From Mycobacteriales bacterium (GTDB lineage Bacteria; Actinomycetota; Actinomycetes; Mycobacteriales; SCTD01), in NCBI GenBank assembly GCA_030447385.1, contig JAUJOY010000004.1:229150-293149 (forward strand): a stretch of DNA of 64,000 bases, given 5' to 3'. Positions within the stretch are counted from its first letter, which is position 1. The number at the start of each line of letters is the position of its first letter. Shown one piece after another: positions 1-64,000 of the stretch. Position numbers and translations under genes: made by a program. A model generated the notes under the pieces. That model was not told the origin of the DNA and made no database searches. It saw nothing but the letters and a program-made list of their open reading frames with translations.

Positions 1-1067
1 AGGAAGAACGCCGCGAACGGCTCGGGCCGCACCACGAGCTCGTCGTCCGGGCCGTGCTCGCCGGCGTACTGCAGGTAGTGGCCGTACTGGTGCGACCAGA
101 ACCAGTCCTGCTGCGGCGATGGCATCGGCAGGCCGACGACCGCGTGCGCAACCCGCTTTCCCTGGGCCACGGCGGAGCTGTAGTGCTCCGTCCGCCGCGG
201 CTGCGGCGCGCCGGGGGCGGTCACTGCGGCGACGTCACCCGCCGCGTAGATGCCCGGCACGTCGCTGCGCTGCTCGGCGTCCACCGCGACGCCGCCCGCC
301 GCGAGGGTCAGCGGCGCGCGGGTCAGCCAGTCCAGGACCGGTCGTGCCCCCACCCCCACCACGACGACGTCGGCCTCGAGCACCCGGCCGTCGGCCAGGC
401 GTACCCGCTCCGCGTGCCCAGCTCCCTCGATCGCCGCGACGCCGGTACCGCTGATCACGTCGACGCCGTGCTCGGTGTGCCAGCCGCGGACCAGCGCGCT
501 CAGCTGCGGCCCGAGCGCGGTCCACAGCGGGCCGGGCAGCGGGTCGACCGCGCTCACGCAGAGCCCGAGTGTCGACAGGGTGGCCGCGACCTCGCACCCG
601 ACGAGCCCGGTCCCGACGACCACGGCGCGTCCGCCAGGGCGGGCCGCGGCGGCCAGCGCCTCGGCCTCGTCCACCGTGCGCAGCGAGAAGACCCCGCCGA
701 GGTCCAGCCCATCGATCCTCGGCCGCACGTTGGCGCTGCCCGTCGCGACGACCAGTGCGTCGTACGCGAGCGTCTCGCCGTTCGCGAGGTGCACCCTGCG
801 CAGGGCGCTGTCCACGTCGACGGCCCGGACGCCGAGCCGCAGGTCGACGTCGGCATCGGGATAGGCCGTGGCCGGCGCGACCAGCAGCCGGTCGAGCGTC
901 ACCTCGCCGGCGAGGTAGCCCTTGCTCAGCTCCGGGCGCTCGTAGGGCAGGTGCGGCTCGGCGCCGACCAGCGTCACGGGCTCGGAGTAGCCGAGGCGGC
1001 GCAGCTCGAGCGCCGCGTGCGCACCCGCGAGGCTCGCCCCGACGACGACGACGCCGTCGCCGCTCAC
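1..1067 (-). CDS. FAD-dependent ferredoxin reductase (partial, C-terminus off the window)
   Basis: Reading the minus strand from GTG at 1067 gives an open frame to the window edge; the ORF track omits it because it has no stop here. It begins with a dinucleotide-binding strand (VVVVGASLAGAHAA), has a second NAD-binding glycine motif (VVVGTGLVGCEVA) and the flavoprotein motif IYAAGDVA. The late motif WFWSHQYG is typical of BphA4/putidaredoxin-reductase-type enzymes that move electrons from NAD(P)H to a ferredoxin. Its start overlaps the stop of the upstream Rieske gene by 4 bases (GTGA), so the two are coupled and are probably redox partners. About 355 residues are visible, with roughly 40-50 missing. 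The oxygenase or other final electron acceptor is not in the window. Confidence 0.9.
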   Translation of the reverse strand, partial: MSGDGVVVVGASLAGAHAALELRRLGYSEPVTLVGAEPHLPYERPELSKGYLAGEVTLDRLLVAPATAYPDADVDLRLGVRAVDVDSALRRVHLANGETLAYDALVVATGSANVRPRIDGLDLGGVFSLRTVDEAEALAAAARPGGRAVVVGTGLVGCEVAATLSTLGLCVSAVDPLPGPLWTALGPQLSALVRGWHTEHGVDVISGTGVAAIEGAGHAERVRLADGRVLEADVVVVGVGARPVLDWLTRAPLTLAAGGVAVDAEQRSDVPGIYAAGDVAAVTAPGAPQPRRTEHYSSAVAQGKRVAHAVVGLPMPSPQQDWFWSHQYGHYLQYAGEHGPDDELVVRPEPFAAFF

Positions 1068-1369
1068 CGCTCCAGCTCGAGGGCGCCGTCCACGAGGCGG
1101 GCCTGCCAGATGCCGAGCGGCCTCATCGCCGGGCCGTCGAGGACCGCCCCGGTCTTGAGGTCGAACTTCGCGAAGTGGCACGGGCACACCACCGCACCGC
1201 CCTCGAGCTCGCCGTCGGCGAGGGAGCACGCCGCGTGGGTGCACTCGTCGTCGAAGGCGTAGACCTGGCCGTCGACGACGGTCACCCCCACCTCCGCCCC
1301 GTCCACCTCGACGGTAGTGAGGTCGCCCTCCGCCGGTGCGTCGAAGCCGTCCACGCGATGCGTCGCCAC
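1064..1369 (-). CDS. Rieske-type [2Fe-2S] ferredoxin
   Basis: A 101-residue soluble protein with both halves of the Rieske cluster site: a CTH box (residues about 43-45) and a CPCH box (about 62-65). These supply two Cys and two His to a 2Fe-2S cluster. The length fits a stand-alone Rieske ferredoxin like those of aromatic dioxygenase systems or NirD-like proteins. It lies directly upstream of, and overlaps by 4 bases, the FAD reductase gene, so it is probably that reductase's electron acceptor. Start ATG at 1369 gives MATHRVDGF. No membrane anchor or signal peptide is visible. Confidence 0.92.
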   Translation of the reverse strand: MATHRVDGFDAPAEGDLTTVEVDGAEVGVTVVDGQVYAFDDECTHAACSLADGELEGGAVVCPCHFAKFDLKTGAVLDGPAMRPLGIWQARLVDGALELER

Positions 1370-1453
1370 GACGCCTCCTGTCTGAAGTTGGGGCTGGATC
1401 GGGGGGTCGATCCGACGGGCGTGCCCGCGGCTCGTGCGCCGGCGCCAGTGGAT

Positions 1454-2329
1454 CTAGCTCGGAGGGCGCCCGCCCAGGCGGCGCACACTACCGGCCTGGG
1501 TGGTCTCGGCCTCGTCGTCACGCAGCGCCGCCTTCAGGCTCGGAGTGCCCTGAAGCACGACGATGTCGGCCGGCATCTCGATGCCCGCCTCGTCCAGCGC
1601 CACCTTGATCTGCGTCAGGACGCGGTCGCGCGCCTGCAGCACGAGCGCCTGCTGCGGGGCGGTCCAGAACAGGACCTGCAGGTCGACGGTGCTCGGACCG
1701 AGCTCGCCGACGAGGACGAGCGGCGCAGGCTCGGCCAGCACCTCGTCGAGGCCGCGCAGGACGTCGAGCACGACCCGGTGCGCGCGGTCGACGTCGCTCT
1801 CGTACGCGATGCCGACCACCGCTTCGGTCCGGATCGCGCCGTAGGCGGTCTGGACGACGAGCTGGTTCTTGTACACGGTCGCGTTGGGGATGAGGACCTT
1901 GCGGCCCTCGTAGGTGCGCAGGACGGTCTCACGGAGGTTGATCTCGACGACGGTGCCGCGCGTGCCCTCGATGTCGACCTCGTCGCCCATCCGGAACGGC
2001 GACCGGAACAGCAGCAGGATGCCCGCGAGCAGGTTCTCGAGGATGTCCCGGAAGGCGAAGCCGACCGCGATGCTGAAGAAGCCGAGGCTCCCGAGCACGT
2101 TCACCGGCTGAACCGTCGGGAAGACGATGGTGGCCGCCGTGAGCACTGCGAGCAGGCCGAAGCCGAGCCGCACCACACGGCTCATGACGTTGGCGAAGCT
2201 GGGACGGTCCAGCCGGCACCACCGTCGTCGTACCCCGGCGCCGAGGACCCGGCCGACGCCGTAGAGCAGCAGCGCGACCGCCACCGCCACGCCGACGCGT
2301 GGCGCGGCGTCGCCGAGCGTGTCGAGCAC
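1454..2329 (-). CDS. small-conductance mechanosensitive channel, MscS family
   Basis: The ORF track extends to 2650, but the best start is GTG at 2329, preceded by GGAAGGATCCATC. The longer form would run into the divergent DUF421 gene and add a Pro/Arg/Ser-rich leader unlike the family. The 291-residue product has an N-terminal membrane helix (AVAVALLLYGVGRVL), a second helix, and the MscS pore helix region NVLGSLGFFSIAVGFAFRD. After these come the beta domain (DEVDIEGTRGTVVEINLRET) and the alpha/beta C-terminal domain. MscS channels open under membrane tension and release solutes after hypo-osmotic shock. The gene is divergent from the DUF421-DUF2254 pair, with 130 bp between starts. Confidence 0.9.
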   Translation of the reverse strand: MLDTLGDAAPRVGVAVAVALLLYGVGRVLGAGVRRRWCRLDRPSFANVMSRVVRLGFGLLAVLTAATIVFPTVQPVNVLGSLGFFSIAVGFAFRDILENLLAGILLLFRSPFRMGDEVDIEGTRGTVVEINLRETVLRTYEGRKVLIPNATVYKNQLVVQTAYGAIRTEAVVGIAYESDVDRAHRVVLDVLRGLDEVLAEPAPLVLVGELGPSTVDLQVLFWTAPQQALVLQARDRVLTQIKVALDEAGIEMPADIVVLQGTPSLKAALRDDEAETTQAGSVRRLGGRPPS

Positions 2330-2459
2330 GATGGATCCTTCCCGGCCGGCGTCGACCGGAGCCCTTCCCCCGGCCCCGGCGTGTGCCCGTGACGATTCTG
2401 TGACAGCCGGGTGCCGTCGCCGGCCGGGGGTACCGGTCGAAGGAGCGAAGGGGGAAGGG

Positions 2460-2990
2460 ATGCTGCCCGAGCAGCTCGGCGCCGGCTGGGAGCGACTGGC
2501 CGTGGTGCTGGTCTCCGCGCCCCTCGTGTACGCCTCGGTGATCGCCCTCTCCCGGCTCGCGGGAGCGCGCTCGCTGGCGAAGATGTCCACCTTCGACTTC
2601 GCGGCGACCGTGGCGGTCGGCTCGACTGTGGCGAGCACGGCGACCGGCAACGTCCCGCTCAGCGTCGGGGTCTTGGCGCTGGCCTTCCTGTTCGGGCTCC
2701 AGTACGCGATCGCCTCGTTGCGGCGCCGGGGCCTGCTCTACGGCCTGGTCGACAACCGGCCGGTGCCGCTGATGGCCGGCCCGCAGATCCTGGAGGCCAA
2801 CCTGCAGCACGCGCGCGTCAGCCGGGAGGAGCGGTGGGGCCAGCTGCGGCTCGCCGGGGTGCGCCACCGGCAGCAGGTGCACGCCGTTGTGCTCGAGACG
2901 AGCGGCGACGTCAGCGTCATCCGCACCGGAGAGCCGCTCGATGATCAGCTGCTGGACGGGGTCCGGGGCGCGGAGGCACTGCGCCGGTGA
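2460..2990 (+). CDS. DUF421 / YetF-like membrane protein
   Basis: Start ATG at 2460 is chosen because a purine-rich Shine-Dalgarno (AAGGGGGAAGGG) lies just before it; the track ORF starts earlier at 2319 with no such support. The 176-residue protein has three hydrophobic segments in its first 85 residues, with TFDFAATVAVGSTVAS between them. A cytoplasmic domain follows that ends in the family pattern EERWGQLRLAGVR...VHAVVLETSGDVSVI. This matches DUF421 (YetF family), which is of unknown function and often linked to envelope or sporulation functions in Firmicutes. Its stop overlaps the start of the next gene (GTGA), so the two are likely co-translated. Confidence 0.85.
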   Translation: MLPEQLGAGWERLAVVLVSAPLVYASVIALSRLAGARSLAKMSTFDFAATVAVGSTVASTATGNVPLSVGVLALAFLFGLQYAIASLRRRGLLYGLVDNRPVPLMAGPQILEANLQHARVSREERWGQLRLAGVRHRQQVHAVVLETSGDVSVIRTGEPLDDQLLDGVRGAEALRR

Positions 2991-4207
2991 GGGGTCGCTG
3001 GGAACGGTGGCGCGAGAGCGTGCGGTCCGGCTTCTGGGCGGTGCCGGGCGGCTGCGTGACGGCAGCGGTGCTGCTGGCGCTCCTGCTCGTGGAGGTCGAC
3101 CACCGGCTGCAGTCCTCGTTCGCGCTCACCTTCGGCGCGGGCCCCGACGGTGCCCGCGAGGTCCTCAGCGCGATCACGACCGCGATGATCACCTTCACCG
3201 GGCTGGTCTTCTCGATCACGGTCCTGGCGCTGCAGCTGACCAGCAGCCAGTTCTCTCCGCGGGTGCTGCGCACGTTCCTGCGCGACCGGCTGACGCAGTA
3301 CGCACTGGGAGTGTTCACGGCCACGTTCGTCTACGCGGTGATGGTGCTGCGAACCGTCCGCAGCGGCGAGGACCGGTTCGTGCCGGCGGTCGCCACAACT
3401 CTCGCTCTGGCTCTGCTGCTGCTCAGCGTGGCTCTGTTCGTCACCTACATCCACCACATCGCCACCTCGCTCCAGGTCTCCTCCGTCATCGCGGCGATCG
3501 GCACCGAGACGCGCGCCACCATCGACCGGCGCTTCCCCCCGGGGCGGGACCAGCCGATCGGAGCCCGAGCGCTGCCGCCGGACGCGGTGCCGGCCCTCGT
3601 CGTGCCGGCACGGCGCAGCGGGGTGGTCACCGCGGTCGACGAGCAGGCGCTCGTCCGCGCGGCGCGGGACGCCGACGTCGTCCTGCGCATGCAGGTCCGC
3701 CTCGGTCGCTACGTCCCCGAGGGTGCCCCGCTGCTGGAGGTCTCGGGCGAGGCCTCGCGCCTCGACGTGCCTGCCGTCCTCGCCGCGGTCAACCAGGAGC
3801 GGAACCGCACCCTCCAGGCCGACGTGGCGTTCGGGTTCCGCCAGCTCGTCGACATCGCCCAGCGCGCCCTGTCCCCGGGCATCAACGACCCGACGACCGC
3901 CGTGCAGGTCGTCGACGAGGAGCACGACCTGCTGAGGCGCCTCGCGACCCGGCCCTTGCGCACCGGCGTCCACACCGACGAGCACGGGCAGGTCCGGCTG
4001 GTCCTGCCGGCCGATGCGCTCGAGGACTACCTGGCCCTGGCCCTCGAGGAGATCGAACGGGACGGCGCAGACATGCCGCGGGTGCGCGTGCGGGTGGAGG
4101 AGCTGCTCGACGACGTCGAGGCGGCCGCCCTGCCCGGGCACCGGACAGCGTTGATCCGGTGGCGCGGCGAGCGGGAGCGCAGGACGCGGGCGGCGCGGAC
4201 CGGCTGA
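2987..4207 (+). CDS. DUF2254 family predicted membrane protein
   Basis: A 406-residue protein starting at GTG 2987, overlapping the DUF421 stop by 4 bases. Four hydrophobic segments lie within the first 160 residues: near 18-36, 60-82 (containing ITFTGLVFSITVLALQLTSSQFSPR), 103-118 and 130-152. A long soluble C-terminal region follows. The motif LQLTSSQFSPRVLRTFLRD and the later DIAQRALSPGINDPTTA are characteristic of DUF2254. No biochemical function is established for this family. The coupling to DUF421 suggests a joint envelope role (inference). Confidence 0.88.
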   Translation: MRGRWERWRESVRSGFWAVPGGCVTAAVLLALLLVEVDHRLQSSFALTFGAGPDGAREVLSAITTAMITFTGLVFSITVLALQLTSSQFSPRVLRTFLRDRLTQYALGVFTATFVYAVMVLRTVRSGEDRFVPAVATTLALALLLLSVALFVTYIHHIATSLQVSSVIAAIGTETRATIDRRFPPGRDQPIGARALPPDAVPALVVPARRSGVVTAVDEQALVRAARDADVVLRMQVRLGRYVPEGAPLLEVSGEASRLDVPAVLAAVNQERNRTLQADVAFGFRQLVDIAQRALSPGINDPTTAVQVVDEEHDLLRRLATRPLRTGVHTDEHGQVRLVLPADALEDYLALALEEIERDGADMPRVRVRVEELLDDVEAAALPGHRTALIRWRGERERRTRAARTG

Positions 4208-4218
4208 CGTGGGGCCGG

Positions 4219-4479
4219 TCAGGCGCGGTTGCGGCTGCGGCCGCTGACTCCCTCCGCTACACCGATGAGCAGGACGGCGGCGACGACCGCGACGATGAAC
4301 CCGAGGACGTTGAGCTCGAAGATCCCTCCGGTGCCGAGGAGGTTCGCGACGAGCCCGCCGATCACGGACCCCGCGAGGCCGAGCAGGAGGGTCGCGACGA
4401 CGCTGAGGTTCTGCTTGCCGGGCTTGATGAGGCGGGCGAGCACGCCGATGACGAGTCCGGCGACGATGAAGCCGATCAT
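4219..4479 (-). CDS. GlsB/YeaQ/YmgE-family small stress membrane protein
   Basis: An 86-residue hydrophobic protein with three predicted helices: MIGFIVAGLVIGVLARLI, a central glycine-rich VVATLLLGLAGSVIGGLVANLL, and VLGFIVAVVAAVLLIGV. It has a KPGKQ turn after the first helix. This layout is the transglycosylase-associated (YeaQ/YmgE) family, small integral membrane proteins often induced by general stress, with no proven enzymatic activity. A second member lies at 25248-25535. It is downstream of another small membrane protein on the same strand (61 bp gap), so the two may share a transcript. Confidence 0.87.
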   Translation of the reverse strand: MIGFIVAGLVIGVLARLIKPGKQNLSVVATLLLGLAGSVIGGLVANLLGTGGIFELNVLGFIVAVVAAVLLIGVAEGVSGRSRNRA

Positions 4480-4540
4480 GGTGGGTCCCTTCGGTGGTGT
4501 CGTGAGACGGGGGCGGCCGGCCGGGCGGGCGCCGGATGGG

Positions 4541-4696
4541 TCAGGCGGTCGAACGGGACCTGACGTGCGAGACGACCTTGACGGCGAGCACGATCAGGCC
4601 GAGAACGAGCACGACGTGGATCAGCGCGCCGACGACGTTCAGGACGAGCCCGAGCAGCCAGATGGCGAGCAGGACTCCTATGATCGTCCAGAGCAT
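4541..4696 (-). CDS. 51-residue hydrophobic protein, lmo0937/DUF5670-like
   Basis: Too short for the ORF track. ATG at 4696 gives MLWTIIGVLLAIWLLGLVLN, then a second helix (HVVLVLGLIVLAVKVV) and a short basic tail (SHVRSRSTA). GGAAG lies 6 nt before the start. Two short helices beginning with MLWTI are the pattern of the lmo0937/DUF5670 family, found in many bacteria near stress genes. Function is unknown. It is followed by the YeaQ-like gene on the same strand. The open frame, ribosome site and family-like sequence make it a likely real gene. Confidence 0.75.
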   Translation of the reverse strand: MLWTIIGVLLAIWLLGLVLNVVGALIHVVLVLGLIVLAVKVVSHVRSRSTA

Positions 4697-5133
4697 GCGG
4701 TGCTTCCTTCCGTTGGTCGTTGCGGGCGGGGTCTACCCGGTCTGGGACGGTTGCCCGTCGAGCCACGACGCGGGCGCCGAGGTCGCCACGGCTGGTGGCC
4801 TCAGGACGTAGCCCTGCGCGCGGGCTGCGCCGCCCGGGCGGACCCGGGCGCCGGTCGGTCGCCGGCATGCACCGAGGCTGCCCACTGGATGGCCTTGCAC
4901 GCTCCTGTCGCGCGATCTACGGAGGGTTGTCAACAGACCGTCACGGCAGCGGGCGGGCAGCCTCCCTCCGCACAGCGCCACCCGACGGGGACCGCCGCTT
5001 CGACCCGGGCTGACTAGGACAACCGGCTCCAACGGGTCATCGCCAGAAGCCGCCCCTGACGGCACGCTGCGACAGGGACACGCGGTGTCACCCGATCGGG
5101 GGTTCAGATGGACAGGTCCAGAGCGGCCGGCAG
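4697..5133. other. 437-bp intergenic region
   Basis: This gap lies between the divergently transcribed small membrane protein and the GGDEF-EAL gene. Several ORFs cross it (e.g. 4720-5013, 4733-5065), but they are Arg/Pro/Gly-rich shadow frames with no family resemblance or Shine-Dalgarno. It should hold the promoters of both flanking genes. On the minus strand a GGGTAG box about 35 nt before the small gene resembles a stress-sigma -10, but I could not find a convincing -35. I see no c-di-GMP riboswitch core, RNA gene or repeat. Confidence 0.5.
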
Positions 5134-7917
5134 ATGCCGGGCCCCCATGGCGGCGGCGCTGTCCCCCCGGCTGCTGTGGCAGTGACCCCTTCGCGCAGGG
5201 GACGGCTGGTGCGGGCCGTCTGCGCGGGGACCGCGGTCGCCGGTGTCGCCTTGCTGGTCCTCACCGGGGTCCTCGCAGGCTGGGGCGGCGGCTCCTGGGG
5301 CCTGCTTCTCGCACTCGGTGCGGCGCTGGCCGCCATCGAGCTGTTCCCGGTCCAGCTGACCCACCGCGGCGAGTCCGAGGCCCTTCACCTGGAGGAGGCG
5401 TTCTTCGTCCCGTTGGCCTTCCTGCTCGGCCCCCTGCCGACGATGGTCGTCATCGGCATGGCCGCCGCGCTGGCCAGCGCCGCCTCCAAGCGCCGGTCGG
5501 TGCACAAGGCGCTGTTCAACGTCGGGATGATCCTGTTCTCGACCGCCGCAGGCCTGGCGACCGCGAGCGCCCTCGGGCTGACCCGGGAGGCGCTGGACGC
5601 ACGGGACGTCCTTGCGGTGCTGGTCGGCGGGTTGGTGTTCTGCGCCATCACAGCGACCGCCGTGGCGGGGGTCATCTCCCTGGCCGAGGGCAGCCGGTTC
5701 CGCCCGGTCCTGCTGGACGGGGCTGTGGTGCGGGCGGCCACCTGGGTCGGCTCCCTCTCGCTCGGCGTGCTTGTCCTGCTGGCCGCCGAGCAGCGGCCGG
5801 TGGCTGTTCTCGCGGCGGCGGTGCCCGTGGTGGTCCTGCAGTTCGCCTTCTCGGGGGCCATGCGGCAGTGGCAGGAACGCCGGCGTACCGAGGCGCTGTA
5901 CGAGGCTGCCGGTCGCATCCACGCCAGGGTGGGCGTGCAGGGGGTACGGACGGAGCTGGCGGATGCGGCCGCCGTGCTGCTGGTGGCCGGAGCGGCGCAG
6001 GTCGTGGACGCGGGTACGCCGCCCCACGAGGGAGCGCTTCGTGCCGAGGTGGACGCGACCCTCGCCGTGGAGGTCTGGGACCGGGGAAGCGGCGGCGCGT
6101 GGACAGGGGGCGACGCGACCTGCCTGCAGGCGCTGGCGGTCATCGCCGGTGGGTTGCTTGCCAACGCCCGGCTCTACGAGCAGCTGCACACCGTCACGAG
6201 CAGCCTCGGTGAGGGCGTCCTCGCCTGCAACCCGTCCGGCGTCGTGACCTTCGCCAACCCCGCGGCCGACAGCATGCTGGGGTGGGCACCCGGGACGCTC
6301 GTGGGCCAGCAGCTGGCCGCGACCGTCGACCCGGACAGGCGGCAGGCCGTATCCGTCCGCGGCGGCGAGTGGGTGCACCTGGCCCGGCTGCGTTGCGGCG
6401 CCACGGTCCGCCTCGACGAGTACACGGTGAAGCGGCGCGACGGCAGCTCACTCGACGTCGCGCTGACGGCCTCCCCGGTGCAGCAGGAGGGGGACATGGT
6501 GGGCGCGGTCGTCGCGCTGCGCGACGTGACCGAGCGCAAGGCGCTGGAGCGCCAGCTGGTGCACCAGGCCTTCCACGACCAGCTGACCGGGCTGCCGAGC
6601 CGCGGGCTGTTCCTCGACCGCCTGGAGCACGCGCGCAGCCGGGCCGCTGAGGACGGCTCGACGCAGGCTGTCCTGTTCCTCGACGTCGACCGGTTCAAGC
6701 TGATCAACGACAGCCTCGGCCACCGCGTGGGCGACGACGTCCTGTGCACGGTGGCCTCCCGGCTCGTCGGTGCCGTCCGGGCGGGGGACACGGTGGCCCG
6801 CTTCGGCGGCGACGAGTTCACCGTGCTGCTCGAGGAGCTGGCCGGCCCGGCGGAGGCGACCGCGACTGCCGAGCGGATTCTGCAGTCGCTGCGGCGGCCG
6901 CTGGTCGCTGGGGACCGCGAGATCGTCCTGTCGGTCAGCATCGGTGTCGCGGTGGCTGCCTCCGGGGACGCGCCGACGGACCTGCTGGCGGCGGCCGACA
7001 TCGCCATGTACGACGCGAAGCGGGCCGGAAAGAACAGGTTCTGCACCGCGGCGGCGAACGCCGACGAGCTGGCCCTGGCACGGCTGGACCTGGAGACGCA
7101 GCTGCGCCGGGCCATCACGGCCGGCGAGCTGGAGCTGCACTACCAGCCGGTGCTGCAGGCGCACAGTGGCCGGCTGTACGGCTTCGAGGCCCTGGTCCGC
7201 TGGCGGCACCCAGAGCTCGGACTGCTCGGTCCGGCGCAGTTCATGGAGCTCGCCGAGGATACCGGGCTCGTGCTCCCCCTGGGCGAGTGGGTCCTCGAGC
7301 GGGCCTGCCGGACGGCCCGGGAGTGGCGGGACGCGCATCCGGGCGAGAACACGGTCATGGCGGTCAACCTGTCCGCGCGGCAGTTCCAGGATCCTGACCT
7401 CGGCGACCGGGTGGCCTCGATGCTCGACGCCGTCGGGCTGGAGCCGACCGCGCTGGTGCTGGAGATCACCGAAACGGTGGTCATGGGGGACACGGAGCGG
7501 ACGCTGGCCACCCTGAGCGCGCTCAAGCGGCTCGGCGTGCGGCTCGCCATCGACGACTTCGGGACCGGCTACTCCTCGCTGAGCTACCTCAAGCGCTTCC
7601 CGGTCGACGTGGTGAAGATCGACAAGTCGTTCGTCGACGGGCTGGGCGACAACCCGGTGGACCGCGAGATCGTCGCCGCGGTGATCCGGCTGGCCGCCGC
7701 GGTGGGCATGCAGACGGTGGCCGAGGGCGTAGAGACGCCGGAGCAGCTCGAGGAGCTCCAGCAGCTGGGCTGCTCCCTGGTGCAGGGCTACCTGCTCGCC
7801 CGCCCGCAGCCGCTGGTCGACCTGGAGCGCGCACTCGGTCCCACCCTGGTCCTGCCCGCCCCCCGGGGATCGGGCACGGCCTGGCTGGATGCGCGCCCGT
7901 CTGCCCTACGGCTGTGA
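5134..7917 (+). CDS. membrane-bound GGDEF-PAS-EAL cyclic di-GMP enzyme
   Basis: A 927-residue protein. Residues about 30-240 contain several hydrophobic helices (an undefined membrane sensor), 260-350 a GAF-like stretch, and 355-465 a PAS domain (GVVTFANPAADSMLGW). A diguanylate cyclase domain follows at about 480-640 with intact FGGDEF and an upstream RAGD, five residues before it, that fits the RxxD inhibitory site. The phosphodiesterase domain (about 660-910) has FEALVRW, VNLSARQF, DDFGTGYSS and KIDKSFV. Both catalytic signatures look active, so it may make and degrade c-di-GMP under membrane and PAS control. Start is uncertain: track ATG 5134, or GTG 5182 just before a basic, then hydrophobic, N-terminus. 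A second GGDEF protein is at 47047. Confidence 0.9.
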   Translation: MPGPHGGGAVPPAAVAVTPSRRGRLVRAVCAGTAVAGVALLVLTGVLAGWGGGSWGLLLALGAALAAIELFPVQLTHRGESEALHLEEAFFVPLAFLLGPLPTMVVIGMAAALASAASKRRSVHKALFNVGMILFSTAAGLATASALGLTREALDARDVLAVLVGGLVFCAITATAVAGVISLAEGSRFRPVLLDGAVVRAATWVGSLSLGVLVLLAAEQRPVAVLAAAVPVVVLQFAFSGAMRQWQERRRTEALYEAAGRIHARVGVQGVRTELADAAAVLLVAGAAQVVDAGTPPHEGALRAEVDATLAVEVWDRGSGGAWTGGDATCLQALAVIAGGLLANARLYEQLHTVTSSLGEGVLACNPSGVVTFANPAADSMLGWAPGTLVGQQLAATVDPDRRQAVSVRGGEWVHLARLRCGATVRLDEYTVKRRDGSSLDVALTASPVQQEGDMVGAVVALRDVTERKALERQLVHQAFHDQLTGLPSRGLFLDRLEHARSRAAEDGSTQAVLFLDVDRFKLINDSLGHRVGDDVLCTVASRLVGAVRAGDTVARFGGDEFTVLLEELAGPAEATATAERILQSLRRPLVAGDREIVLSVSIGVAVAASGDAPTDLLAAADIAMYDAKRAGKNRFCTAAANADELALARLDLETQLRRAITAGELELHYQPVLQAHSGRLYGFEALVRWRHPELGLLGPAQFMELAEDTGLVLPLGEWVLERACRTAREWRDAHPGENTVMAVNLSARQFQDPDLGDRVASMLDAVGLEPTALVLEITETVVMGDTERTLATLSALKRLGVRLAIDDFGTGYSSLSYLKRFPVDVVKIDKSFVDGLGDNPVDREIVAAVIRLAAAVGMQTVAEGVETPEQLEELQQLGCSLVQGYLLARPQPLVDLERALGPTLVLPAPRGSGTAWLDARPSALRL

Positions 7918-7935
7918 GCGTGAGCGGGCTCACGC
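7918..7935 (+). terminator. perfect 8-bp hairpin right after the GGDEF-EAL stop
   Basis: GCGTGAGC-GG-GCTCACGC begins at the base after the stop codon. The stem is perfect, but the two-base loop is tight and no T-run follows, so termination is possible but not certain. It could also be a palindromic protein site upstream of the acyl-CoA dehydrogenase gene. Confidence 0.35.
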
Positions 7936-8026
7936 GGCTGCGCCCGGCTTCGTCCACGACGGCGGTGGGACACTGGCGGGGACACCCGCGGTGGCGGCGC
8001 GGCCACCCGTACGTCGAGGAGATCCC

Positions 8027-9226
8027 ATGCCACGACTCGCCAGCACCGACGGGCTCTCGGAGATCCAGCAGGAGATCCTCGGCACCGTGAGGGCGTTCGT
8101 CGAGAAGGAGATCCTGCCCTACGCCACGGAGCTCGAGCACAAGGACGAGTTCCCCGACGCGATCGTCGACGGCATGAAGGAGATGGGCCTGTTCGGGCTC
8201 ATGATCCCCGAGGAGCACGGCGGCCTCGGGGAGTCGCTGCTGACCTACGCCCTGGTCGTGGAGCAGATCGCCCGCGGCTGGATGAGCGTCTCCGGCGTCA
8301 TCAACACCCACTTCATCGTGGCCTATCTGCTGATGCACCACGGGACCCCGGAGCAGAAGGCGCGGCTGCTCCCGCTTATGGCGAGCGGTGAGCTGCGCGG
8401 CGGCTTCTCGATGTCCGAGCCCGGCTGCGGCTCGGACGTGGCGGCGATCTCGAGCAAGGGGGTGCGCGACGGCGACACCTACGTGCTCGACGGGCAGAAG
8501 ATGTGGCTGACCAACGGGGCCCGCGCGGGACTGATCGCGACCTTGGTCAAGACCGATGAGGGCGCGGACTCGGTCTACAAGAACATGACGACGTTCCTGG
8601 TCGAGAAGGAGCCGGGCTTCGGGCAGACCGCGCAGGGCGTCACCATCCCGGGGAAGATCGACAAGATGGGCTACAAGGGGGTCGAGACGACCGAGATGGT
8701 CCTTGACGGCGCCCGGGTCCCGGCCAGCGCGATCCTCGGCGGCGAGGCAGGCAGGGGGCGCGGCTTCTACCAGATGATGGACGGCGTCGAGGTGGGCCGG
8801 GTCAACGTCGCGGCCCGCGCCTGCGGCATCTCCATCCGTGCCTTCGAGCTCGCGATCGCGTACGCGCAGCAGCGCTCCACCTTCGGCAAGCCGATCGCGC
8901 AGCACCAGGCGATCTCGTTCAAGCTGGCCGAGATGGCGACCAAGGTGGAGGCCGCCCACCTGCTCATGGTCAACGCCGCGCGGCTCAAGGACGCCGGCAA
9001 GCGCAACGACGTCGAGGCCGGGATGGCCAAGCTGCTCGCCAGCGAGTACTGCGTCGAGGTGACCCAGGAGTCGTTCCGCATCCATGGCGGCTACGGCTAC
9101 TCCAAGGAGTACGAGATCGAGCGCCTCATGCGCGAGGCGCCCTTCCTGCTCATCGGCGAGGGGACCAGCGAGATCCAGAAGACGATCATCAGCCGGGGCC
9201 TGCTTCAGGACTACCCCCTGCGCTGA
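8027..9226 (+). CDS. acyl-CoA dehydrogenase
   Basis: A 399-residue flavoprotein of the usual length for the family. ATG 8027 follows GAGGAGATCCC; the track's earlier start at 7889 adds a non-family leader. Signatures include FSMSEPGCGSDVAAI (FAD/substrate region), YGKPIA-like FGKPIAQHQAISFKLAEMA, and the C-terminal HGGYGYSKEYEIERLMREA with GEGTSEIQKTIISR. These enzymes oxidise acyl-CoA thioesters at the alpha-beta bond and pass electrons to ETF. A MaoC hydratase, which would act on the enoyl-CoA product, lies 1.7 kb downstream on the same strand. The exact substrate cannot be inferred. Confidence 0.93.
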   Translation: MPRLASTDGLSEIQQEILGTVRAFVEKEILPYATELEHKDEFPDAIVDGMKEMGLFGLMIPEEHGGLGESLLTYALVVEQIARGWMSVSGVINTHFIVAYLLMHHGTPEQKARLLPLMASGELRGGFSMSEPGCGSDVAAISSKGVRDGDTYVLDGQKMWLTNGARAGLIATLVKTDEGADSVYKNMTTFLVEKEPGFGQTAQGVTIPGKIDKMGYKGVETTEMVLDGARVPASAILGGEAGRGRGFYQMMDGVEVGRVNVAARACGISIRAFELAIAYAQQRSTFGKPIAQHQAISFKLAEMATKVEAAHLLMVNAARLKDAGKRNDVEAGMAKLLASEYCVEVTQESFRIHGGYGYSKEYEIERLMREAPFLLIGEGTSEIQKTIISRGLLQDYPLR

Positions 9227-9261
9227 CCCGCCTGGCAAGGTGGCAGGAAGGTCGCGTCGCG

Positions 9262-9855
9262 ATGCCCCTCGACCCGGACAGCGTGCTCCTGCAGGTGGAG
9301 GCCCACCTGCTGGCCGCACTCGGCTCGGACAGCGGCCGGGCGGGCGTGTCCTTCCTCGGGGCCGAGCGCATCGACGTGCTGCGCTTCGGGCCCGATCCCG
9401 AGGGGCTGGTCCGCTACGCGACGCTCGGCATGTCACGGGCGCCGATGGGGGACCCGGGCGCGCAGCTCGTCCTCGGCGAGGGTCCCCGCGCCGAGCTGCT
9501 GCTGTCGGTCCGCGACCTGCACGACAGCGTGCTGCGCCGCCTGGCCATCCTCGCCGCCAGCCCCGCAGTCGAGGGGGTCGTGCTGGCACCGGGAGCGGGC
9601 CTGGACCTGGGCGAGCCGCTGTGGGACGCGAGCCCGTTCCGCGCGGTGCTGGTCGCGGAGCCGGGGGGGCTGGTACCCGACCTCGAGCTCGACGGCTCCC
9701 AGCGGGTGCGCTTCCTCCCGCTGCTGCCGATGACCGACAACGAGGCGGCCTGGAAGCGGGTGCACGGCGCGGACGCCCTGCAGCGGCGCTGGCTCGAGCA
9801 GGGCTGCGACCTGCGGGACCCGCGCCGCCCCGAGGTCGAGCTGCGGGTGTCGTGA
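9262..9855 (+). CDS. suppressor-of-fused-like domain protein
   Basis: A 197-residue protein starting at ATG 9262, 35 bp after the dehydrogenase. The late motif LPLLPMTDNEAAWKRVHGAD and the central RAELLLSVRDLHDSVLRRLAILA match bacterial proteins with a SUFU-like fold, whose role in bacteria is largely unknown; some are immunity-like or house-keeping. No signal peptide or membrane helix is visible. Its last codons overlap the start of the DUF2332 gene by 4 bases. The family call rests on remembered motif pattern only. Confidence 0.65.
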   Translation: MPLDPDSVLLQVEAHLLAALGSDSGRAGVSFLGAERIDVLRFGPDPEGLVRYATLGMSRAPMGDPGAQLVLGEGPRAELLLSVRDLHDSVLRRLAILAASPAVEGVVLAPGAGLDLGEPLWDASPFRAVLVAEPGGLVPDLELDGSQRVRFLPLLPMTDNEAAWKRVHGADALQRRWLEQGCDLRDPRRPEVELRVS

Positions 9856-10901
9856 GCGGGCCACCGCTGGTCGAGCGCCTGCGCGCTCAGGCCCGCCACT
9901 GCCAGCGCGCGGGGAGCCCGCTGACCGCCGCGATCCTCTCCGGTGCCGCGGACGACATGGCCGCGGGAGGTCCCACCGCGGCGCTGCTCGACCCGCTCGA
10001 GGACGACCCCCCGGGCACGGTCCCCGCACTGCGCCTCGCGGGGGCGCTGCACCGGCTGGTGCTGGAGCGCCGCGCACCCGCGCTGGCCGTGCACTACCCC
10101 TCGGTCGGCGGCAGCCTCGGCGACGTGTGGCCGCCTGCGCGCGCCGTGATCGAGGAGCAGCTCGACACCCTCCGGGAGCTGGTGAGCCGCCCGGTCCAGA
10201 CCAACGAGGTGGGACGCAGCAGCGCGCTGCTCGGCGGCCTGCTGCACGTCGCCCGGGAGACCGGCCTGCCGGTGCGCCTGCTCGAGATCGGTGCCAGCGG
10301 CGGGCTGAACCTGCTCTTCGACCGCTACGGGCACGAGGTCGCCGACGCGGTCGTGCTGGGTGACCCGTCCAGTCCGGTGCGCCTGCGCGAGCGCTGGCAG
10401 GGCACCCTCCCGCCGTACCACTCCAGGCTCGAGACGGCAGAGCGGGCCGGCTGCGACCCCTGCCCCCTCGACCCCGCCAGCACCGAGGACCGGCTGACGC
10501 TCACGTCGTACGTGTGGGCGGACCAGGTGGAGCGCTTCGAGCGGCTGCGGGCGGCCCTGCAGGTGGCGGCGGCCTCACCGGTGCGAGTCGAGCCGCTGCC
10601 CGCGTCAGCGTTCCTGCAGCGGGAGCTGGCCCGGCCTCGCGCCGGGCTCGCCACCGTCGTGTGGCACTCCGTGGTGCGCCAGTACCTCGAGCCGGCCGAG
10701 CGCGAGCGGGTCTCCACCCTGCTCGCCGGGGCCGGCGGGCGGGCGAGCCCGCAGGCGCCGCTCGCCCACCTGTCCATGGAGCCCGAGCGCGCCGGCGCCG
10801 GGTCGTTCGACTTCCGGGTGAGCCTCACGTCCTGGCCCGGCGGGCGTACCCGCCTGCTCGGGGAGTGCGAGGGGCACGGGCCCCCGCTCGTCTGGCGCTG
10901 A
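9852..10901 (+). CDS. DUF2332 family protein
   Basis: GTG 9852 overlaps the previous stop (GTGA), giving 349 residues. The DUF2332 pattern is clear: a helical N-terminal region, then PSVGGSLGDVWPPARAVIEE, VQTNEVGRSSALLGGLL and RLLEIGASGGLNLLFDRYG. The last motif resembles a glycine-rich SAM-binding loop (E-x-G-A-S-G-G-L-N-L), so a methyltransferase-like fold has been suspected for the family. No activity is proven. It is coupled to the SUFU-like gene. Confidence 0.8.
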   Translation: MSGPPLVERLRAQARHCQRAGSPLTAAILSGAADDMAAGGPTAALLDPLEDDPPGTVPALRLAGALHRLVLERRAPALAVHYPSVGGSLGDVWPPARAVIEEQLDTLRELVSRPVQTNEVGRSSALLGGLLHVARETGLPVRLLEIGASGGLNLLFDRYGHEVADAVVLGDPSSPVRLRERWQGTLPPYHSRLETAERAGCDPCPLDPASTEDRLTLTSYVWADQVERFERLRAALQVAAASPVRVEPLPASAFLQRELARPRAGLATVVWHSVVRQYLEPAERERVSTLLAGAGGRASPQAPLAHLSMEPERAGAGSFDFRVSLTSWPGGRTRLLGECEGHGPPLVWR

Positions 10902-10957
10902 CGGTGCAGGCGGACAGTGGTGGGAGGGCCAGAGCCCGTACCGACGAAGGAGTGCAC

Positions 10958-11458
10958 GTGCAGTTCGGCCGCTACTACGAGGAGTTCGAGGTCGGCGCGG
11001 TCTACAAGCACTGGCCGGGCAAGACCGTCACGGAGTACGACGACCACCTGTTCTGCCTGCTCACCATGAACCACCACCCGCTCCACCTCGACGCCAACTA
11101 CGCAGCCACCACCCAGCAGGGGCGCAACGTCGTCGTCGGCAACTACGTCTACTCGCTGCTGCTCGGCATGTCGGTCGCCGACGTCTCGGGCAAGGCGATC
11201 GCCAACCTCGAGGTGGAGAGCCTGAAGCACGTCTTCCCGACCTTCCACGGTGACACCATCTACGGCGAGACCGAGGTCCTCGACAAGACCGAGTCGAAGA
11301 GCAAGGCCGACAGGGGGGTCGTCTCCGTGCAGACCCGTGGCTACAACCAGGACGGTGTCGTCGTGTGCGTCTTCCGACGCAAGGTGATGGTTCCGAAGCG
11401 CCCGGCCGGAGGGGTGCCGGACGGCGGCGAGCAGCCGGGCCGTCCCGTCCCGGTGTGA
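10958..11458 (+). CDS. MaoC-family (R)-specific enoyl-CoA hydratase-like protein
   Basis: Start GTG 10958 follows GAAGG with 7-8 nt spacing; the track ORF (from 10514) is an over-extension. The 166-residue hot-dog-fold protein has the MaoC pattern FEVGAVYKHWPGKTVTEYDDHLFCLLTMNHHPLHLD, in which the conserved Asp/His region of the hydratase active site can be recognised, and ends in VVCVFRRKVMVPKR. MaoC proteins hydrate trans-2-enoyl-CoA thioesters. The acyl-CoA dehydrogenase upstream on the same strand would provide such substrates. The pairing of this MaoC type with an acyl-CoA dehydrogenase recurs in actinobacteria. Confidence 0.85.
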   Translation: MQFGRYYEEFEVGAVYKHWPGKTVTEYDDHLFCLLTMNHHPLHLDANYAATTQQGRNVVVGNYVYSLLLGMSVADVSGKAIANLEVESLKHVFPTFHGDTIYGETEVLDKTESKSKADRGVVSVQTRGYNQDGVVVCVFRRKVMVPKRPAGGVPDGGEQPGRPVPV

Positions 11459-11460
11459 AG

Positions 11461-11479
11461 CGGACCGCCATGTGGTCCG
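11461..11479 (+). terminator. short hairpin after maoC-like gene
   Basis: CGGACC-GCCATGT-GGTCCG, a perfect 6-bp stem two bases after the stop codon, with no clear T-run. Plausible as a weak terminator for the preceding four-gene group. Confidence 0.35.
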
Positions 11480-11508
11480 GGCCGATTGTGCGCAGCCGCA
11501 GACGGGAA

Positions 11509-11514
11509 TAGCCT
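11509..11514 (+). promoter_or_regulatory. leaderless-type -10 (TAGCCT)
   Basis: TAGCCT ends 5 nt before ATG 11520. A TANNNT hexamer at this distance would start transcription at or beside the start codon. The GAGG between it and the ATG is too close to act as a normal Shine-Dalgarno. Confidence 0.5.
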
Positions 11515-11519
11515 GAGGC

Positions 11520-11738
11520 ATGACCACACTCGTCGTCCTCACCGTCGTCATCCTCGTCGTGGCTGCCCTGCTCGTGGCGGGTGGAGCGCTGGACCGGCCC
11601 CGCCGGGTCGCCCGCCGGGAGCGCCGCGTGGTGGAGCCCCGCACCCGTGTGGTGGAGCGCCCGGCCCGTCGCGTGGTCGTCGAGGAGGAGGTGCCCGCGC
11701 GCGAGGTCGTACGCGAGGAGCGCCGGATCGTCGAGTAG
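11520..11738 (+). CDS. small membrane-anchored protein with charged repeat tail
   Basis: A 72-residue ORF: one N-terminal helix (LVVLTVVILVVAALLVAGGAL), then a strongly charged tail built on RR-V-V-E/R units (RRVVEPRTRVVERPARRVVVEEEVPAREVV). No family is recognised. A leaderless-type -10 lies just upstream. The membrane anchor and regular VV-spaced charge pattern suggest a real single-span protein with a cytoplasmic charged stalk, but short GC-rich frames can look regular by chance. Confidence 0.55.
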   Translation: MTTLVVLTVVILVVAALLVAGGALDRPRRVARRERRVVEPRTRVVERPARRVVVEEEVPAREVVREERRIVE

Positions 11739-11786
11739 CCCTCGCGGGCACTTGACCTTCTCCTTCCAGCGGCGGACCGTCGACGC

Positions 11787-12410
11787 GTGACCCCGCCCAC
11801 CTGCCCCCGGTGCGGTGCGGACCTGCGACCGCCGAGCCTGATGTCCAGCACCTGGGACTGCGAGCGGCACGGGCCGGTGGCTCCGCTGCACGTCCTCAGC
11901 CGGGTCAGCCCGGACGTCGTGGCCCAGGTGGCCGCGCGCAGCGGGGTTCCGCTGTGGACGCCGTGGCCGCTGCTGCCCGGGTGGACGGTGACCGGGCTCG
12001 CGCAGGCCGGCGACGAGCGTGCGCCCAGCCGGGCAGCCGTGCTGGCGCTGTCCGGCCCCTGCCCGCTCGGCGGGCCGGCCGACCTGCTGCTGGTGGCCGA
12101 GGAGCCGGGCGTGGGACTCGGCGCGCGCTACGCCGGCATCGAGTCGCTCGACCCGGGGGACGTCGTCGCGGGACCGCCCGAGGCCAAGGTCGAGGCTGCC
12201 GGGCACCCCACGGCGCTGTGGCGCAGCGACAGCGCCGGCGACCGGGTGGCCTTCGTCGGGGAGGCGCTCGGGATCTGGCTGTGGGCGGTCCTCTGGCCGC
12301 CGGCCGCGGAGCTGGTGCTGCTCGAGCACGTGATCCTGCACGACCTGCGTGCCGGTGGTCCTGCCCTGCTGGACCTGCCGGTGGGCGCCCCCAGCAGCAG
12401 GCTGGCCTGA
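11787..12410 (+). CDS. DUF6758-like conserved actinobacterial protein
   Basis: A 207-residue protein, GTG 11787. It starts with a zinc-ribbon-like pair, CPRCGADLRPP, and a later CERHG, then PLWTPWPLLPGWTVTGLAQAGD and LLLVAEEPGVGLGARYAG. I recall this arrangement as DUF6758, found widely in actinobacteria next to a PHP-domain gene, as here. A hydrophobic patch near the end (ALGIWLWAVLWPPAAELVLLE) may be buried or membrane-associated. Function is unknown. Its stop overlaps the likely CTG start of the PHP gene. Confidence 0.7.
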   Translation: MTPPTCPRCGADLRPPSLMSSTWDCERHGPVAPLHVLSRVSPDVVAQVAARSGVPLWTPWPLLPGWTVTGLAQAGDERAPSRAAVLALSGPCPLGGPADLLLVAEEPGVGLGARYAGIESLDPGDVVAGPPEAKVEAAGHPTALWRSDSAGDRVAFVGEALGIWLWAVLWPPAAELVLLEHVILHDLRAGGPALLDLPVGAPSSRLA

Positions 12411-13270
12411 CCCCGACCCGCCGCGCCCGCCGGATCGACCTGCACACGCACTCAACCGCGTCCGACGGCACGACGCCGCCGGCGCAGCTCGTCCGGCAGG
12501 CAGCGGCCGCCGGGTTGGACGTGCTCGCCATCACCGACCACGACACGACCTCGGGCTGGGCGGCAGCAGCATCCGCGCTCCCGCCCGGGCTGTCACTGGT
12601 GCGCGGCGCCGAGATCTCCTGCGTACGCGGCGGCATCAGCCTGCATCTGCTCGCCTACCTGTTCGACCCCGCGGAGCCGGTCCTGGCCGGCGCTCTGGCG
12701 CGGCTGCGCGCGGCCAGGGCGGGCCGGGCGCGGCGCATGGCCGAGCTGCTGGAGGCCGGCGGCACGGGGGTGACCTGGGAGCGGGTGCAGCAGCTGGCGG
12801 AGGGGACCGTGGGCCGCCCGCACCTGGCGAGCGCGCTGATCGAGCAGGGGCACGTCGGCTCGATGGCGGAGGCGTTCACGCCGGAGTGGATCGGCTCCGG
12901 CGGCCGCTTCTGGGTGCCCAAGGCCGAGCTCGACGCGGTGGAGGCGGTACGGCTGGTGGTCGGCGCCGGGGGCGTCGCGGTGTTCGCGCACCCCGCCGCC
13001 GCGGCCCGCGGCCCGACCGTGGGGGACGACGTCGTCGCCGAGCTGGCGCGGGCGGGGCTGGCCGGCCTCGAGGTGGAGCATCCCGACCACGACGACCGCG
13101 CCCGCGTACGCCTCCACGCGCTGGCAGGGGAGCTGGAACTGCTCGTGACGGGCAGCAGCGACTTCCACGGCGGCCGCAAGCCGGTGGCGCTGGGGGAGCA
13201 CGTGACGGCGGAGCCCGCCTACGAGCGGCTGGTGGCCGGCGCCTCCGGCGTGCCGGTGCTCGCCGCCTGA
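12407..13270 (+). CDS. PHP-domain metal-dependent phosphoesterase
   Basis: The frame contains a full PHP metal site: DLHTHSTASDG (HxH), AITDHDT, GAEISC, VFAHPAAA and TGSSDFHG. These are typical of TrpH/YciV-type phosphoesterases that act on nucleotides or small phosphate esters. No ATG, GTG or TTG occurs in frame between the end of DUF6758 and HTH, so the first usable codon appears to be CTG 12407, overlapping the TGA of the upstream gene (CTGA). That gives 287 residues beginning (M)TPTRRARRIDLHTHS, the expected N-terminus. Any ATG/GTG/TTG start inside the frame further downstream would remove the first metal ligands. Confidence 0.88.
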   Translation: MTPTRRARRIDLHTHSTASDGTTPPAQLVRQAAAAGLDVLAITDHDTTSGWAAAASALPPGLSLVRGAEISCVRGGISLHLLAYLFDPAEPVLAGALARLRAARAGRARRMAELLEAGGTGVTWERVQQLAEGTVGRPHLASALIEQGHVGSMAEAFTPEWIGSGGRFWVPKAELDAVEAVRLVVGAGGVAVFAHPAAAARGPTVGDDVVAELARAGLAGLEVEHPDHDDRARVRLHALAGELELLVTGSSDFHGGRKPVALGEHVTAEPAYERLVAGASGVPVLAA

Positions 13271-13334
13271 CCCATCGCCTTCGGCATCGCCCGCGCAGCC
13301 CACAGGCGCGCAGACCTCCGGGCAGGATGAGCTC

Positions 13335-14000
13335 ATGCGACGTCTGCCCGCCCTCCTGCTCGTGCTCGGAGCAGTCCTCGGCGGCACCGCCGCTGCCGCC
13401 GCAGCCGAGGTGGACGAGGTGGTGCGGGGCCTGCGCGAGCAGCCGCTCTACGTCGACCCGGACAGCACCGTCCAGCCGGACGCCGGCGTCGTGCTCGACG
13501 CGCTGGAGGAGGCAGCCGTGCCGATCTACGTCGTCGTCGTTCCGCAGGCGGATGCCGCTGCGCAGGAGCTGGGCATCGACGGGCTGGTGCTGCGGATCGT
13601 GGAGCGGCTCGATCGGCCGGACGCCGTGGTGCTGGTCGTGACCGACGGGGAGGAGCTGCAGGTCAGCGGCGGCATCCCCGGCGTGGACGCGGTGGCGGCG
13701 CTCGACCGGGTGCTGAGGGCGCGCCTGGAGCAGCCCTTCACCTCCCAGACCCTCACCGGCGCCCTGGTCGACTTCACCGAGCAGGTCAGCGCCGACGCGC
13801 CGCGGGCCGGCGGCGTCAGCCGCCGGACCGTCGGGCTCACGGGTCTGGTGGCGGTGGCGGTGCTGACCGCGGGCTGGCTGTACGTGCGAGCACAGCGCCG
13901 GGTCCTGGACCCCGCTCCGCTTCCCGGCGCGCACCGGCCCGAGGACCCGGCCGGCTGGCAGGGTGCGCGGGCACCGGATCAGGGAATCGTGGAGCCATGA
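13335..14000 (+). CDS. secreted, C-terminally anchored TPM-like protein (short paralogue)
   Basis: 221 residues: a signal peptide (MRRLPALLLVLGAVLGGTAAAAAA), a domain with QPLYVDPDSTVQPDAGVVLDALEEAAVPIYVVVVPQ, then a membrane helix (TVGLTGLVAVAVLTAGWLYV) and a short Arg/Pro tail. The extracytoplasmic domain resembles the TPM (YgcG-like) fold, though the match is by eye. It is paralogous to the next gene, with which it overlaps by ATGA. A CAGGAT hexamer 6 nt before ATG 13335 suggests leaderless transcription. Function is unknown. Confidence 0.65.
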   Translation: MRRLPALLLVLGAVLGGTAAAAAAEVDEVVRGLREQPLYVDPDSTVQPDAGVVLDALEEAAVPIYVVVVPQADAAAQELGIDGLVLRIVERLDRPDAVVLVVTDGEELQVSGGIPGVDAVAALDRVLRARLEQPFTSQTLTGALVDFTEQVSADAPRAGGVSRRTVGLTGLVAVAVLTAGWLYVRAQRRVLDPAPLPGAHRPEDPAGWQGARAPDQGIVEP

Positions 14001-15289
14001 TGCGCCTACGACGTTCCGCGCCGCCGGCTCTGGCGCTGCTCGGGCTGCTCGTCCTGGCAGCGCCCGCCGCCGCCGTCGACTCGGGGGAGGTGGTGGAGCA
14101 GCTGCTCGACCGCCCGGTCTACGTCGAGCCCGGCGCGCCGTACGCCGTCGACGAGCCGCGCGTACGCCAGGTCGTCTCGAACGCGCGTACGCCGGTCTAC
14201 GTCGCTGTCGTGACCGAGGCGACGGTGAACCGGGCGGGCGGCCCGGCCGCCCTGGTCGAGCGGATCGGGGTGGGGACGAAGAACAGCTCGTCGTCCGTCC
14301 TCGTCATCAGCGACCGGGCAGGCACACCCGTGCTCCGCGCTGCGAGCGGACGCCAGGCCCGGGCCGCCGGCGTCGATGCGGGCGCCGCGATCGACCGGGT
14401 CCTGCGCGGCAGCGGCGGACGGTTCGACTCGGCGGCCGCGACGGCGGCGGTCGTGCAGTTCGTCGGGATCCTCGACCAGCAGGCCTCGACCGGCCCCGGC
14501 CGGACCCTCGACGACAGCAGCGGATCCGGCGGCGGGGGTGGTGGTGGCAGCGGCGCGTTGCTCGGTCTGCTGGTCCTCGGGGGTGCCGGGGCCGGGGTGA
14601 TGCTGCTGCGCCGCAACAACAAGCGCCGCCTGAAGTCCCTCGAGGCCGACCGCGCCGACGTCGAGTCGCTGTACGGCCGGCTCGGCAGCGACGTCTCCAC
14701 GCTGGCGCCCGGGGACGACGACGTAGCGCGGCAGGCGCTCGCCGACGCGGCTGAGCGCTACAACGCCACCGGGGCGCTCATGGCCAAGGCGGACACCCCC
14801 GGCGAGTTCGCCGCGGCTCGGCGGACGGCGGCCGAGGGGCTCGCGGCGGCTCGCGTCGTGCGGGAGCGGCTCGGGCTCGACCCGGGTCCGGACGTCCCGC
14901 TGCCACCGGGCTCCGGTCCGCAGCTCGAGGCGCCCGCGCGGGTCCAGGTGGGTGAGGAGGAGTACGAGGGCTCACCCACGTACGAGCCCGGGCGGGGCCA
15001 CTACTACGGCGGCGGGATGCTCGGCGGGCGGATGGTCCCCGGCGGCTGGTACGCCGTCCCGTTCTGGGAGACTCTGCTGCTCGGCAGCATCCTCAGCGGC
15101 GGGCTCGGAGGAGGCTTCGGCGGGTTCGGCGGCGGTTACGAGCGCGGCTACGAGGAAGGCGTCGAGGACGCCACCGATGTCGGCTGGGGTGAGGGCGGCG
15201 GCGGTGGGTTCGAGTGGGGCGGCGGCAGCATCGGCGGCGGCGACTGGGGCGGCGGTGGCGGCGGCGGTGGCGGCGGCGGTAGCTGGTAG
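13997..15289 (+). CDS. secreted TPM-like protein with glycine-rich tail (long paralogue)
   Basis: 430 residues, coupled to the previous gene. Signal peptide (LALLGLLVLAAPAAA), a domain parallel to the neighbour's (RPVYVEPGAPYAVDEPRVRQVVSNARTPVYVAVV), then a glycine linker, a membrane helix (GALLGLLVLGGAGAGVMLL), an RR/K-rich cytoplasmic start, a helical region, and a hydrophobic patch near 355-370. The last 60 residues are almost all Gly with Trp and acidic residues (GGGGGFEWGGG...GGGSW), like the tails of YgcG-type proteins. Role unknown; the pair may form an envelope complex (inference). Confidence 0.7.
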   Translation: MMRLRRSAPPALALLGLLVLAAPAAAVDSGEVVEQLLDRPVYVEPGAPYAVDEPRVRQVVSNARTPVYVAVVTEATVNRAGGPAALVERIGVGTKNSSSSVLVISDRAGTPVLRAASGRQARAAGVDAGAAIDRVLRGSGGRFDSAAATAAVVQFVGILDQQASTGPGRTLDDSSGSGGGGGGGSGALLGLLVLGGAGAGVMLLRRNNKRRLKSLEADRADVESLYGRLGSDVSTLAPGDDDVARQALADAAERYNATGALMAKADTPGEFAAARRTAAEGLAAARVVRERLGLDPGPDVPLPPGSGPQLEAPARVQVGEEEYEGSPTYEPGRGHYYGGGMLGGRMVPGGWYAVPFWETLLLGSILSGGLGGGFGGFGGGYERGYEEGVEDATDVGWGEGGGGGFEWGGGSIGGGDWGGGGGGGGGGGSW

Positions 15290-15321
15290 CCCTGCGGGCG
15301 GCGCGTGACAGGCTCCTGCGC

Positions 15322-16488
15322 ATGAGCCGGACCCGCTGGACGAGCGCGCGAGCCGACAGCTTCACCGAGTCGGTGATCCGCGAGATGACCCGCCTGTGCA
15401 CCGCCTCCGGCGGGGTCAACCTGGCCCAGGGCTTCCCCGACTTCCCGTGCCCCCAGGAGCTCAAGGACGCGGCGAAGGCGGCCCTCGACAACGACGTCAA
15501 CCAGTACGCCGTGACCTGGGGCGCCAAGGACTTCCGCGACGGCATCGCGGCCAAGGTGGCCGCCACGTACCCCGGGTGGACGGTCGACCCGGAGACCGAG
15601 CTCTGCGTGACCTGCGGGTCGACCGAGGCGATGATCGCCAGCCTGCTCGCCACGGTCGACCCGGGCGAGGAGGTGGTCGTCTTCGAGCCGTTCTACGAGA
15701 ACTACGGCCCCGACGCGGTGCTGAGCGGCGCCGTGCCGCGCTACGTGACCTTGCATGCGCCGGACTGGTCGATCGACGAGGCGGAGCTGCGCGCGGCCTT
15801 CTCCGGCCGGACCAGGGCGATCATCGTCAACACCCCGCACAACCCCACCGGCAAGGTGTTCTCCCGCGCCGAGCTCGACCTGATCAGCGAGCTGTGCCAG
15901 ACCCACGACGCGCTGTGCCTGACCGACGAGATCTACGAGCACATCGTCTACGACGCGGAGCACGTGCCGCCCGCGAGGGTGCCCGGCCTCGAGGACCGCA
16001 CCATCACCATCAACGCCATGTCGAAGACCTACGCGGTCACCGGCTGGCGGGTCGGCTGGACGATCGCCACGCCTGCCATCACCGGCGCCATCCGCAAGGT
16101 GCACGACTTCCTGACGGTCGGCGCCCCCGCCCCGCTGCAGGCGGCGGGGGCGGCGGCCATGGCGCTTCCGGCCGACTACTACGCCGCCACGGCCGCGGCC
16201 TACCGCGAGCGCAGGGACCTGCTGTGCCAGGTGCTGGACCGCGCCGGCTTCACCTTCCGGGTGCCCGACGGTGCCTACTACGTGCTCTGCACGACCGGTG
16301 CGCTCGACCCGGCGCAGGACAGCAGCGCGTTCGCCCGGCGGATCGTGGTGGACCCTGGGGTCGCCGCCGTGCCAGGGACGTCCTTCTACGCCGAGCCCGC
16401 GCACGGCGCCGGCCTGCTGCGCTTCGCCTTCCCCAAGCGCCTCGAGACGCTCCAAGCCGCCGGCGAGCGGCTCGCGCGGCTGGGCTGA
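15322..16488 (+). CDS. fold-type I PLP aminotransferase (methionine/kynurenine-aminotransferase-like)
   Basis: 388 residues of the class I/II family. Motifs: NLAQGFPDFPCP near the N-terminus, NTPHNPTGKVF, the TDEIYEHIVYD aspartate that binds the pyridine ring, and the Schiff-base lysine in INAMSKTYAVTGWRVGW. The GFPDF start resembles YbdL/KAT-type enzymes that use methionine, glutamine or kynurenine with 2-oxo acids; the exact substrate is not decidable here. ATG 15322 has CAGGCT 7 nt before it and no Shine-Dalgarno, suggesting a leaderless message. It is convergent with the GNAT gene, with only 12 bp between. Confidence 0.9.
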   Translation: MSRTRWTSARADSFTESVIREMTRLCTASGGVNLAQGFPDFPCPQELKDAAKAALDNDVNQYAVTWGAKDFRDGIAAKVAATYPGWTVDPETELCVTCGSTEAMIASLLATVDPGEEVVVFEPFYENYGPDAVLSGAVPRYVTLHAPDWSIDEAELRAAFSGRTRAIIVNTPHNPTGKVFSRAELDLISELCQTHDALCLTDEIYEHIVYDAEHVPPARVPGLEDRTITINAMSKTYAVTGWRVGWTIATPAITGAIRKVHDFLTVGAPAPLQAAGAAAMALPADYYAATAAAYRERRDLLCQVLDRAGFTFRVPDGAYYVLCTTGALDPAQDSSAFARRIVVDPGVAAVPGTSFYAEPAHGAGLLRFAFPKRLETLQAAGERLARLG

Positions 16489-16500
16489 GCTCCTGTCCGG

Positions 16501-17403
16501 TCAGGTGGCGGGGGCCCACTCCCACCGCAGGAACTGCTCGGTCACGCGCATCCCGGCCTTCTCGTACAGCGCTACCGCCCCCGTGGGATTGGCGGCGTCG
16601 ACGCCGAGGACGGTTGCCGGCAGGCCGCGCTGGGCGTGGCGGCGGAAGCACTCGTGCAGCAGGGCGGTGCCGAGGCCCTTCCCGCGGAAGTCCGGGGAGA
16701 CCGCCAGCTGGCGCACGAAGCCGTAGTCGCCGACGTCCTGGCTCATGGCCGCCCCCGCCGGCTTGCCCTTCTGCCACGCGACCACGCACATCGCGGCGTC
16801 GAAGCGCGGAGTGTCCAGCAGGAAGGCCGACCACTGCTCCAGCGTGCGCGGACGCTGCCCGCCGATCTCCAGGAAGCAGGTCTCGATCAGCTCGTGCACG
16901 CTCGCATCGTCCGGGCTGCGCTCGAAGGAGCGCACGTCGACCTCGGCGGGCCAGCGCGGCTGCGGCGTGGCGGAGCCCAGCTCGATCCGCATCCGCCAGA
17001 ACTGCCGGGTGGGGGTCCAGCCACGCCGTCGCAGCCGCTCGGCCACTTCGGTGTCGGCGGCCGGAAGGTGGTGCTCGAGCGGGCTGCCGCGCTCCTGCAA
17101 CCAGGCGAGCAGCCGGTCCTGGACGTCGCCCGCACGCGCCGCCGGCGCGGTCACGGTGTCGGCACTGCCATGCGCATCCACCACGGCATAGCCGATCACG
17201 CTGCCGGCCTGCTCGACGACCAGCGTCGACGTGCTGAGGTCGAACCCGGCCTCCTCCCAGTCACCGGTGATGTCGCTCTCGTCGGTGTCCCGCGCACCGC
17301 GGATCGCCTCGTCGTAGAGCCAGTACAGCTCCAGGATCGAGGCCAGGTCGGCGTGCGAGGCGGGGCGGGTCAGCACGTCGCTCCGTCTGCCGGTGCCGGT
17401 CAC
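16501..17403 (-). CDS. tandem GNAT-family N-acetyltransferase
   Basis: 300 residues with two GNAT units. The C-terminal unit has the acetyl-CoA loop (VRQLAVSPDFRGKGLGTALL) followed by VLGVDAANPTGAVALYEKAGMRV; the N-terminal unit is degenerate (VIGYAVVDAHG without the R-x-x-G-x-G loop). This two-domain architecture resembles mycothiol synthase and related actinobacterial acetyltransferases, but MshD-specific features are not evident. GTG 17403 overlaps the stop of the upstream DNA-binding gene (GTGA), which suggests that small regulator and enzyme act together. Confidence 0.82.
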   Translation of the reverse strand: MTGTGRRSDVLTRPASHADLASILELYWLYDEAIRGARDTDESDITGDWEEAGFDLSTSTLVVEQAGSVIGYAVVDAHGSADTVTAPAARAGDVQDRLLAWLQERGSPLEHHLPAADTEVAERLRRRGWTPTRQFWRMRIELGSATPQPRWPAEVDVRSFERSPDDASVHELIETCFLEIGGQRPRTLEQWSAFLLDTPRFDAAMCVVAWQKGKPAGAAMSQDVGDYGFVRQLAVSPDFRGKGLGTALLHECFRRHAQRGLPATVLGVDAANPTGAVALYEKAGMRVTEQFLRWEWAPAT

Positions 17404-17702
17404 GCCGAGGCGTCTTGGAGGGCGCGTGCGGCCCGGCGCTGGGCGGCCTCGCGCGCGCTGCGCTCGTGCGCCAGTAGCGGCCCCGCGTCGCTGCGCAGTG
17501 TCGACCCGGCGGCGGTCAGCGCCACCACTCCGCTGGGCCCCCGGTCGAGGAGCCGGACCTTGAGCGAACGCTCGAGTCGTTGCACTCGCTTGGTCAGCGT
17601 GGGCGAGGTGATGTGCAGCCGCGCCGCCGCGCGGCCGTAGTGACCTTCCTCGATCAGGACGAGGAAGCTCTCGACGCAGACCAGATCAAGGTGCACCAGC
17701 AC
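17400..17702 (-). CDS. LysR-type winged-helix domain without effector domain
   Basis: From GTG 17702 (or 17696, which has better spacing from GGGGAAGG) the product is about 100 residues: VHLDLVCVESFLVLIEEGHYGRAAARLHI, then SPTLTKRVQRLERSLKVRLLDRG and VALTAAG. This is the LysR N-terminal winged helix plus the start of the linker helix. The roughly 200-residue effector domain is absent and the gene ends by overlapping the GNAT gene, so it is not simply cut at a contig edge. The longer track ORF (to 17873) adds a non-family leader. It may be a stand-alone DNA-binding protein or an evolutionary remnant. Confidence 0.75.
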   Translation of the reverse strand: MLVHLDLVCVESFLVLIEEGHYGRAAARLHITSPTLTKRVQRLERSLKVRLLDRGPSGVVALTAAGSTLRSDAGPLLAHERSAREAAQRRAARALQDASA

Positions 17703-17893
17703 GTCCTTCCCCCGCCGCGCACCCTGCCAGCGCGGTGGTGTTCGCGCAATCAGATTGATCGTCAAGAGGCGGTTCGTCAAAGGAACCGCACCTTGCGGGT
17801 CCTTCGCGGCCCGCGGGACCGTCCCCGTGCGCGAACCCGGATGCCGCGGAAGCGGGCAGCGAGACGACGACATCAGGCGCAGGGAGTTCTGTC

Positions 17894-19393
17894 ATGGCGC
17901 ACGGTTCTGCAGGTCTCGGTGAGACCACCCCGCAGTCGACCTTCTACGACCAGGGCCGGTTCGGGCGCCTGTTCCCGACGCTGCCGCCCTTCGCCGAGGA
18001 CACCCCGATGATCCGCAGCGCCCTGACCGCGCTGGGGGCGGCCGGCGGGCTCATGGACGCCGCTGACGACCTGTCCGACCCGATCTCCCTTGTGGTGGAC
18101 CCGGCGGCGAGCGCCGGCAACCCCAACAACCCGACGATGCCTGCGGGGATGACCTTCCTCGGCCAGTTCCTCGACCACGACATGACGTTCGACCCGACCT
18201 CCAGCCTGGCCCGCCAGCAGGACCCGGAGTCGATCCGCAACTTCCGGATCCCCGCGCTGGATCTCGACAGCGTCTACGGCAGCGGTCCAGGCGCCTCACG
18301 GCACCTCTACGACGCGACGGTCGACGGCGGCCAGACGACGCTGCTCACCGAGCAGATCCCCGGTTCGGGCGCGGTGTCCATCGACGGGTCCGCCCGTCAC
18401 GACCTGCCCCGCAACAGCCAGCAGACCGCGCTGCTCGGCGACCCCCGCAACGACGAGCACCTGATCCTGTCGCAGTTCCACGTGGCGATGCTGCGCTTCC
18501 ACAACCGGGTCGTGGACGACGTGAAGGCCGCGTTCGGCGCCGGCCACACGCCGTCGGAGATCTTCCGGGAGGCGCAGCGGATCGTGCGGTGGCACTACCA
18601 GTGGATCGTGCTGCACGAGTTCCTCGAGGCGACGGTCGGCCCGGCGATGCGCGACCGCGTCCTGGCTGCGCCGCGTCACTACCGCTGGCGCAACTCGCCG
18701 TTCATCCCCGTCGAGTTCTCCGTCGGCGCGTACCGCTTCGGTCACTCGCAGGTCCGGCCGAGCTACCGGGCCAACTTCGCCAAGAACGCGACCGATTCGA
18801 CGCAGCAGTTCTTCGCCCTGATCTTCGATCCGTCGGCTCCGCCCGGCGACGACCCGCCGGACCTTCGCGGCGGGAGGCGGGCGCCGCGACGGTTCGTCGA
18901 CTGGCAGACCTTCTTCGACTTCGGCGACGGCCACGTGCGGCCGAACAAGAAGATCGACACCACGCTGTCGTCCGTGCTGTTCGCACTGATGGGGCAGCCG
19001 CCGGGTGAGGCCACCTCTCTGGCCACGCGCAACCTGCTGTGCAACCTGACGATGAAGGTGCCCTCGGGACAGAAGGTCGCCAAGGCGATGGACCTGGAGG
19101 AGCTCGATCCGCACGAGCTGAAGGACCTCAAGGACTTCCACCTGCAAGGACGCACGCCGCTGTGGTTCTACGTGCTGCGGGAGGCACAGGTGCAGGCCGC
19201 GGGTGAACGGCTCGGCAAGGTCGGCGGGCGGCTGGTGGCGGGGGTGATCATCGGCCTGGTCCGCGGTGACCACCAGTCCTACCTGCGTCAGGACCCCGGG
19301 TGGACCCCGACGTACGGGCCGGGCGGCTCGTTCACGATCGCCGACCTGCTGCGGGCCGCCGGAGTGGTGGCCGCCGTTCCGCCGCCCCCCTGA
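17894..19393 (+). CDS. animal-type heme peroxidase
   Basis: 499 residues. The distal histidine region is FLGQFLDHDMTFDP, with Asp next to His as in myeloperoxidase-type enzymes; the proximal histidine is in YRFGHSQVRPSYRANF, and a conserved Arg/Glu region (ARHDLPRNSQQTALLGDPRNDEH) is present. These features place it in the peroxidase-cyclooxygenase superfamily, which uses H2O2 to oxidise halides, thiocyanate or organic substrates. No signal peptide is visible, so it may be cytoplasmic. It is convergent with the MpaB-like gene and close to an MhuD-like heme oxygenase, making a small heme-linked group. Confidence 0.92.
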   Translation: MAHGSAGLGETTPQSTFYDQGRFGRLFPTLPPFAEDTPMIRSALTALGAAGGLMDAADDLSDPISLVVDPAASAGNPNNPTMPAGMTFLGQFLDHDMTFDPTSSLARQQDPESIRNFRIPALDLDSVYGSGPGASRHLYDATVDGGQTTLLTEQIPGSGAVSIDGSARHDLPRNSQQTALLGDPRNDEHLILSQFHVAMLRFHNRVVDDVKAAFGAGHTPSEIFREAQRIVRWHYQWIVLHEFLEATVGPAMRDRVLAAPRHYRWRNSPFIPVEFSVGAYRFGHSQVRPSYRANFAKNATDSTQQFFALIFDPSAPPGDDPPDLRGGRRAPRRFVDWQTFFDFGDGHVRPNKKIDTTLSSVLFALMGQPPGEATSLATRNLLCNLTMKVPSGQKVAKAMDLEELDPHELKDLKDFHLQGRTPLWFYVLREAQVQAAGERLGKVGGRLVAGVIIGLVRGDHQSYLRQDPGWTPTYGPGGSFTIADLLRAAGVVAAVPPPP

Positions 19394-19423
19394 CCGCGGC
19401 GGAACCAGGTCTCCAGGCACCTC

Positions 19424-20260
19424 TCAGAGCAGCCCCATCCGGGCCCGACCCGACTTGAGGTGCGGCCCGTGCCGCAGCGACTCCGGGGCGATCAGCAGGC
19501 CGCTGCGAAAGGCCAGACCGGCGGCGGTGGCGGCCACGTCGGTCGTCGGCAGCCCAGGGAGGCGGTAGAGCCGCCGCGCCCAGCGCGGCAGCATCGCAAA
19601 GGCCGCGGAGGCCAGCGCAACCCACGCTGCGCGCGCAGGAGTGCCGAGCTGCACCTTCGTCGGCATGGGCGGCCACAGCAGGAACGTGACCGTCTCGCGG
19701 GCGGCCTGGGTCACCCTCAGCTGCGGGCGCATGTCGCGCAGATAGGCACCCATCTGCGCGGCGGAGGCGGGCACCGTCGCCGGGTCGAGCCCCACGAGTG
19801 CGGCACCGACCGTCTGCTCGGCGTAGTAGCGGTCCCGGTCCGCGGGGGACACCCGCAAGCCGCACCGCACCGCCGTGGACAGGAACGACTCGACCTCGAC
19901 GCAGTGCACCCAGCGCAGCAGATCGGGGTCGTCCACGCGATAGGCCACGCCTGATTCGGGCTCGATGCCACCGAGCCGCCGGTGGACGCCGCGCACCCGG
20001 GCGCCGGCGCGATGCGCCTCCTGCGTCGTGCCGTACGTCGTGACGCCGACGTAGTCGGCCGTACGGAACAGCCGTCCCCAGGGGTCGGCCCGGAAGTCGC
20101 TGTGCTGGATGACGCCGGACATCGCAAGCGGGTGCACCGCCTGCAGCAGCAGGGCCCGCAGCCCGGCCAGGGCCATCGACGGGTCGGCATGGACCCGCCA
20201 GGTGACGCTGTCCGGTCCGTACAGGCCTGGGTCCGGGCAGGGTTCAGGCTGCTCGCTCAT
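19424..20260 (-). CDS. MpaB/latex-clearing-protein-type oxygenase (DUF2236)
   Basis: 278 residues with the DUF2236 pattern: DPSMALAGLRALLLQAVHPLAMSGV near the N-terminus, YVGVTTYGTTQEAHRAGARVRGVHRRLGG, and WVHCVEVESFL. Conserved His residues in these segments are the likely heme ligands or active-site residues by analogy with rubber oxygenase Lcp and fungal MpaB; this comes from the family, not from the sequence alone. CACCCT lies 6 nt before ATG 20260, consistent with a leaderless message. It is divergent from the MhuD-like gene and convergent with the peroxidase. Confidence 0.85.
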   Translation of the reverse strand: MSEQPEPCPDPGLYGPDSVTWRVHADPSMALAGLRALLLQAVHPLAMSGVIQHSDFRADPWGRLFRTADYVGVTTYGTTQEAHRAGARVRGVHRRLGGIEPESGVAYRVDDPDLLRWVHCVEVESFLSTAVRCGLRVSPADRDRYYAEQTVGAALVGLDPATVPASAAQMGAYLRDMRPQLRVTQAARETVTFLLWPPMPTKVQLGTPARAAWVALASAAFAMLPRWARRLYRLPGLPTTDVAATAAGLAFRSGLLIAPESLRHGPHLKSGRARMGLL

Positions 20261-20390
20261 GTCTCCAGGGTGGCATCTGCTGACGGCGCCCGCCCGGTGG
20301 CGGCCGCCCAGGTGCTGTTCGCCCCGGCGGAACGGGGCACCGGTGCGCCCGTCGGTCTCACCCAGCGGCCGATCGGGGGCTGCTCAGCCC

Positions 20391-20396
20391 TAGGCT
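20391..20396 (+). promoter_or_regulatory. leaderless-type -10 (TAGGCT)
   Basis: TAGGCT ends 7 nt before GTG 20404 in the 143-bp divergent region shared with the MpaB-like gene. There is no Shine-Dalgarno before the start. Confidence 0.5.
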
Positions 20397-20403
20397 CACC
20401 CGT

Positions 20404-20727
20404 GTGTCCTACGTCGTGATCAATGTCCTGACCGTTCCGGAGGGTGCCGGGAGCACCCTCGAGGAGCGGTTCGCCGCCCGTCAGGGAGCCGTCGACAGCG
20501 CGCCGGGCTTCGAGCACTTCGAGCTGCTACGGCCGGTGGAGGGCACCGAGGACTACCTCGTCTACACGCGCTGGCGCAGCGAGGAGGACTTCCGCGCGTG
20601 GCGCGAGTCGCAGGCGTTCGGGCAGGGGCACGCCGGAGCCGCCGGACGGCCCGAAGGCGCCCGTCCGGCGGCTACCGGATCCAGCATCTGGGCCTTCCAG
20701 GTGGTTCAGCACTCGTCCGGGGCCTGA
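20404..20727 (+). CDS. MhuD-like heme-degrading monooxygenase (ABM fold)
   Basis: 107 residues of the antibiotic-biosynthesis-monooxygenase fold. Compared from memory with mycobacterial MhuD, it shares VVINVLTVPEGAG (Asn7 at the same position), FEHFELLRPVEG, TRWRSEEDFRAW, a histidine in GQGHAG near MhuD His75 (one-residue insertion), and the end ATGSSIWAFQVV. MhuD opens heme to release iron without CO. The likely role is heme iron recovery or heme clearance. It is a neighbour of two other heme-family genes, and its 3' end overlaps that of the alpha/beta hydrolase by 22 bp. Confidence 0.82.
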   Translation: MSYVVINVLTVPEGAGSTLEERFAARQGAVDSAPGFEHFELLRPVEGTEDYLVYTRWRSEEDFRAWRESQAFGQGHAGAAGRPEGARPAATGSSIWAFQVVQHSSGA

Positions 20728-21593
20728 GCCCCGGCCCTCTGGACGGTCTGCAGGAAGTCCAGCAGGGCGGCTGCTGTCGCGCCCGGCTGCTCGGCTGCGG
20801 GGGAGTGGGCCGCCCCCTGCACGACGACATGAGCGGCACCGAGCCGCCTCGCCATCTGCTCCTGCAGGGCGGGGGTCCACGCGTCGTCGGCCGCACCGTG
20901 CATCACCAGCAGCGGCACCCTCGCGGCGCGCAACTCCTCGACCCGGTCCGGCTCGGTCGTGAGGGCATCGGCCATGCCCAGGAGCGCCTGTGGGCTGGAT
21001 GCGAGCATCCGGTCCCGCAGAAAGCCCTGAAGCGACGCGTCCAGCGCCAGGTGGCGGGCGTCCTGGGCGTTCAGGGCATCCATCGCGGCGACCACAACCG
21101 GTATCCCGCCCTGCTGCAGCAGCGGGCGCAGCAGCGACAGGATCTCGACCCGAGGACCCGTGAGACCGGCTGGGCCGGATCCGAGGAGCGTGAGCGTACG
21201 AAATGCCGCCGGCCGGCACAGCAGCGCTGCTCGAGCGACCAACCCGCCGAAGCTGTGACCCACCACGTGCACAGGCCCGCCACCGAGCACGTCGATGACG
21301 GCGAGCAGGTCGGCACCGAGCGCGGCGGTCGTGTAGGCACCGGGGTCGTCGCGGCCCGGCGACTGGAACTGCCCCCGCTGGTCGAGGGCGATGACCGGAT
21401 GACCTGCTTCGGCGAGGGGCGCGAGCAGCAGGCGGAAGTCCTCCTTGCTCCCGGTGTAGCCGGGTACGAGCAGGACCGGGTCCCCGCAGCGGTCGCCGGC
21501 GGGCTCCCGGCGCAGCACCGCCAGCGGCCCGCCCGGTACGTCCAGCGCCTCGAACCGCACCGCTGGGTCCTCGAGCAGGGGGTGCAGGGCCAC
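20706..21593 (-). CDS. alpha/beta-hydrolase
   Basis: 295 residues with a complete catalytic set: the nucleophile elbow HVVGHSFGGLVA, an acid in VMHGAADDAWTP, and a histidine in VVVQGAAHSPAAE. The oxyanion region is VLLVPGYTGSKEDF. The fold and length match esterases, lactonases or haloperoxidase-like hydrolases; the substrate cannot be predicted. GTG 21593 follows TAACCT by 7 nt, and that hexamer includes the stop codon of the upstream phosphoesterase gene. Confidence 0.88.
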   Translation of the reverse strand: MALHPLLEDPAVRFEALDVPGGPLAVLRREPAGDRCGDPVLLVPGYTGSKEDFRLLLAPLAEAGHPVIALDQRGQFQSPGRDDPGAYTTAALGADLLAVIDVLGGGPVHVVGHSFGGLVARAALLCRPAAFRTLTLLGSGPAGLTGPRVEILSLLRPLLQQGGIPVVVAAMDALNAQDARHLALDASLQGFLRDRMLASSPQALLGMADALTTEPDRVEELRAARVPLLVMHGAADDAWTPALQEQMARRLGAAHVVVQGAAHSPAAEQPGATAAALLDFLQTVQRAGAQAPDEC

Positions 21594-21600
21594 GCGCGCA

Positions 21601-21606
21601 AGGTTA
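21601..21606 (-). promoter_or_regulatory. -10 (TAACCT) overlapping the upstream stop codon
   Basis: On the minus strand TAACCT lies 7 nt before GTG 21593. Its first three bases are the TAA stop of the phosphoesterase gene (ends 21604), so the hydrolase could be transcribed separately from a start point at its own first codon. Confidence 0.45.
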
Positions 21607-22125
21607 GGTCCCGGCGGCGGGGTTCATGGCTTGCCGTGACGTCGGGTGCACGACGACGTCGCAGACGGCCCCGTCGTGCAGCCGCGCGGTCATGTACGTG
21701 CAGACCGGCTGGCGTCGGCGGTCGGTCGGGGACCCCGGGTTGAGCAGTCGCATCCCGCTCGGCGTGACGGTGTCCCAGGGGATGTGGCTGTGGCCGAACA
21801 CGAGCAGGTCGGTGTCCGGGTGCGCGAGGTCGGCCCGGGCCTCCCGTCCGGCGCGTCCGCCGGTCTGGTGGACGACGGCGACGCGTACGCCCTCGAGCAC
21901 CACCCGAGCCACCTCAGGAAGCCGGGCCCGCAGAGCGGCCCCATCGTTGTTGCCCCAGCAGCCGAGGACCTCGGCCCGCTCCTCGAGCCGGTCCAGCAGA
22001 TCGGCGCTCACCCAGTCCCCCGCGTGCACGACGAGATCCGCAGCGTCCACCTCCCGCCACACCTGCGCCGGCAGGTCCTTGGCCCGGCTCGGCAGATGGG
22101 TGTCGGCGATCAGCAGCAGGCGCAC
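21604..22125 (-). CDS. YfcE-type metallophosphoesterase
   Basis: 173 residues with all calcineurin-like metal motifs in order: IADTHLP (D-x-H), VVHAGDW (GD), GCWGNNDG (GN-N/H-D), VVHQTGG and VFGHSHIPW (GH-x-H), ending in LLNPGSPTDRR. This is the small YfcE/MJ0936-like group, usually phosphodiesterases of unknown physiological substrate. GTG 22125 has CACACT 6 nt before it. The next gene on the strand starts just after its stop. Confidence 0.9.
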   Translation of the reverse strand: MRLLLIADTHLPSRAKDLPAQVWREVDAADLVVHAGDWVSADLLDRLEERAEVLGCWGNNDGAALRARLPEVARVVLEGVRVAVVHQTGGRAGREARADLAHPDTDLLVFGHSHIPWDTVTPSGMRLLNPGSPTDRRRQPVCTYMTARLHDGAVCDVVVHPTSRQAMNPAAGT

Positions 22126-22167
22126 GCCTTCAGTGTGGTGCCCGCCTCCGCACGGTTCTGCAGGGGT

Positions 22168-22608
22168 TCACAGCCTCGCGAGGACGTCGTCGACGGGCAC
22201 GTCGTCGAGGACCATGTCGGTCAGCCCGGCCAGCCGGCCGCACTCGACGCAGCGGGCAGCGACGACCACCCAGCGCACGGACGCGCCGCCCGGCATGTGC
22301 AGCCCCACGCCGATCTCGGCGATGGAGTGCCCGCAGCCGCGGCAGGCGAACATCGGCGGGTGCGTCCAGCGCGCTGCCGAGTCGAGCAGCGAGACGCTGC
22401 AGCCGCAGGCAAGGCAGCGCCGTCGCGCGATGCCGAGCGCGGCGTCCGCCTCGACGTAGCACCAGGTCGGCTGCTCGCTGCCGTGCTCGCCGCAGCCCAG
22501 CACGACCACGTCGTGCACCTGCGGAGCTCCTGGCAGCTCGTGCAACCAGGAGCTGAGGTCTGCGAGGTCCTCAGCCGTACTCGCCCCCGACACCGTCCGC
22601 AGCACCAT
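22168..22608 (-). CDS. conserved cysteine-rich (zinc-ribbon-like) protein
   Basis: 146 residues, family not recognised. Three CxxC pairs (RCLACG, ACRGCG, RCVECG) suggest zinc binding. The N-terminal 60 residues (SWLHELPGAPQVHDVVVLGCGEHGSEQ) look like a separate small fold. It sits 50 bp downstream of the DEAD-box helicase gene on the same strand, so it may be co-transcribed. The start could be ATG 22608; no strong Shine-Dalgarno is seen. Confidence 0.6.
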   Translation of the reverse strand: MVLRTVSGASTAEDLADLSSWLHELPGAPQVHDVVVLGCGEHGSEQPTWCYVEADAALGIARRRCLACGCSVSLLDSAARWTHPPMFACRGCGHSIAEIGVGLHMPGGASVRWVVVAARCVECGRLAGLTDMVLDDVPVDDVLARL

Positions 22609-22658
22609 GGTCGTGATGTCGGCAGGCGGTGCGGTCGACCTGAAGGCCGCGGGCCCGG

Positions 22659-24425
22659 CTACTCCGGCGCGGCGGCTGTCGTCGTCCCGCCGTCGGCGTC
22701 ACCGGCGTTGCGCCCGCGGCCCCGCCCTCCTCGTCGTCGCCGGGGACGCGCAGCAGCGTCGCCGGCCTCACCGCCGGTACCGGCCGCGTCCGTTGCGGGC
22801 GCGGTCGTGGCGGCGCCGCTGTCGCCCGGCTCGCCGGCGCTTCCCCCACCGCGCGTACGCCGGCGGGTGCTCCCGCTGCGCTTGGGCAGCGCGGGCGCGT
22901 CATCCGCACCGGCCCCTGCACCGCCGCCGTCGCGACCGCCGTCGTGGGCGGCCCTGCGTACGCCGGATCGCCCGCCGCTCCGGCCGGCGTCACGGCCACC
23001 GGAAGCCGCCGGCCGCCGCCGGCCGGTCTCGCCGAGGTCCTCGACCTGCTCGGCGTCGAGCCCCGCCCGGACCCGCGCCGAACGCGGCAGCGTGCCCTTC
23101 GTGCCGATCGGGATGTCCTGGTCGGCGAACAGGTGGGGGGAGGAGCTGTAGGTCTCGACCGGCTCCGGGAAGGTCAGGTCGAGCGCCTTGTTGATCAGCC
23201 CCCACTTGGGGCTGTCGTCCCAGTCGACGAACGTGACGGCCACGCCGTTGGCACCCGCCCGGCCCGTGCGCCCGATGCGGTGCAGGAAGACCTTCTCGTC
23301 CTCCGGGCACTGGTAGTTGACGACGTGCGTCACGTCCTGCACGTCGATGCCGCGGGCCGCGACGTCGGTGGCGACGAGCACGTCGATCTTGCCGGAGCGA
23401 AACGCGCGCAGCGCCTGCTCGCGGGCGCCCTGCCCGAGGTCGCCGTGCACGGCGGCGGCGGCGAAGCCGCGGTCGACCAGGTCGGCGGCGACCTTGTCGC
23501 AGGTGCGCTTGGTGCGGCAGAACACCATCGTCAGTCCGCGACCCTCGGACTGCAGGATGCGGGCGAGGATCTCGCCCTTGTCCATCGAGTGCGCCCGGTA
23601 GACGAAGATCCGGGTGTTGGGAACGGTGCGGTTCTCGTCCGGCTCCTCGGCCCGGATGTGGGTCGGCTGCTTCATGAAGCGGCGCGCCATCGCCACCACC
23701 GGACCGGGCATGGTGGCTGAGAAGAGCATCGTCTGCCGCTCGCCGTGGATCTGCTCGAGGATCCGCTCGACGTCGGGCAGGAAGCCGAGGTCGAGCATCT
23801 CGTCGGCCTCGTCGAGGACGAGGACGCCCACGGCGTTGAGGTTGAGGTGCCCCTGACGGGCGAGGTCGAGCAGGCGGCCGGGGGTGCCCACGACCACGTC
23901 GACACCCTTGCGCAGCGTCTCGACCTGGGGCTCGAAGGCGCGCCCGCCGTAGATGGTGACGACGCGGATGCTGCGTACGCTGCCGGCGTTCTCGAGGTCC
24001 TTGGCCACCTGGACCGCGAGCTCGCGGGTGGGGACGACCACGAGTGCCTGGGGGATCCCCGTGGCGCCCTCGGCCTTGCTCGCGACGCGCTGCAGGAGCG
24101 GGATGCCGAAGCCCAGCGTCTTGCCGGTGCCGGTGCGGGCCTGGCCGATGAGGTCGTGGCCCGAGAGCGCGATCGGCAGGGTCATCGTCTGGATGGCGAA
24201 CGGGCTGGAGATACCCATCTTCGTGAGCGCCTCGACGGTCTCGGGGCGCGCTCCGAGGGCGGCGAAGCCGTTGTCCGTGGCGCTGTCGGCGGTGGTGCTG
24301 GTGGGGGTCAGGGGGCTGCCTCTCGTGCGGTCGCGTCGACCGACGACAGGAGCGGGCTCGCAGCGGACAGGTCTTGCTCTGCCGAAGCAGGGGGACCGGC
24401 CGGCGCGCCGCGGGAACACGGTCAA
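22659..24425 (-). CDS. DEAD-box RNA helicase (RhlE-like) with Arg/Gly-rich tail
   Basis: The helicase core has the Q motif (GISSPFAIQTMTLPIALSGHD), motif I ARTGTGKT, DEAD as VLDEADEMLDLGF, SAT, and C-terminal motifs ATDVAARGIDVQDVTHVVNY and HRIGRTGRAG. A tail of about 140 residues is rich in Arg, Gly and Asp and is likely RNA-binding. It corresponds in position to M. tuberculosis Rv3211 (rhlE). The start is doubtful: the track uses TTG 24425 and GTG 24419 is also possible, but the first 38 residues are Arg/Pro-rich and unlike the family. CTG 24311, preceded by GAGAGG, would give the expected (M)TPTSTTADSATDNGFAALG. Confidence 0.9.
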   Translation of the reverse strand: MTVFPRRAGRSPCFGRARPVRCEPAPVVGRRDRTRGSPLTPTSTTADSATDNGFAALGARPETVEALTKMGISSPFAIQTMTLPIALSGHDLIGQARTGTGKTLGFGIPLLQRVASKAEGATGIPQALVVVPTRELAVQVAKDLENAGSVRSIRVVTIYGGRAFEPQVETLRKGVDVVVGTPGRLLDLARQGHLNLNAVGVLVLDEADEMLDLGFLPDVERILEQIHGERQTMLFSATMPGPVVAMARRFMKQPTHIRAEEPDENRTVPNTRIFVYRAHSMDKGEILARILQSEGRGLTMVFCRTKRTCDKVAADLVDRGFAAAAVHGDLGQGAREQALRAFRSGKIDVLVATDVAARGIDVQDVTHVVNYQCPEDEKVFLHRIGRTGRAGANGVAVTFVDWDDSPKWGLINKALDLTFPEPVETYSSSPHLFADQDIPIGTKGTLPRSARVRAGLDAEQVEDLGETGRRRPAASGGRDAGRSGGRSGVRRAAHDGGRDGGGAGAGADDAPALPKRSGSTRRRTRGGGSAGEPGDSGAATTAPATDAAGTGGEAGDAAARPRRRRGGRGRGRNAGDADGGTTTAAAPE

Positions 24426-24515
24426 CGCACAGGGTCGGGAGCGGCGAGCGCCACTCCTTGACGGGGGACTCTACCGCTCGGCCTGCCCCGGTCCCGGTGC
24501 GGCAGGATCAGCAGC

Positions 24516-25169
24516 ATGACCGAAGGGCTCGACCAGGCCACGATCGACCTGCTGGGGGTGCTCGCGTACGGCGAGCTGACGGCCTTCGAGCGGCTCGCGA
24601 GTGACGCCCAGCTCGCGCCGACCATCGCCGACAAGCACGCGCTCGCGTCCATGGCGGCGGCGGAGTTCGAGCACTACCGGCGGCTGCACGACCACCTGCG
24701 CAGGTCGGGCATCGAGCCCGAAAAGGCGATGGCGCCGTTCGTGCGCCCGCTGGATGAGTTCCACGACTCCACCCCCCCGAACGACTGGCTGGAGGGACTG
24801 ATCAAGGCGTACGTGGGGGACGGCCTCGCCAGCGACTTCTACCGCGAGGTGGCGGCGTTCGTCACCGACGCCGCCACCAGGGAGCTGATCCTCGAGGTGC
24901 TCGCGGACTCCGGCCAGGCATCGTTCGCCGTCGCCAAGGTGGGGGCGGCGATCGAGGCCGATCCCGCCGTCGCCGGGCGGCTGGCCCTGTGGGCCCGGCG
25001 CCTGGTCGGCGAGGCCCTCATCCAGGCACAGCGCGTGGCTGTCGATCACGACGCCCTCACCGAGCTGCTGGTGGGCGGCAGCGGTGACCTGGCCGGGATC
25101 GGCCGGCTGCTGACCCGCCTCACCGACAACCACACCGCCCGGATGCAGACGCTGGGTCTGCAGCCCTGA
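24516..25169 (+). CDS. ferritin-like fold protein (MiaE-like, PF13794 type)
   Basis: 217 residues, mostly helical, with di-iron-type carboxylate/histidine motifs: AYGELTAFERLA and MAAAEFEHYRRLHDHL (E-x-x-H), a later SDFYREV, and the second pair around ADSGQASF and AQRVAVDHD. It resembles the ferritin-like protein that sits next to the rhlE-type helicase in actinobacteria (Rv3210c position). MiaE hydroxylates a modified tRNA base; that activity is not established for this group. CAGGAT 7 nt before ATG 24516 suggests a leaderless message divergent from the helicase. Confidence 0.75.
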   Translation: MTEGLDQATIDLLGVLAYGELTAFERLASDAQLAPTIADKHALASMAAAEFEHYRRLHDHLRRSGIEPEKAMAPFVRPLDEFHDSTPPNDWLEGLIKAYVGDGLASDFYREVAAFVTDAATRELILEVLADSGQASFAVAKVGAAIEADPAVAGRLALWARRLVGEALIQAQRVAVDHDALTELLVGGSGDLAGIGRLLTRLTDNHTARMQTLGLQP

Positions 25170-25194
25170 CCGGTCGAGCAGAACCCCGGGCACG

Positions 25195-25233
25195 CGCGAA
25201 GGCCGGCCTCCGAGACGGAGGCCGGCCTTCGCG
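25195..25233. terminator. strong bidirectional hairpin terminator
   Basis: A perfect 18-bp stem with a 3-nt loop (CGCGAAGGCCGGCCTCCG-AGA-CGGAGGCCGGCCTTCGCG). It lies between the convergent ferritin-like and YeaQ-like genes and would fold the same way on both transcripts. This is the strongest hairpin I found in the window. Confidence 0.85.
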
Positions 25234-25247
25234 AGGAGCGGGAGCAG

Positions 25248-25535
25248 CTACGCGTTGATGCGGCGCCGCGAGCCCTTCTTGGTGACGGCGTTGTAGACGA
25301 GGAGCGCGATCACGGCCCCGATGATGGCGCCGATGATGCCGCTCGGCTGCAGGGCGCCCTCGTTGACGTCCTTGCCGAAGATGAGGTAGCCCAGGAACCC
25401 GCCGACGAACGAGCCGACGATGCCCAGCAGGATCGTCATCGGAACGCTCATCGCGTCCTTGCCAGGCACCAGAGCCCGGGCGACGAAACCGGCGATGGCC
25501 CCGACGATCAGCATGGTGAGAATAAAACCGAGCAT
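25248..25535 (-). CDS. GlsB/YeaQ/YmgE-family small stress membrane protein
   Basis: 95 residues with three helices: LGFILTMLIVGAIAGFVARALV, PMTILLGIVGSFVGGFLGYLIF, and GIIGAIIGAVIALLVYNAV, then a basic tail KKGSRRRINA. The PGKD turn after helix one is family-typical. It is a second copy of the type at 4219-4479, here a little longer. The upstream sequence (minus strand) has GAGGAGG before ATG 25535 and a GGTTCG...GGGCAA pair about 70 nt upstream that is only loosely like a stress-sigma promoter. Confidence 0.87.
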   Translation of the reverse strand: MLGFILTMLIVGAIAGFVARALVPGKDAMSVPMTILLGIVGSFVGGFLGYLIFGKDVNEGALQPSGIIGAIIGAVIALLVYNAVTKKGSRRRINA

Positions 25536-25667
25536 GGTGTGCCTCCTCGAATGGTGAGCCGGGAACGCCCGGTCAGAGGATCATTTGCCCTCCGGTAGGA
25601 CCACTCGAACCTCGCGAGAGCGCCCGCCCCGCGCACTTGACGCTTGTGCCCGCCAATGTCGGGAAAG

Positions 25668-25895
25668 TCACAGCGCGGCGAAGCCCACCCGCCGCTGCTC
25701 GCTCTCGGCGATCTCCACGTAGGCCAGCTTGTCGGCCGGGATGAGCACCCGGCGGCCCTTCTCGTCCACCAGCGTCAGGACGCCGAGGTCCGCCTTCAGC
25801 GCGTCCGACACCGCCTTCGCGATGTCGTCCGGCGCCTGCCCGCTCTCCAGAACGAGCTCGCGCGCCGCGTGCTGCACGCCGATCTTGACCTCCAC
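25668..25895 (-). CDS. DUF3107 family protein
   Basis: 75 residues: MEVKIGVQHAARELVLESGQ, VSDALKADLGVLTLVDEKGRRVLIPADKLAYVEI and a C-terminal RRVGFAAL. This is the actinobacterial DUF3107 family, the position of M. tuberculosis Rv3208A (TB9.4). A GACGAGGAG-type ribosome site precedes ATG 25895. Function is unknown. It follows the TetR gene on the same strand with 94 bp between, as in other actinobacteria. Confidence 0.88.
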   Translation of the reverse strand: MEVKIGVQHAARELVLESGQAPDDIAKAVSDALKADLGVLTLVDEKGRRVLIPADKLAYVEIAESEQRRVGFAAL

Positions 25896-25989
25896 GAAGG
25901 CTCCTCGTCGCCAGGGGGTATGTCGCCGGACCTCAGGCTAGTGCGTGGTGCCGGCGCCGGCCGGGCCGTCCGCCGTGGGCAGAACGCCG

Positions 25990-26640
25990 TCAGGTTGCCC
26001 GCGGCGAGCCCGAGATGCCGCGCCAGGCCAGCCCCATGAGCAGCTCCACGGCTCGCTCCTTGGGGATGCGGTCCGGGGAGGTGAGCCACCACCGGGCTCC
26101 GACCTCCATGAGGCCGGACAGCCCGATGGACAGCAGCTGCGCCTCCTCGGCGCGGTAGCCCGTGTCGTGCGCGATCGTCTCGGCGATGGCGTCGACGCAG
26201 CCCTGCGTCATCCGCTCCACCCGCTCGCGTACGGCCGGATCGTTGCGCAGGTCGCTCTCGAAGACCAGCCGGAACGCCCCCTCGCCGGGGGTGCCCTCGC
26301 CGTCCACGAAGTCGAAGTAGGCACCGACCGAGGCGGCCACCCGCTGCTTGTTGTCGGTGGTGGAGTCGAGCGCCTCGCGCACCTTGCAGACGAGCACTTC
26401 GGCGTGCTGGTCGAGCAGGGCGAGGTAGAGCTCCAGCTTGCTCGGGAAGTGCTGGTACAGCACCGGCTTGCTCACCCCGGCGCGCTCGGCGATGTCGTCC
26501 ATGGCGGCCTGGTGGTAGCCCTGCGCCACGAAGATCTCCTGCGCCGCCCCCAGCAGCTGCACCCGGCGGGCCTTGCGGGGCAGCCGCGTCCCCCGGGGCG
26601 CGACGATGCGGGCCTCGGAGTCCACGGGCGTCGCGCTCAT
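25990..26640 (-). CDS. TetR/AcrR-family transcriptional regulator
   Basis: 216 residues. The N-terminal helix-turn-helix reads LLGAAQEIFVAQGYHQAAMDDIAERAGVSKPVLYQHFPSKLELYLALL, a typical TetR DNA-binding domain. The C-terminal ligand domain (residues about 80-205) includes FRLVFESDLRNDPAVRERVE and GARWWLTSPDRIPKERAVELLMGL. It occupies the Rv3208 position of the conserved block. TAGGGT lies 7 nt before ATG 26640, suggesting leaderless transcription. Confidence 0.92.
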   Translation of the reverse strand: MSATPVDSEARIVAPRGTRLPRKARRVQLLGAAQEIFVAQGYHQAAMDDIAERAGVSKPVLYQHFPSKLELYLALLDQHAEVLVCKVREALDSTTDNKQRVAASVGAYFDFVDGEGTPGEGAFRLVFESDLRNDPAVRERVERMTQGCVDAIAETIAHDTGYRAEEAQLLSIGLSGLMEVGARWWLTSPDRIPKERAVELLMGLAWRGISGSPRAT

Positions 26641-26647
26641 GCGCGCA

Positions 26648-26653
26648 ACCCTA
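26648..26653 (-). promoter_or_regulatory. leaderless-type -10 (TAGGGT) of the TetR gene
   Basis: TAGGGT on the minus strand followed by TGCGCGC and then ATG 26640. The hydrolase gene start at 21593 has the same seven-base spacer (TGCGCGC) after its own TANNNT. Confidence 0.5.
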
Positions 26654-26691
26654 GCGGCGCAGCGCCCCTCGCGGGCGCGGCCTCCGGGCGC

Positions 26692-26922
26692 TCAGTCCTG
26701 CCCCGACAGCTCCCTGGAGCCGTGGCGCGTACGGCGTGCGTCGATCACCCGGTCGGGGTTGCGCCGGAGGTAGTCCCCCTCGAGCTCGGTCATGCGCATG
26801 GTGTGGAACTGCAGGGCGTCCTCGCTGCCGTGCAGGAAAGTGTCGTGTCGCGTCTCGTGCAGGTGCTTGAGCTCGCGTTCGAGCGCCTCGTCGGACAGCT
26901 GGTCGGCGGGCACTCCGGTCAC
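26692..26922 (-). CDS. DUF6158-like small protein
   Basis: GTG 26922 has an ideal Shine-Dalgarno (AGGAGGAACC), so the 76-residue form is preferred over the 98-residue track ORF. The sequence (VPADQLSDEALERELKHLHETRHDTFLHGSEDALQFH, then RMTELEGDYLRRNPDRVIDARRTR) is helical and highly charged, matching what I recall of the actinobacterial DUF6158 family. No function is known. It lies 51 bp upstream of the TetR gene on the same strand. Confidence 0.75.
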   Translation of the reverse strand: MTGVPADQLSDEALERELKHLHETRHDTFLHGSEDALQFHTMRMTELEGDYLRRNPDRVIDARRTRHGSRELSGQD

Positions 26923-26972
26923 GGTTCCTCCTGCGGGTTGCGGGTCGCCCCTACCCGGGTATCGGGGGCTCC

Positions 26973-27653
26973 ATGACTGAGACTGCACCTGGCGTCAACA
27001 CCCCGTCCGCGCTGATCCTCGATGTCGACGGGACCCTGCTGGACACCGTCTACCTGCACGTCCTCGCGTGGTGGGAGTCCTTCCTCGCGGAGGGCTACGA
27101 GGTCTCCTGCTTCGACATCCACCGCGCGATCGGCCGGTCGTCCGAGGAGCTCGTCGAGGCGCTGATCGGCACCTCGGCCGAGGGGGTGACCAAAGGGCAC
27201 AGCGGGCGCTGGGCGCCGCTGCGCGAGCGGTGCATCCCCTTCCACGACGTTCCGGAGCTCATCCGGACCGTTGCGGGGCGCGGCGTGAAGGTCGTCTACT
27301 GCACCAGCGGCAGCGAGGACGACGTCGCCGACTTCCGCGAGAAGATCGGCTGTGACGACGTCATCGCCGCGGTTGTCGACTCCGGCGACGTGGAGCACAG
27401 CAAGCCGGCGCCGGACATCGTCAGGGCGGCCCTGGACGCCGTGGGTGTGGCGCCGGAGCGGGCCGTGATGCTGGGCGACACGGTGTACGACGTCCGCGCC
27501 GCCGCTGCTGCCGGCGTCCCGTGCATCGGCCTGATGTGCGGCGGGATCGGGGAGCGGGAGCTGCTGGACGCGGGCGCCGTCGCCGTCTACGGCAACCCCT
27601 CGGAGCTGCTCCAGGAGCTCGACGAGTCGCCGGTCGGCCGGCTGCTGGGCTGA
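26973..27653 (+). CDS. HAD-superfamily phosphatase
   Basis: 226 residues with HAD motifs: LILDVDGTLLDT (motif I), VVYCTSGSE (motif II-like), SKPAPDIV (Lys of motif III) and VMLGDTVYDVRAA (motif IV). The cap between motifs I and II (SFLAEGYEVSCFDIHRAIGRSSEELVEALIG) resembles phosphoglycolate phosphatase/beta-phosphoglucomutase-like enzymes. A GGGTAT box 11 nt before ATG 26973 looks like the -10 of a stress (SigB-type) promoter, but the -35 spacing (GGTT, 17 nt) is not ideal. Divergent from the DUF6158 gene. Confidence 0.88.
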   Translation: MTETAPGVNTPSALILDVDGTLLDTVYLHVLAWWESFLAEGYEVSCFDIHRAIGRSSEELVEALIGTSAEGVTKGHSGRWAPLRERCIPFHDVPELIRTVAGRGVKVVYCTSGSEDDVADFREKIGCDDVIAAVVDSGDVEHSKPAPDIVRAALDAVGVAPERAVMLGDTVYDVRAAAAAGVPCIGLMCGGIGERELLDAGAVAVYGNPSELLQELDESPVGRLLG

Positions 27654-27677
27654 TCCGGCACACGGGAGCCGGCCGGC

Positions 27678-28274
27678 TCAGCGCTTCTGCATCGCGTCCA
27701 GGCAGATCGCGAGCGCGATCGCGAGCCGCGCGTCATACCTCTGGTCCTGCAGCTCGAGGACGTAGCGGTCCCGGATGCCCCACAGCCGGGTGTGGGTCAG
27801 CACCGGCTGCCCGCCCGCCGACACCCCGTCGAAGTGGAAGACCCACGGCACCGGCAGGTCACCGAGATAGGGCACGAGGCCCCAGAGCCGGCGCAGCAGC
27901 GCGATGGCCACGCTGCGTTCCTGCACGACGACCTGAGGCAGCCCCGCCTGCTCGATCTCCCACGTGGAGCGCAGCAGGCTGGCCGCGCCCTTCTTGCGCA
28001 GCACGCCGACGACCTGCCCGCTGGGGTCGGCGACGGTCATGGTCGAGCGCACGTCGATCCTGCGGTCCGCGCGGATCGTCAGGACGGGACGGGTCGCCTC
28101 CTCGTCGCCGTAGAGCGTGAAGGACTCCTTGAACGCCATCCGCTTCTGCTTGGCGAAGGCGATCAGCGCCCCCGGCTGACCTGACGCGTCCCCGAACACG
28201 CGGTAGGTGTTCTGGAACGGCGTGATCTTCTGGCGCACGTGGAAGCGCGCGGTGGGTGCCTGCGTGGTGGTCAC
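27678..28274 (-). CDS. LURP-one-related (scramblase-like fold) protein
   Basis: The track ORF extends to 28388, but GTG 28274 has GAGGAGAGCC just before it, giving 198 residues. Sequence features are RFHVRQKITPFQNTYRVFGD, LIAFAKQKRMAFKESFTLYGDEE and VLTIRADRRIDVRSTMTVADPSGQVVGVLRK. This alternation of beta strands is typical of the LURP-one-related/Tubby-like fold. Bacterial members have no established role; some have been compared with phospholipid scramblases. Convergent with the HAD gene, divergent from the aminotransferase. Confidence 0.75.
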   Translation of the reverse strand: MTTTQAPTARFHVRQKITPFQNTYRVFGDASGQPGALIAFAKQKRMAFKESFTLYGDEEATRPVLTIRADRRIDVRSTMTVADPSGQVVGVLRKKGAASLLRSTWEIEQAGLPQVVVQERSVAIALLRRLWGLVPYLGDLPVPWVFHFDGVSAGGQPVLTHTRLWGIRDRYVLELQDQRYDARLAIALAICLDAMQKR

Positions 28275-28476
28275 GGCTCTCCTCGGCTCGTTCGCCGTCA
28301 GCCTGCCGCGTCCAGTGCCGCACGTCAGCCGCATCCCGGAGTTGATGCGGCCGGCAGGCGCAGGCGGGGAAGCCGTCGGCCCGCACACCTGCGATGCTGC
28401 CTCCGTCTCGGCACAGGCCGCCCGCCGGCGCCGGACGCACGACGGCGGAACCGCCGGAGGACTCGAGAGGTGCTAC

Positions 28477-29898
28477 GTGACCGACGCCCTGACCCACTCT
28501 GCCGCCGACCTGTCCCTGCGGGCAGCGGGCGACGCCCCGGGGGACCTGGCGGCGCTCGTCGACGCCGCCGCCCGCACCTACGAGCTCGACCGGGCGCACG
28601 TCTTCCACTCCTGGTCCGCGCAGCGGCAGATCACGCCGATGGTCATCGCGGCGGCAGCCGGGTCCTACGTCTGGGACGGGCAGGGCAGGCGGCTGCTCGA
28701 CTTCTCCAGCCAGCTGGTCAACACCAACATCGGCCACCAGCACCCGCGGGTCGTCGCCGCGATCCAGGAGCAGGCGGGGCGGATGTGCACCATCGCGCCG
28801 CAGCACGCGAACGACCAGCGCAGCGAGGCGGCGCGGCTCATCACCGAGGTGGCCCCCGGCGACCGCCTCACGAAGGTGTTCTTCACCAATGCCGGCGCGG
28901 AGGCGGTGGAGCACGCGGTGCGGATGGCGCGGCTGCACACCGGACGGCCCAAGGTCCTCGCCACCTACCGCAGCTATCACGGCGGCACCCACCTGGCGAT
29001 CAACCTCACCGGGGACGCGCGGCGCTGGGCCAGCGACACGGGCACGGCGGGGGCCGTGCACTTCTTCGGCCCGTTCCTCTACCGCTCCCCGTTCTCCGCG
29101 AGCAGCACCGAGGAGGAGTGCGTGCGGGCGCTGGAGCACCTCGAGGCGGTGATCCTGGCCGAGGGGGCGCAGACCCTCGCCGCGATCATCCTTGAGTCGG
29201 TACCGGGCTCGGTGGGCGTGATGCCACCGCCACCGGGATACCTGACGGGGGTACGGCGCCTCTGCGACCGGTACGGGATCGTCTTCATCGCCGACGAGGT
29301 GATGGCAGGCTTCGGGCGTACCGGCCGGTGGTTCGCCGTCGACCACGACGGTGTCGTTCCGGACCTCATCACCTTCGCGAAGGGGGTGAACTCCGGGTAC
29401 GTGCCACTCGGGGGGGTTCTGCTCGACGAGAGCATCGCCGAGACCTTCGCCGAGCGCCCCTACCCCGGTGGGCTCACCTACTCCGGGCACCCGTTGGCCT
29501 GCGCCGCGGCCGTAGCCACGATCTCCGCGATGCGGGAGGAGCGGATCGTCGAGAACGCCGCGCACATCGGACACAGCGTGCTCGGGCCGGGGCTCCGCGA
29601 GCTCGCCGAGAAGCACCCGAGCGTGGGGGACGTGCGCGGGGTCGGCGTCTTCTGGGCGCTGGAGCTCGTGCGTGACCGCGCCACCAAGGAACCGCTGGTG
29701 CCGGCCGGGGCCGTCGGCGCAGCCAACGCACCGATGGCCGAGCTCACAAAGGCGTGCAAGGACGCCGGGCTGCTGCCCTTCGTGGCGGCGAACCGGGTGC
29801 ATGTCGTCCCGCCGTGCACCGTGTCGGTCGAGGAGGCCCGAGAGGGCCTCGCCCTTCTCGACGAGGCGCTGACCGTCGCCGACGCCCACACCGGCTGA
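28477..29898 (+). CDS. class III (omega) aminotransferase
   Basis: Start GTG 28477 is supported by GAGAGG at 7 nt; the track start 28207 overruns the divergent neighbour. The 473-residue PLP enzyme has FTNAGAEAVEHAVRMAR (phosphate-binding region), ATYRSYHGGTH, the cofactor aspartate in IVFIADEVMAGFGRTGRWF, and the Schiff-base lysine in DLITFAKGVNSGYVPLGGV. This is the acetylornithine/beta-alanine-pyruvate type family. An ω-amino acid or amine donor with pyruvate or 2-oxoglutarate as acceptor is likely, but the substrate is unknown. No clear pathway partner is next to it. Confidence 0.9.
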   Translation: MTDALTHSAADLSLRAAGDAPGDLAALVDAAARTYELDRAHVFHSWSAQRQITPMVIAAAAGSYVWDGQGRRLLDFSSQLVNTNIGHQHPRVVAAIQEQAGRMCTIAPQHANDQRSEAARLITEVAPGDRLTKVFFTNAGAEAVEHAVRMARLHTGRPKVLATYRSYHGGTHLAINLTGDARRWASDTGTAGAVHFFGPFLYRSPFSASSTEEECVRALEHLEAVILAEGAQTLAAIILESVPGSVGVMPPPPGYLTGVRRLCDRYGIVFIADEVMAGFGRTGRWFAVDHDGVVPDLITFAKGVNSGYVPLGGVLLDESIAETFAERPYPGGLTYSGHPLACAAAVATISAMREERIVENAAHIGHSVLGPGLRELAEKHPSVGDVRGVGVFWALELVRDRATKEPLVPAGAVGAANAPMAELTKACKDAGLLPFVAANRVHVVPPCTVSVEEAREGLALLDEALTVADAHTG

Positions 29899-29916
29899 GG
29901 GCCCGCCGCCCCCCCA

Positions 29917-30792
29917 CTACAGCAGCGGGGCGAACAGGTCCCCGTGGCGCGCCACGCGGCCGAGGACGTCGTCGCTGGTGAACACCAGGTCGTCGGCGCG
30001 GCGGCACCCCTCGACCTCCTCCCACGTGATCGGCGTGGACACGGTGGGCCGGGGCCTCGCCCGCAGCGAGTAGACGCTGACGGTCGTCTTGGCCGCGCTG
30101 TTCTGCGACCAGTCGACGAGGACCTTGCCCGGCCGCAGCGACTTCGTCATGCGGTGCACGACCAGGTCGGGGTGCTCCTTCTCGAGCCGCTGCGCGACGC
30201 CCTTCGCGTAGGCCGAGGTCTGCTCGCTGGAGTCGAAGCCGTCCGCCCGGGCGTAGAGCTGCATCCCCTTGCTGCCACTGGTCTTCGCCAGCGGCGACAG
30301 CCCGTCGGCCTCGAGCAGGGGCCGGAGCAGCTGGGCCACCTGGCAGCACTCGACGATCGTGGCCGGCTCGCCGGGGTCGAGGTCGAACACGATCAGGTCC
30401 GGCCCGTCCCGGTCCACCCGCCACATGTGCGTGTGCAGCTCGAGGCTCGCCAGGTTGGCGGTCCACACCAGCGTCGCGAGGTCCTGCACGACCACGTAGT
30501 CGATCGTCTCGCGGTTCTTGCTCGACCCGGGCGAGGGGAGGTTCACGGTGCGCACCCACGGCGGTGTCCCTCGCGGCGCGTTCTTCTCGAAGAAGACCTG
30601 GCCCTGCACGCCGTCGGGGTAGCGCTTGCGCGTCACCGCGCGCTCGGCCAGGTGCGGGAGCAGTACGGGGGCCACGCGGGTGTAGTAGTCGAGCACCTGG
30701 CCCTTGGTGAAGCCGACCTCCGGGTAGAGCACCTTCTCGAGGTTGGACAGCACCACCGAGATGCCCTCCACGTCTACGGCGATCTTCGTCAT
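29917..30792 (-). CDS. ligD: LigD polymerase/primase domain protein (NHEJ)
   Basis: 291 residues from ATG 30792, equal to the POL domain of mycobacterial LigD. Motifs: LDYYTRVAPVLLPHLAERAVTRKRYPDG, LHTHMWRVDRDGPDLIVFDLDPG with the catalytic D-x-D (archaeo-eukaryotic primase fold), KTSGSKGMQLYA, and KVLVDWSQNSAAKTTVSVYSLRARPRPTVSTP. It fills gaps and adds ribonucleotides at broken DNA ends before ligation. Here it is a separate gene, coupled by a 4-base ATGA overlap to the phosphoesterase-ligase gene upstream. M. tuberculosis instead has one POL-PE-LIG protein. Confidence 0.93.
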   Translation of the reverse strand: MTKIAVDVEGISVVLSNLEKVLYPEVGFTKGQVLDYYTRVAPVLLPHLAERAVTRKRYPDGVQGQVFFEKNAPRGTPPWVRTVNLPSPGSSKNRETIDYVVVQDLATLVWTANLASLELHTHMWRVDRDGPDLIVFDLDPGEPATIVECCQVAQLLRPLLEADGLSPLAKTSGSKGMQLYARADGFDSSEQTSAYAKGVAQRLEKEHPDLVVHRMTKSLRPGKVLVDWSQNSAAKTTVSVYSLRARPRPTVSTPITWEEVEGCRRADDLVFTSDDVLGRVARHGDLFAPLL

Positions 30793-32252
30793 TCGCGCAC
30801 GACCTCGTCCGGCGGCACGTCCTCGCGCAGCCCCTTGAAGGACGGGTGCCGCAGCCGGCCGTCCCGCGTCCACTCGGTGTACTCCACGTCGCACACCAGC
30901 TCCGGCTCGACCCAGACGGCGTGCCGGGCGTGCTCGCGCGGCACCGGTGTGGCGAAGGGCGACCCGGTCCGGCGCAGGAGCTCGAGCCGCCGCCCCAGGT
31001 CCGCCAGGGTGGCGGCGCTGAAGCCGGTTCCGACGTGGCCGGCGTACTCCAGGCCGTGCCCGGCGTGCAGGCCCAGCAGGAGGGAGCCGATCCGGCCGGA
31101 CCGCCCGCCGTCCCCCGGCTTCCAGCCCGCGATGACCGCGGACGTCCGCCGCACGTGCTTGACCTTGAGCCAGCAGTCGCTGCGGCGGCCCGGGAGGTAG
31201 CCGCTGTCACGGCGCTTCATGACGACGCCCTCGAGCCCCTGCTTCCGGGTGGCGGCCAGGACCGCCTGGCCCCCGCCGTGAAAGGCCGGTGGCACCTGCC
31301 AGTGCTCGCCCTGCAGGCCGAGCTCCTCCAGAGCGGCCCGGCGCTCGTCGTAGGTGCGCTGCAGCAGGGACCTGCCGCCGGAGTGCAGCAGGTCGAAGAC
31401 CAGCAGCTGCACGGGCGTCGACCGGAGCAGCGCCGCGCCGGGTCGGACGACGTGCATGCGAGCCTGCAGGAGGCCGAAGTCGGTGCGGCCCTGCGCGTTG
31501 AACGCGACCACCTCGCCGTCGAGCAGGACCTGCCGCGAGCCCAGCTGCAGCCCCAGGCCCCGCAGCTCCGGGTAGGAGGCGGTCACGTCGTTGCCGTTGC
31601 GGGAGGTCACCGTCAGGCGGCCGCCGCCGACGGCGACGAGCGCGCGTACCCCGTCCCACTTCACCTCGTACGCCCACGCGTCGTCGTCCGCGGGAAGCGT
31701 GCCGGTCGTCGCGAGCATCGGGCGCAGGTCGCGCGGCAGCGGGGCCCAGCCCGGCGGTGGTGGATCCATGCGGTGCACCATCCAGTCCCGGTCGCCGGTG
31801 CGGAAGAAGACGTAGCGGCCCGAGACGCGCGAGCCGGACAGCACCACCTTCACCTCGCCCGGCGCCCACTTCTCCAGCAGGTACGTGCCGCTGTCCCAGA
31901 TGGTGACCTGCCCGCCGCCGTACTGCCCCTTCGGGATGTCGCCGGCGAAGGTCGCGTAGGACAGCGGGTGGTCCTCGGTCTGCTTCGCGAGGTGGTTCGT
32001 GGCCGGGTCCAGCGGAAGCCCCTTCGGCACCGCCCACGACACCAGGACCCCGTCGCGCTCGAGCCGGACGTCCCAGTGCAGCGCGGTCGCGTGGTGCTCC
32101 TGCACGACGAAGGTGTTGCCCCTGCCGGACTGCTCGTCGCCCGTGTGGTCGACCACCTCGGCCGGGCCCGGCGGCGAGTCGTCGGCGGGCGCCGGCACCG
32201 GCTCGGGCGTGGACGCCGGCTTGCGCTTGGCGCGGTAGGTGTCGAGCGGCAC
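30789..32252 (-). CDS. ligD: LigD 3'-phosphoesterase + ATP-dependent DNA ligase
   Basis: 487 residues. The N-terminal phosphoesterase domain (about 40-175) has TFVVQEHHATALHWDVRLERDGVLVSWAVPKG and the metal-binding HWD and DHPLSYATFAGDIPKGQYG motifs. The ligase domain starts near 185, with the AMP-accepting lysine in YEVKWDGVRA, LDGEVVAF, GLEGVVMKRRDS and WLKVKH, then an OB-fold end. It heals 3' ends and seals double-strand breaks with Ku. Domain order PE-LIG is as in mycobacterial LigD minus the N-terminal POL, which is the next gene. It is divergent from the Ku gene, with a 105-bp promoter region between them. Confidence 0.94.
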   Translation of the reverse strand: MPLDTYRAKRKPASTPEPVPAPADDSPPGPAEVVDHTGDEQSGRGNTFVVQEHHATALHWDVRLERDGVLVSWAVPKGLPLDPATNHLAKQTEDHPLSYATFAGDIPKGQYGGGQVTIWDSGTYLLEKWAPGEVKVVLSGSRVSGRYVFFRTGDRDWMVHRMDPPPPGWAPLPRDLRPMLATTGTLPADDDAWAYEVKWDGVRALVAVGGGRLTVTSRNGNDVTASYPELRGLGLQLGSRQVLLDGEVVAFNAQGRTDFGLLQARMHVVRPGAALLRSTPVQLLVFDLLHSGGRSLLQRTYDERRAALEELGLQGEHWQVPPAFHGGGQAVLAATRKQGLEGVVMKRRDSGYLPGRRSDCWLKVKHVRRTSAVIAGWKPGDGGRSGRIGSLLLGLHAGHGLEYAGHVGTGFSAATLADLGRRLELLRRTGSPFATPVPREHARHAVWVEPELVCDVEYTEWTRDGRLRHPSFKGLREDVPPDEVVRE

Positions 32253-32357
32253 GAGGTGGTCCTACCCCTGCGGCTGGATCACCCTCGTGGACCGCGCGCC
32301 GAACTATTAGGACCCTCTACGCTGATCACTCAGCGGGCAGCGGGTAGGGGAGGCGTC

Positions 32358-33377
32358 GTGAGGTCGATCTGGAAGGGCGCCATCAGCTTCGGGCTGGTGA
32401 CGATCCCGGTGAAGCTGTACAGCGCGACGGAGACCAAGGACGTCTCCTTCCACCAGGTCCGCCGCTCTGACGGCAGCCGCATCAAGTACAAGCGCGTGGC
32501 GGCCGTGGACGGCGAGGAGGTCGCGTACGGCGACATCGCCAAGGGCTTCGAGCTCTCCAGCGGCGAGACCGTCGTCCTCAGCGACGAGGACTTCCGCGAC
32601 CTGCCGCTGACCACGAGCCGCGCGATCGACGTGCTGCAGTTCGTGCCGCTCGAGGAGCTCGACCCCATCTTCTTCGAGAAGAGCTACTACCTCGAGCCGG
32701 ACAAGGCGGGGGTCAAGCCGTACGTCCTGCTCCGCGATGCGCTCGGGAAGTCAGGTCGGGTCGCGATCGTCAAGGTGGCGCTGCGCAACCGGGAGTCGCT
32801 CGCCGCGCTGCGCGTGCGCAACGGGGTGTTCGTCCTCGAGACGATGCTGTGGCCGGACGAGGTGCGCACCCCCGACTTCGGCTTCCTGAACGAGGACGTC
32901 GAGGTCCGGCCACAGGAGCTCGAGATGGCCGGCAGCCTCATCGAGACCCTCACCGGCGAGTTCGACCCCGGCGAGTACAAGGACAGCTACCGCGAGGCGC
33001 TCCAGGCCGTCATCGAGGCCAAGGTCGAGGGACGCGAGGTCGTGCAGCCCGCCTCCTCGCAGCCGACCTCCGGCTCGGTGGTGGACCTGATGGCGGCCCT
33101 GCGCGCCAGCGTGGAGGCGGCCAAGCAGGGCCGGACGGACAGCGGGACCGCCGCATCGGCGGGCTCCGAGGAGGACCCCGAGAAGGACGTGGCGACGGAG
33201 GCCGACTCCGGCTCCGGCTCGGCTCGGAAGGGGCCGTCGAGGAGCGCTCCTGCGAAGAAGGCTCCCGCCCGCAAGAAGGCGGCCGCGGCCGACGGCGCCG
33301 GGGAGAAGGCCCGGCCGAAGAAGGCCGCCGGCGACACGTCCAAGCCGGCGAAGCGCACCGCCCGCAAGTCCGCGTGA
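32358..33377 (+). CDS. ku: Ku protein, NHEJ end-binding
   Basis: GTG 32358 follows GGGGAGG; 339 residues. RSIWKGAISFGLVTIPVKLYSATETKDVSFHQV is the classic bacterial Ku start, with IKYKRVAAVDGEEVAYGDIAKGFEL and the core LDPIFFEKSYYLEP...KPYVLLRDAL. Ku homodimers ring DNA ends and recruit LigD. The last 90 residues are a low-complexity Lys/Ala/Pro tail (KKAPARKKAAAADGAG...KRTARKSA), like the extended tails of some actinobacterial Ku proteins that bind DNA. Divergent from the two ligD genes, together a compact NHEJ set. Confidence 0.95.
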   Translation: MRSIWKGAISFGLVTIPVKLYSATETKDVSFHQVRRSDGSRIKYKRVAAVDGEEVAYGDIAKGFELSSGETVVLSDEDFRDLPLTTSRAIDVLQFVPLEELDPIFFEKSYYLEPDKAGVKPYVLLRDALGKSGRVAIVKVALRNRESLAALRVRNGVFVLETMLWPDEVRTPDFGFLNEDVEVRPQELEMAGSLIETLTGEFDPGEYKDSYREALQAVIEAKVEGREVVQPASSQPTSGSVVDLMAALRASVEAAKQGRTDSGTAASAGSEEDPEKDVATEADSGSGSARKGPSRSAPAKKAPARKKAAAADGAGEKARPKKAAGDTSKPAKRTARKSA

Positions 33378-33396
33378 GGCCCCGGACGGCGCGCCG

Positions 33397-34068
33397 GTGA
33401 GGGGCACGGTCTGCCTCCAGGGGGGCGGCGAGTTCTCCCCCTCCTGCGTGGACATGGACGCCGACCTCGTCGCCCGCGCCGGCGGGGGCCCGGTCGTGGT
33501 GACCGCGCTCGCCGGCGCTCCGGGGCAGGACTACCGCACCGCCACGGCGAACGGCGTCCGCCACTTCGCCACGGTCGGGGCGACGGCGGTCGTGGGGGCG
33601 CCCGACGTGCGCGAGAACCCCGAGGATGCGCTGGCGGTGCTGCGGACGGCCCGCCTGCTCGTACTGCCCGGAGGCTCCCCGGCGCGCCTGCTGGCGGCAC
33701 TTCGGTCCAGCGGCGCCGGCCAGGTGGTGGCGGACCTGCTGGACAGCGACGGCGTCGTGATGGGAGCGAGTGCCGGGGCGATGGTGCTGTGCGACTGGAC
33801 GGTGCTGCCGGACCGGGGGATGCGGGTCGTGGCGGGTCTCGGCGTCGTACCGCAGACCGTGGTCGTACCGCACTGGAGCGGCGGTCGGGAGGACTGGCTG
33901 GCGGCCGTCGACGCCGCGGTTGCGCCGCAGGTGAGCGTTCTCGGTCTGCCGGAGGAGTCCGGCGTCGTGGTGGACCGCACCGGGCTTCTGGCCGTCGGCC
34001 GGTCTCCGTCCGCGCTGCTTCGACAGGGGGTCGAGCTGGCCGTGGGTTCGCGGGTGGAAGCGGCATGA
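33397..34068 (+). CDS. peptidase S51-like / type 1 glutamine amidotransferase-like protein
   Basis: 223 residues; GTG 33397 lies 19 bp after the Ku stop. The nucleophile motif is VVMGASAGAMVLCDW (G-x-S-A-G-A), as in cyanophycinase and dipeptidase E, preceded by LLVLPGGSPARLL. An N-terminal LQGGGEFSPSC matches the family. Members hydrolyse small peptides or cyanophycin-like polymers; nothing here fixes the substrate. Gene order places it after Ku, perhaps on the same transcript. Confidence 0.75.
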   Translation: MRGTVCLQGGGEFSPSCVDMDADLVARAGGGPVVVTALAGAPGQDYRTATANGVRHFATVGATAVVGAPDVRENPEDALAVLRTARLLVLPGGSPARLLAALRSSGAGQVVADLLDSDGVVMGASAGAMVLCDWTVLPDRGMRVVAGLGVVPQTVVVPHWSGGREDWLAAVDAAVAPQVSVLGLPEESGVVVDRTGLLAVGRSPSALLRQGVELAVGSRVEAA

Positions 34069-34207
34069 CGCGTCGTGGCCGGGGATCGCGGCGGCCGCGC
34101 GCAGTCCGAACCGTACGGGCCGTTGGGGGTGGCGTTGGGCTGTCCGGCCCCCGCGATGCGATGCTCGCCCTGCGGAGGACGTCGACATGCAGTGGAGGGA
34201 GGGGCAC

Positions 34208-36160
34208 GTGAGCCAGGACAACAACCCGTCAGGTCCGACTCGGCCCTCGGGCGGCAGCGGCGGCGGGCCGATGGCGGAACGGATGCAGGCCCTGCTCTCC
34301 CGTGCAGCAGAGGAGCAGCTGAGCGAGCAGCGGCAGGTGTCGTCCGTGCTCGCCGACCTGCGCCAGCTCGTCGCCGGCCTCAGTGAGCAGCTGCGCGGGA
34401 CGGCCTCGTCCGAACGCGTGGAGAGCCTCGCGGGCGAGGTGAGCGCGCTGGTGACCGAGCTGCGCGCCTCGAGCGCGGTCCTGGGGGAGCGGCTCGACGG
34501 CGTCGGTCGGCGCATCGACGAGCAGGCTGCCGCCACCTCCGGGATCGCCACGGGCAGCGGTGCGGGCAGCGCGGGCGTCGAGCAGCGCGTCGCCGAGCTG
34601 GGCTCGCAGGTCACGGCGCAGGAAGGGGCGCTGAGCCAGCTGCAGGACTCGCTCGCCCCGCTCTCCACGACCCCTGACACCCTGTCGGCGTTGCAGGGCG
34701 ACATCGCGGGGATGCAGGAGCGCCTGCAGGCCCTCGGTGACACCCTGACCGCCGTCGGGCAGATGACGCAGGTGCGCAGCGATCTGGGGGTGCTGCGCGG
34801 CGACGTCCAGCAGCTCGGCGCGCGGCTGGCGCAGATGGAGGTCCCGACGACGGACGCGATCGCCGCCGCCGTGCGGCCGCAGACCGAGCACCTGGTGGGC
34901 GAGCTCGCGCCGCGAGTCGCCGACCTGGTGCTGAGCCGGGTGTCCGCCACCCTGGTCGAGCAGGTGGCCAGCAGCGTGACCGCCGCCGTGCAGAGCGGGC
35001 TGACGGAGCGGGTACGCGCCGCGACCGCGGACAGCGAGCTGCGGATCAGCGCGCACGTCGACGAGGCGATCCTGGCGCTGGCGGAGGCGCTGCTGCGCCG
35101 CCGCCGGAGCAGCCGCGGCTCCGTCCTCGCGGGAGTGACGGACCCGGCCGCCGCGGTGCCGGAGGCCGAGCCCGCGGAGGAGCTCGAGCTGCCCGCATAC
35201 GCAGTGGCAGTCGGTGCGCAGGCTGCAGCCGCTGATGCAGGCGGGCCTGGAGCGGACGGCGACGTCGAGGACGCCCCGCAGCGCGGCCTGGGCGCCGCGG
35301 CCCCTGCCGAGGACGAGGACCCGGCTGACCAGGACGTCGCCGAGGACACGGCTTCCGCCGCAGCCGCGGCCGACGACCCGGCCGACGCCGACGCCGGACC
35401 GGACGTGGTGGCGCAGGTCGAGCGAGGCGGCGCGGAGGACGACGACGTGGGCGCCGACGCCCAGGGCGGGGGCCCACACGGCGACGACCGTGCTGCGCAG
35501 GACCGTGCTGCGCAGGACCTGGCCGCGCAGGACCCGGTGGCCGAGGATCCGGCAGCCGAGGACCTGGTGCCGGAGGACCTGGCGCCCGAGGACACGGCAG
35601 CTCAGGACCTGGCGCCGGAGGACCTGGCGCCGGAGGACACGGCACCGGAGGACACGGCGTCCGAGGACCTGGCGCCGGAGGACACGGCGTCCGAGGAGCT
35701 GGCGCCCGAGGACGCCGCGCCCGAGGAGGACCGGCTGGACCTGGACGATGACGGGCAGCGCAGCCAGGCACCCTCGGGCCCGTCGCGGCAGCCGGAGCGC
35801 GCGGACCGAGCCGAGCCTCCGGCGGAGGCCCCGCGGGTCTCGGCTCGCACCGCGCTGGAGGAGCTCCTCGCGGGACGTCAGGCCTGGGGCTACCGGGCCG
35901 AGACGGCCGCCACCGCCGGGCCCCCCACGGCCGGCGCCGGCGTGGACAGTGCGGCGCTGGTCGACACCTCCAAGGCTCCCGCCCCGCGGGTCTACACGCG
36001 CTCGCGGCTCACCTCGCCCGATCCCGACAACGAGACCGCAACCGCCACGCAGGCCCAGCCGGATGCGGAGGCCGGTACCGGTCGCGTTCTGGACGAGGAC
36101 TGGTTCGACGAGGAGCACGACGGCCCACGCCGCCGGCCGTGGTGGCGCCCCGGCGGATGA
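34208..36160 (+). CDS. coiled-coil protein with tandem acidic pentapeptide repeats
   Basis: GTG 34208 follows GGAGGGAGGGG with good spacing, so it is preferred over ATG 34187. The 650-residue protein has a Gly/Pro head and a coiled-coil region (about 20-300) with heptad-like Leu/Val spacing and many Gln/Arg. A run of Arg (LLRRRRSSRG) follows, then an acidic Ala/Asp/Glu region with 16 five-residue repeats (D-x-A-P/A-E/Q). The tail is Arg/Trp-rich (DGPRRRPWWRPGG). No family is recognised and no signal peptide or membrane span is visible. The organisation suggests a scaffold with a flexible acidic linker (inference). A strong hairpin terminator follows. Confidence 0.8.
   Translation: MSQDNNPSGPTRPSGGSGGGPMAERMQALLSRAAEEQLSEQRQVSSVLADLRQLVAGLSEQLRGTASSERVESLAGEVSALVTELRASSAVLGERLDGVGRRIDEQAAATSGIATGSGAGSAGVEQRVAELGSQVTAQEGALSQLQDSLAPLSTTPDTLSALQGDIAGMQERLQALGDTLTAVGQMTQVRSDLGVLRGDVQQLGARLAQMEVPTTDAIAAAVRPQTEHLVGELAPRVADLVLSRVSATLVEQVASSVTAAVQSGLTERVRAATADSELRISAHVDEAILALAEALLRRRRSSRGSVLAGVTDPAAAVPEAEPAEELELPAYAVAVGAQAAAADAGGPGADGDVEDAPQRGLGAAAPAEDEDPADQDVAEDTASAAAAADDPADADAGPDVVAQVERGGAEDDDVGADAQGGGPHGDDRAAQDRAAQDLAAQDPVAEDPAAEDLVPEDLAPEDTAAQDLAPEDLAPEDTAPEDTASEDLAPEDTASEELAPEDAAPEEDRLDLDDDGQRSQAPSGPSRQPERADRAEPPAEAPRVSARTALEELLAGRQAWGYRAETAATAGPPTAGAGVDSAALVDTSKAPAPRVYTRSRLTSPDPDNETATATQAQPDAEAGTGRVLDEDWFDEEHDGPRRRPWWRPGG
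35486..35725 (+). repeat. 16 tandem 15-bp repeats encoding DxxxE/Q pentapeptides
   Basis: Counted by hand: 16 consecutive 15-nt units, almost all beginning GAC and ending GAG or CAG. Typical units are GACCTGGCGCCGGAG (DLAPE, several exact copies), GACACGGCGTCCGAG (DTASE, two copies) and GACCGTGCTGCGCAG (DRAAQ, two copies). All are in frame within the coiled-coil gene, so copy number can change without breaking the frame. Confidence 0.92.
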
Positions 36161-36191
36161 TCCCCGGCTGACTCGCGCCTGCGAGCGCACA

Positions 36192-36220
36192 GGAGGCCGG
36201 GCCGCAACGGCCCGGCCTCC
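36192..36220. terminator. hairpin terminator after the repeat protein
   Basis: GGAGGCCGGGCCG-CAA-CGGCCCGGCCTCC, a perfect 13-bp GC-rich stem with a 3-nt loop, 31 bp after the stop. It also faces the convergent CsbD-like gene and may serve both strands. Confidence 0.8.
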
Positions 36221-36281
36221 CGCGTACGCCCTCTTGTAGGTCCTGCGTGCGGCCGCCAGCCGCGGGGGCTGACGGCAGGTG

Positions 36282-36452
36282 CTACTTGAAGACGTCCTTG
36301 ACCTTCTCGCCGGCCTGCTTGAGGTTGCCCGAAGCCTGGTCCTTGTGACCCTCGGCCTCGAGGTTCTCGTCACCGGTGGCGCGCCCGACGTGCTCCTTGC
36401 CCTGGCCGGAGACTTCCTGGGCCTTGTTCTTGATCTTGTCCGTGGCACTCAC
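36282..36452 (-). CDS. CsbD-family stress protein
   Basis: GTG 36452 follows GAAGGGAGG and gives a 56-residue protein: SATDKIKNKAQEVSGQGKEHVGRATGDENLEAEGHKDQ, then ASGNLKQAGEKVKDVFK. The repeated NK-x-x-E-x-x-G-x-x-K-E pattern and hydrophilic helical make-up are those of CsbD/YjbJ proteins, small and abundant under general stress; biochemical function unknown. The track ORF to 36644 is an over-extension. Confidence 0.85.
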   Translation of the reverse strand: MSATDKIKNKAQEVSGQGKEHVGRATGDENLEAEGHKDQASGNLKQAGEKVKDVFK

Positions 36453-36588
36453 GATGAGGCCTCCCTTCGACGACAGATCTGTGCCCTGAAGCCGGCACGG
36501 CACACCTGCGGGGAAGCGGCGCGGGGAATCGCGGGCTCGCTGGCAGGCTTGCAGAACGAGGTAGTGCCGCCGATCCGAAGGAGTTCCT

Positions 36589-37779
36589 GTGCCGATGCCC
36601 CCGTTGGTCGAGCCGGCCGCCGAGCTGAGCCGCCAGGAGGTCATGCGCTACAGCCGCCACCTGATCATCCCCGACGTGGCGATGGACGGGCAGAAGCGCC
36701 TGAAGAACGCCAAGGTCCTCGCTGTCGGCGCCGGTGGGCTCGGCAGCCCCACGCTCATGTACCTCGCCGCCGCGGGTGTCGGCACCCTGGGCATCGTCGA
36801 CTTCGACGTGGTCGACGAGAGCAACCTGCAGCGCCAGGTCATCCACGGGCAGAGCGACATCGGCCGCCCGAAGGCCGAGAGCGCCCGCGACTCGGTACGC
36901 GAGATCAACCCGCTGATCGAGGTGGTGCTCCACCAGGAGCGGCTCGACAGCAGCAACGTGATGGACATCTTCGCGCAGTACGACCTCATCGTCGACGGCA
37001 CGGACAACTTCGCGACGCGCTACATGGTCAACGACGCGGCGTTCCTCCTCGGCAAGCCCTACGTCTGGGGCTCGATCTACCGCTTCGACGGGCAGGCGTC
37101 GGTCTTCTGGCCGACCGCTCCCGGGGGTCAGGCGCCCTGCTACCGCTGCCTCTACCCCGAGCCGCCGCCGCCGGGCATGGTCCCCTCGTGTGCGGAGGGC
37201 GGTGTGCTCGGCATCCTGTGCGCGTCCATCGGCGCGATCCAGACCACCGAGGCGATCAAGCTGCTGACCGGCATCGGCGAGCCGCTCGTCGGCTCCCTGA
37301 TGGTCTACGACGCGCTCGACATGGAGTACCGCAAGATCAAGGTCCGCAAGGACCCTGAGTGCCCGCTGTGCGGCAAGAAGCCCACGATCCGCGAGCTGAT
37401 CGACTACGACGCGTTCTGCGGCGTGGTCTCCGAGGCGGCGCAGGACGCGGCCGCGGGCAGCACCATCCTCGCGACCGAGCTGAAGACGAAGATGGACGCC
37501 GGGGAGGACTTCCTGCTCGTGGACGTCCGCGAGCCGGCCGAGTTCGAGATCGTGCGCATCCCCGGCGCGGTCCTCATCCCCAAGGGCGACATCCTCAACG
37601 GGTCGGCCCTGTCGGATCTGCCGCAGGACAGGCAGATCGTCCTGCACTGCAAGAGCGGCGTCCGGTCCGCGGAGGCGCTGGCCGCGCTCAAGGCCGCCGG
37701 CCTCACCAACAGCGTCCACGTGCAGGGCGGCGTGCTGGCCTGGGCGGCGCAGGTCGACCCGAGCCTGCCGACGTACTGA
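36589..37779 (+). CDS. moeZ: adenylyltransferase/sulfurtransferase MoeZ (MoeBR)
   Basis: 396 residues, GTG 36589 after AAGGAG at 5 nt. The N-terminal MoeB/ThiF domain has the nucleotide loop VLAVGAGGLGSPTLMYLAAAGVGTLGIVDFDVVDESNLQRQ and two zinc pairs (CYRCLY and CPLCGKK). The C-terminal rhodanese domain (about 290-395) has the persulfide cysteine in IVLHCKSGVRSAEAL. MoeZ activates the C-terminus of small sulfur-carrier proteins (MoaD, CysO-type) by adenylation and sulfuration, for molybdopterin and cysteine synthesis. It occupies the Rv3206c position of the conserved block. Confidence 0.95.
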   Translation: MPMPPLVEPAAELSRQEVMRYSRHLIIPDVAMDGQKRLKNAKVLAVGAGGLGSPTLMYLAAAGVGTLGIVDFDVVDESNLQRQVIHGQSDIGRPKAESARDSVREINPLIEVVLHQERLDSSNVMDIFAQYDLIVDGTDNFATRYMVNDAAFLLGKPYVWGSIYRFDGQASVFWPTAPGGQAPCYRCLYPEPPPPGMVPSCAEGGVLGILCASIGAIQTTEAIKLLTGIGEPLVGSLMVYDALDMEYRKIKVRKDPECPLCGKKPTIRELIDYDAFCGVVSEAAQDAAAGSTILATELKTKMDAGEDFLLVDVREPAEFEIVRIPGAVLIPKGDILNGSALSDLPQDRQIVLHCKSGVRSAEALAALKAAGLTNSVHVQGGVLAWAAQVDPSLPTY

Positions 37780-37957
37780 TCCTGCCGGCCCGCCCGCCGG
37801 CCGGTCTGCCCGCCCCGCCGCCCGCCCCGCCCCGCCCGGCCGGCCGGCCGCCGGCCCGCCCCGCCGCCGCACGATCGCGCGCCCGCCCCGCCGGCCCGCC
37901 CCGCCGCCGCACTGCGGGGGGGCGGGGTGGCAGCAGGGGGGAGGCGTTCTCGCGGGG
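37780..37957. repeat. extreme GC-rich low-complexity intergenic tract
   Basis: 178 bp between the convergent moeZ and KaiC-like genes, made almost entirely of CCCGCCCCGCCGG-like blocks on the + strand, then a G-run (CTGCGGGGGGGCGGGGTGG). A 20-bp direct repeat, GGCCCGCCCCGCCGCCGCAC, occurs at 37853-37872 and 37893-37912. No gene is present. The tract could form i-motif/G-quadruplex-type structures or simply be a slippage-prone spacer, and it is a likely place for sequencing error. Confidence 0.7.
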
Positions 37958-39490
37958 CTAGCGCGGGGAGGGCTGGCCCATCAGGATTCCGTCGAGCCCG
38001 GAGAAGGCCGAGCCGACCACCATCGAGCCCTCGCCGATCGTCAGCTCCCGGATCTGCTGGTCGTGGGCGCTGCCCCGCATCTTGAGCATCAGGATGCCGC
38101 GCTTGAGCTCGCTGTCGACCTCGACGTAGCGCAGGACCAGGATCACGTCGATCAGCCCGGATATGTGGCTCTCGGTCACCGAGGTCCCGCCGATCAGGTG
38201 CGTCGCCGAGGCGGTCATCAGCGAGGCCACGGCGATCTGCTTCACGTAGGACGTCAGGCCGATGACGAACTCGCGGTAGGCCACCGGCGAGCCCAGCCGC
38301 TCCAGCGCCGAGAGGCTGTCGACGATCAGCCGGGACGGCCGGTGCCCGTCGACGAGGTCGCGGATCTGGACCAGGTGGTCGTCGAGCGAGGCCACCTCCG
38401 GGTAGAGCGACACGATGCGCAGGAGCCCCTGCTCCTCGTATGCCCGCAGGTCGTGCCCCCAGCTCTGGCCGTTGCGGTAGATCTGGTCGTGCGTCTCCTC
38501 GTACGCCAGGAACAGCACCCGCTCGCCCCGGCTGGCGCTGTCCGCGGCGAACTGCGTGGCGATGAGCGTCTTGCCGGTGCCGGTCGGCCCGGACACCAGG
38601 GTGCTGGACCCCCGGAAGAGGCCGCCGTGCGCCAGCCGGTCGATGCCCTCGTTGCCGGTGGAGACGCGCTCCTCGTGAGCGTCGGGAGCGGCGGTGGGCG
38701 CGCCGACCGGCAGGACGACCAGACCCTTTCCCGGCAGCACGGTGAACGCGACGTCGCCCTTGTGGTGCATGGCGCCCCGCATCTTGAGCACCTCGACGGT
38801 GCGCCGCCGGAAGGCGCCCTCGCGCACGTTGCGCAGCAGGACGACGTTGTCGGCGACGAACTCCTCGATGCCGTAGCGGGACAGGGTGCCGCCGGGGTCA
38901 CCGGGCGTCTCGACGGTCAGCAGCATCGTCAGGCCCATCGCGCGCAGGCTGGCGATGAGGGTGCGCAGCCGCTGGCGGGTGGCCGCCCCGTCCTCGTGCA
39001 GGGCGAGCACGGCGTTGAGGCTGTCCAGCACCAGCCGCTCCCCACCGGTGGCGTCCACGGCGTGCCCGATCTGCGCCGTCAGCGTCTCCAGGCTGTACGG
39101 GGAGGTGCCGGCCGCCGTCGACAGCGGCGAGGCGTCCACGAAGCGCCAGTCGCCCGCGGCCTCCCACGCCGGGACGTCCCAGCCGAGGGTGGCGAGGTTG
39201 GCGCGCAGGTCGGCCGCGGGCTCCTCGAGCGTGACGAACACCCCTGGCTCGCCGCGGCGCACCCCCTCGGCGAGGAACTGCCCGGCGAACACGGTCTTCG
39301 CGCTGCCTGCCTGCCCGGCCACCACGGTCGCCCGCCGCGCGGGCAGCCCGCCCATCGCGACGTGATCGAAGCCGGGGATGCCGGTCAGCAGCTTGGGGAC
39401 CGACCCACCGCGCTCGTGGCCGTCCCCGCCGAGGTCGAGCAAAGCGTGCCGTCCGCCAGGGTCGCTGGCCGCCTCCCCCGCAGGGCTCAC
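37958..39490 (-). CDS. KaiC-like double-ATPase
   Basis: GTG 39490 (GGAGGAGACGGG before it) gives 510 residues, close to cyanobacterial KaiC. Two RecA-like domains are present. CI has Walker A GQAGSAKT (59-66) and catalytic FVTLEEPAAD. CII has Walker A GPTGTGKT (about 300-307) and FLAYEETHDQ. Near 435-450, SVTESHISGLIDVILVL aligns with the KaiC autophosphorylation segment: Ser (S431-like) and a preceding Thr (T426-like) are kept, but the T432 position is Gly. No kaiA or kaiB is adjacent. It overlaps by 4 bases an RsbW-like kinase gene upstream, so it is more likely part of a signalling pair than a clock. Confidence 0.88.
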   Translation of the reverse strand: MSPAGEAASDPGGRHALLDLGGDGHERGGSVPKLLTGIPGFDHVAMGGLPARRATVVAGQAGSAKTVFAGQFLAEGVRRGEPGVFVTLEEPAADLRANLATLGWDVPAWEAAGDWRFVDASPLSTAAGTSPYSLETLTAQIGHAVDATGGERLVLDSLNAVLALHEDGAATRQRLRTLIASLRAMGLTMLLTVETPGDPGGTLSRYGIEEFVADNVVLLRNVREGAFRRRTVEVLKMRGAMHHKGDVAFTVLPGKGLVVLPVGAPTAAPDAHEERVSTGNEGIDRLAHGGLFRGSSTLVSGPTGTGKTLIATQFAADSASRGERVLFLAYEETHDQIYRNGQSWGHDLRAYEEQGLLRIVSLYPEVASLDDHLVQIRDLVDGHRPSRLIVDSLSALERLGSPVAYREFVIGLTSYVKQIAVASLMTASATHLIGGTSVTESHISGLIDVILVLRYVEVDSELKRGILMLKMRGSAHDQQIRELTIGEGSMVVGSAFSGLDGILMGQPSPR

Positions 39491-39981
39491 CCCGTCTCCT
39501 CCATGTCCGGTGCGATCTGCCCCGGCGGCCGGGCCGCCGCATCGTCCTCGACAGGGGCGAGCGCGCCGCGCGGGAGGCGGAACCAGGCGGTCTTGCCGCC
39601 CTCGTCGTGCGGCTCCATCGCGGACTCCCCGGCCAGCGCCCGCACCAGCAAGAGCCCCCATCCCCCTTCGCGCTGCACGTAGGGCTGCTGCTCGGGACGG
39701 GTCAGGTTCAGGTCGTGGACGGTCACCAGGACCGAGTCGTCGGTGACGGTCAGGCCGAGCACGAGGGGGGTGCGGGCGTGCAGCACCGCGTTGGTGACCA
39801 GCTCGGAGGTGAGCAGCAGGAGCGCGTCGTGGATCTCGGGCGGGAGCGAGGGGGCGTGCCCGGCGACGAACTCGCGTGCCTCGCGGACCAGACGCGGCAG
39901 TGGCTCGAGCCGGACGTGGTAGGTGGCCTGCACCGCGTCACCGGCCTGCAGGGCGGAGGAGAGCACACGCTGGCAGCTCAC
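39487..39981 (-). CDS. RsbW-like HATPase (anti-sigma-factor-type kinase)
   Basis: GTG 39981, after GAAGGAGGCACGCG, gives 164 residues. HATPase_c features: HDALLLLTSELVTNAVLHARTPLVLGL (N box) and a C-terminal GGWGLLLVRALAGE (G box), with PLPRLVREAREFVAGHAP before it. This compact single-domain form is that of RsbW/SpoIIAB-like serine kinases that control sigma or anti-anti-sigma factors. No sigma factor or anti-anti-sigma gene is adjacent. It is the first gene of an operon with the KaiC-like ATPase, which suggests a joint sensing role (inference). The track's longer start is not family-like. Confidence 0.82.
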   Translation of the reverse strand: MSCQRVLSSALQAGDAVQATYHVRLEPLPRLVREAREFVAGHAPSLPPEIHDALLLLTSELVTNAVLHARTPLVLGLTVTDDSVLVTVHDLNLTRPEQQPYVQREGGWGLLLVRALAGESAMEPHDEGGKTAWFRLPRGALAPVEDDAAARPPGQIAPDMEETG

Positions 39982-40053
39982 CGCGTGCCTCCTTCGCACT
40001 CGCCGGGACGCTCGGGCGCCTGCCATCGGCTGTGATACCCCACACTCGCATGC

Positions 40054-40479
40054 GTGACGCCACGAGGTGCCAGTGCCTCGGCCGGGCTCGCGGTGCGGGG
40101 CCGGTCGGCAGCGCCGCCCACGGCGTACGCCCGGCTCGTCCTCGACGTCGTCGACCGGATCCCGCGCGGCAAGGTGATGACGTACGGCGACGTCGCCGAG
40201 ATGCTCGGCCGCGGCTCCCCGCGCACCGTCGGGACGGTGCTCACCAACCACGGCCGCGAGGTCCCGTGGCAGCGGGTCGTGCAGGCCTCCGGGCGGCCCG
40301 CCGAGCCTTACCTGCAGGAGGCGCTGGCACTGCTCGTCGCGGAGGGCTGCCCCGTTGTCGGGGAACGGGTCGACCTGGCAGCGGCGCGCTGGGACGGTCG
40401 ACCAGGCGCAGAATCGTCAGAGGTACGTGGTGGACTGCCTCGTCGTGAGCCCCCTCGTTCGGCGCCCCCCAGCGGCTGA
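40054..40479 (+). CDS. alkyltransferase-like protein (ATL, MGMT family without the acceptor Cys)
   Basis: 141 residues. The DNA-binding fold reads YARLVLDVVDRIPRGKVMTYGDVAEMLGRGSPRTVGTVL, then NHGREVPWQRVVQASGRPA. In true O6-alkylguanine transferases the motif is PCHRV; here Cys is Trp (PWQRV), so it cannot accept the alkyl group. ATL proteins instead bind the lesion and pass it to nucleotide excision repair. Position matches Rv3204 in the M. tuberculosis order, just before AdnAB. CACACT 7 nt before GTG 40054 suggests leaderless transcription. The last residues beyond about 115 overlap the AdnA start and look non-conserved. Confidence 0.86.
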   Translation: MTPRGASASAGLAVRGRSAAPPTAYARLVLDVVDRIPRGKVMTYGDVAEMLGRGSPRTVGTVLTNHGREVPWQRVVQASGRPAEPYLQEALALLVAEGCPVVGERVDLAAARWDGRPGAESSEVRGGLPRREPPRSAPPSG

Positions 40480-43400
40480 GCCCGCGGCGTACCGCCTCGT
40501 GCGCACGCCGCCGCCCGCGCGCCGCCCGATGGTGCCCGACCCCGACCAGGCGGCGGTGCTGGCGCACGGGGGCGGGCCGCTGCTGGTGCTCGCCGGGCCC
40601 GGCACGGGCAAGACCACGACCCTGGTCGAGGCTGTGGCCCGCCGGGTCGAGGGCGGGCTCCCGCTCGACCAGGTGCTGGTGCTGACCTTCAGCCGGAAGG
40701 CGGCGGAGGAGCTCCGCGGCCGCATCACGACCCGGCTCGCCGCCGCCGGCGCGGGCCCGTCGGCCTGGACCTTCCACGCCTTCTGCTACGCCTTGGTGCG
40801 CCAGCACCAGCCCCCGGAGCGCTACGCGGAGCCGCTGCGGCTGCTCTCGACCCCGGAGCAGGACGTCGCGCTGCGCGAGCTCCTGCGCGGGTCGCGGGAT
40901 CTCGGCCAGGTGTGGCCGGACACCCTGCGGACCTGCCTGACGACCCGCGGGCTGGCGGAGGAGGTCCGGGGGCTGCTCTCGCGGTCCCGCGAGCTGGGCC
41001 TGGACCCCGAGGACCTGGCGCGAGTGGCCGAGCGGGAGGGCCGGGAGGACTGGGCCGCCCTCGCGGGGTTCTTCGCGGACTACCTCGACGTGCTCGACGC
41101 GCAAGGCGCGCTGGACTACGCCGAGCTGGTCCAGCGCGCGGTGCTGCTGGCCGAGGACCCCGAGATCGGGACGTCGCTGCGCAGCCGGTTCCGGGCGGTC
41201 TTCGTCGACGAGTACCAGGACACCGACCCGGCGCAGGAGCGGCTGCTGCAGGCGCTGGCCGGGGCCGGTGGCGATCTCGTGGTCGTCGGCGACCCGGACC
41301 AGGCGATCTACGCCTTCCGCGGGGCCGACGTCTCCGGGCTGCTGCAGTTCCCTGACCGCTTCCCGAGGGTCGACGGCACTCCCGCGCCGGTCGTGGCGCT
41401 GCGCACGAGCCGCCGGGCCGGCGCCGAGCTGCTGCAGGCCTCCCGCCTGGTCGCAGCGCGGCTGCCGGCGCCGGGCCTGCCGGTGGATCGGGTCCGCGCG
41501 CACCGTGCGCTGCAGCCGGCCGGCGCCGGCCGGGACGGCGTCGTCGAGGCCCACACGTTCCCGTCGGCCGGCGCCGAGGCCGACGCGATCGCCGAGCTGC
41601 TGCGCCGCGAGCACCTCGAGCGCGCGACCGAGTGGTCGCGCATGGCCGTCCTCGTCCGCTCAGGAGCCCGATCGATCCCGCTGCTGCGGCGGGTGCTGAG
41701 CGCTGCGGGCGTGCCGCTGGAGGTGGCCGGGGACGAGCTCGCGCTGGCGCGTGAGCCGGCGGTGGCGCCGCTGCTGCTGGCACTGCGGGTGGCGGCCGAC
41801 CCGGCGTCCCTGACCGTCGAGGCCGCCCGCCAGCTGCTGCTCTCGCCGCTCGGCGGCGCGGAGCCGTCGGGCCTGCGCCGCCTGGGGCGGGTGCTGCGCG
41901 CGCTCGACGCCGAGGCGGCGGCCGCGGCCAGCGCCACGGGGGAGGTGCCCAACCGCCTCGCGGCGCCGTCCGCATCGCTGCTGCGGGAGGCGGTGGCCGA
42001 GCCCGGCGTGCTGCTGGCGGTCGACCCGCGTACCGCCCGGCCGGCCCTTCGGTTGGCCGCCCTGCTGTCTCGGGCCCGCCAGGCCCTCGCCGCGGGGCCG
42101 GAGGAGGCGCTGTGGGAGCTGTGGTCAGGCAGCCCCTGGCCGGAGCGGCTGGAGGCGGCCTCGCGCAGCGGCGGTCCGGCCGGGCGGTCCGCCGACCGCG
42201 ACCTCGACGCCGTGGTCGGGCTGTTCGCCAGCATCGGCCGGGCGGTCGAGCGCCGCCGGGTCGCCGGGGTCGGCCCCCTGCTCGATGAGATCGAGGCGCA
42301 GCAGATCCCCGGCGACACCCTGGCCGAGCAGGGCGTGCGCGGGCAGGCGGTGCGGCTGCTCACCGCCCATCGCAGCAAGGGCCTGGAGTGGGACGTCGTC
42401 GTCGTGGCGGGCGTCCAGGAAGGACGCTGGCCGGACCTGCGCCGCCGGTCGACGCTGCTCGAGCCGGAGCGCCTCGCGCCGCCGGGCGAGCCGGAGCTCC
42501 GTGCGCCGGCCGGGCGGGCCGAGCTGCTGGTGGACGAGCGGCGGCTGTTCTACGTCGCGCTCACCCGGGCCCGCCGGCGCGTGGTGGTCACCGCCGTGGC
42601 CGGCGTGGAGGAGGAGGGTGAGCGTCCCAGCCGGTTCCTGTCCGAGCTCGGCGTGCAGGTGCAGGCCCACCTCGAGCGCACGGCGCGCCCGCTGTCCCTT
42701 CGCGCCCTGGTGGCCGCCCTGCGGCGCATGTCGGTCGATCCGGCGGCCACCCCCGCCGCCCGCCGGGCCGCGGCCGGTCGGATCGCCGCGCTGGCGGCCG
42801 CGTCCGACGCGCAGGGGCAGCCGCTCGTTCCCGCGGCTCACCCGTCGAGCTGGTGGGGCCTTGCGCCGGTGACCGAGAGCGACACCCCCGTACACCCGCC
42901 GGAGGCTCCGGTCCCCCTTTCGGGCACGTCGCTGGCGGGGTTGCAGGAGTGCCCGCTGCGGTGGTTCCTGGAGCACGAGGTGCACGCCGAGCAGGCCACC
43001 AGCTCGGCGATGGGGTTCGGCGGCGTGGTGCACGCCCTCGCGGACGAGGTGGCCAGGGGACGTACACCGGCCGACCTCGACGTGCTCGTCGAGCGGCTGG
43101 ACACCGTGTGGACACAGCTGGCCTACGACGCCCCGTGGCAGTCCGTGCAGCAGCACGACCAGGCGCGGAATGCGCTGCAGCGCTTCCTGCGCTGGCACGC
43201 CGCTGCCCGCGACCGCGAGCTCGTGGCCACCGAGGTGGGCTTCGCCGTCGAGATCACCGTGCCCGGGGGGACGGTCCTGCTGCGGGGCTTCATGGACCGG
43301 GTGGAGCTCGACCGGGACGGCCGGGTGCACGTCGTGGACCTGAAGACCGGCAAGCAGCCCTTCTCCCAGAAAGCGATCTCGGCGCACGCGCAGCTCGGCA

Positions 43401-43690
43401 CCTACCAGCTGGCCGCGCGCGCCGGAGCTCTGGACGAGGTGCTCCCGGCGCGGCCCGAGGTCGGCGGGGCCGAGCTCGTGATGCTGCGGGTCGACAGCGC
43501 CGGGGGGCCCAAGGTGCAGGGGCAGCCGGCGCTCGAGCCGTCCCCGAGCTGGGTCGAGGAGCTGCTGGACACCGCGGTGCGGCGGCTGCTCGGGGAGCGC
43601 TTCCCGCCGACACCGCAGGAGCGCTGCGGGCGCTGCCCGTTCCGGACGTGCTGCCCCGCGCAGCCCGAGGGACGGCAGGTGGTCCCGTGA
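40430..43690 (+). CDS. adnA: AdnA-like helicase-nuclease subunit
   Basis: About 1086 residues from GTG 40430 (AGAGG 6 nt before; GTG 40445 is an alternative and the TTG of the track is not convincing). Superfamily I helicase motifs: LVLAGPGTGKTTT, VLTFSRKAAEELR, VFVDEYQDTDPAQERLL, VVGDPDQAIYAFRGAD, LTAHRSKGLEWDVVVVAG and YVALTRARRRVVV. A C-terminal RecB-type nuclease has VELDRDGRVHVVDLKTGKQPF, with Fe-S-type cysteines CPLRWF and CGRCPFRTCCP. AdnAB is the actinobacterial heterodimer that resects double-strand breaks for recombination. It overlaps AdnB by GTGA. Confidence 0.92.
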   Translation: MDCLVVSPLVRRPPAAEPAAYRLVRTPPPARRPMVPDPDQAAVLAHGGGPLLVLAGPGTGKTTTLVEAVARRVEGGLPLDQVLVLTFSRKAAEELRGRITTRLAAAGAGPSAWTFHAFCYALVRQHQPPERYAEPLRLLSTPEQDVALRELLRGSRDLGQVWPDTLRTCLTTRGLAEEVRGLLSRSRELGLDPEDLARVAEREGREDWAALAGFFADYLDVLDAQGALDYAELVQRAVLLAEDPEIGTSLRSRFRAVFVDEYQDTDPAQERLLQALAGAGGDLVVVGDPDQAIYAFRGADVSGLLQFPDRFPRVDGTPAPVVALRTSRRAGAELLQASRLVAARLPAPGLPVDRVRAHRALQPAGAGRDGVVEAHTFPSAGAEADAIAELLRREHLERATEWSRMAVLVRSGARSIPLLRRVLSAAGVPLEVAGDELALAREPAVAPLLLALRVAADPASLTVEAARQLLLSPLGGAEPSGLRRLGRVLRALDAEAAAAASATGEVPNRLAAPSASLLREAVAEPGVLLAVDPRTARPALRLAALLSRARQALAAGPEEALWELWSGSPWPERLEAASRSGGPAGRSADRDLDAVVGLFASIGRAVERRRVAGVGPLLDEIEAQQIPGDTLAEQGVRGQAVRLLTAHRSKGLEWDVVVVAGVQEGRWPDLRRRSTLLEPERLAPPGEPELRAPAGRAELLVDERRLFYVALTRARRRVVVTAVAGVEEEGERPSRFLSELGVQVQAHLERTARPLSLRALVAALRRMSVDPAATPAARRAAAGRIAALAAASDAQGQPLVPAAHPSSWWGLAPVTESDTPVHPPEAPVPLSGTSLAGLQECPLRWFLEHEVHAEQATSSAMGFGGVVHALADEVARGRTPADLDVLVERLDTVWTQLAYDAPWQSVQQHDQARNALQRFLRWHAAARDRELVATEVGFAVEITVPGGTVLLRGFMDRVELDRDGRVHVVDLKTGKQPFSQKAISAHAQLGTYQLAARAGALDEVLPARPEVGGAELVMLRVDSAGGPKVQGQPALEPSPSWVEELLDTAVRRLLGERFPPTPQERCGRCPFRTCCPAQPEGRQVVP

Positions 43691-46600
43691 AGCCGTCGGA
43701 CCTGCGGGACCTGCTGGGGATCGACTTCTCCGACCAGCAGCTGCGGGCCGCCGCCGCCCCGCTCGCCCCTGGGCTCGTCGTCGCGGGCGCAGGGTCGGGC
43801 AAGACGAGCGTGATGGCCGCCCGGGTGGTCTGGCTCGTGGCGACCGGACAGGTCCGGCCCGAGGAGGTGCTCGGCCTGACCTTCACCAACAAGGCGGCCG
43901 CGGAGCTGGCCGATCGGCTGCGCGGGGCGCTGCGGCGGGCTGGGAGGCCGGCGGTCACCGGCGGGATGCCGCCGAGCCCGGCCGGCGCGCCGGCTGCCGA
44001 GCAGACGGAGCGGCCGGCCACCCCCGGCGGCCCCGAGGAGCTGGATGAGCCGGGCGTCTCCACCTATCACGCCTTCGCCGGCCGGCTCGTCGCCGAGCAC
44101 GGCCTGCGGCTGGGCGTCGAGCCGCGCTCGCGACTGCTGGCCGACGCCACCCGCTACCAGCTCGCCGCGCGCGTCCTGCGCCGGCACCGCGGCCCGATCT
44201 CGGCGCTGACCAGCCCGCTGTGGATGCTGGTCGAGGACCTCGTCAGCCTCGAGGGGGAGCTGTCCGAGCACCTGGTCGCGCCCGAGGAGCTGGACGCCTT
44301 CGACGCGCGGTGGCTAGCTCTCGTCGAGCAGGCCTGCGTGGAGCTGGACGGTCAGAAGGGGTGCAAGGGCCACTGCGACGACCTGCGCGCCATGGTCCTC
44401 GCCTCCCGGCGGCGAAGCGAGCTGAGCAGCCTGGTCCGGAGCTACCGCGCCGCGAAGGCCGAGCTCGACGCGGTGGACTTCGGCGACCAGGTCGCCCTCG
44501 CCGCCCGGCTGGCCGAGACGGTGCCGGAGGTGGGGGCAGCCGAGCGGGAGCGGTTCCGGGTGGTGCTGCTGGACGAGTACCAGGACACCAGCGTCGCGCA
44601 GCGGCGGATGCTCGTGGGCCTGTTCGGGGGCGGGCACCCGGTCACCGCCGTGGGCGATCCGTGCCAGGCGATCTACGGCTGGCGTGGCGCCTCGGTGTCC
44701 AACCTCGACGGCTTCCCCCAGCACTTCGCGGCCCGGGACGGGACGGCGGCCGCCTGCTTCGACCTCGCCGTCAACCACCGCTCCGGCGGTCGCCTGCTGC
44801 AGCTCGCCAACGCCCTGGCCTCCCCCTTGCGCCGGCGTCACCGGGTGGTCGAGCTGCAGGCGCCTGCGGCGAAGGCCGACGCCGGCGAGGTCGTCGTCGC
44901 CCTGCACACCACCTGGTCGCAGGAGTGCGCGTGGGTTGCGGCACAGGTCCGGGCCGCGGTCGAGCGGGGCACACCGCCGGGTGAGTGCGCCGTTCTCGTG
45001 CGCGCCCGCAGCGACTTCGCCGATCTCTACGCGGCACTGACCGCCGCCGATCTGCCTGTCGAGGTGGTGGGGCTGGGCGGACTGCTGGCGCTGCCCGAGG
45101 TGGCCGACCTGGTGGCGGTGCTGCAGGTGCTCGAGGACCCGACCGCCAACGCCGCCCTGCTGCGCGTGCTCACCGGGCCGAGGTGGCGGCTCGGCAGCCG
45201 CGACCTGGCTGTCCTCGGGCGCCGGGCGAAGGAGCTGCTGAAGGCGGACGACCCGACCTCAGGCGCCGCAGCGACCTCGCTGGAGCAGGCGGTCGCGGGG
45301 GTGGATCCCTGCGACGTGGTCGCGCTGCACGACGCGCTCGACCGGCCCGGACAGCAGGGCTGGTCGGCGGAGGCGCATCGCCGCGTGAGCGCGCTGAGCG
45401 AGGAGCTGCGCCTGCTGCGCTCCTTCCGCGACGAGCCGCTGCTCGACCTCGTCCACCGCGTGGTGGGGACGACCGGGCTGGACGTCGAGCTGTCCGCCTC
45501 ACCCGAGGCCGTCCGCGCCCGCCGCCGCGAGTCCCTGTCGGCGTTCCTCGACGTCGTCGCCGACTTCCACGACCTCGACGGGGAGAGCAGCCTGACCTCC
45601 TTCCTGGCGTTCCTGCGCGCAGCCGAGCAGCACGAGCGCGGCCTCGACGCGGTCACTCCCTCGGGCGGCGATGCGGTGCAGCTGCTCACCTCCCACCGGG
45701 CGAAGGGACTGGAGTGGGACGTCGTCGCCTGCCCCGACCTGACGGCCAGGGTCTTCCCGTCGACGACCCTGCGCGGCCGCTGGACCACCAGCGGCGCCGT
45801 CCTGCCGGGGCCGCTGCGCGGCGATTCCGGCGATCAGCCCCTGCTGCGGACCTACGGCAAGAGCGGCGTCGCCGACTACGACCAGGAGTGCCGTGACCAC
45901 CTCGAACGCGAGGAGCGGCGGCTCGGCTACGTCGCCTTCACCCGTGCGCGGCACCTGCTGATCGGCAGCGGCCACTGGTGGGGCGCGACTCAGAAGAAGC
46001 CCCGTGGGCCCTCGCCGTTCCTGCACGAGCTCCAGGCCCATGCCGAGGGCGGCGGCGGCTCGGTCGCGCTGTGGGCGCAGGTACCGCTCGAGAAGAGCAA
46101 CCCCGCGCTGGCCTCCCCCGCCGTGCACGCCTGGCCGGCCCCTTACGACGCGGAGCCCCACCGGCGCCGGCTCGAGGCTGCCGAAGCGGTGCTGGGGGAC
46201 CTGGCGGCGCTTCACGCGGGCAGGGCGCTGCCCGAGGACGACCGGGCAGCCCTCCGCGCGGCCGAGCGCGAGCAGCTCGGGCGCTACGACTCGGAGGCGG
46301 CTCTCCTGCTGGCGGAGGAGCGCTCCGGCCGCCGGGCGGTGCGCGAGGTCGAGCTCCCGGCCTCGCTCACGGCCAGCCAGCTGCTTCGGCTGCAGGCTGA
46401 ACCGGAGGCGTTCGCGCGGGAGCTGGCCCGGCCACTGCCGCGGCGTCCCGTCCCGGCGGCCCGGCGGGGGACCCGGTTCCACGCCTGGGTGGAGACGCAG
46501 TTCGGGTCGCGGCCGCTGCTCGACCCCGACGAGCTGCCCGGTGCGGAGGACGACGGGTTCGCCGACGACGCCGAGCTGGCTCAGCTGCAGCAGGCCTTCC

Positions 46601-46953
46601 TGGCGAGCCCCTACGGCTCCCGGCCGCCGCATGCGGTGGAGGCCGCGTTCGCTCTACCTCTCGCCGGCCGGGTGGTGCGCGGACGCATCGACGGCGTCTA
46701 CGACCTCGGCGGGGGACGGTGGGAGGTCGTCGACTGGAAGACGGGAGTGGAGAGCGCCGACCCGCTGCAGCTCGCCGTCTACCGGCTGGCCTGGTCACGG
46801 CTCACCGGGGCCGACCCCGCCGCCGTGTCCGCCGCCTTCCTCTACGTCCGCACCGGCCAGGTGGTCCGCTTCTCGCAGGAGCTGCCCGGCGAGGACGAGC
46901 TCGCCGCCCTGCTGACGGGCCAGGTCGAGGTCGAGGCGTTGACGCTGATGTGA
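43687..46953 (+). CDS. adnB: AdnB-like helicase-nuclease subunit
   Basis: 1088 residues, GTG 43687 overlapping the adnA stop. Helicase motifs: VVAGAGSGKTSVMAARVVWL, VLGLTFTNKAAAELA, VLLDEYQDTSVAQRRML, AVGDPCQAIYGWRGAS, LTSHRAKGLEWDVV and YVAFTRARHLLIG. The C-terminal RecB-like nuclease has GTRFHAWVETQFG, RGRIDGVYDLGGGRWEVVDWKTGVE and a late QLAVYRLAW. In characterised AdnAB both subunits carry motor and nuclease modules, as seen here. The Walker A and nuclease D-x-K signatures look intact, so both are probably active. Confidence 0.93.
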   Translation: MKPSDLRDLLGIDFSDQQLRAAAAPLAPGLVVAGAGSGKTSVMAARVVWLVATGQVRPEEVLGLTFTNKAAAELADRLRGALRRAGRPAVTGGMPPSPAGAPAAEQTERPATPGGPEELDEPGVSTYHAFAGRLVAEHGLRLGVEPRSRLLADATRYQLAARVLRRHRGPISALTSPLWMLVEDLVSLEGELSEHLVAPEELDAFDARWLALVEQACVELDGQKGCKGHCDDLRAMVLASRRRSELSSLVRSYRAAKAELDAVDFGDQVALAARLAETVPEVGAAERERFRVVLLDEYQDTSVAQRRMLVGLFGGGHPVTAVGDPCQAIYGWRGASVSNLDGFPQHFAARDGTAAACFDLAVNHRSGGRLLQLANALASPLRRRHRVVELQAPAAKADAGEVVVALHTTWSQECAWVAAQVRAAVERGTPPGECAVLVRARSDFADLYAALTAADLPVEVVGLGGLLALPEVADLVAVLQVLEDPTANAALLRVLTGPRWRLGSRDLAVLGRRAKELLKADDPTSGAAATSLEQAVAGVDPCDVVALHDALDRPGQQGWSAEAHRRVSALSEELRLLRSFRDEPLLDLVHRVVGTTGLDVELSASPEAVRARRRESLSAFLDVVADFHDLDGESSLTSFLAFLRAAEQHERGLDAVTPSGGDAVQLLTSHRAKGLEWDVVACPDLTARVFPSTTLRGRWTTSGAVLPGPLRGDSGDQPLLRTYGKSGVADYDQECRDHLEREERRLGYVAFTRARHLLIGSGHWWGATQKKPRGPSPFLHELQAHAEGGGGSVALWAQVPLEKSNPALASPAVHAWPAPYDAEPHRRRLEAAEAVLGDLAALHAGRALPEDDRAALRAAEREQLGRYDSEAALLLAEERSGRRAVREVELPASLTASQLLRLQAEPEAFARELARPLPRRPVPAARRGTRFHAWVETQFGSRPLLDPDELPGAEDDGFADDAELAQLQQAFLASPYGSRPPHAVEAAFALPLAGRVVRGRIDGVYDLGGGRWEVVDWKTGVESADPLQLAVYRLAWSRLTGADPAAVSAAFLYVRTGQVVRFSQELPGEDELAALLTGQVEVEALTLM

Positions 46954-46959
46954 GCGGAG

Positions 46960-46991
46960 GGGACCAGACGCGGCCGTCTCCGCCGGGTCCC
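46960..46991 (+). terminator. hairpin between adnB and the GGDEF gene
   Basis: GGGACC pairs with GGTCCC, enclosing an inner AGACG-CGGC-CGTCT hairpin, 6 bp after the adnB stop. There is no clear T-run, so efficiency is uncertain. Confidence 0.4.
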
Positions 46992-47046
46992 GATATGGCC
47001 CGGAAGGATCATGGCGCCCCGTCACATGTCGTAACAGAGTGCTGGC

Positions 47047-47958
47047 ATGGGGTGGGAGCTGGCCGCGGGCCTGAACGTGCTGATTGCAACCTGCTACGTC
47101 CTGATCTCCTCGCTGATCCTGCTCGGACTGATCCGTACGCGGCAGCTGGCGACCAACCCGCTTGCCGTGGCGACGTCCGCGATCTTCACCACCTGCGCGG
47201 TGCACCACGGCCACCACGCGGCCCACCTGCTTCTGGCCTTCGGCGACGCCGGCCATGCCGAGCAGCTGGACGCGGTGCGGGCGGTCTTCGGCGAGTGGCA
47301 CACCGTCCTGATCGACGGCATCGGCGCGGCGGTTGCGGTGACCTACCTCGGGCTGCGGCACAGCTACAAGGCCCTGCTGAACACCCCGGCGATGTTCGAC
47401 GACGCCGTGCGGATCGCGGCGGAGCAGCAGCTGCGTCGGCTCGCGTACACCGACCTGCTCACCGGCATCCCGAACCGGGCCGCCTACCAGCAGTACGCGG
47501 ACGGCCTCCCGGTGGACGGGCGTCCGGTCGTCGTGCTGTTCCTCGATCTCGACAGCTTCAAGGGGGTCAACGACCGGCACGGCCACGACGCCGGGGACCG
47601 CCTCCTGCGGGAGGTGGCGCAGCGCATGGAAGCGATGCTGCGTCCGGACGAGGCGGTGTTCCGGCTGGGCGGGGACGAGTTCGTCCTCGTCGGCCTGGGC
47701 TACGACGACGCCGCCGCGGAGGAGCTGGTCGAGCGCACCCGCGCCGCCATCGGAGCGCCGATCGCGGTCCGGGACGGCGTCGTGAGCGTGGACGCCAGCA
47801 TCGGCGTCGCCGCCGGCACGGCCGACGACGGCATCGACCGCCTGCTGCGCGACGCCGACGCGGCGATGTACGCGATGAAGGGACACGGCCGGCAGATCCT
47901 TCTCCCGGTGGCCCGGTTCCCCGGCCCGCAGCCGGCGCAGGCCCCCGCCCGCAGCTGA
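47047..47958 (+). CDS. membrane-bound GGDEF diguanylate cyclase with His-rich sensor
   Basis: 303 residues. The first 110 hold about three hydrophobic segments, with a striking histidine cluster (TCAVHHGHHAAHLLL) facing the second segment, a possible metal or heme site. The GGDEF domain (about 135-290) is complete: LAYTDLLTGIPNRAAY, VVVLFLDLDSFKGVND, and FRLGGDEFVLV. The residues five before GGDEF (RPDE) do not make an RxxD inhibitory site, so product inhibition may be absent. CAGAGT lies 6 nt before ATG 47047 and no Shine-Dalgarno is visible, consistent with a leaderless message. Second c-di-GMP enzyme in the window. Confidence 0.87.
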   Translation: MGWELAAGLNVLIATCYVLISSLILLGLIRTRQLATNPLAVATSAIFTTCAVHHGHHAAHLLLAFGDAGHAEQLDAVRAVFGEWHTVLIDGIGAAVAVTYLGLRHSYKALLNTPAMFDDAVRIAAEQQLRRLAYTDLLTGIPNRAAYQQYADGLPVDGRPVVVLFLDLDSFKGVNDRHGHDAGDRLLREVAQRMEAMLRPDEAVFRLGGDEFVLVGLGYDDAAAEELVERTRAAIGAPIAVRDGVVSVDASIGVAAGTADDGIDRLLRDADAAMYAMKGHGRQILLPVARFPGPQPAQAPARS

Positions 47959-47965
47959 CGGTGCG

Positions 47966-48733
47966 TCAGGACCCGAGCTGCACCAGCAGCGCGCGGTGGT
48001 CCGACACGGCCAGCTCCGGGTTCTCGACCGCAAGGACGCTCGGCAGGGAGCCCGAGGCCAGCACGTGGTCCAGCTGGATGCGTGGCTCCCATGCCGGATA
48101 GGTCACCGCCTGCGCCAGCGACCGCCACCGGCTCAGGACTCGCGGGAAGGGCGGGGGCATGTTCAGGTCACCCAGCAGGACTCGTGGCCCGGGGAGCCGG
48201 GCCAGGTCCGCGGTCAGCGTCCGGAGCTGGACGCCGTTCCACACGGGCACGAACGACAGGTGCGTGGTGGCCACCGTCACCACCCCGATCGGGGTCTCGA
48301 CCACCGCTGCAAGCCCCACCCGTGGCTCGTCCTTCAGCCAGATCACCTGCCGGCTGCCGGGCAGCACGACCGGCGAGCGCACCGACGCCGCCGCGAGCCG
48401 GGTGACGTGCCAGGACCGCACCGGCCAGCGCGACACCAGACCGATGCCGTACGCCGGCTCGGCGCCGTCGTCGTCGCTGTCCGTGCCGGCCCGCCAGTCG
48501 AAGCCGGGAGTGCCGATCAGCGCGGGGACGAACTTCCAGTAGGGCGCCTCCATGGCCTCGGCAACCGACCGGGTCAGGTCCGCGCTGTGCGAGCGTGGCT
48601 GCGCCCGGTCGACCTCCTGAAGGCCGACCACGTCCGCTCGCAGCTCCCACACCGCTTCGACAAGCCGGGCGGGGGTCACCGAGCCGTCCGCGAGGGACAT
48701 GCCGTTCAACAGGTTCAGGGTCGCCAGGCGCAC
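47966..48733 (-). CDS. endonuclease/exonuclease/phosphatase-family protein
   Basis: 255 residues with the EEP fold motifs: RLATLNLLNG, VVGLQEVDRAQPRS (metal-binding Glu), ATTHLSF, LLGDLNMPP (Asp/Asn) and VSDHRALLV at the C-terminus (catalytic Asp-His). Such enzymes cut phosphodiester or phosphomonoester bonds in nucleic acids, lipids or nucleotides. It has no signal peptide. It is convergent with the GGDEF gene (7 bp gap) and follows the ABC transporter on the same strand. TAGCGT before GTG 48733 includes the stop codon of the permease gene. Confidence 0.87.
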   Translation of the reverse strand: MRLATLNLLNGMSLADGSVTPARLVEAVWELRADVVGLQEVDRAQPRSHSADLTRSVAEAMEAPYWKFVPALIGTPGFDWRAGTDSDDDGAEPAYGIGLVSRWPVRSWHVTRLAAASVRSPVVLPGSRQVIWLKDEPRVGLAAVVETPIGVVTVATTHLSFVPVWNGVQLRTLTADLARLPGPRVLLGDLNMPPPFPRVLSRWRSLAQAVTYPAWEPRIQLDHVLASGSLPSVLAVENPELAVSDHRALLVQLGS

Positions 48734-48739
48734 CCGGTG

Positions 48740-48745
48740 ACGCTA
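48740..48745 (-). promoter_or_regulatory. -10 (TAGCGT) overlapping the permease stop codon
   Basis: On the minus strand, TAGCGT ends 6 nt before GTG 48733. Its TAG is the stop codon of the ABC permease gene (ends 48743), so the phosphatase gene may have its own leaderless promoter within the operon. Confidence 0.45.
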
Positions 48746-49810
48746 GTGCAGGTCCCGGCGCTGGAAGAGCGCGACGCCCACGATCACCAGGACCGCGGTG
48801 ACGCCGCCGAGGACGGCCGCGCCGTGCAGGTTCGACAGCAGCACCTCCCGCCCGCTGTCGATGTACGCGCCGCGCTCGTCGACGTACCCCTCGTTGAACA
48901 GGTAGATCTTGTGCCCGCCGTTCAGCAGGAGCGCCGCCGCGTTGTCGGTCAGCAGCCACTCCTGCCAGGAGGGACGGAAGCCGCGTACGGCGCTCTCGAC
49001 GACGGCGAAGTAGACGAAGCCGACGCCCAGCGCCGCCGCTGTGTTGCGGACGAGGTTGGCGATCCCGAACCCCAGCAGGCCGGCGAAGACGGCCAGCGCG
49101 ATGGCCCGCCCCTGCTGGCCGAGCAGGTCGGGGTAGAAGTCCTTCGGCAGCCGGCCCGTCCGGCCGAGGGTGCGCGCCATGACGAGGGCGGTGCCCCACC
49201 ACAGCGCTTGGCTGATCAGGGCCAGCAGCGCGCAGGCGCCCACCAGCACGCCCAGCTTGACCCGCATCACCTTCAGCCGCCGGGGTTCCCAGAACAGCAG
49301 CGCCACCATCGAGCGGCTCGACCACTCGGCCCCGACATAGGTCGCCCCGATCACAAAGGCGAGCGCGGCCACGGCCACCGCCACCGCCACCGCGCCCGAC
49401 GGCAGGTCGCCGGCGAGGACGAACGGCCGCTTGTCCAGGAACTCCTCCACCGGGAAGCTCTCGGCGGTGGCCTGTGGCCCGCAGACCTCCTCGACGGGCA
49501 CGTCCGCCGGGAGGCCCTGGCTGAACGCCCCGGGATTGGTGAGGCACTGCTCGCGGAAGCGGTTCTGCTCCGCGACGATCTCGGCGACGTTGCGCTGGGC
49601 GGCCGCCAGCTGTTCCGGGGTGGTCTTGCTGAAGCCCTGCGTGGAGGCCAGGACGATCGCGAGGGCGTAGCCGAGCAGCGCGAGCAGCAGCAGGACCTGG
49701 AGGAAGCGGCGGGACCGGAAGCGGCGCAGCTCCGAGCGCAGCAGCGAGCCACGGGCCGTCGAAGGCGTGGGCGGCACGACGACGGCGGGCGGCGCCGCAA
49801 GGTCGGTCAC
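48743..49810 (-). CDS. ABC-2-type exporter permease
   Basis: 355 residues from GTG 49810, overlapping the ATPase stop by 4 bases (GTGA). About six hydrophobic segments: FLQVLLLLALLGYALAIVLAS, an extracellular loop with two Cys (REQCLTNPG...EEVCGPQ), then AVAVAVAVAALAFVIGATYVGAEW and others, ending in VLGGVTAVLVIVGVAL. The ATPase upstream is of the drug/lipid-export kind. Substrate unknown. The long N-terminal loop with the two cysteines is an unusual feature that may be disulfide-bonded outside (inference). Confidence 0.85.
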   Translation of the reverse strand: MTDLAAPPAVVVPPTPSTARGSLLRSELRRFRSRRFLQVLLLLALLGYALAIVLASTQGFSKTTPEQLAAAQRNVAEIVAEQNRFREQCLTNPGAFSQGLPADVPVEEVCGPQATAESFPVEEFLDKRPFVLAGDLPSGAVAVAVAVAALAFVIGATYVGAEWSSRSMVALLFWEPRRLKVMRVKLGVLVGACALLALISQALWWGTALVMARTLGRTGRLPKDFYPDLLGQQGRAIALAVFAGLLGFGIANLVRNTAAALGVGFVYFAVVESAVRGFRPSWQEWLLTDNAAALLLNGGHKIYLFNEGYVDERGAYIDSGREVLLSNLHGAAVLGGVTAVLVIVGVALFQRRDLH

Positions 49811-50721
49811 GGCTGGTCCTGCGTGAGCTCGAGGAAGATGCTCTCGAGGTCGGCGGCGACCGGCGAGAGCTCGGTCAGGTAGAGCCGCTGGCGCACCAGC
49901 GCGCGGGTGATGTCGGCCGGGTCCGTGACCCCCCGCACCCGAAGGCCGTCCCCGTCCGCGCTGACCGAGAAGCCCGCCTCGTCGAGAACCTCCTGCGCAC
50001 GGCGCTGGTCCGGCACGCGCACGCGCATCTCCGCGCCCCCGCCGCCGGCCAGGACGGAGTGCACGGGTCCGGCGGCGACGCACCTGCCCCGGGCCAGGAT
50101 CGTCACCGAGTCGCAGACCTGCTGCACCTCGGCCAGCAGGTGGCTGGACAGGAAGACCGTCGTCCGCCCGTCGCGGCCGAGCCGCTGGATCAGCTCACGG
50201 ACCTCCCGGATCCCCGCCGGGTCCAGCCCGTTGCTGGGCTCGTCGAGGATGAGCAGCCGGGGCTGCTTGAGCAGCGCCGCGGCGATGCCCAGGCGCTGCT
50301 TCATGCCGAGCGAGTAGCCCTTGAACCGGTCGTCGCCCCGGTCCCGCAGACCCACGAGCTCCAGGCACTCCTCGACGCGCAGCCGTGAGCTCCCCGCGAC
50401 GTCCGCGAGCAGCCGCAGGTTCAGCCGGCCGGTGAAGTTCGGGAAGAACAAGGGCGTCTCCACCAGCGCCCCGACCTGGCTGATGACGGCCGGAAGAGCC
50501 TGCGGCACAGGCTGGCCGAACAGGCGCAGCGAACCGGAGTCCGGACGCACCAGGCCGAGCAGCATCCGGATCGTCGTGGTCTTGCCCGAGCCGTTGGGGC
50601 CGAGGAAGCCGTGCACGCCGGCGTCCTCCACCACCAGGTCCAGGCTGCTGAGCGCGCGTTCCGGCGGCCGGCCCCTGCGTCGATAGCTCTTCTGGGCCCC
50701 CGTCACCTCGATGACCGTCAT
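49807..50721 (-). CDS. ABC exporter ATP-binding protein
   Basis: 304 residues with Walker A GFLGPNGSGKTTTIRML, signature YSLGMKQRLGIAAALLK (the usual LSGGQ is replaced by YSLGM, common in ABC-2 exporters), Walker B LLILDEPSNGLDP, and the H-loop FLSSHLLAEV. The C-terminal 80 residues (RRAQEVLDEAGFSVSADGDGLRV) form an extra domain seen in DrrA-type ATPases. ATG 50721 starts the operon with the permease. Likely role: export of a hydrophobic compound. Confidence 0.92.
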   Translation of the reverse strand: MTVIEVTGAQKSYRRRGRPPERALSSLDLVVEDAGVHGFLGPNGSGKTTTIRMLLGLVRPDSGSLRLFGQPVPQALPAVISQVGALVETPLFFPNFTGRLNLRLLADVAGSSRLRVEECLELVGLRDRGDDRFKGYSLGMKQRLGIAAALLKQPRLLILDEPSNGLDPAGIREVRELIQRLGRDGRTTVFLSSHLLAEVQQVCDSVTILARGRCVAAGPVHSVLAGGGGAEMRVRVPDQRRAQEVLDEAGFSVSADGDGLRVRGVTDPADITRALVRQRLYLTELSPVAADLESIFLELTQDQP

Positions 50722-50801
50722 GCGCTTCGACTTCCCCCCGCAGTGCGGCGTCGCGGATCAGGACCGGCTGCACCGTGTCACACCGCAGGAGTGCTGCAGG
50801 C

Positions 50802-51071
50802 TCAACCGAGGAAGAACGCCGAGCCGGACTCGCTGCTGCGGGCGTCGAGCACCTGGTCGTTCAGCCGCACCGCCGCGACCGGGTCGAGGAAGACCCTCGC
50901 CCGGGGGTCGTCCAGGACGAGGTCGTCGGGATCGGGATGCTCGGCGAGAGTCATCTGCAGGCCCGGCGTGTCGAAGGGCTTCGCGATGCGCAGCGCCAGG
51001 TCGCCCGAGGCACCTGACTGCTCGCGCAGCCGTGCGATCATCGCCGCCGCCGAGTCGGTCAGGGTGAGCAT
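50802..51071 (-). CDS. HesB/IscA-like protein lacking cysteines
   Basis: ATG 51071 follows GGAGGCGCCC, so the 89-residue form is preferred over the track's 111 residues. LTLTDSAAAMIARLREQSG, ALRIAKPF and LVLDDPRARVFLDPVAAVRLNDQVLDA match the A-type Fe-S carrier fold, but the usual C-x(n)-C-G-C cluster ligands are missing. It is therefore a HesB-like protein without an obvious iron-sulfur site; role unknown. It lies between the ABC operon and a divergent acyl-CoA-dehydrogenase-like gene. Confidence 0.75.
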   Translation of the reverse strand: MLTLTDSAAAMIARLREQSGASGDLALRIAKPFDTPGLQMTLAEHPDPDDLVLDDPRARVFLDPVAAVRLNDQVLDARSSESGSAFFLG

Positions 51072-51181
51072 GGGCGCCTCCGGAGGGGACGAGGGGAGGA
51101 CCTTCGTCACCCTCGTCGGGTCCGGCGCGGGCGTCAAGGCCTTCCGCGGCCGGGTACGGGCTCGCGGGCGACAATGTCGGG

Positions 51182-52864
51182 ATGTCGAGGCTTGCTGCTG
51201 GTCCCGGGTCGGGCACGCACGAGGTGGTCAACCAGCCGCCGCCGCTCGTCGGGCACGACGTGGCGGCCGACCCGGCCCTGCTCGAAGGGCTGGAGCGCGA
51301 AGGTGCCGGCTGGCACGCGGGAGACCTGCACCGCCTCGGGCGGCTGGCGGGCAGCGAACGGGCGCAGCGCTGGGCGGAGCAGGCCAACGCCTGCCCGCCG
51401 GTGCTGCGAACGCACGACCGCTACGGCTCCCGCATCGACGAGGTCGAGTTCCATCCGGCCTGGCACTCGCTGCTCGAGGTGGCTGTCGAGGAGGGGCTCG
51501 CCGGAGCCGCCTGGTCCGATCCCCGCCCGGGTGCCCACGTGGCCCGGGCGGCGGGCTTCTACGTCTGGGGTCAGGTGGAGGCCGGCCATGGCTGCCCGGT
51601 CTCCATGACCTACGCCGCGGTGCCGGCGCTGCGCAGGGCGCCTGCCCTGTCGGCGGTGTACGAGCCGCTGCTCACCAGCCGGGTCTACGAGCCGGGCCTG
51701 CGCCCCCCGACGGACAAGCGCGGCCTCCTCGCCGGGATGGGGATGACCGAGAAGCAGGGGGGCTCGGACGTCCGCGGCAGCACCACGACCGCCGAGCCCG
51801 CGGCCGACGGCACCTGGCTGCTGCGGGGGCACAAGTGGTTCACCAGCGCCCCGATGAGCGACCTGTTCCTGGTCCTCGCGCAGGTGGCCACGGGAGCGGG
51901 GGAGCAGCGCCTGTCGTGCTTCCTCGTCCCGCGGGTGCTGCCGGACGGGAGCCGCAATCCCTTCCGGATCCAGCGGCTCAAGGACAAGCTCGGCAACCGC
52001 AGCAACGCCTCGTCGGAGCCGGAGTTCGACGGCACCGTGGGCTGGCTGGTCGGTGAGGAGGGGCGGGGTGTGCGCACCATCGTGGAGATGGTGGCGACAA
52101 CGCGGCTGGACTGCGTGGTCGGCAGCGCCGCCGGGATGCGAGCGGCGGTCGTCCAGGCCATCCACCACGCGCGTCACCGCGACGCGTTCGGCAGCCGGCT
52201 GGTCGACAAGCCGCTGATGCGAAACGTGCTCGCCGACCTCACCCTCGAGAGCGAGGCCGCGTCCATGCTCATGCTGCGCCTCGCCGGGGCCGTCGACCGG
52301 GCGCAGCGCGGTTCCGCCGATGAGCGGGCGTTCGCCCGGATCGCGACTCCTGTCGGCAAGTACTGGGTCTGCAAGCGGGCGCCGGCGGTCGCCGCCGAGG
52401 CGCTGGAGTGCCTCGGCGGCAACGGCTACGTCGAGGAGTCGGGCATGCCGCGCCTCTATCGCGAGGCGCCGCTCAACTCGCTGTGGGAGGGCTCGGGCAA
52501 CGTCATCGCGCTGGACGTCCTGCGCGCCATGACCAGGGAGCCGGCTGCTGTCGACGCCTTCTTCGCCGAGGTGGACCGGGCGCGCGGCGCCGACCCGCGC
52601 CTCGACGACGCGGTCCTCGGACTGCGCGCCGGGCTGGCGGAGCGGGACGACCTGGAGGCCCGCGCCCGGCGGCTGGTGGAGCGGATGGCGCTGGTGCTGC
52701 AGGGCTCGCTGCTCGTACGCCATGCGCCGCCGGCCGTCGCCGACGCGTTCTGCGCCAGCCGGCTGGCCGGCAACTGGGGGCACGCGTTCGGCACCCTGCC
52801 CGCGGTGGCCGACACGGGGGCGATCCTCGCCCGCGCGTGCCTCGAGGATCCGCCTACTTCGTGA
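51182..52864 (+). CDS. AidB-like acyl-CoA dehydrogenase-family flavoprotein
   Basis: 560 residues, longer than ordinary acyl-CoA dehydrogenases and close to AidB (about 540). Features: MSMTYAAVPALR-like region (CPVSMTYAAVPALRRAP), MTEKQGGSDVRGSTT, GHKWFTSAPMSDLFLVLAQ, LKDKLGNRSNASSEPEFDG, and ECLGGNGYVEESGMPRLYREAPLNSLWEGSGNVIALDVLRA. These are AidB signatures. E. coli AidB is induced by alkylating agents and binds DNA and FAD; direct repair activity has not been proven. ATG 51182 follows GACAAT by 6 nt (leaderless-type). Its 3' end overlaps the small gene at 52854 by 11 bp. Confidence 0.88.
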   Translation: MSRLAAGPGSGTHEVVNQPPPLVGHDVAADPALLEGLEREGAGWHAGDLHRLGRLAGSERAQRWAEQANACPPVLRTHDRYGSRIDEVEFHPAWHSLLEVAVEEGLAGAAWSDPRPGAHVARAAGFYVWGQVEAGHGCPVSMTYAAVPALRRAPALSAVYEPLLTSRVYEPGLRPPTDKRGLLAGMGMTEKQGGSDVRGSTTTAEPAADGTWLLRGHKWFTSAPMSDLFLVLAQVATGAGEQRLSCFLVPRVLPDGSRNPFRIQRLKDKLGNRSNASSEPEFDGTVGWLVGEEGRGVRTIVEMVATTRLDCVVGSAAGMRAAVVQAIHHARHRDAFGSRLVDKPLMRNVLADLTLESEAASMLMLRLAGAVDRAQRGSADERAFARIATPVGKYWVCKRAPAVAAEALECLGGNGYVEESGMPRLYREAPLNSLWEGSGNVIALDVLRAMTREPAAVDAFFAEVDRARGADPRLDDAVLGLRAGLAERDDLEARARRLVERMALVLQGSLLVRHAPPAVADAFCASRLAGNWGHAFGTLPAVADTGAILARACLEDPPTS

Positions 52865-53069
52865 GGTGCACCATCGCCTGCGCGGCGAGGAAGTACCTGT
52901 TCTTGCCGAGATCGGACACCGTACGGATGCGGAAGGCCTTGCGCAGAGCCTCGGCGTCCTCCTCGGTGACCCCGGTCAGGGCGCTCACCGGCGCTGCCAG
53001 GACCTCCTCGAGGGTGGACGACTCGTAGGCCTGATCGAGGTACTTGGACAGGTCGACGGAGACGGTCAC
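52854..53069 (-). CDS. small helix-hairpin-helix-like protein
   Basis: GTG 53069 after GAGGAGCTCCAC gives 71 residues: TVSVDLSKYLDQAYESSTLEEVLAAPVSALTG and then TEEDAEALRKAFRIRTVSDLGKNRYFLAAQAMVHLTK. The segment PVSALTGVTEEDAEALRKAFRIRTVSDLG resembles a helix-hairpin-helix DNA-binding motif; the family is not recognised. The track ORF to 54248 is a shadow of the M16 gene. It is convergent with the AidB-like gene, with the stop inside its last codons. Confidence 0.68.
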   Translation of the reverse strand: MTVSVDLSKYLDQAYESSTLEEVLAAPVSALTGVTEEDAEALRKAFRIRTVSDLGKNRYFLAAQAMVHLTK

Positions 53070-53201
53070 GTGGAGCTCCTCGCTGACCGGCAGGGTGCAC
53101 GGCCGACATGAACCCTGACGCAGTCGCGCCGCCCGCGCCAGAGCACCCAGCGCGGTCGCTGGGCAGGTGAGGACTGAGCGGCGACGGGGATCCGGGCGTA
53201 C

Positions 53202-53207
53202 TAGCGT
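53202..53207 (+). promoter_or_regulatory. leaderless-type -10 (TAGCGT) of the M16 operon
   Basis: TAGCGT ends 6 nt before GTG 53214. There is no Shine-Dalgarno, so the peptidase pair is probably translated from a leaderless message. Confidence 0.5.
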
Positions 53208-53213
53208 CGGACT

Positions 53214-54569
53214 GTGCCGCCTGCCTCCCGTACACCGTCCGCCGTCCGCCCCCGCCGCGCCGCTTCCAAGGCCCCGACCGGCGCTGCCCGGCCGTCCTAC
53301 CTGGTCGAGCGGGCCACCCTCGGCAACGGCCTGCGGGTCGTCGTCAGCGGCGACCCCTCGAGCCCCGTGGTCGCGGTCGCCGTCTACTACGACGTCGGGA
53401 TGCGCAGCGAGCCGCAAGGGCGCACCGGCTTCGCGCACCTGTTCGAGCACCTGATGTTCCAGGGCTCGGCGAGCCTGGGCAAGACCGAGCACTTCACCTA
53501 CGTGCAGGGCAACGGCGGGACCCTCAACGGCTCCACGCACGTGGACTACACCAACTACTACGAGGTCATGCCGAGCAGCGCCACCGAGCTGGCGCTGTTC
53601 CTCGAGGCGGACCGGATGCGCAGCGTCGCGGTGACCCAGGAGAACCTGGACAACCAGATCGCCGTCGTGCAGAACGAGATCCGGGTCAACGTCCTCAACC
53701 AGCCCTACGGCGGCTTCCCCTGGCTGAAGATCCCGCCTGTGCTGTTCGGGCAGTTCGCCAACAGTCACAACGGCTACGGCGACTTCGTCGACCTGGAGAG
53801 CTCGACCCTGGAGGACGCCCGCGGCTTCTTCGAGCGCTACTACGCGCCGGGCAACGCGGTGCTGGTCGTGGCCGGCGACGTCGACCCGGCGCAGGTGCTC
53901 GCCTGGACCGAGCAGCACTTCGGCGACATCCCCGCCCGGGCGGTGCCCGATCGACCCTCCTTCGCCGAGCCGTGGCCGACGAAGGAGCGGCGGGACGTGG
54001 CGTACGACGAGCTCGCCCCGGCGCCCGCGGTGGCCCTCGCCTGGCGCGTGCCGGACCCGGCGGACCTGGCGACCTACCTGCCCTACATCGTGCTCGCCGA
54101 GGTCCTCACCGACGGCGACGCGTCTCGGCTGCAGGAGCGGATGCTGCTGAAGGACCGGTCGGCCACCAGCGTCGGCGGCTACCTCGGCCTGCTCGGCGAC
54201 CCGCTCGATGCGCGCGATCCGACGCCGTTCCTGCTGGAGGTGCACCACCCGCAGGAGACCTCCGTCGACACGGTGCTCACGGCGGTGGAGGAGGAGCTGA
54301 CGCGCCTGGCGAGCGAGGGCCTGAGCGCTCCTGAGCTCGACCGGACCGTCGCCCGCATGACGTCGCGCTACCTGCGCGAGGTCGACTCGGTGCTGGGCCG
54401 GGCCACGACGATGGCGGTGTTCGAGCAGCAGCGCGGGCGCGCCGAGCTCGTCAACGAGCTGCCCGACCTGCTGCGCCAGGTGAGCGCGGAGGCGGTGCAG
54501 GCGGCGGCCGCCACGCTGACCCCGCAGACCCGCACCGTGCTCGAGCTGCGCCCGGGGAAGGCGGCATGA
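53214..54569 (+). CDS. M16 zinc metallopeptidase (catalytic subunit)
   Basis: 451 residues. The inverted zinc motif is intact: GFAHLFEHLMFQGS (HxxEH), with the distal Glu in AVVQNEIRVNVLNQPYGG. The rest follows the M16B layout: two homologous halves, with VLVVAGDVDPAQVLAW in the middle and RLQERMLLKDRSATSVGG in the second half. M16 enzymes degrade peptides or process proteins. Its stop overlaps the start of the partner gene (ATGA). The partner lacks the zinc motif, so the two probably form an active/inactive pair. Confidence 0.92.
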   Translation: MPPASRTPSAVRPRRAASKAPTGAARPSYLVERATLGNGLRVVVSGDPSSPVVAVAVYYDVGMRSEPQGRTGFAHLFEHLMFQGSASLGKTEHFTYVQGNGGTLNGSTHVDYTNYYEVMPSSATELALFLEADRMRSVAVTQENLDNQIAVVQNEIRVNVLNQPYGGFPWLKIPPVLFGQFANSHNGYGDFVDLESSTLEDARGFFERYYAPGNAVLVVAGDVDPAQVLAWTEQHFGDIPARAVPDRPSFAEPWPTKERRDVAYDELAPAPAVALAWRVPDPADLATYLPYIVLAEVLTDGDASRLQERMLLKDRSATSVGGYLGLLGDPLDARDPTPFLLEVHHPQETSVDTVLTAVEEELTRLASEGLSAPELDRTVARMTSRYLREVDSVLGRATTMAVFEQQRGRAELVNELPDLLRQVSAEAVQAAAATLTPQTRTVLELRPGKAA

Positions 54570-55951
54570 GCACCGCCCCGTCCTTCCAGCCGGCCGCAGC
54601 GGCCCCGGCCGCGCGCTCGGCTGCGCGGCCGATCCCCGCCCTGGGGGCGCCTCGCAAGGCCAGGCTGCCGAGCGTGGCGGACCGCACGCTCGACAACGGC
54701 CTCCGGGTGCTGGCCGTCCGTCGCCCCGGTGTCCCGCTGGCCGAGCTGCGGCTCCGGGTCCCCTTCGCGGCGCCGCCCGGCCGCGGCGGGCGGGCCCACA
54801 CCGCGCGGGCCCACCTCCTGGGCGACACGCTCCTGTCGGGCACGGACCGGCGTACGGCGGCTCAGCTGGCCGCCGACGTGCAGGCCGTCGGTGGGCAGCT
54901 GTCCTCGAGCACCGACGCCGACCGCCTCGGCATCGGGGGCTCGGTGCTCGTGTCCGGCCTGCCGGGCCTGCTCGAGATCCTCGGAGAGGTGCTCACCTCG
55001 GCGAGCTACCCGAAGCGCGAAGTGGTCGGCGAGCGGGACCGGCTCGTGCAGGAGCTCGCCATCCACCGCAGCCAGGCGTCCGTGGTGGCCCGGGAGGCGC
55101 TGATGGGGCGGCTCTACGGCGAGCACCCGTACGGCAGGGAGCTGCCCTCCGCGCAGGAGGTGCAGGCCGTCGCTCCGGGCCAGCTCCGCGCGCTGCACGC
55201 CCGCCGGCTGGCGCCCGCCGGCAGCATCCTGACGGTGGTGGGTGACCTGCAGCCCAGCAGGGCGATCGGGCTCGTGGAGAAGGCGCTCGCGGCGTGGACC
55301 GCCACCGGCGAGGCGGCGAGGACGCCGGCGCTGCCCCCGCCGGTGGACCGTCCGGCGCTGCTGCTCGACCGGCCCGGCGCGGTCCAGACGACCATCCGGA
55401 TGGGGGGCGTGGCGCCGTCGCGCAGCGATGCGGACTACGCCGCCTTCGGCCTGGTCAACCTGGTGTTCGGCGGCTACTTCTCCTCCCGCTGGGTGGCCAA
55501 CATCCGCGAGGACAAGGGCTACACCTACAGCCCGCACGCCCAGGTGGAGCACCCGCCGGCCGGCTCGCGGGTGAGCATCAGCGCGGACGTCTCCACCCCG
55601 ACGACCGCTGCTGCGCTGCTAGAGACGCTGTACGAGCTGGGGCGCGCGTCCCTGCTGCCGGTGTCGCAGGGCGAGCTGGACCAGGCCCGCCGCTACGCGA
55701 TCGGGTCGCTCGCGCTGAGCACCTCGACGCAGGCCGGGCTCGCCTCGACGCTCTCGCAGCTGGCGGGCAGCGGCCTCGGGGTCGACTGGCTGCGCGACTA
55801 CCCGGCGCAGCTGGCCGCGGTCACGGTCGAGGACGCCCTCGTCGCGGGAGGCCGCTACCTGGCGCCGAGCGCCTTGACGACGGTCCTGGTGGGAGACGTG
55901 GCGCAGGTGGAGCGGCCGCTGCGCGCGCTGGTCGACCTCGAGCTGGGGTGA
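54566..55951 (+). CDS. M16-like peptidase partner, inactive subunit
   Basis: 461 residues in the same fold: DNGLRVLAVRRPGVPLAELRLRVPFAAP, GDTLLSGTDRRTAAQLAADVQAVGGQLSSSTD, and a C-terminal GGYFSSRWVANIREDKGYTYSPHAQVEH that matches the R/Y substrate-binding pair of M16B beta subunits. The HxxEH motif is absent (here ARAHLLGDTL), so it cannot bind zinc. It overlaps the catalytic gene by 4 bases, which supports a heterodimer as in mitochondrial processing peptidase and bacterial PqqF/YmxG-like pairs. It ends by overlapping NudC (GTGA). Confidence 0.9.
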   Translation: MSTAPSFQPAAAAPAARSAARPIPALGAPRKARLPSVADRTLDNGLRVLAVRRPGVPLAELRLRVPFAAPPGRGGRAHTARAHLLGDTLLSGTDRRTAAQLAADVQAVGGQLSSSTDADRLGIGGSVLVSGLPGLLEILGEVLTSASYPKREVVGERDRLVQELAIHRSQASVVAREALMGRLYGEHPYGRELPSAQEVQAVAPGQLRALHARRLAPAGSILTVVGDLQPSRAIGLVEKALAAWTATGEAARTPALPPPVDRPALLLDRPGAVQTTIRMGGVAPSRSDADYAAFGLVNLVFGGYFSSRWVANIREDKGYTYSPHAQVEHPPAGSRVSISADVSTPTTAAALLETLYELGRASLLPVSQGELDQARRYAIGSLALSTSTQAGLASTLSQLAGSGLGVDWLRDYPAQLAAVTVEDALVAGGRYLAPSALTTVLVGDVAQVERPLRALVDLELG

Positions 55952-56829
55952 GCGGCACTCCGGCCCTCGCCCGGGCCGGGGCCGACCTCGACGCCGCCAC
56001 CCGGGACGACCCCGCTGCCCTGGCGCTGGCCTGGGAGCAGGCCCGGGTGCTGGTCGTGTCCGCCGGGCTGGTGGCCGTCCTCGACGACAGCCGGCCCCGG
56101 CTGCTGCTCGTGCCCGCCTCGCAGGCCCCCGAGGGGGAGCGGGTCTACCTCGGCCGCGACGCGGAGGGTCCGTTGTTCGCCGTCAGCGCGACCCTGCCGG
56201 ATCTGCCGGGGGTGCGCGTGGCGGGACTGCGCGACGTGGGCGCCCTGCTCGACGATCGTGACGCCGGGCTCCTCGCGCACGCGGTAGGGGTCACCAACTG
56301 GCACAGCGCCCACCCGCACTGCGCCCGGTGCGGCGCCCCCACCTTCCCGGTGCGTGGGGGAGCGGTCCGCCGGTGCACCGCCGACGGGAGTGAGCACTTC
56401 CCGCGTACCGACCCGGCGGTCATCATGCTCGTCCACGACGGCGCGGAGCGGTGCGTGCTCGGCCGCCAGGCCAGCTGGCCGGTCGGCCGCTTCTCCACCC
56501 TGGCCGGCTTCGTCGAGCCGGGGGAGAGTGCGGAGCGCGCGGTCGTGCGGGAGGTGGCCGAGGAGACGGGCGTGCAGGTGGAGGACGTCCGCTACGTCGC
56601 CAGCCAGCCGTGGCCCTTCCCGTCCAGCCTCATGCTGGGCTTCACCGCCCGGTGCGCCCCCGACGCGGAACCCCGTCCGGCCGACGGCGAGCTGGCCGAG
56701 GCCCGCTGGTTCTCCCGGGCCGAGCTGCGAGCAGCCGGGACGTGGAGCAGCGCCGGCTCCGGGCTGCAGACCCCCTCGAACGTGTCGATAGCGGCCCACC
56801 TGATCCGGTCCTGGCTGGACCAGGACTGA
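55948..56829 (+). CDS. nudC: NAD(+)/NADH diphosphatase NudC
   Basis: GTG 55948 gives 293 residues. The zinc-ribbon region HCARCGAPTFPVRGG...RCTADGSEHFPR precedes a full Nudix box GFVEPGESAERAVVREVAEETGV and the NudC hallmark SQPWPFPSSLMLGF. NudC hydrolyses NADH/NAD+ to NMN(H) and AMP and can remove NAD caps from RNA. It matches Rv3199c in the conserved block, upstream of mycoredoxin, UvrD2 and WhiB7. Start overlaps the M16-like stop. Confidence 0.94.
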   Translation: MSGTPALARAGADLDAATRDDPAALALAWEQARVLVVSAGLVAVLDDSRPRLLLVPASQAPEGERVYLGRDAEGPLFAVSATLPDLPGVRVAGLRDVGALLDDRDAGLLAHAVGVTNWHSAHPHCARCGAPTFPVRGGAVRRCTADGSEHFPRTDPAVIMLVHDGAERCVLGRQASWPVGRFSTLAGFVEPGESAERAVVREVAEETGVQVEDVRYVASQPWPFPSSLMLGFTARCAPDAEPRPADGELAEARWFSRAELRAAGTWSSAGSGLQTPSNVSIAAHLIRSWLDQD

Positions 56830-56857
56830 CGTGCGTGCGCAGGGGCAGGAAGGTCCC

Positions 56858-57667
56858 ATGGTCGGGACGGTCGAGGACAGGGCACGGCAGGCGCACCGCA
56901 GCGACACCGTCGAGGGGCTCGCCCGGGTCGGCATCGCCGCGCGGGGGCTGGTCTGGCTCGTCGTCGGGCTGCTGGGGCTGGCCGTGGTCCTCGGCGGCGA
57001 CGAGCAGACCGACAAGGGCGGCGCGCTTCGGGCCATCGCCGACCGGCCGCTCGGCGACCTGCTCCTGGTCGTGCTGGTCGTGGGGTTCCTCGGCTACGCC
57101 GCGTGGCAGCTGCTGTCCGCCGCGGTCGGGCACCGCGACACCGACGGGGCCAAGCGGTGGGGCAAGCGGGGCGTCTCCCTCGGGAAGGGACTGCTCTACG
57201 CGGCGCTGGCCCTCAGCACCCTGCGCTTCCTGCTGCGCGGCACCGCGGCGCCGGACCAGACCGGGTCGCTCACCGCACGGCTGATGAGCCAGCCGGGAGG
57301 ACGCACCCTCATCGGCCTGATCGGGGTCGGGCTCCTCGTCGCCGGTGTGGTCATCGCGGTCCGGGCGCTGCGGGAGAAGCACACCAAGCGGCTGAAGCAG
57401 TACCGCCTCCCGCGGTCGTTGAGGCGTCCGGCCGTCGTGCTCGGCATCGCCGGGCTGGTGGGGCACGGCGCGGTGTTCGCGCTGATCGGCAGCTTCCTCG
57501 TCCAGGCCGCCTGGCAGTTCGACGCGGCGCAGGCCAAGGGACTGGACGCCGCGCTGCAGGCGCTGGCCCAGCAGCCGTACGGCCGGTTCCTGCTCGCAGT
57601 GGCCGTGGCCGGGATGCTGTGCTACGCGATGTGGTCGTTCGTCGAGGCGGCCTACCGGCGGATCTGA
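56858..57667 (+). CDS. DUF1206 membrane protein
   Basis: ATG 56858 follows AGGAAGG at 4 nt and is preferred over GTG 56831; 269 residues. Six hydrophobic segments: GLVWLVVGLLGLAVVLG, LLLVVLVVGFLGYAAWQL, LLYAALALSTLRFLL, TLIGLIGVGLLVAGVVIAV, LGIAGLVGHGAVFALIGSFLV and FLLAVAVAGMLCYAMWSF. The repeated two-helix units with RxG/GKRG turns match DUF1206. Function unknown. The gene has a short gap after nudC and is convergent with the GAF-ANTAR gene. Confidence 0.83.
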   Translation: MVGTVEDRARQAHRSDTVEGLARVGIAARGLVWLVVGLLGLAVVLGGDEQTDKGGALRAIADRPLGDLLLVVLVVGFLGYAAWQLLSAAVGHRDTDGAKRWGKRGVSLGKGLLYAALALSTLRFLLRGTAAPDQTGSLTARLMSQPGGRTLIGLIGVGLLVAGVVIAVRALREKHTKRLKQYRLPRSLRRPAVVLGIAGLVGHGAVFALIGSFLVQAAWQFDAAQAKGLDAALQALAQQPYGRFLLAVAVAGMLCYAMWSFVEAAYRRI

Positions 57668-57676
57668 GCCTGGAGC

Positions 57677-58522
57677 TCAGCGCCGTCCGGCCAGCTCGGG
57701 CGGAAGGGGGACGGCCGGATCGGTCGCCGACTTCACGATCTCGCGGGACAGGTCGTGCACCTTGCGCCCGCGGGAGCGGGCGACCTTGCGCAGGCGCTCG
57801 AAGGCCTGCCGCGGGGAGCTGTGCTGGCGCTCGGTGAGCACGCCGATCGCCTGCTCGACCACCACGCGGGCGGCCAGCGCGTGCTCGAGCTGCTGGACGG
57901 AGATGCGCAGCTTGGTGACCTCGTCCACCGGGCCGTCGACCTTCGCCGGACGCGCCCCCGGCTTGAGCTCGCCGGCGAGCAGGTCGGCCAGCACCATGGC
58001 GCTGGTCAGGTCGCCGACCGCGTGCTCGCCGACCGACCAGCCGCCCTCTGCGGAGCGCTGGATGACCAGCCCCTCCTGCATGAGCGGGCCGAGGTGGGTG
58101 GCCAGCACGTCGGCCAGGCGGCACAGGACCTCGAGGGTCTCGTCGTCGACGTCGACGCAGCCGCGGTCGATCCCGCAGAGGGTCGCGACGACCTGCCCAC
58201 TGGGGTCGCAGATCGGGACGCCGACGTAGGACCGGATCCCGAGCTCTTCGCGCTTGGGCGCGTCGCGGTAGGCCGGGTCGTTGGCGGCGTCGGTCGTCCG
58301 GCTGGGCGCCCCGGCCAGCAGGCGGTGGCACAGCGAGTCCGTGCGCGCGGCGGTCAGGCCCGCGGCGACCCCGGGCCACTCCGTGTTGCCGACGCGGACG
58401 CGTTCGAAGGTGAAGGTGTCCCTGGTCAGTCCGCCGAGGAAGACGATCTCCATCCCGAGCAGGCAGGCGGCAGTGGACATGACGGCGTCGATCGCGGGGT
58501 GACTCGAGAGCTCGAGGGTCAC
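57677..58522 (-). CDS. GAF-ANTAR RNA-binding antiterminator
   Basis: 281 residues. Residues about 15-175 form a GAF-like sensor (GIRSYVGVPICDPSGQVVATLCGIDRG). The C-terminal ANTAR domain (about 210-265) reads LEHALAARVVVEQAIGVLTERQHSSPRQAFERLRKVARSRGRKVHDLSREIV. ANTAR proteins bind paired RNA hairpins and prevent transcription termination. Its target is not evident here; the whiB7 leader about 2.5 kb away has hairpins but of a different, translation-controlled kind. GTG 58522 follows GGAAGGAGCGTC. Confidence 0.88.
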   Translation of the reverse strand: MTLELSSHPAIDAVMSTAACLLGMEIVFLGGLTRDTFTFERVRVGNTEWPGVAAGLTAARTDSLCHRLLAGAPSRTTDAANDPAYRDAPKREELGIRSYVGVPICDPSGQVVATLCGIDRGCVDVDDETLEVLCRLADVLATHLGPLMQEGLVIQRSAEGGWSVGEHAVGDLTSAMVLADLLAGELKPGARPAKVDGPVDEVTKLRISVQQLEHALAARVVVEQAIGVLTERQHSSPRQAFERLRKVARSRGRKVHDLSREIVKSATDPAVPLPPELAGRR

Positions 58523-58610
58523 GACGACGCTCCTTCCAGTGCGGGCCAGTGCCTGGAACTGCCGCTACGCACAGTACGCGGGCCATTGTCCACCGGAGAG
58601 GGGGCCCCTG

Positions 58611-58874
58611 TCAGGTGGTCCCCGTTCCGACGGCCGGTGCAAGGCGCGACTTCACCTGGGCCAGGCTCGGGTTCGTGAGCGCCGAGCCGTCCGGGAACAC
58701 CACGGTCGGAACGGTCATGTTGCCGCCGTTCACGCTCTGGACGTACTCGGCGGCGGCGGGCTCCTGCTCGATGTCCACCACCGAGTAGGACACCCCCTCC
58801 CGGTCCAGCTGCTTCATCAGCCGGTGGCAGTAGCCGCACCACTGGGTGCTGTAGATCGTGAGCGGCTCGGGCAT
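58611..58874 (-). CDS. mrx1: mycoredoxin (glutaredoxin-like, CGYC)
   Basis: ATG 58874 with AAGGAG upstream gives 87 residues: [24 protein letters not shown], then [14 protein letters not shown] and [16 protein letters not shown]. The CGYC active site and the cis-Pro in TVPTVV are as in mycoredoxin-1, which reduces mycothiol-mixed disulfides. It is divergent from uvrD2 (92 bp between starts). Order nudC-mrx1-uvrD2-whiB7 matches M. tuberculosis Rv3199c-Rv3197A. Confidence 0.9.
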
Positions 58875-58966
58875 GCGGGGAGCTCCTTCGACGGCAACCG
58901 GTGCCCCCCCGTCAACAGGATGCATGTCTACCCGCTTCCCGCGCCGCCGGCTGGGAGACTGCCGCC

Positions 58967-61058
58967 GTGGACGACGAGCGCACCGCGGACCGCATCCTGG
59001 CGGCCCTCGACGAGGACCAGCGCGAGGCGGCCCGTGCCGTGACCGGCCCGGTGTGCATCCTGGCCGGCGCCGGCACCGGCAAGACGCGCACCATCACCTC
59101 GCGGGCGGCCTACGCCGTGGCCTCCGGCGCCGTGCAGCCCGGCTCGATGCTGGCCGTCACCTTCACGGCGCGGGCGGCTGGTGAGATGCGCACGCGGCTT
59201 CGGGCGCTCGGCGCCGAAGGGGTGCAGGCGCGCACGTTCCACTCCGCGGCTCGACGGCAGCTCGGCTACTTCTGGCCACGGGTGATCGGTGGGGCCCCGC
59301 CCAGGCTGGTGGACAACACCTTCGGCCTGGTCGCCGCCGCCGCCTCCCGGGCACGGCTGAGCCCGGGCACGAGCGAGATCCGCGACCTGCTGAGCGAGCT
59401 GGAGTGGGCAGCGAGCACGCTGGTCGGGCCGGAGGACTACCCGCAGGCCGCAGCGCAGGCCGGCCGCCAGGGGCCGTACGACGAAGCTGTGGTGGCGCAG
59501 GTCTACGACGCCTACGTCCAGCTCAAGCAGGCGCAGGGGGTCGCCGACTTCAGCGACCTGCTGATGCTCACTGCGGGTGCGCTCGAGGAGCACGCCGGGG
59601 TGGCCGAGGAGTTCCGGGCCCGCTACCGCTCCTTCGTCGTCGACGAGTACCAGGACGTCACGCCGCTGCAGCAGCGCCTGCTCGACGCCTGGCTCGGCGG
59701 TCGCGACGACCTGTGCGTGGTGGGCGACGCCTCGCAGACCATCTACTCCTTCACGGGCGCCTCCGCCGACTACCTGCTGCGGTTCGGTCGCCGCTACCCG
59801 CACGCCAGGCAGGTACGGCTGGTGCGCGACTACCGCTCGACGCCCCAGGTGGTGACCCTGGCCAACGCCGTGATCGCCCAGGCGGCCGTGCGCTCCGCCC
59901 GGCTCGAGCTGGTCGCGCAGCGGTCACCCGGGCCGCCCCCGAGCTTCTGCGAGCACGACGACGCCCGCCGCCGAGGCCGCGTGCGTGGCCGACCGCTGCC
60001 GGGAGCTGCTTGCGGGCGGCACCCCGGCCAGCGAGATCGCCGTCCTCTACCGCGTCAACGCGCAGAGCGCGGGCTACGAGGCCGCGCTCGGTGACGCCGG
60101 CGTCCCCTACCTCGTACGCGGTGGGGCCCGCTTCTTCGACCGCGAGGAGGTGCGCAAGGCCGTGCTGCTGCTGCGGGGGGCAGGCCGCGCCGCGGACGAC
60201 GACGCGCCCGTGGGCCTGGCCGACCTGGTCGCGGACGTCCTTCGGTCCGGGCTGTCCTGGACGGTGGACCCCCCCGCAGGTGCCGGTGCGACGCGCGAGC
60301 GGTGGGAGTCGCTGGCCGCGCTGCACCGGCTGGCCGGCGACCTGGCCCGCGACCAGCCGGAGGCCGGGCTGCGCGAGCTGGTCGCCGAGCTCGAGGAGCG
60401 GGCCTCGGCCCAGCACGCGCCCGCCGTGGAGGGCGTCACCCTGGCCTCGCTGCACGCCGCGAAGGGGCTGGAGTGGGACGCGGTCTTCCTGGTGGGCCTG
60501 GCCGACGGCACCCTGCCGCTGGCGCTGGCGGACAGCCCGGCAGAGATCGAGGAGGAGCGGCGGCTGCTCTACGTCGGCGTGACCCGGGCGCGTTCCCGGC
60601 TGTTCCTGTCGTGGGCTCTGGCGCGCTCGCCCGGTGGGCGCGGGAGCCGCCGCCCGTCCCGCTTCCTCGACGGGCTGCACGCGGTCGCACGTCCGGCTCC
60701 GCCTCCCGGACGAGGCGGCGGTGCCGGCCGGCGCGACCGGGCCGGCACGCCGGCGTGCCGGGTGTGCCGCGCCCCCCTCACCGCAGCCGTCGACCGCAAG
60801 CTCGGCCGCTGCGGGCACTGCCCGGCGGACCGGGACGAGGCGCTGTTCGAGGCCCTGCGCTCATGGCGCTCGGAACGAGCCAAAGCCCTGAGCCAGCCGG
60901 CATTCTGCGTGTTCACCGACGCGACGCTGACGGCCATCGCCGAGCAGCGCCCGGGCACGGCGGCCGCCCTGGTCGCCATCCCCGGCATAGGGCAGGCAAA
61001 GCTGGACCGCTTCGGTGACGAGGTGCTCGCTCTGGTGGGCTCGAGCGACCCGACCTGA
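58967..61058 (+). CDS. uvrD2: UvrD2-type DNA helicase with an apparent frameshift
   Basis: Two ORFs make one protein. The first frame (from GTG 58967, ORF track to 60094) holds motif [53 protein letters not shown] and [22 protein letters not shown] up to SFCEHDD. From about 59963 the homologous sequence continues in the +1 frame ([18 protein letters not shown]...), with [18 protein letters not shown] and [16 protein letters not shown] tetracysteine (CRVCRAP...[17 protein letters not shown]) and an HRDC domain ([17 protein letters not shown]...[20 protein letters not shown]) complete it. All four modules of mycobacterial UvrD2 are present. Whether the shift is a sequencing error or real is open. 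Confidence 0.88.
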
Positions 61059-61077
61059 GCCGGCGAGAACTAATCCC

Positions 61078-61106
61078 TTGCGCGCTTCCGGACAGGCCTC
61101 TACCGT
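61078..61106 (+). promoter_or_regulatory. candidate whiB7 promoter with AT-rich box at -35
   Basis: TTGCGC (61078-61083), 17 nt, TACCGT (61101-61106). AACTAATCCC lies just upstream of the -35 and is the most AT-rich stretch nearby. In mycobacteria WhiB7 acts at promoters with AT-rich DNA next to the -35, contacted by its AT-hook; this site fits that layout, suggesting autoregulation. Predicted start of transcription is near 61112, giving a leader of about 430 nt. Confidence 0.6.
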
Positions 61107-61152
61107 GCTCCTGCCGGTGCTCTCCGGCGTGAGGGGTCAGGAGGTGGACGAC

Positions 61153-61362
61153 ATGGGAACTCTGACGTGCATGCCGGCCTCCGCCCGCGCTGCCGGCGCC
61201 AGCCGCCTGCGTCGCACCCCGGCGCCGAACACCGCCGCGCACGCCACCGGTCTGTCCATCTCCGGTACGGCGGTCGCCGCTCCCAGCGCACAGGTCACCC
61301 TCCTGTTCGCCGCCGGCTACCTCGCCGACCCGGGTTCCCCTCCTCGAGGTGCACCGGTCTGA
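61153..61362 (+). CDS. whiB7 leader ORF (69 codons)
   Basis: ATG 61153 has a perfect AGGAGG Shine-Dalgarno at 8 nt, one of the strongest in the window. The 69-residue product (MGTLTCMPASARAAGAS... ending ADPGSPPRGAPV) has no known domain and is rich in Ala, Pro and Thr. It ends 180 bp before whiB7. By analogy with leader ORFs of whiB7/wblC genes, its translation probably senses ribosome-targeting antibiotics: its last codons cover the left arm of a possible antiterminator, and its stop codon lies in the small hairpin GGTCTG-ACCC-CAGACC. The start and function are inference from position and signals. Confidence 0.7.
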   Translation: MGTLTCMPASARAAGASRLRRTPAPNTAAHATGLSISGTAVAAPSAQVTLLFAAGYLADPGSPPRGAPV

Positions 61363-61387
61363 CCCCAGACCGATCAGCGCCTCGAGG
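61342..61387 (+). promoter_or_regulatory. candidate whiB7 antiterminator
   Basis: CCTCGAGGTGC (61342-61352) can pair with GCGCCTCGAGG (61377-61387) in 11 bp, including one G-U. The second arm includes the first four bases of the terminator's left arm, so this fold and the terminator exclude each other. The first arm lies within the last codons of the leader ORF. Confidence 0.6.
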
Positions 61388-61418
61388 CCGCGGAACCCGA
61401 ACCGGGATCCGCGGCCTC
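61384..61418 (+). terminator. whiB7 leader attenuator terminator
   Basis: GAGGCCGCGGA pairs with TCCGCGGCCTC (11 bp). Inside, CCCG-AAC-CGGG adds 4 bp after one A-A mismatch. CTTGCGTTT follows, a modest T-rich run. The position between leader ORF and whiB7 fits transcription attenuation. Confidence 0.72.
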
Positions 61419-61542
61419 CTTGCGTTTCCGGGCTGCATTTCCTGGAGCTCTGCCCGCTCTGTCCACTGCCAGCTCCCCTCCGGGCCACCGCCCACGAATG
61501 ACCCCCAGGCCTACCGGCCGACCACGAAGAAGGTGAACCACG

Positions 61543-61827
61543 GTGCTCGCCACTCCCGACCTGAACCCGACCTCCGCTGCACCCTCCGACCCGGTCCTGC
61601 CCTGCTGGACGGCGGACCCCGACCTGTGGTTCGCCGAGTCGCCCCAGTCCGTCGAGGACGCCAAGGCGCTCTGCGTCCCGTGCCCGCTGCGGGAGGCGTG
61701 CCTGGCCGGTGCTCTCGAGCGGCGCGAGCCGTGGGGCGTCTGGGGCGGCCAGCTGGTCGTGCAGGGCGTCGTCGTCCCGCGCAAGCGGCCGAGGGGCCGG
61801 CCCCGCAAGGTCGACCTCGCAGCCTGA
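61543..61827 (+). CDS. whiB7: WhiB7 redox-responsive transcription factor (antibiotic resistance)
   Basis: 94 residues, GTG 61543. Four cysteines for a 4Fe-4S cluster (C21, C44, C47, C53) are in the standard spacing, with the WhiB turn EPWGVWGG (62-69). The C-terminal RKRPRGRPRKV (80-90) is an AT-hook that marks the WhiB7/WblC group. WhiB7 binds the principal sigma factor and DNA and turns on drug efflux, ribosome-modifying and other resistance genes when translation is inhibited. The upstream leader with ORF and terminator, and gene order with uvrD2, match this group. Confidence 0.95.
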   Translation: MLATPDLNPTSAAPSDPVLPCWTADPDLWFAESPQSVEDAKALCVPCPLREACLAGALERREPWGVWGGQLVVQGVVVPRKRPRGRPRKVDLAA

Positions 61828-61871
61828 TGTCCCTCCCCGTACCTCCCCCTTCCACGTCTGGAGAAGATCCC

Positions 61872-62039
61872 GTGTACCCCGCCCATCCCTCGGTGACGCT
61901 CGCCCGCGAGCAGCGCGAGCGGGAGCAGCGGGCGGCCGAGCACGTCCTGGCCGCCCGACTCGTACGCCTGCGCCGGCTGGACCGCCGAGCCGCGGCCGCC
62001 TCCGCGCGCGCCCGGCTGGCACGTCTGGCGCTGCAGTAA
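61872..62039 (+). CDS. small basic hypothetical protein downstream of whiB7
   Basis: GTG 61872 has GGAGAAGATCCC before it and gives 55 residues: YPAHPSVTLAREQREREQRAAEHVLAARLVRLRRLDRRAAAAS and a short end. ATG 61827 (overlapping the whiB7 stop) would add a Pro-rich head. The product is a single amphipathic Arg/Ala/Leu helix; family unknown. A terminator hairpin follows, so whiB7 and this gene may share a transcript. Confidence 0.55.
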   Translation: MYPAHPSVTLAREQREREQRAAEHVLAARLVRLRRLDRRAAAASARARLARLALQ

Positions 62040-62050
62040 CCCGACGGCCC

Positions 62051-62083
62051 AGGTGGCTCTCCCGATGAACGGGGGAGCCGCCT
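62051..62083 (+). terminator. terminator after whiB7 operon
   Basis: AGGTGGCTCTCCC and GGGGGAGCCGCCT pair over 13 bp (two G-U) with a 7-nt loop. It sits 11 bp after the small gene's stop. Confidence 0.7.
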
Positions 62084-62097
62084 GTGCCGCCTCGACC

Positions 62098-62103
62098 TAG
62101 GCT
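62098..62103 (+). promoter_or_regulatory. leaderless-type -10 (TAGGCT)
   Basis: TAGGCT, then CTGCGG, then GTG 62110: six-base spacing, no Shine-Dalgarno. The same hexamer TAGGCT precedes the MhuD-like gene. Confidence 0.55.
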
Positions 62104-62109
62104 CTGCGG

Positions 62110-63552
62110 GTGCCCTTGCCTTCGCGCGACCTGACCAGCGACGTCATCGTGCGCTCGGGGCTGGCCACGGCGGGGCTGCGTGATCGCGCGCTCGACGTGC
62201 TGCTCGACCCGTCCCTCGCACACGTCGTCGACCTCGTCTGCTGGCCCGAGAAGGGCATGGTGCACGTCGCCGACAGCCAGGGTCACGCCGCGCTGGCGGC
62301 GGACGGGACCACCGAGGTGCTCGCCGGACGGAACCCCGTCGCGCTGCAGGACCCGCTCTCCGACGACGGATACCCCTACGCCGCCGTGCGTCTGCACTCG
62401 CTGTTCGCCGACCCGCGGGCGCCAGACCTCGCGGTGGTGCACACCGGGGCGCACCACTGGCCCGAGCGCGGCGGCCATCTCGGCGAGCACGGCTCGCTCA
62501 ACGCGCTGCAGTCGCGAGCGCCGTTCCTGCTCTCGGGAAGGGGCGTACGCGAGCGCGGCGTCGTGGACCGGGTGGCTCGCACCGTCGACATCGGCGCCAC
62601 CCTCGTCCACCTGGCCGGCGGCTCGTACGACGAGATGGACGGCGTCCCCGTCGACCTCGCGATCCCGGCGGCGCGGCACGTCGTCGGCCTGCTGTGGGAC
62701 GGCGCGCCCTGCGGGGAGCTCCTGGAACGCGCTGCGGGCGGTGAGCTGCCCCATGTCGCCCGGCTGCTGGAGCGGGGCTGTGCGCTGCGCGGCGGGGCCA
62801 TCGCTGAGTTCCCGAGCGTGACCCTGGTCAACCACACGAGCGCGCTCACCGGGCTCGGACCGGGTCGCCACGGCATCGTCAACAACGCCTTCTTCGACCG
62901 CGTGGCCGGGGAGCAGGTCGTGCCGAACTCCTCAACCTCCTGGCACCGCGCGATGGAGTGCCTGCGGCCGGGCGTGCGTACGGTCTTCGAGCGCCTTCCC
63001 GCCGGAACTCTCAGCGCCTGCGTCAACGACCCGGTGGACCGCGGTGCGACCTACAGCACCTTCGCCCTCATCCGCGCGGCCGGCATCGGCGGCACCGGCA
63101 CGCTGTCCTCGATGCTGCCTCCCGCGGTGGACGACCCGCACGCCAGCCGTGAGCACGTCGTGGCCGACGGCGACTACGCCTGGTCGACCCAGGTGGACGC
63201 GAGCGGGCTCGAGCAGGTGCTCGAGCTGTGGGGTGCGGAGGTGCCACCCCGGCTGACCTGGTGGAACACCACCCTCACGGACTCCGGGCACCACGCCGGG
63301 GGCCCCGGATCCCGCATCTCCCGGGCCTCCCTGCAGGACGCGGACCGGCGCCTCGGGGTCTGGCTGGACCTGGTCGAGGAGCGCGGTCTGCTCGACGACA
63401 CCGTGGTGCTGCTCACAGCAGACCACGGGATGCAGGCCGCCCACCCGGCGTGCACCGGCGACTGGGACAAGGCGCTGACCGCCGCCGGTGTGCCCTTCCG
63501 GGACGAGGCGTACGGCTTCATCTACCTCGGGGATGACGTCCTCGACGGCTAG
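62110..63552 (+). CDS. alkaline-phosphatase-superfamily phosphodiesterase with N-terminal half-domain
   Basis: 480 residues. The catalytic core is in the second part: GLLWDGAPCGELLER, a Thr nucleophile in EFPSVTLVNHTSALTGLGPGRHGIVNN, and metal ligands DSGHHAG and LLTADHGMQ, as in nucleotide pyrophosphatase/type I phosphodiesterases. The first 190 residues contain HLGEHGSLNALQSRAPFLLSGRGV and VDIGATLVHLAGG, which resemble the C-terminal part of this superfamily (HG-x-L...P-F...DI-A-PT), while the protein ends soon after TADHGMQ. This points to a permuted or rearranged order. Substrate unknown. Leaderless-type -10 upstream. Confidence 0.85.
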   Translation: MPLPSRDLTSDVIVRSGLATAGLRDRALDVLLDPSLAHVVDLVCWPEKGMVHVADSQGHAALAADGTTEVLAGRNPVALQDPLSDDGYPYAAVRLHSLFADPRAPDLAVVHTGAHHWPERGGHLGEHGSLNALQSRAPFLLSGRGVRERGVVDRVARTVDIGATLVHLAGGSYDEMDGVPVDLAIPAARHVVGLLWDGAPCGELLERAAGGELPHVARLLERGCALRGGAIAEFPSVTLVNHTSALTGLGPGRHGIVNNAFFDRVAGEQVVPNSSTSWHRAMECLRPGVRTVFERLPAGTLSACVNDPVDRGATYSTFALIRAAGIGGTGTLSSMLPPAVDDPHASREHVVADGDYAWSTQVDASGLEQVLELWGAEVPPRLTWWNTTLTDSGHHAGGPGSRISRASLQDADRRLGVWLDLVEERGLLDDTVVLLTADHGMQAAHPACTGDWDKALTAAGVPFRDEAYGFIYLGDDVLDG

Positions 63553-63857
63553 GGCCCGCAGCCGCCCTGACCTGCGCTTCTGCGTGCCGCGTGGTGACGT
63601 CGCGTTCGGCTCGTGACGTCCTCGGTACGCAGGTCTGCGGACCTCTTGCGGACTGGCTGCGGACTGGGGGCGGACGGGAGGCTGTGCGCGAGGCCATGTC
63701 GACCCGCCGCGACGTTCGGGACTGCCACGCCTGGCTCGGCGCTCCGGGACCGAGGCCTGTGAGCTTCTGGTGGGGCTTGAAAACGCCCGCTCGGCAGAGC
63801 TGGCGTGTGGTGAGTGCCGTCTTGTCGGGCGAAATCATCTGGTGAAGAACTCATCGT
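63553..63857. other. 305-bp intergenic region before the ABC ATPase
   Basis: No family-like gene. ORFs at 63518-63838 (-), 63549-63923 (-) and 63591-63845 (+) lack Shine-Dalgarno and recognisable motifs and I treat them as chance frames. Near 63643-63677 short imperfect repeats (TGCGGACTGG twice, then GGGCGGACGG) occur. The last 80 bp are notably less GC-rich and should hold the promoter of the ABC gene. Confidence 0.5.
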
Positions 63858-63867
63858 ATGACGAGTT
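63848..63867. promoter_or_regulatory. 20-bp imperfect palindrome over the ABC start codon
   Basis: AACTCATCGTATGACGAGTT: 16 of 20 positions are symmetrical. The ATG of the ABC gene (63858) is at its centre, so a bound TetR-type repressor would block initiation of a leaderless message. The regulator would probably be encoded beyond the window edge. Confidence 0.5.
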
Positions 63868-64000
63868 ATGCGATCGAGATCGCCGATCTCCGGGTGTGCC
63901 GCGGCGGCCGGGACGTGTTGCACGGGCTGGGCTTCACCGTCGGGCGCGGCAGCGTCACCGGGCTGCTCGGGCCGAGCGGCGGCGGCAAGACCACCGTGAT
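63858..64000 (+). CDS. ABC transporter ATP-binding protein (partial, N-terminus only)
   Basis: ATG 63858 begins MTSYAIEIADLRVCRGGRDVLHGLGFTVGRG, then the Walker A GLLGPSGGGKTT at the window edge. This is the start of an ABC ATPase, most likely an ABC-2-type drug exporter. About 47 codons are visible, so the signature and Walker B motifs are not. A palindrome lies over the start codon. Confidence 0.88.
   Translation, partial: MTSYAIEIADLRVCRGGRDVLHGLGFTVGRGSVTGLLGPSGGGKTTV

Follow-up and report, generated by a model that had tools for sequence, protein, structure and literature searches.

Where does translation begin in the PHP-domain phosphoesterase gene that follows DUF6758? Gene finders usually offer only ATG, GTG and TTG as starts. 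In the window, by which we mean the whole 64,000 nt stretch of DNA analysed here, the PHP gene has no usable codon of these three kinds, GTG 12281 aside. The original prediction held that none lies in frame between the end of DUF6758 and the HTH metal motif and proposed a CTG at 12407 instead. For the interval from CTG 12407 to the motif the absence is true. It does not extend further upstream, where GTG 12281–12283, the nearest standard codon 5′ of the CTG, lies in frame 42 codons away inside DUF6758. Upstream of the CTG the PHP frame runs on for 228 codons without a stop. From 12407 it reads CTG ACC CCG ACC CGC CGC GCC CGC CGG ATC GAC CTG CAC ACG CAC, which is translated (M)TPTRRARRIDLHTH, and a protein started at the CTG would have the N-terminal stretch (M)TPTRRARRIDLHTHSTASDG. 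The predicted overlap with the upstream stop codon is likewise read in the sequence. CTG 12407–12409 and TGA 12408–12410 form CTGA 12407–12410, and the DUF6758-PHP pair has the NTGA stop/start overlap of coupled genes. A start-blind codon-usage model, trained on the sampled genomes, puts the onset of PHP coding one codon ahead of the CTG. We consider this CTG the probable start of the PHP gene, read as Met (Table 1).

Table 1. Positions of the genes, start codons and ribosome binding site discussed in the text (window coordinates unless a contig is given)
Feature	Position	Strand	Details	Evidence
Proposed CTG start codon, PHP gene	12407..12409	+		sequence, coding-signal onset, CTG-only starts in relatives
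PHP-domain phosphoesterase gene	12407..13270	+	287 aa if CTG-started	Pfam PF02811, NF041577, PDB 3e0f/2yb1/9etk/7ug9
DUF6758 gene	11787..12410	+	GTG start, TGA stop 12408-12410	Pfam PF20544, ORF list
First in-frame TTG downstream of the PHP CTG	12515..12517	+	a start here would delete the metal motif	behind metal motif
DEAD-box RNA helicase gene	22659..24311	-	550 aa, CTG to stop	Pfam DEAD and Helicase_C, translation
CTG start codon, helicase gene	24309..24311	-		same-site SD-led CTG class-wide; ATG/GTG there in others
Shine-Dalgarno-like GAGAGG	24319..24324	-	7 nt before helicase CTG	gagagg/ggaagg/aagagg conserved in relatives
ispE	G000 contig C11:68850		SD-led CTG start	

The identity of both genes was examined with curated models. 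DUF6758 matches PF20544 at 257 bits (E 1.3e-76). The PHP protein matches PF02811 at 34 bits, above the cut-off of 26.4, and has the HxH...D metal motif when aligned to 3e0f and 2yb1. It scored 168 bits with NF041577 (3′,5′-nucleoside bisphosphate phosphatase; cut-off 400 bits) and 149 bits with NF047791 (RNase RNM; cut-off 375 bits), so that it stays under both curated cut-offs. The protein shares its domain and metal motif with CV1693 (2yb1) and RNase AM (7ug9), which correspond to the best curated models matched, but it falls far short of the equivalog thresholds. Judged by sequence, it is nearest to the 3′,5′-nucleoside bisphosphate phosphatase and RNase AM models, below their cut-offs. Homologues of known structure have their N-terminus only a few residues from the metal motif.

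How much weight the CTGA overlap can carry depends on its background frequency. The sample comprised 300 kb of contig C11 and 400 kb of contig C1 of the window genome and stretches of ten relatives. C precedes TGA in 330/564 gene ends with this stop codon. With C so common before TGA, chance alone should give most gene pairs in such a frame relation a CTGA overlap, and the overlap by itself says little about a CTG start. GTGA was found at 75 overlaps, ATGA at 44, CTGA at 35 and TTGA at 2. The PHP gene of the window is the sole case among the 35 CTGA overlaps without an ATG, GTG or TTG within ~20–25 codons. Since the other 34/35 have a standard start nearby, reinitiation at CTGA as a common habit of high-GC genomes is unsupported. 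CTG was also not enriched behind Shine-Dalgarno (SD) sequences (0.66× expectation, 750 genes), which rules it out as a general fourth start codon in these genomes. Two other searches were discarded. An expectation-maximisation search that allowed any codon as start returned spurious codons such as CCC and GCT. Flagging start-less genes by homology only gave lists dominated by antisense frames and alignments that entered GC-rich spacers. A filtered form of the homology-based list, covering ~466 sampled genes with a comparable relative, left two genes as clear cases, PHP (four genomes) and ispE (the window genome). A 700 kb scan of the window genome added the DEAD-box helicase and one weaker case behind ftsZ. 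The latter, at contig C1:359630, lacks a standard start over 44 codons and has a probable CTG start shortly after a stop, with no clear SD; its product is presumably a laccase/YfiH-like protein, encoded directly behind an apparent ftsZ. At contig C11:71459 an ABC-F-type ATPase gene shows a coding signal without a start and an apparent N-terminal frameshift, due to assembly error or decay.

The CTG start is graded as probable from the relatives, not from the CTGA itself. The window genome (G000; 3.4 Mb, 13 contigs) belongs to a family of uncultured Frankiales-like bacteria. A search for ATG or GTG at the same place in relatives, which the original prediction had named as a check, was positive, and most have GTG near this position. 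In 22 family genomes with a readable start region the PHP start codons are GTG (14), CTG (5), TTG (2) and ATG (1), in most genomes at codon −6 relative to the D of DLHTH. Many relatives carry GTG at this codon −6, as a standard start at the same site, and CTG is the minority state within the PHP family. Five genomes of the G236 genus have GTG at the PHP start. In G005 and G011 a stop lies 21–24 codons upstream, and the only candidates are an ATC just before D and a CTG 6 codons before D that follows AGGAG by 5–9 nt. The CTG of G013 is three codons before D, behind GAGGAGG, and is the only candidate after a close upstream stop. G018 has an SD-led CTG as well. Outside the family, CTG was found in three Actinoplanes and in one Frankia MAG, where it is preceded by AAGGAG. 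It lies within a CTGA overlap in A. lutulentus and Actinoplanes sp. DH11, and in the latter, where a stop lies 21 codons upstream, no other start candidate follows that stop. The CTG of A. rectilineatus is one base after the upstream TGA, and an in-frame ATG at codon −24 is an alternative. Four of these genomes (G005, G011, G013 and DH11) have no usable standard PHP start whatever. In a tree built from 59 PHP proteins, 7 changes are required to explain the CTG state. Among the DUF6758 loci parsed in relatives there were no CTG starts, only ATG and GTG. Comparison with relatives makes initiation at CTG well supported for the PHP gene at the level of sequence. There is no good SD before CTG 12407, so in the window genome the CTG start rests on coupling and on the relatives.

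The type of leader is associated with the start codon. Loci were assigned by eye as leaderless or leadered from a −10-like TAnnnT just upstream of the start, and with this split all 10/10 leaderless PHP loci of the family have ATG or GTG. The other 12 have CTG (5), TTG (2) or GTG (5) (Fisher p = 0.005 vs leaderless), and CTG and TTG are confined to loci with an SD or an overlap. This agrees with mycobacterial reporters, in which leaderless mRNAs were started by ATG and GTG only (PMC4633059). In the same work CTG with an SD was essentially inactive in M. smegmatis (0.03%), which counts against the CTG reading unless these bacteria or genes differ. From the missing alternatives, the position of the codon, its recurrence, the SD sequences and the exclusion from leaderless loci, we infer that initiation does occur at the PHP CTG.

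Non-standard starts at other genes bear on whether this lineage uses them. An SD-led CTG begins ispE in 11/22 family genomes; some of these offer a GTG further in as a second candidate, and CTG is the sole candidate in G000, G005 and G008. Leaderless family genomes have ATG or GTG at the homologous ispE site (p = 0.003). The ispE start of G012 is probably ATC. As a positive control, infC, which encodes IF3, starts with ATC behind a strong SD in 19/19 readable family genomes; the ATC start of infC is known for Streptomyces (PMC5472188). Because ispE and the helicase have CTG in the same genomes and infC has ATC, the lineage does use non-standard starts.

The DEAD-box helicase gene of the same window is a stronger case of a CTG start than the PHP gene. 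Its family start codons are CTG (14), ATC (1), ATT (1), TTG (1) and ATG (3). By a by-eye tally, in which some rows have other start candidates, an SD-led CTG occupies the corresponding site in ~60 genomes from ~27 families of the actinobacterial class. Eight genomes (G306, G311, G324, G332, G337, G339, G346 and G357) have no standard codon between a stop, 8–26 codons upstream of the conserved domain, and the domain itself. Within one genus the same site behind the same SD holds CTG in G332 and ATG in G305 and G349. The sequence evidence for a CTG start of the helicase gene is very strong, and CTG is its usual state over much of the class. In several families (L337, L347, L353 and other class-level loci) the N-terminus is CTG followed by TTF or STF, without the extension seen elsewhere. 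The leader of the helicase gene (24312–24400, minus strand) is conserved in the family as tgcgagcccgctcctg.cgtcggtcg.cgcgac and is possibly a regulatory 5′ UTR. PHP, ispE and the helicase all have homologous sites that alternate between ATG or GTG and CTG.

The most serious rival concerns the purpose of the CTG, not its position: the start would be used and would drift once it is SD-led or coupled, with no regulation by IF3. CTG and TTG do occur in leadered or overlapping loci only, and PHP starts vary widely across relatives; tolerance of CTG without function is possible at the PHP gene. However, no such drift to CTG is seen at other SD-led genes, and GUG changed to CUG at just 1/5,080 ancestral starts (PMC5622118). 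Helicase codons swap among CTG, ATC and ATT, as though a weak start were being selected. Because weak codons replace one another there and CTG is so widespread, drift is less likely for the helicase. Overall we regard purposeless drift as a real possibility that we are inclined to doubt.

The remaining rivals place the start elsewhere. Translation from GTG 12281 inside DUF6758 would use the nearest standard codon in an open frame and would give PHP a 42-residue N-terminal extension. This extension, however, is the A/R/G/P-rich product of out-of-frame translation, and the codon model sees coding from the CTG onward only. Many relatives have in-frame stops 6–24 codons before the motif that forbid such an extension, and solved homologues start within a few residues of it. 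We consider this start very unlikely. A start at ATC 12434..12436 (+), one codon before the D of DLHTH, would use a codon that is a real start in the family, as infC shows, and homologues begin very near that residue. In the window, though, no SD precedes the ATC, which doubles as the codon for the conserved Ile of the first strand. Where relatives have CTG only, their SD sits 5–9 nt before it, a spacing that misfits ATC, and the GTG at codon −6 of relatives puts the protein start upstream. Initiation at this ATC is highly improbable. An assembly error or decay, in which a standard start was lost to an unseen indel or the PHP gene is untranslated, gains some credit from the window resting on one genome that also holds the frameshifted-looking ABC-F gene, but DUF6758 has the family's usual C-terminus, the PHP frame is intact with 61–76% identity to family relatives and CTG recurs independently in other assemblies, so we give this explanation very little credence.

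With CTG 12407 as the preferred start, the following course of events can be proposed. Most relatives have a PHP gene with a GTG start, often on a probably leaderless mRNA. The lineage of the window would have lost the spacer and the leaderless start, leaving DUF6758 and PHP with their CTGA overlap. After terminating at the TGA, a ribosome could move by a single base and start again at the CTG, with no strong SD needed, and the PHP protein would begin with fMet from this CTG. Reinitiation at CTGA is plausible, and PHP translation would then be coupled to that of DUF6758. In sister genomes with a 5′ leader, a good SD serves the CTG instead. The geometry is identical to that of ATGA and GTGA overlapping pairs; the difference is the use of CTG as the reinitiating codon. 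A few genes, namely PHP, ispE and the DEAD-box helicase, would tolerate or even favour CTG, probably because the low output of a weak start could be limited by IF3, as for infC and sigR. At PHP such a start would keep the enzyme scarce and, on the model of infC, sigR (PMC5472188) and RepFIB (PMC11983097), might bring it under IF3.

Known systems offer partial parallels. The ATT or ATC start of infC is, like the CTG cases, a conserved non-standard codon behind a good SD, and IF3 limits such starts. However, infC is autoregulated and deeply conserved, whereas the PHP CTG is found in some lineages only and its connection with IF3 is by analogy. Streptomyces sigR, likewise actinobacterial, has a non-standard start, belongs to a translationally coupled pair and is repressed by IF3 (PMC5472188). 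It differs in that sigR starts with GTC, is the first gene of its pair and had its start shown experimentally; the proposed CTG of PHP belongs to the second gene and draws its support from comparison. In the rep gene of RepFIB, CTG with a good SD keeps expression low, and the gene is often misannotated at a downstream GTG (PMC11983097). Unlike PHP, rep is an enterobacterial plasmid gene, and its start was shown by N-terminal analysis and mutation (PMC11983097). Non-standard starts are already known, and PHP, ispE and the helicase are new members. In a literature search of partial coverage, neither a CTG start of a DEAD-box helicase from actinobacteria nor a repeated CTG start at the PHP gene turned up.

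Annotated CTG starts have been quoted at 20 of ~85,000 bacterial genes (PMC11983097), and substitution to CUG at 2/61,358 ancestral AUG and 1/5,080 ancestral GUG starts (PMC5622118). Given this rarity in surveys, specialists would not expect a CTG that recurs at one gene and is class-wide at another. If these starts are real, the N-termini of many database entries are wrong, and the purpose of non-standard starts becomes testable in culturable actinobacteria. We suggest, as a tentative idea that we think rather unlikely, that actinobacteria have a regulon of weak non-standard starts (CTG, sometimes ATC or ATT) under IF3, with the class-wide CTG helicase as its core and extended here to ispE and PHP. 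Such a regulon would couple the turnover of RNA, or the maturation of rRNA, to the supply of initiation complexes and their fidelity.
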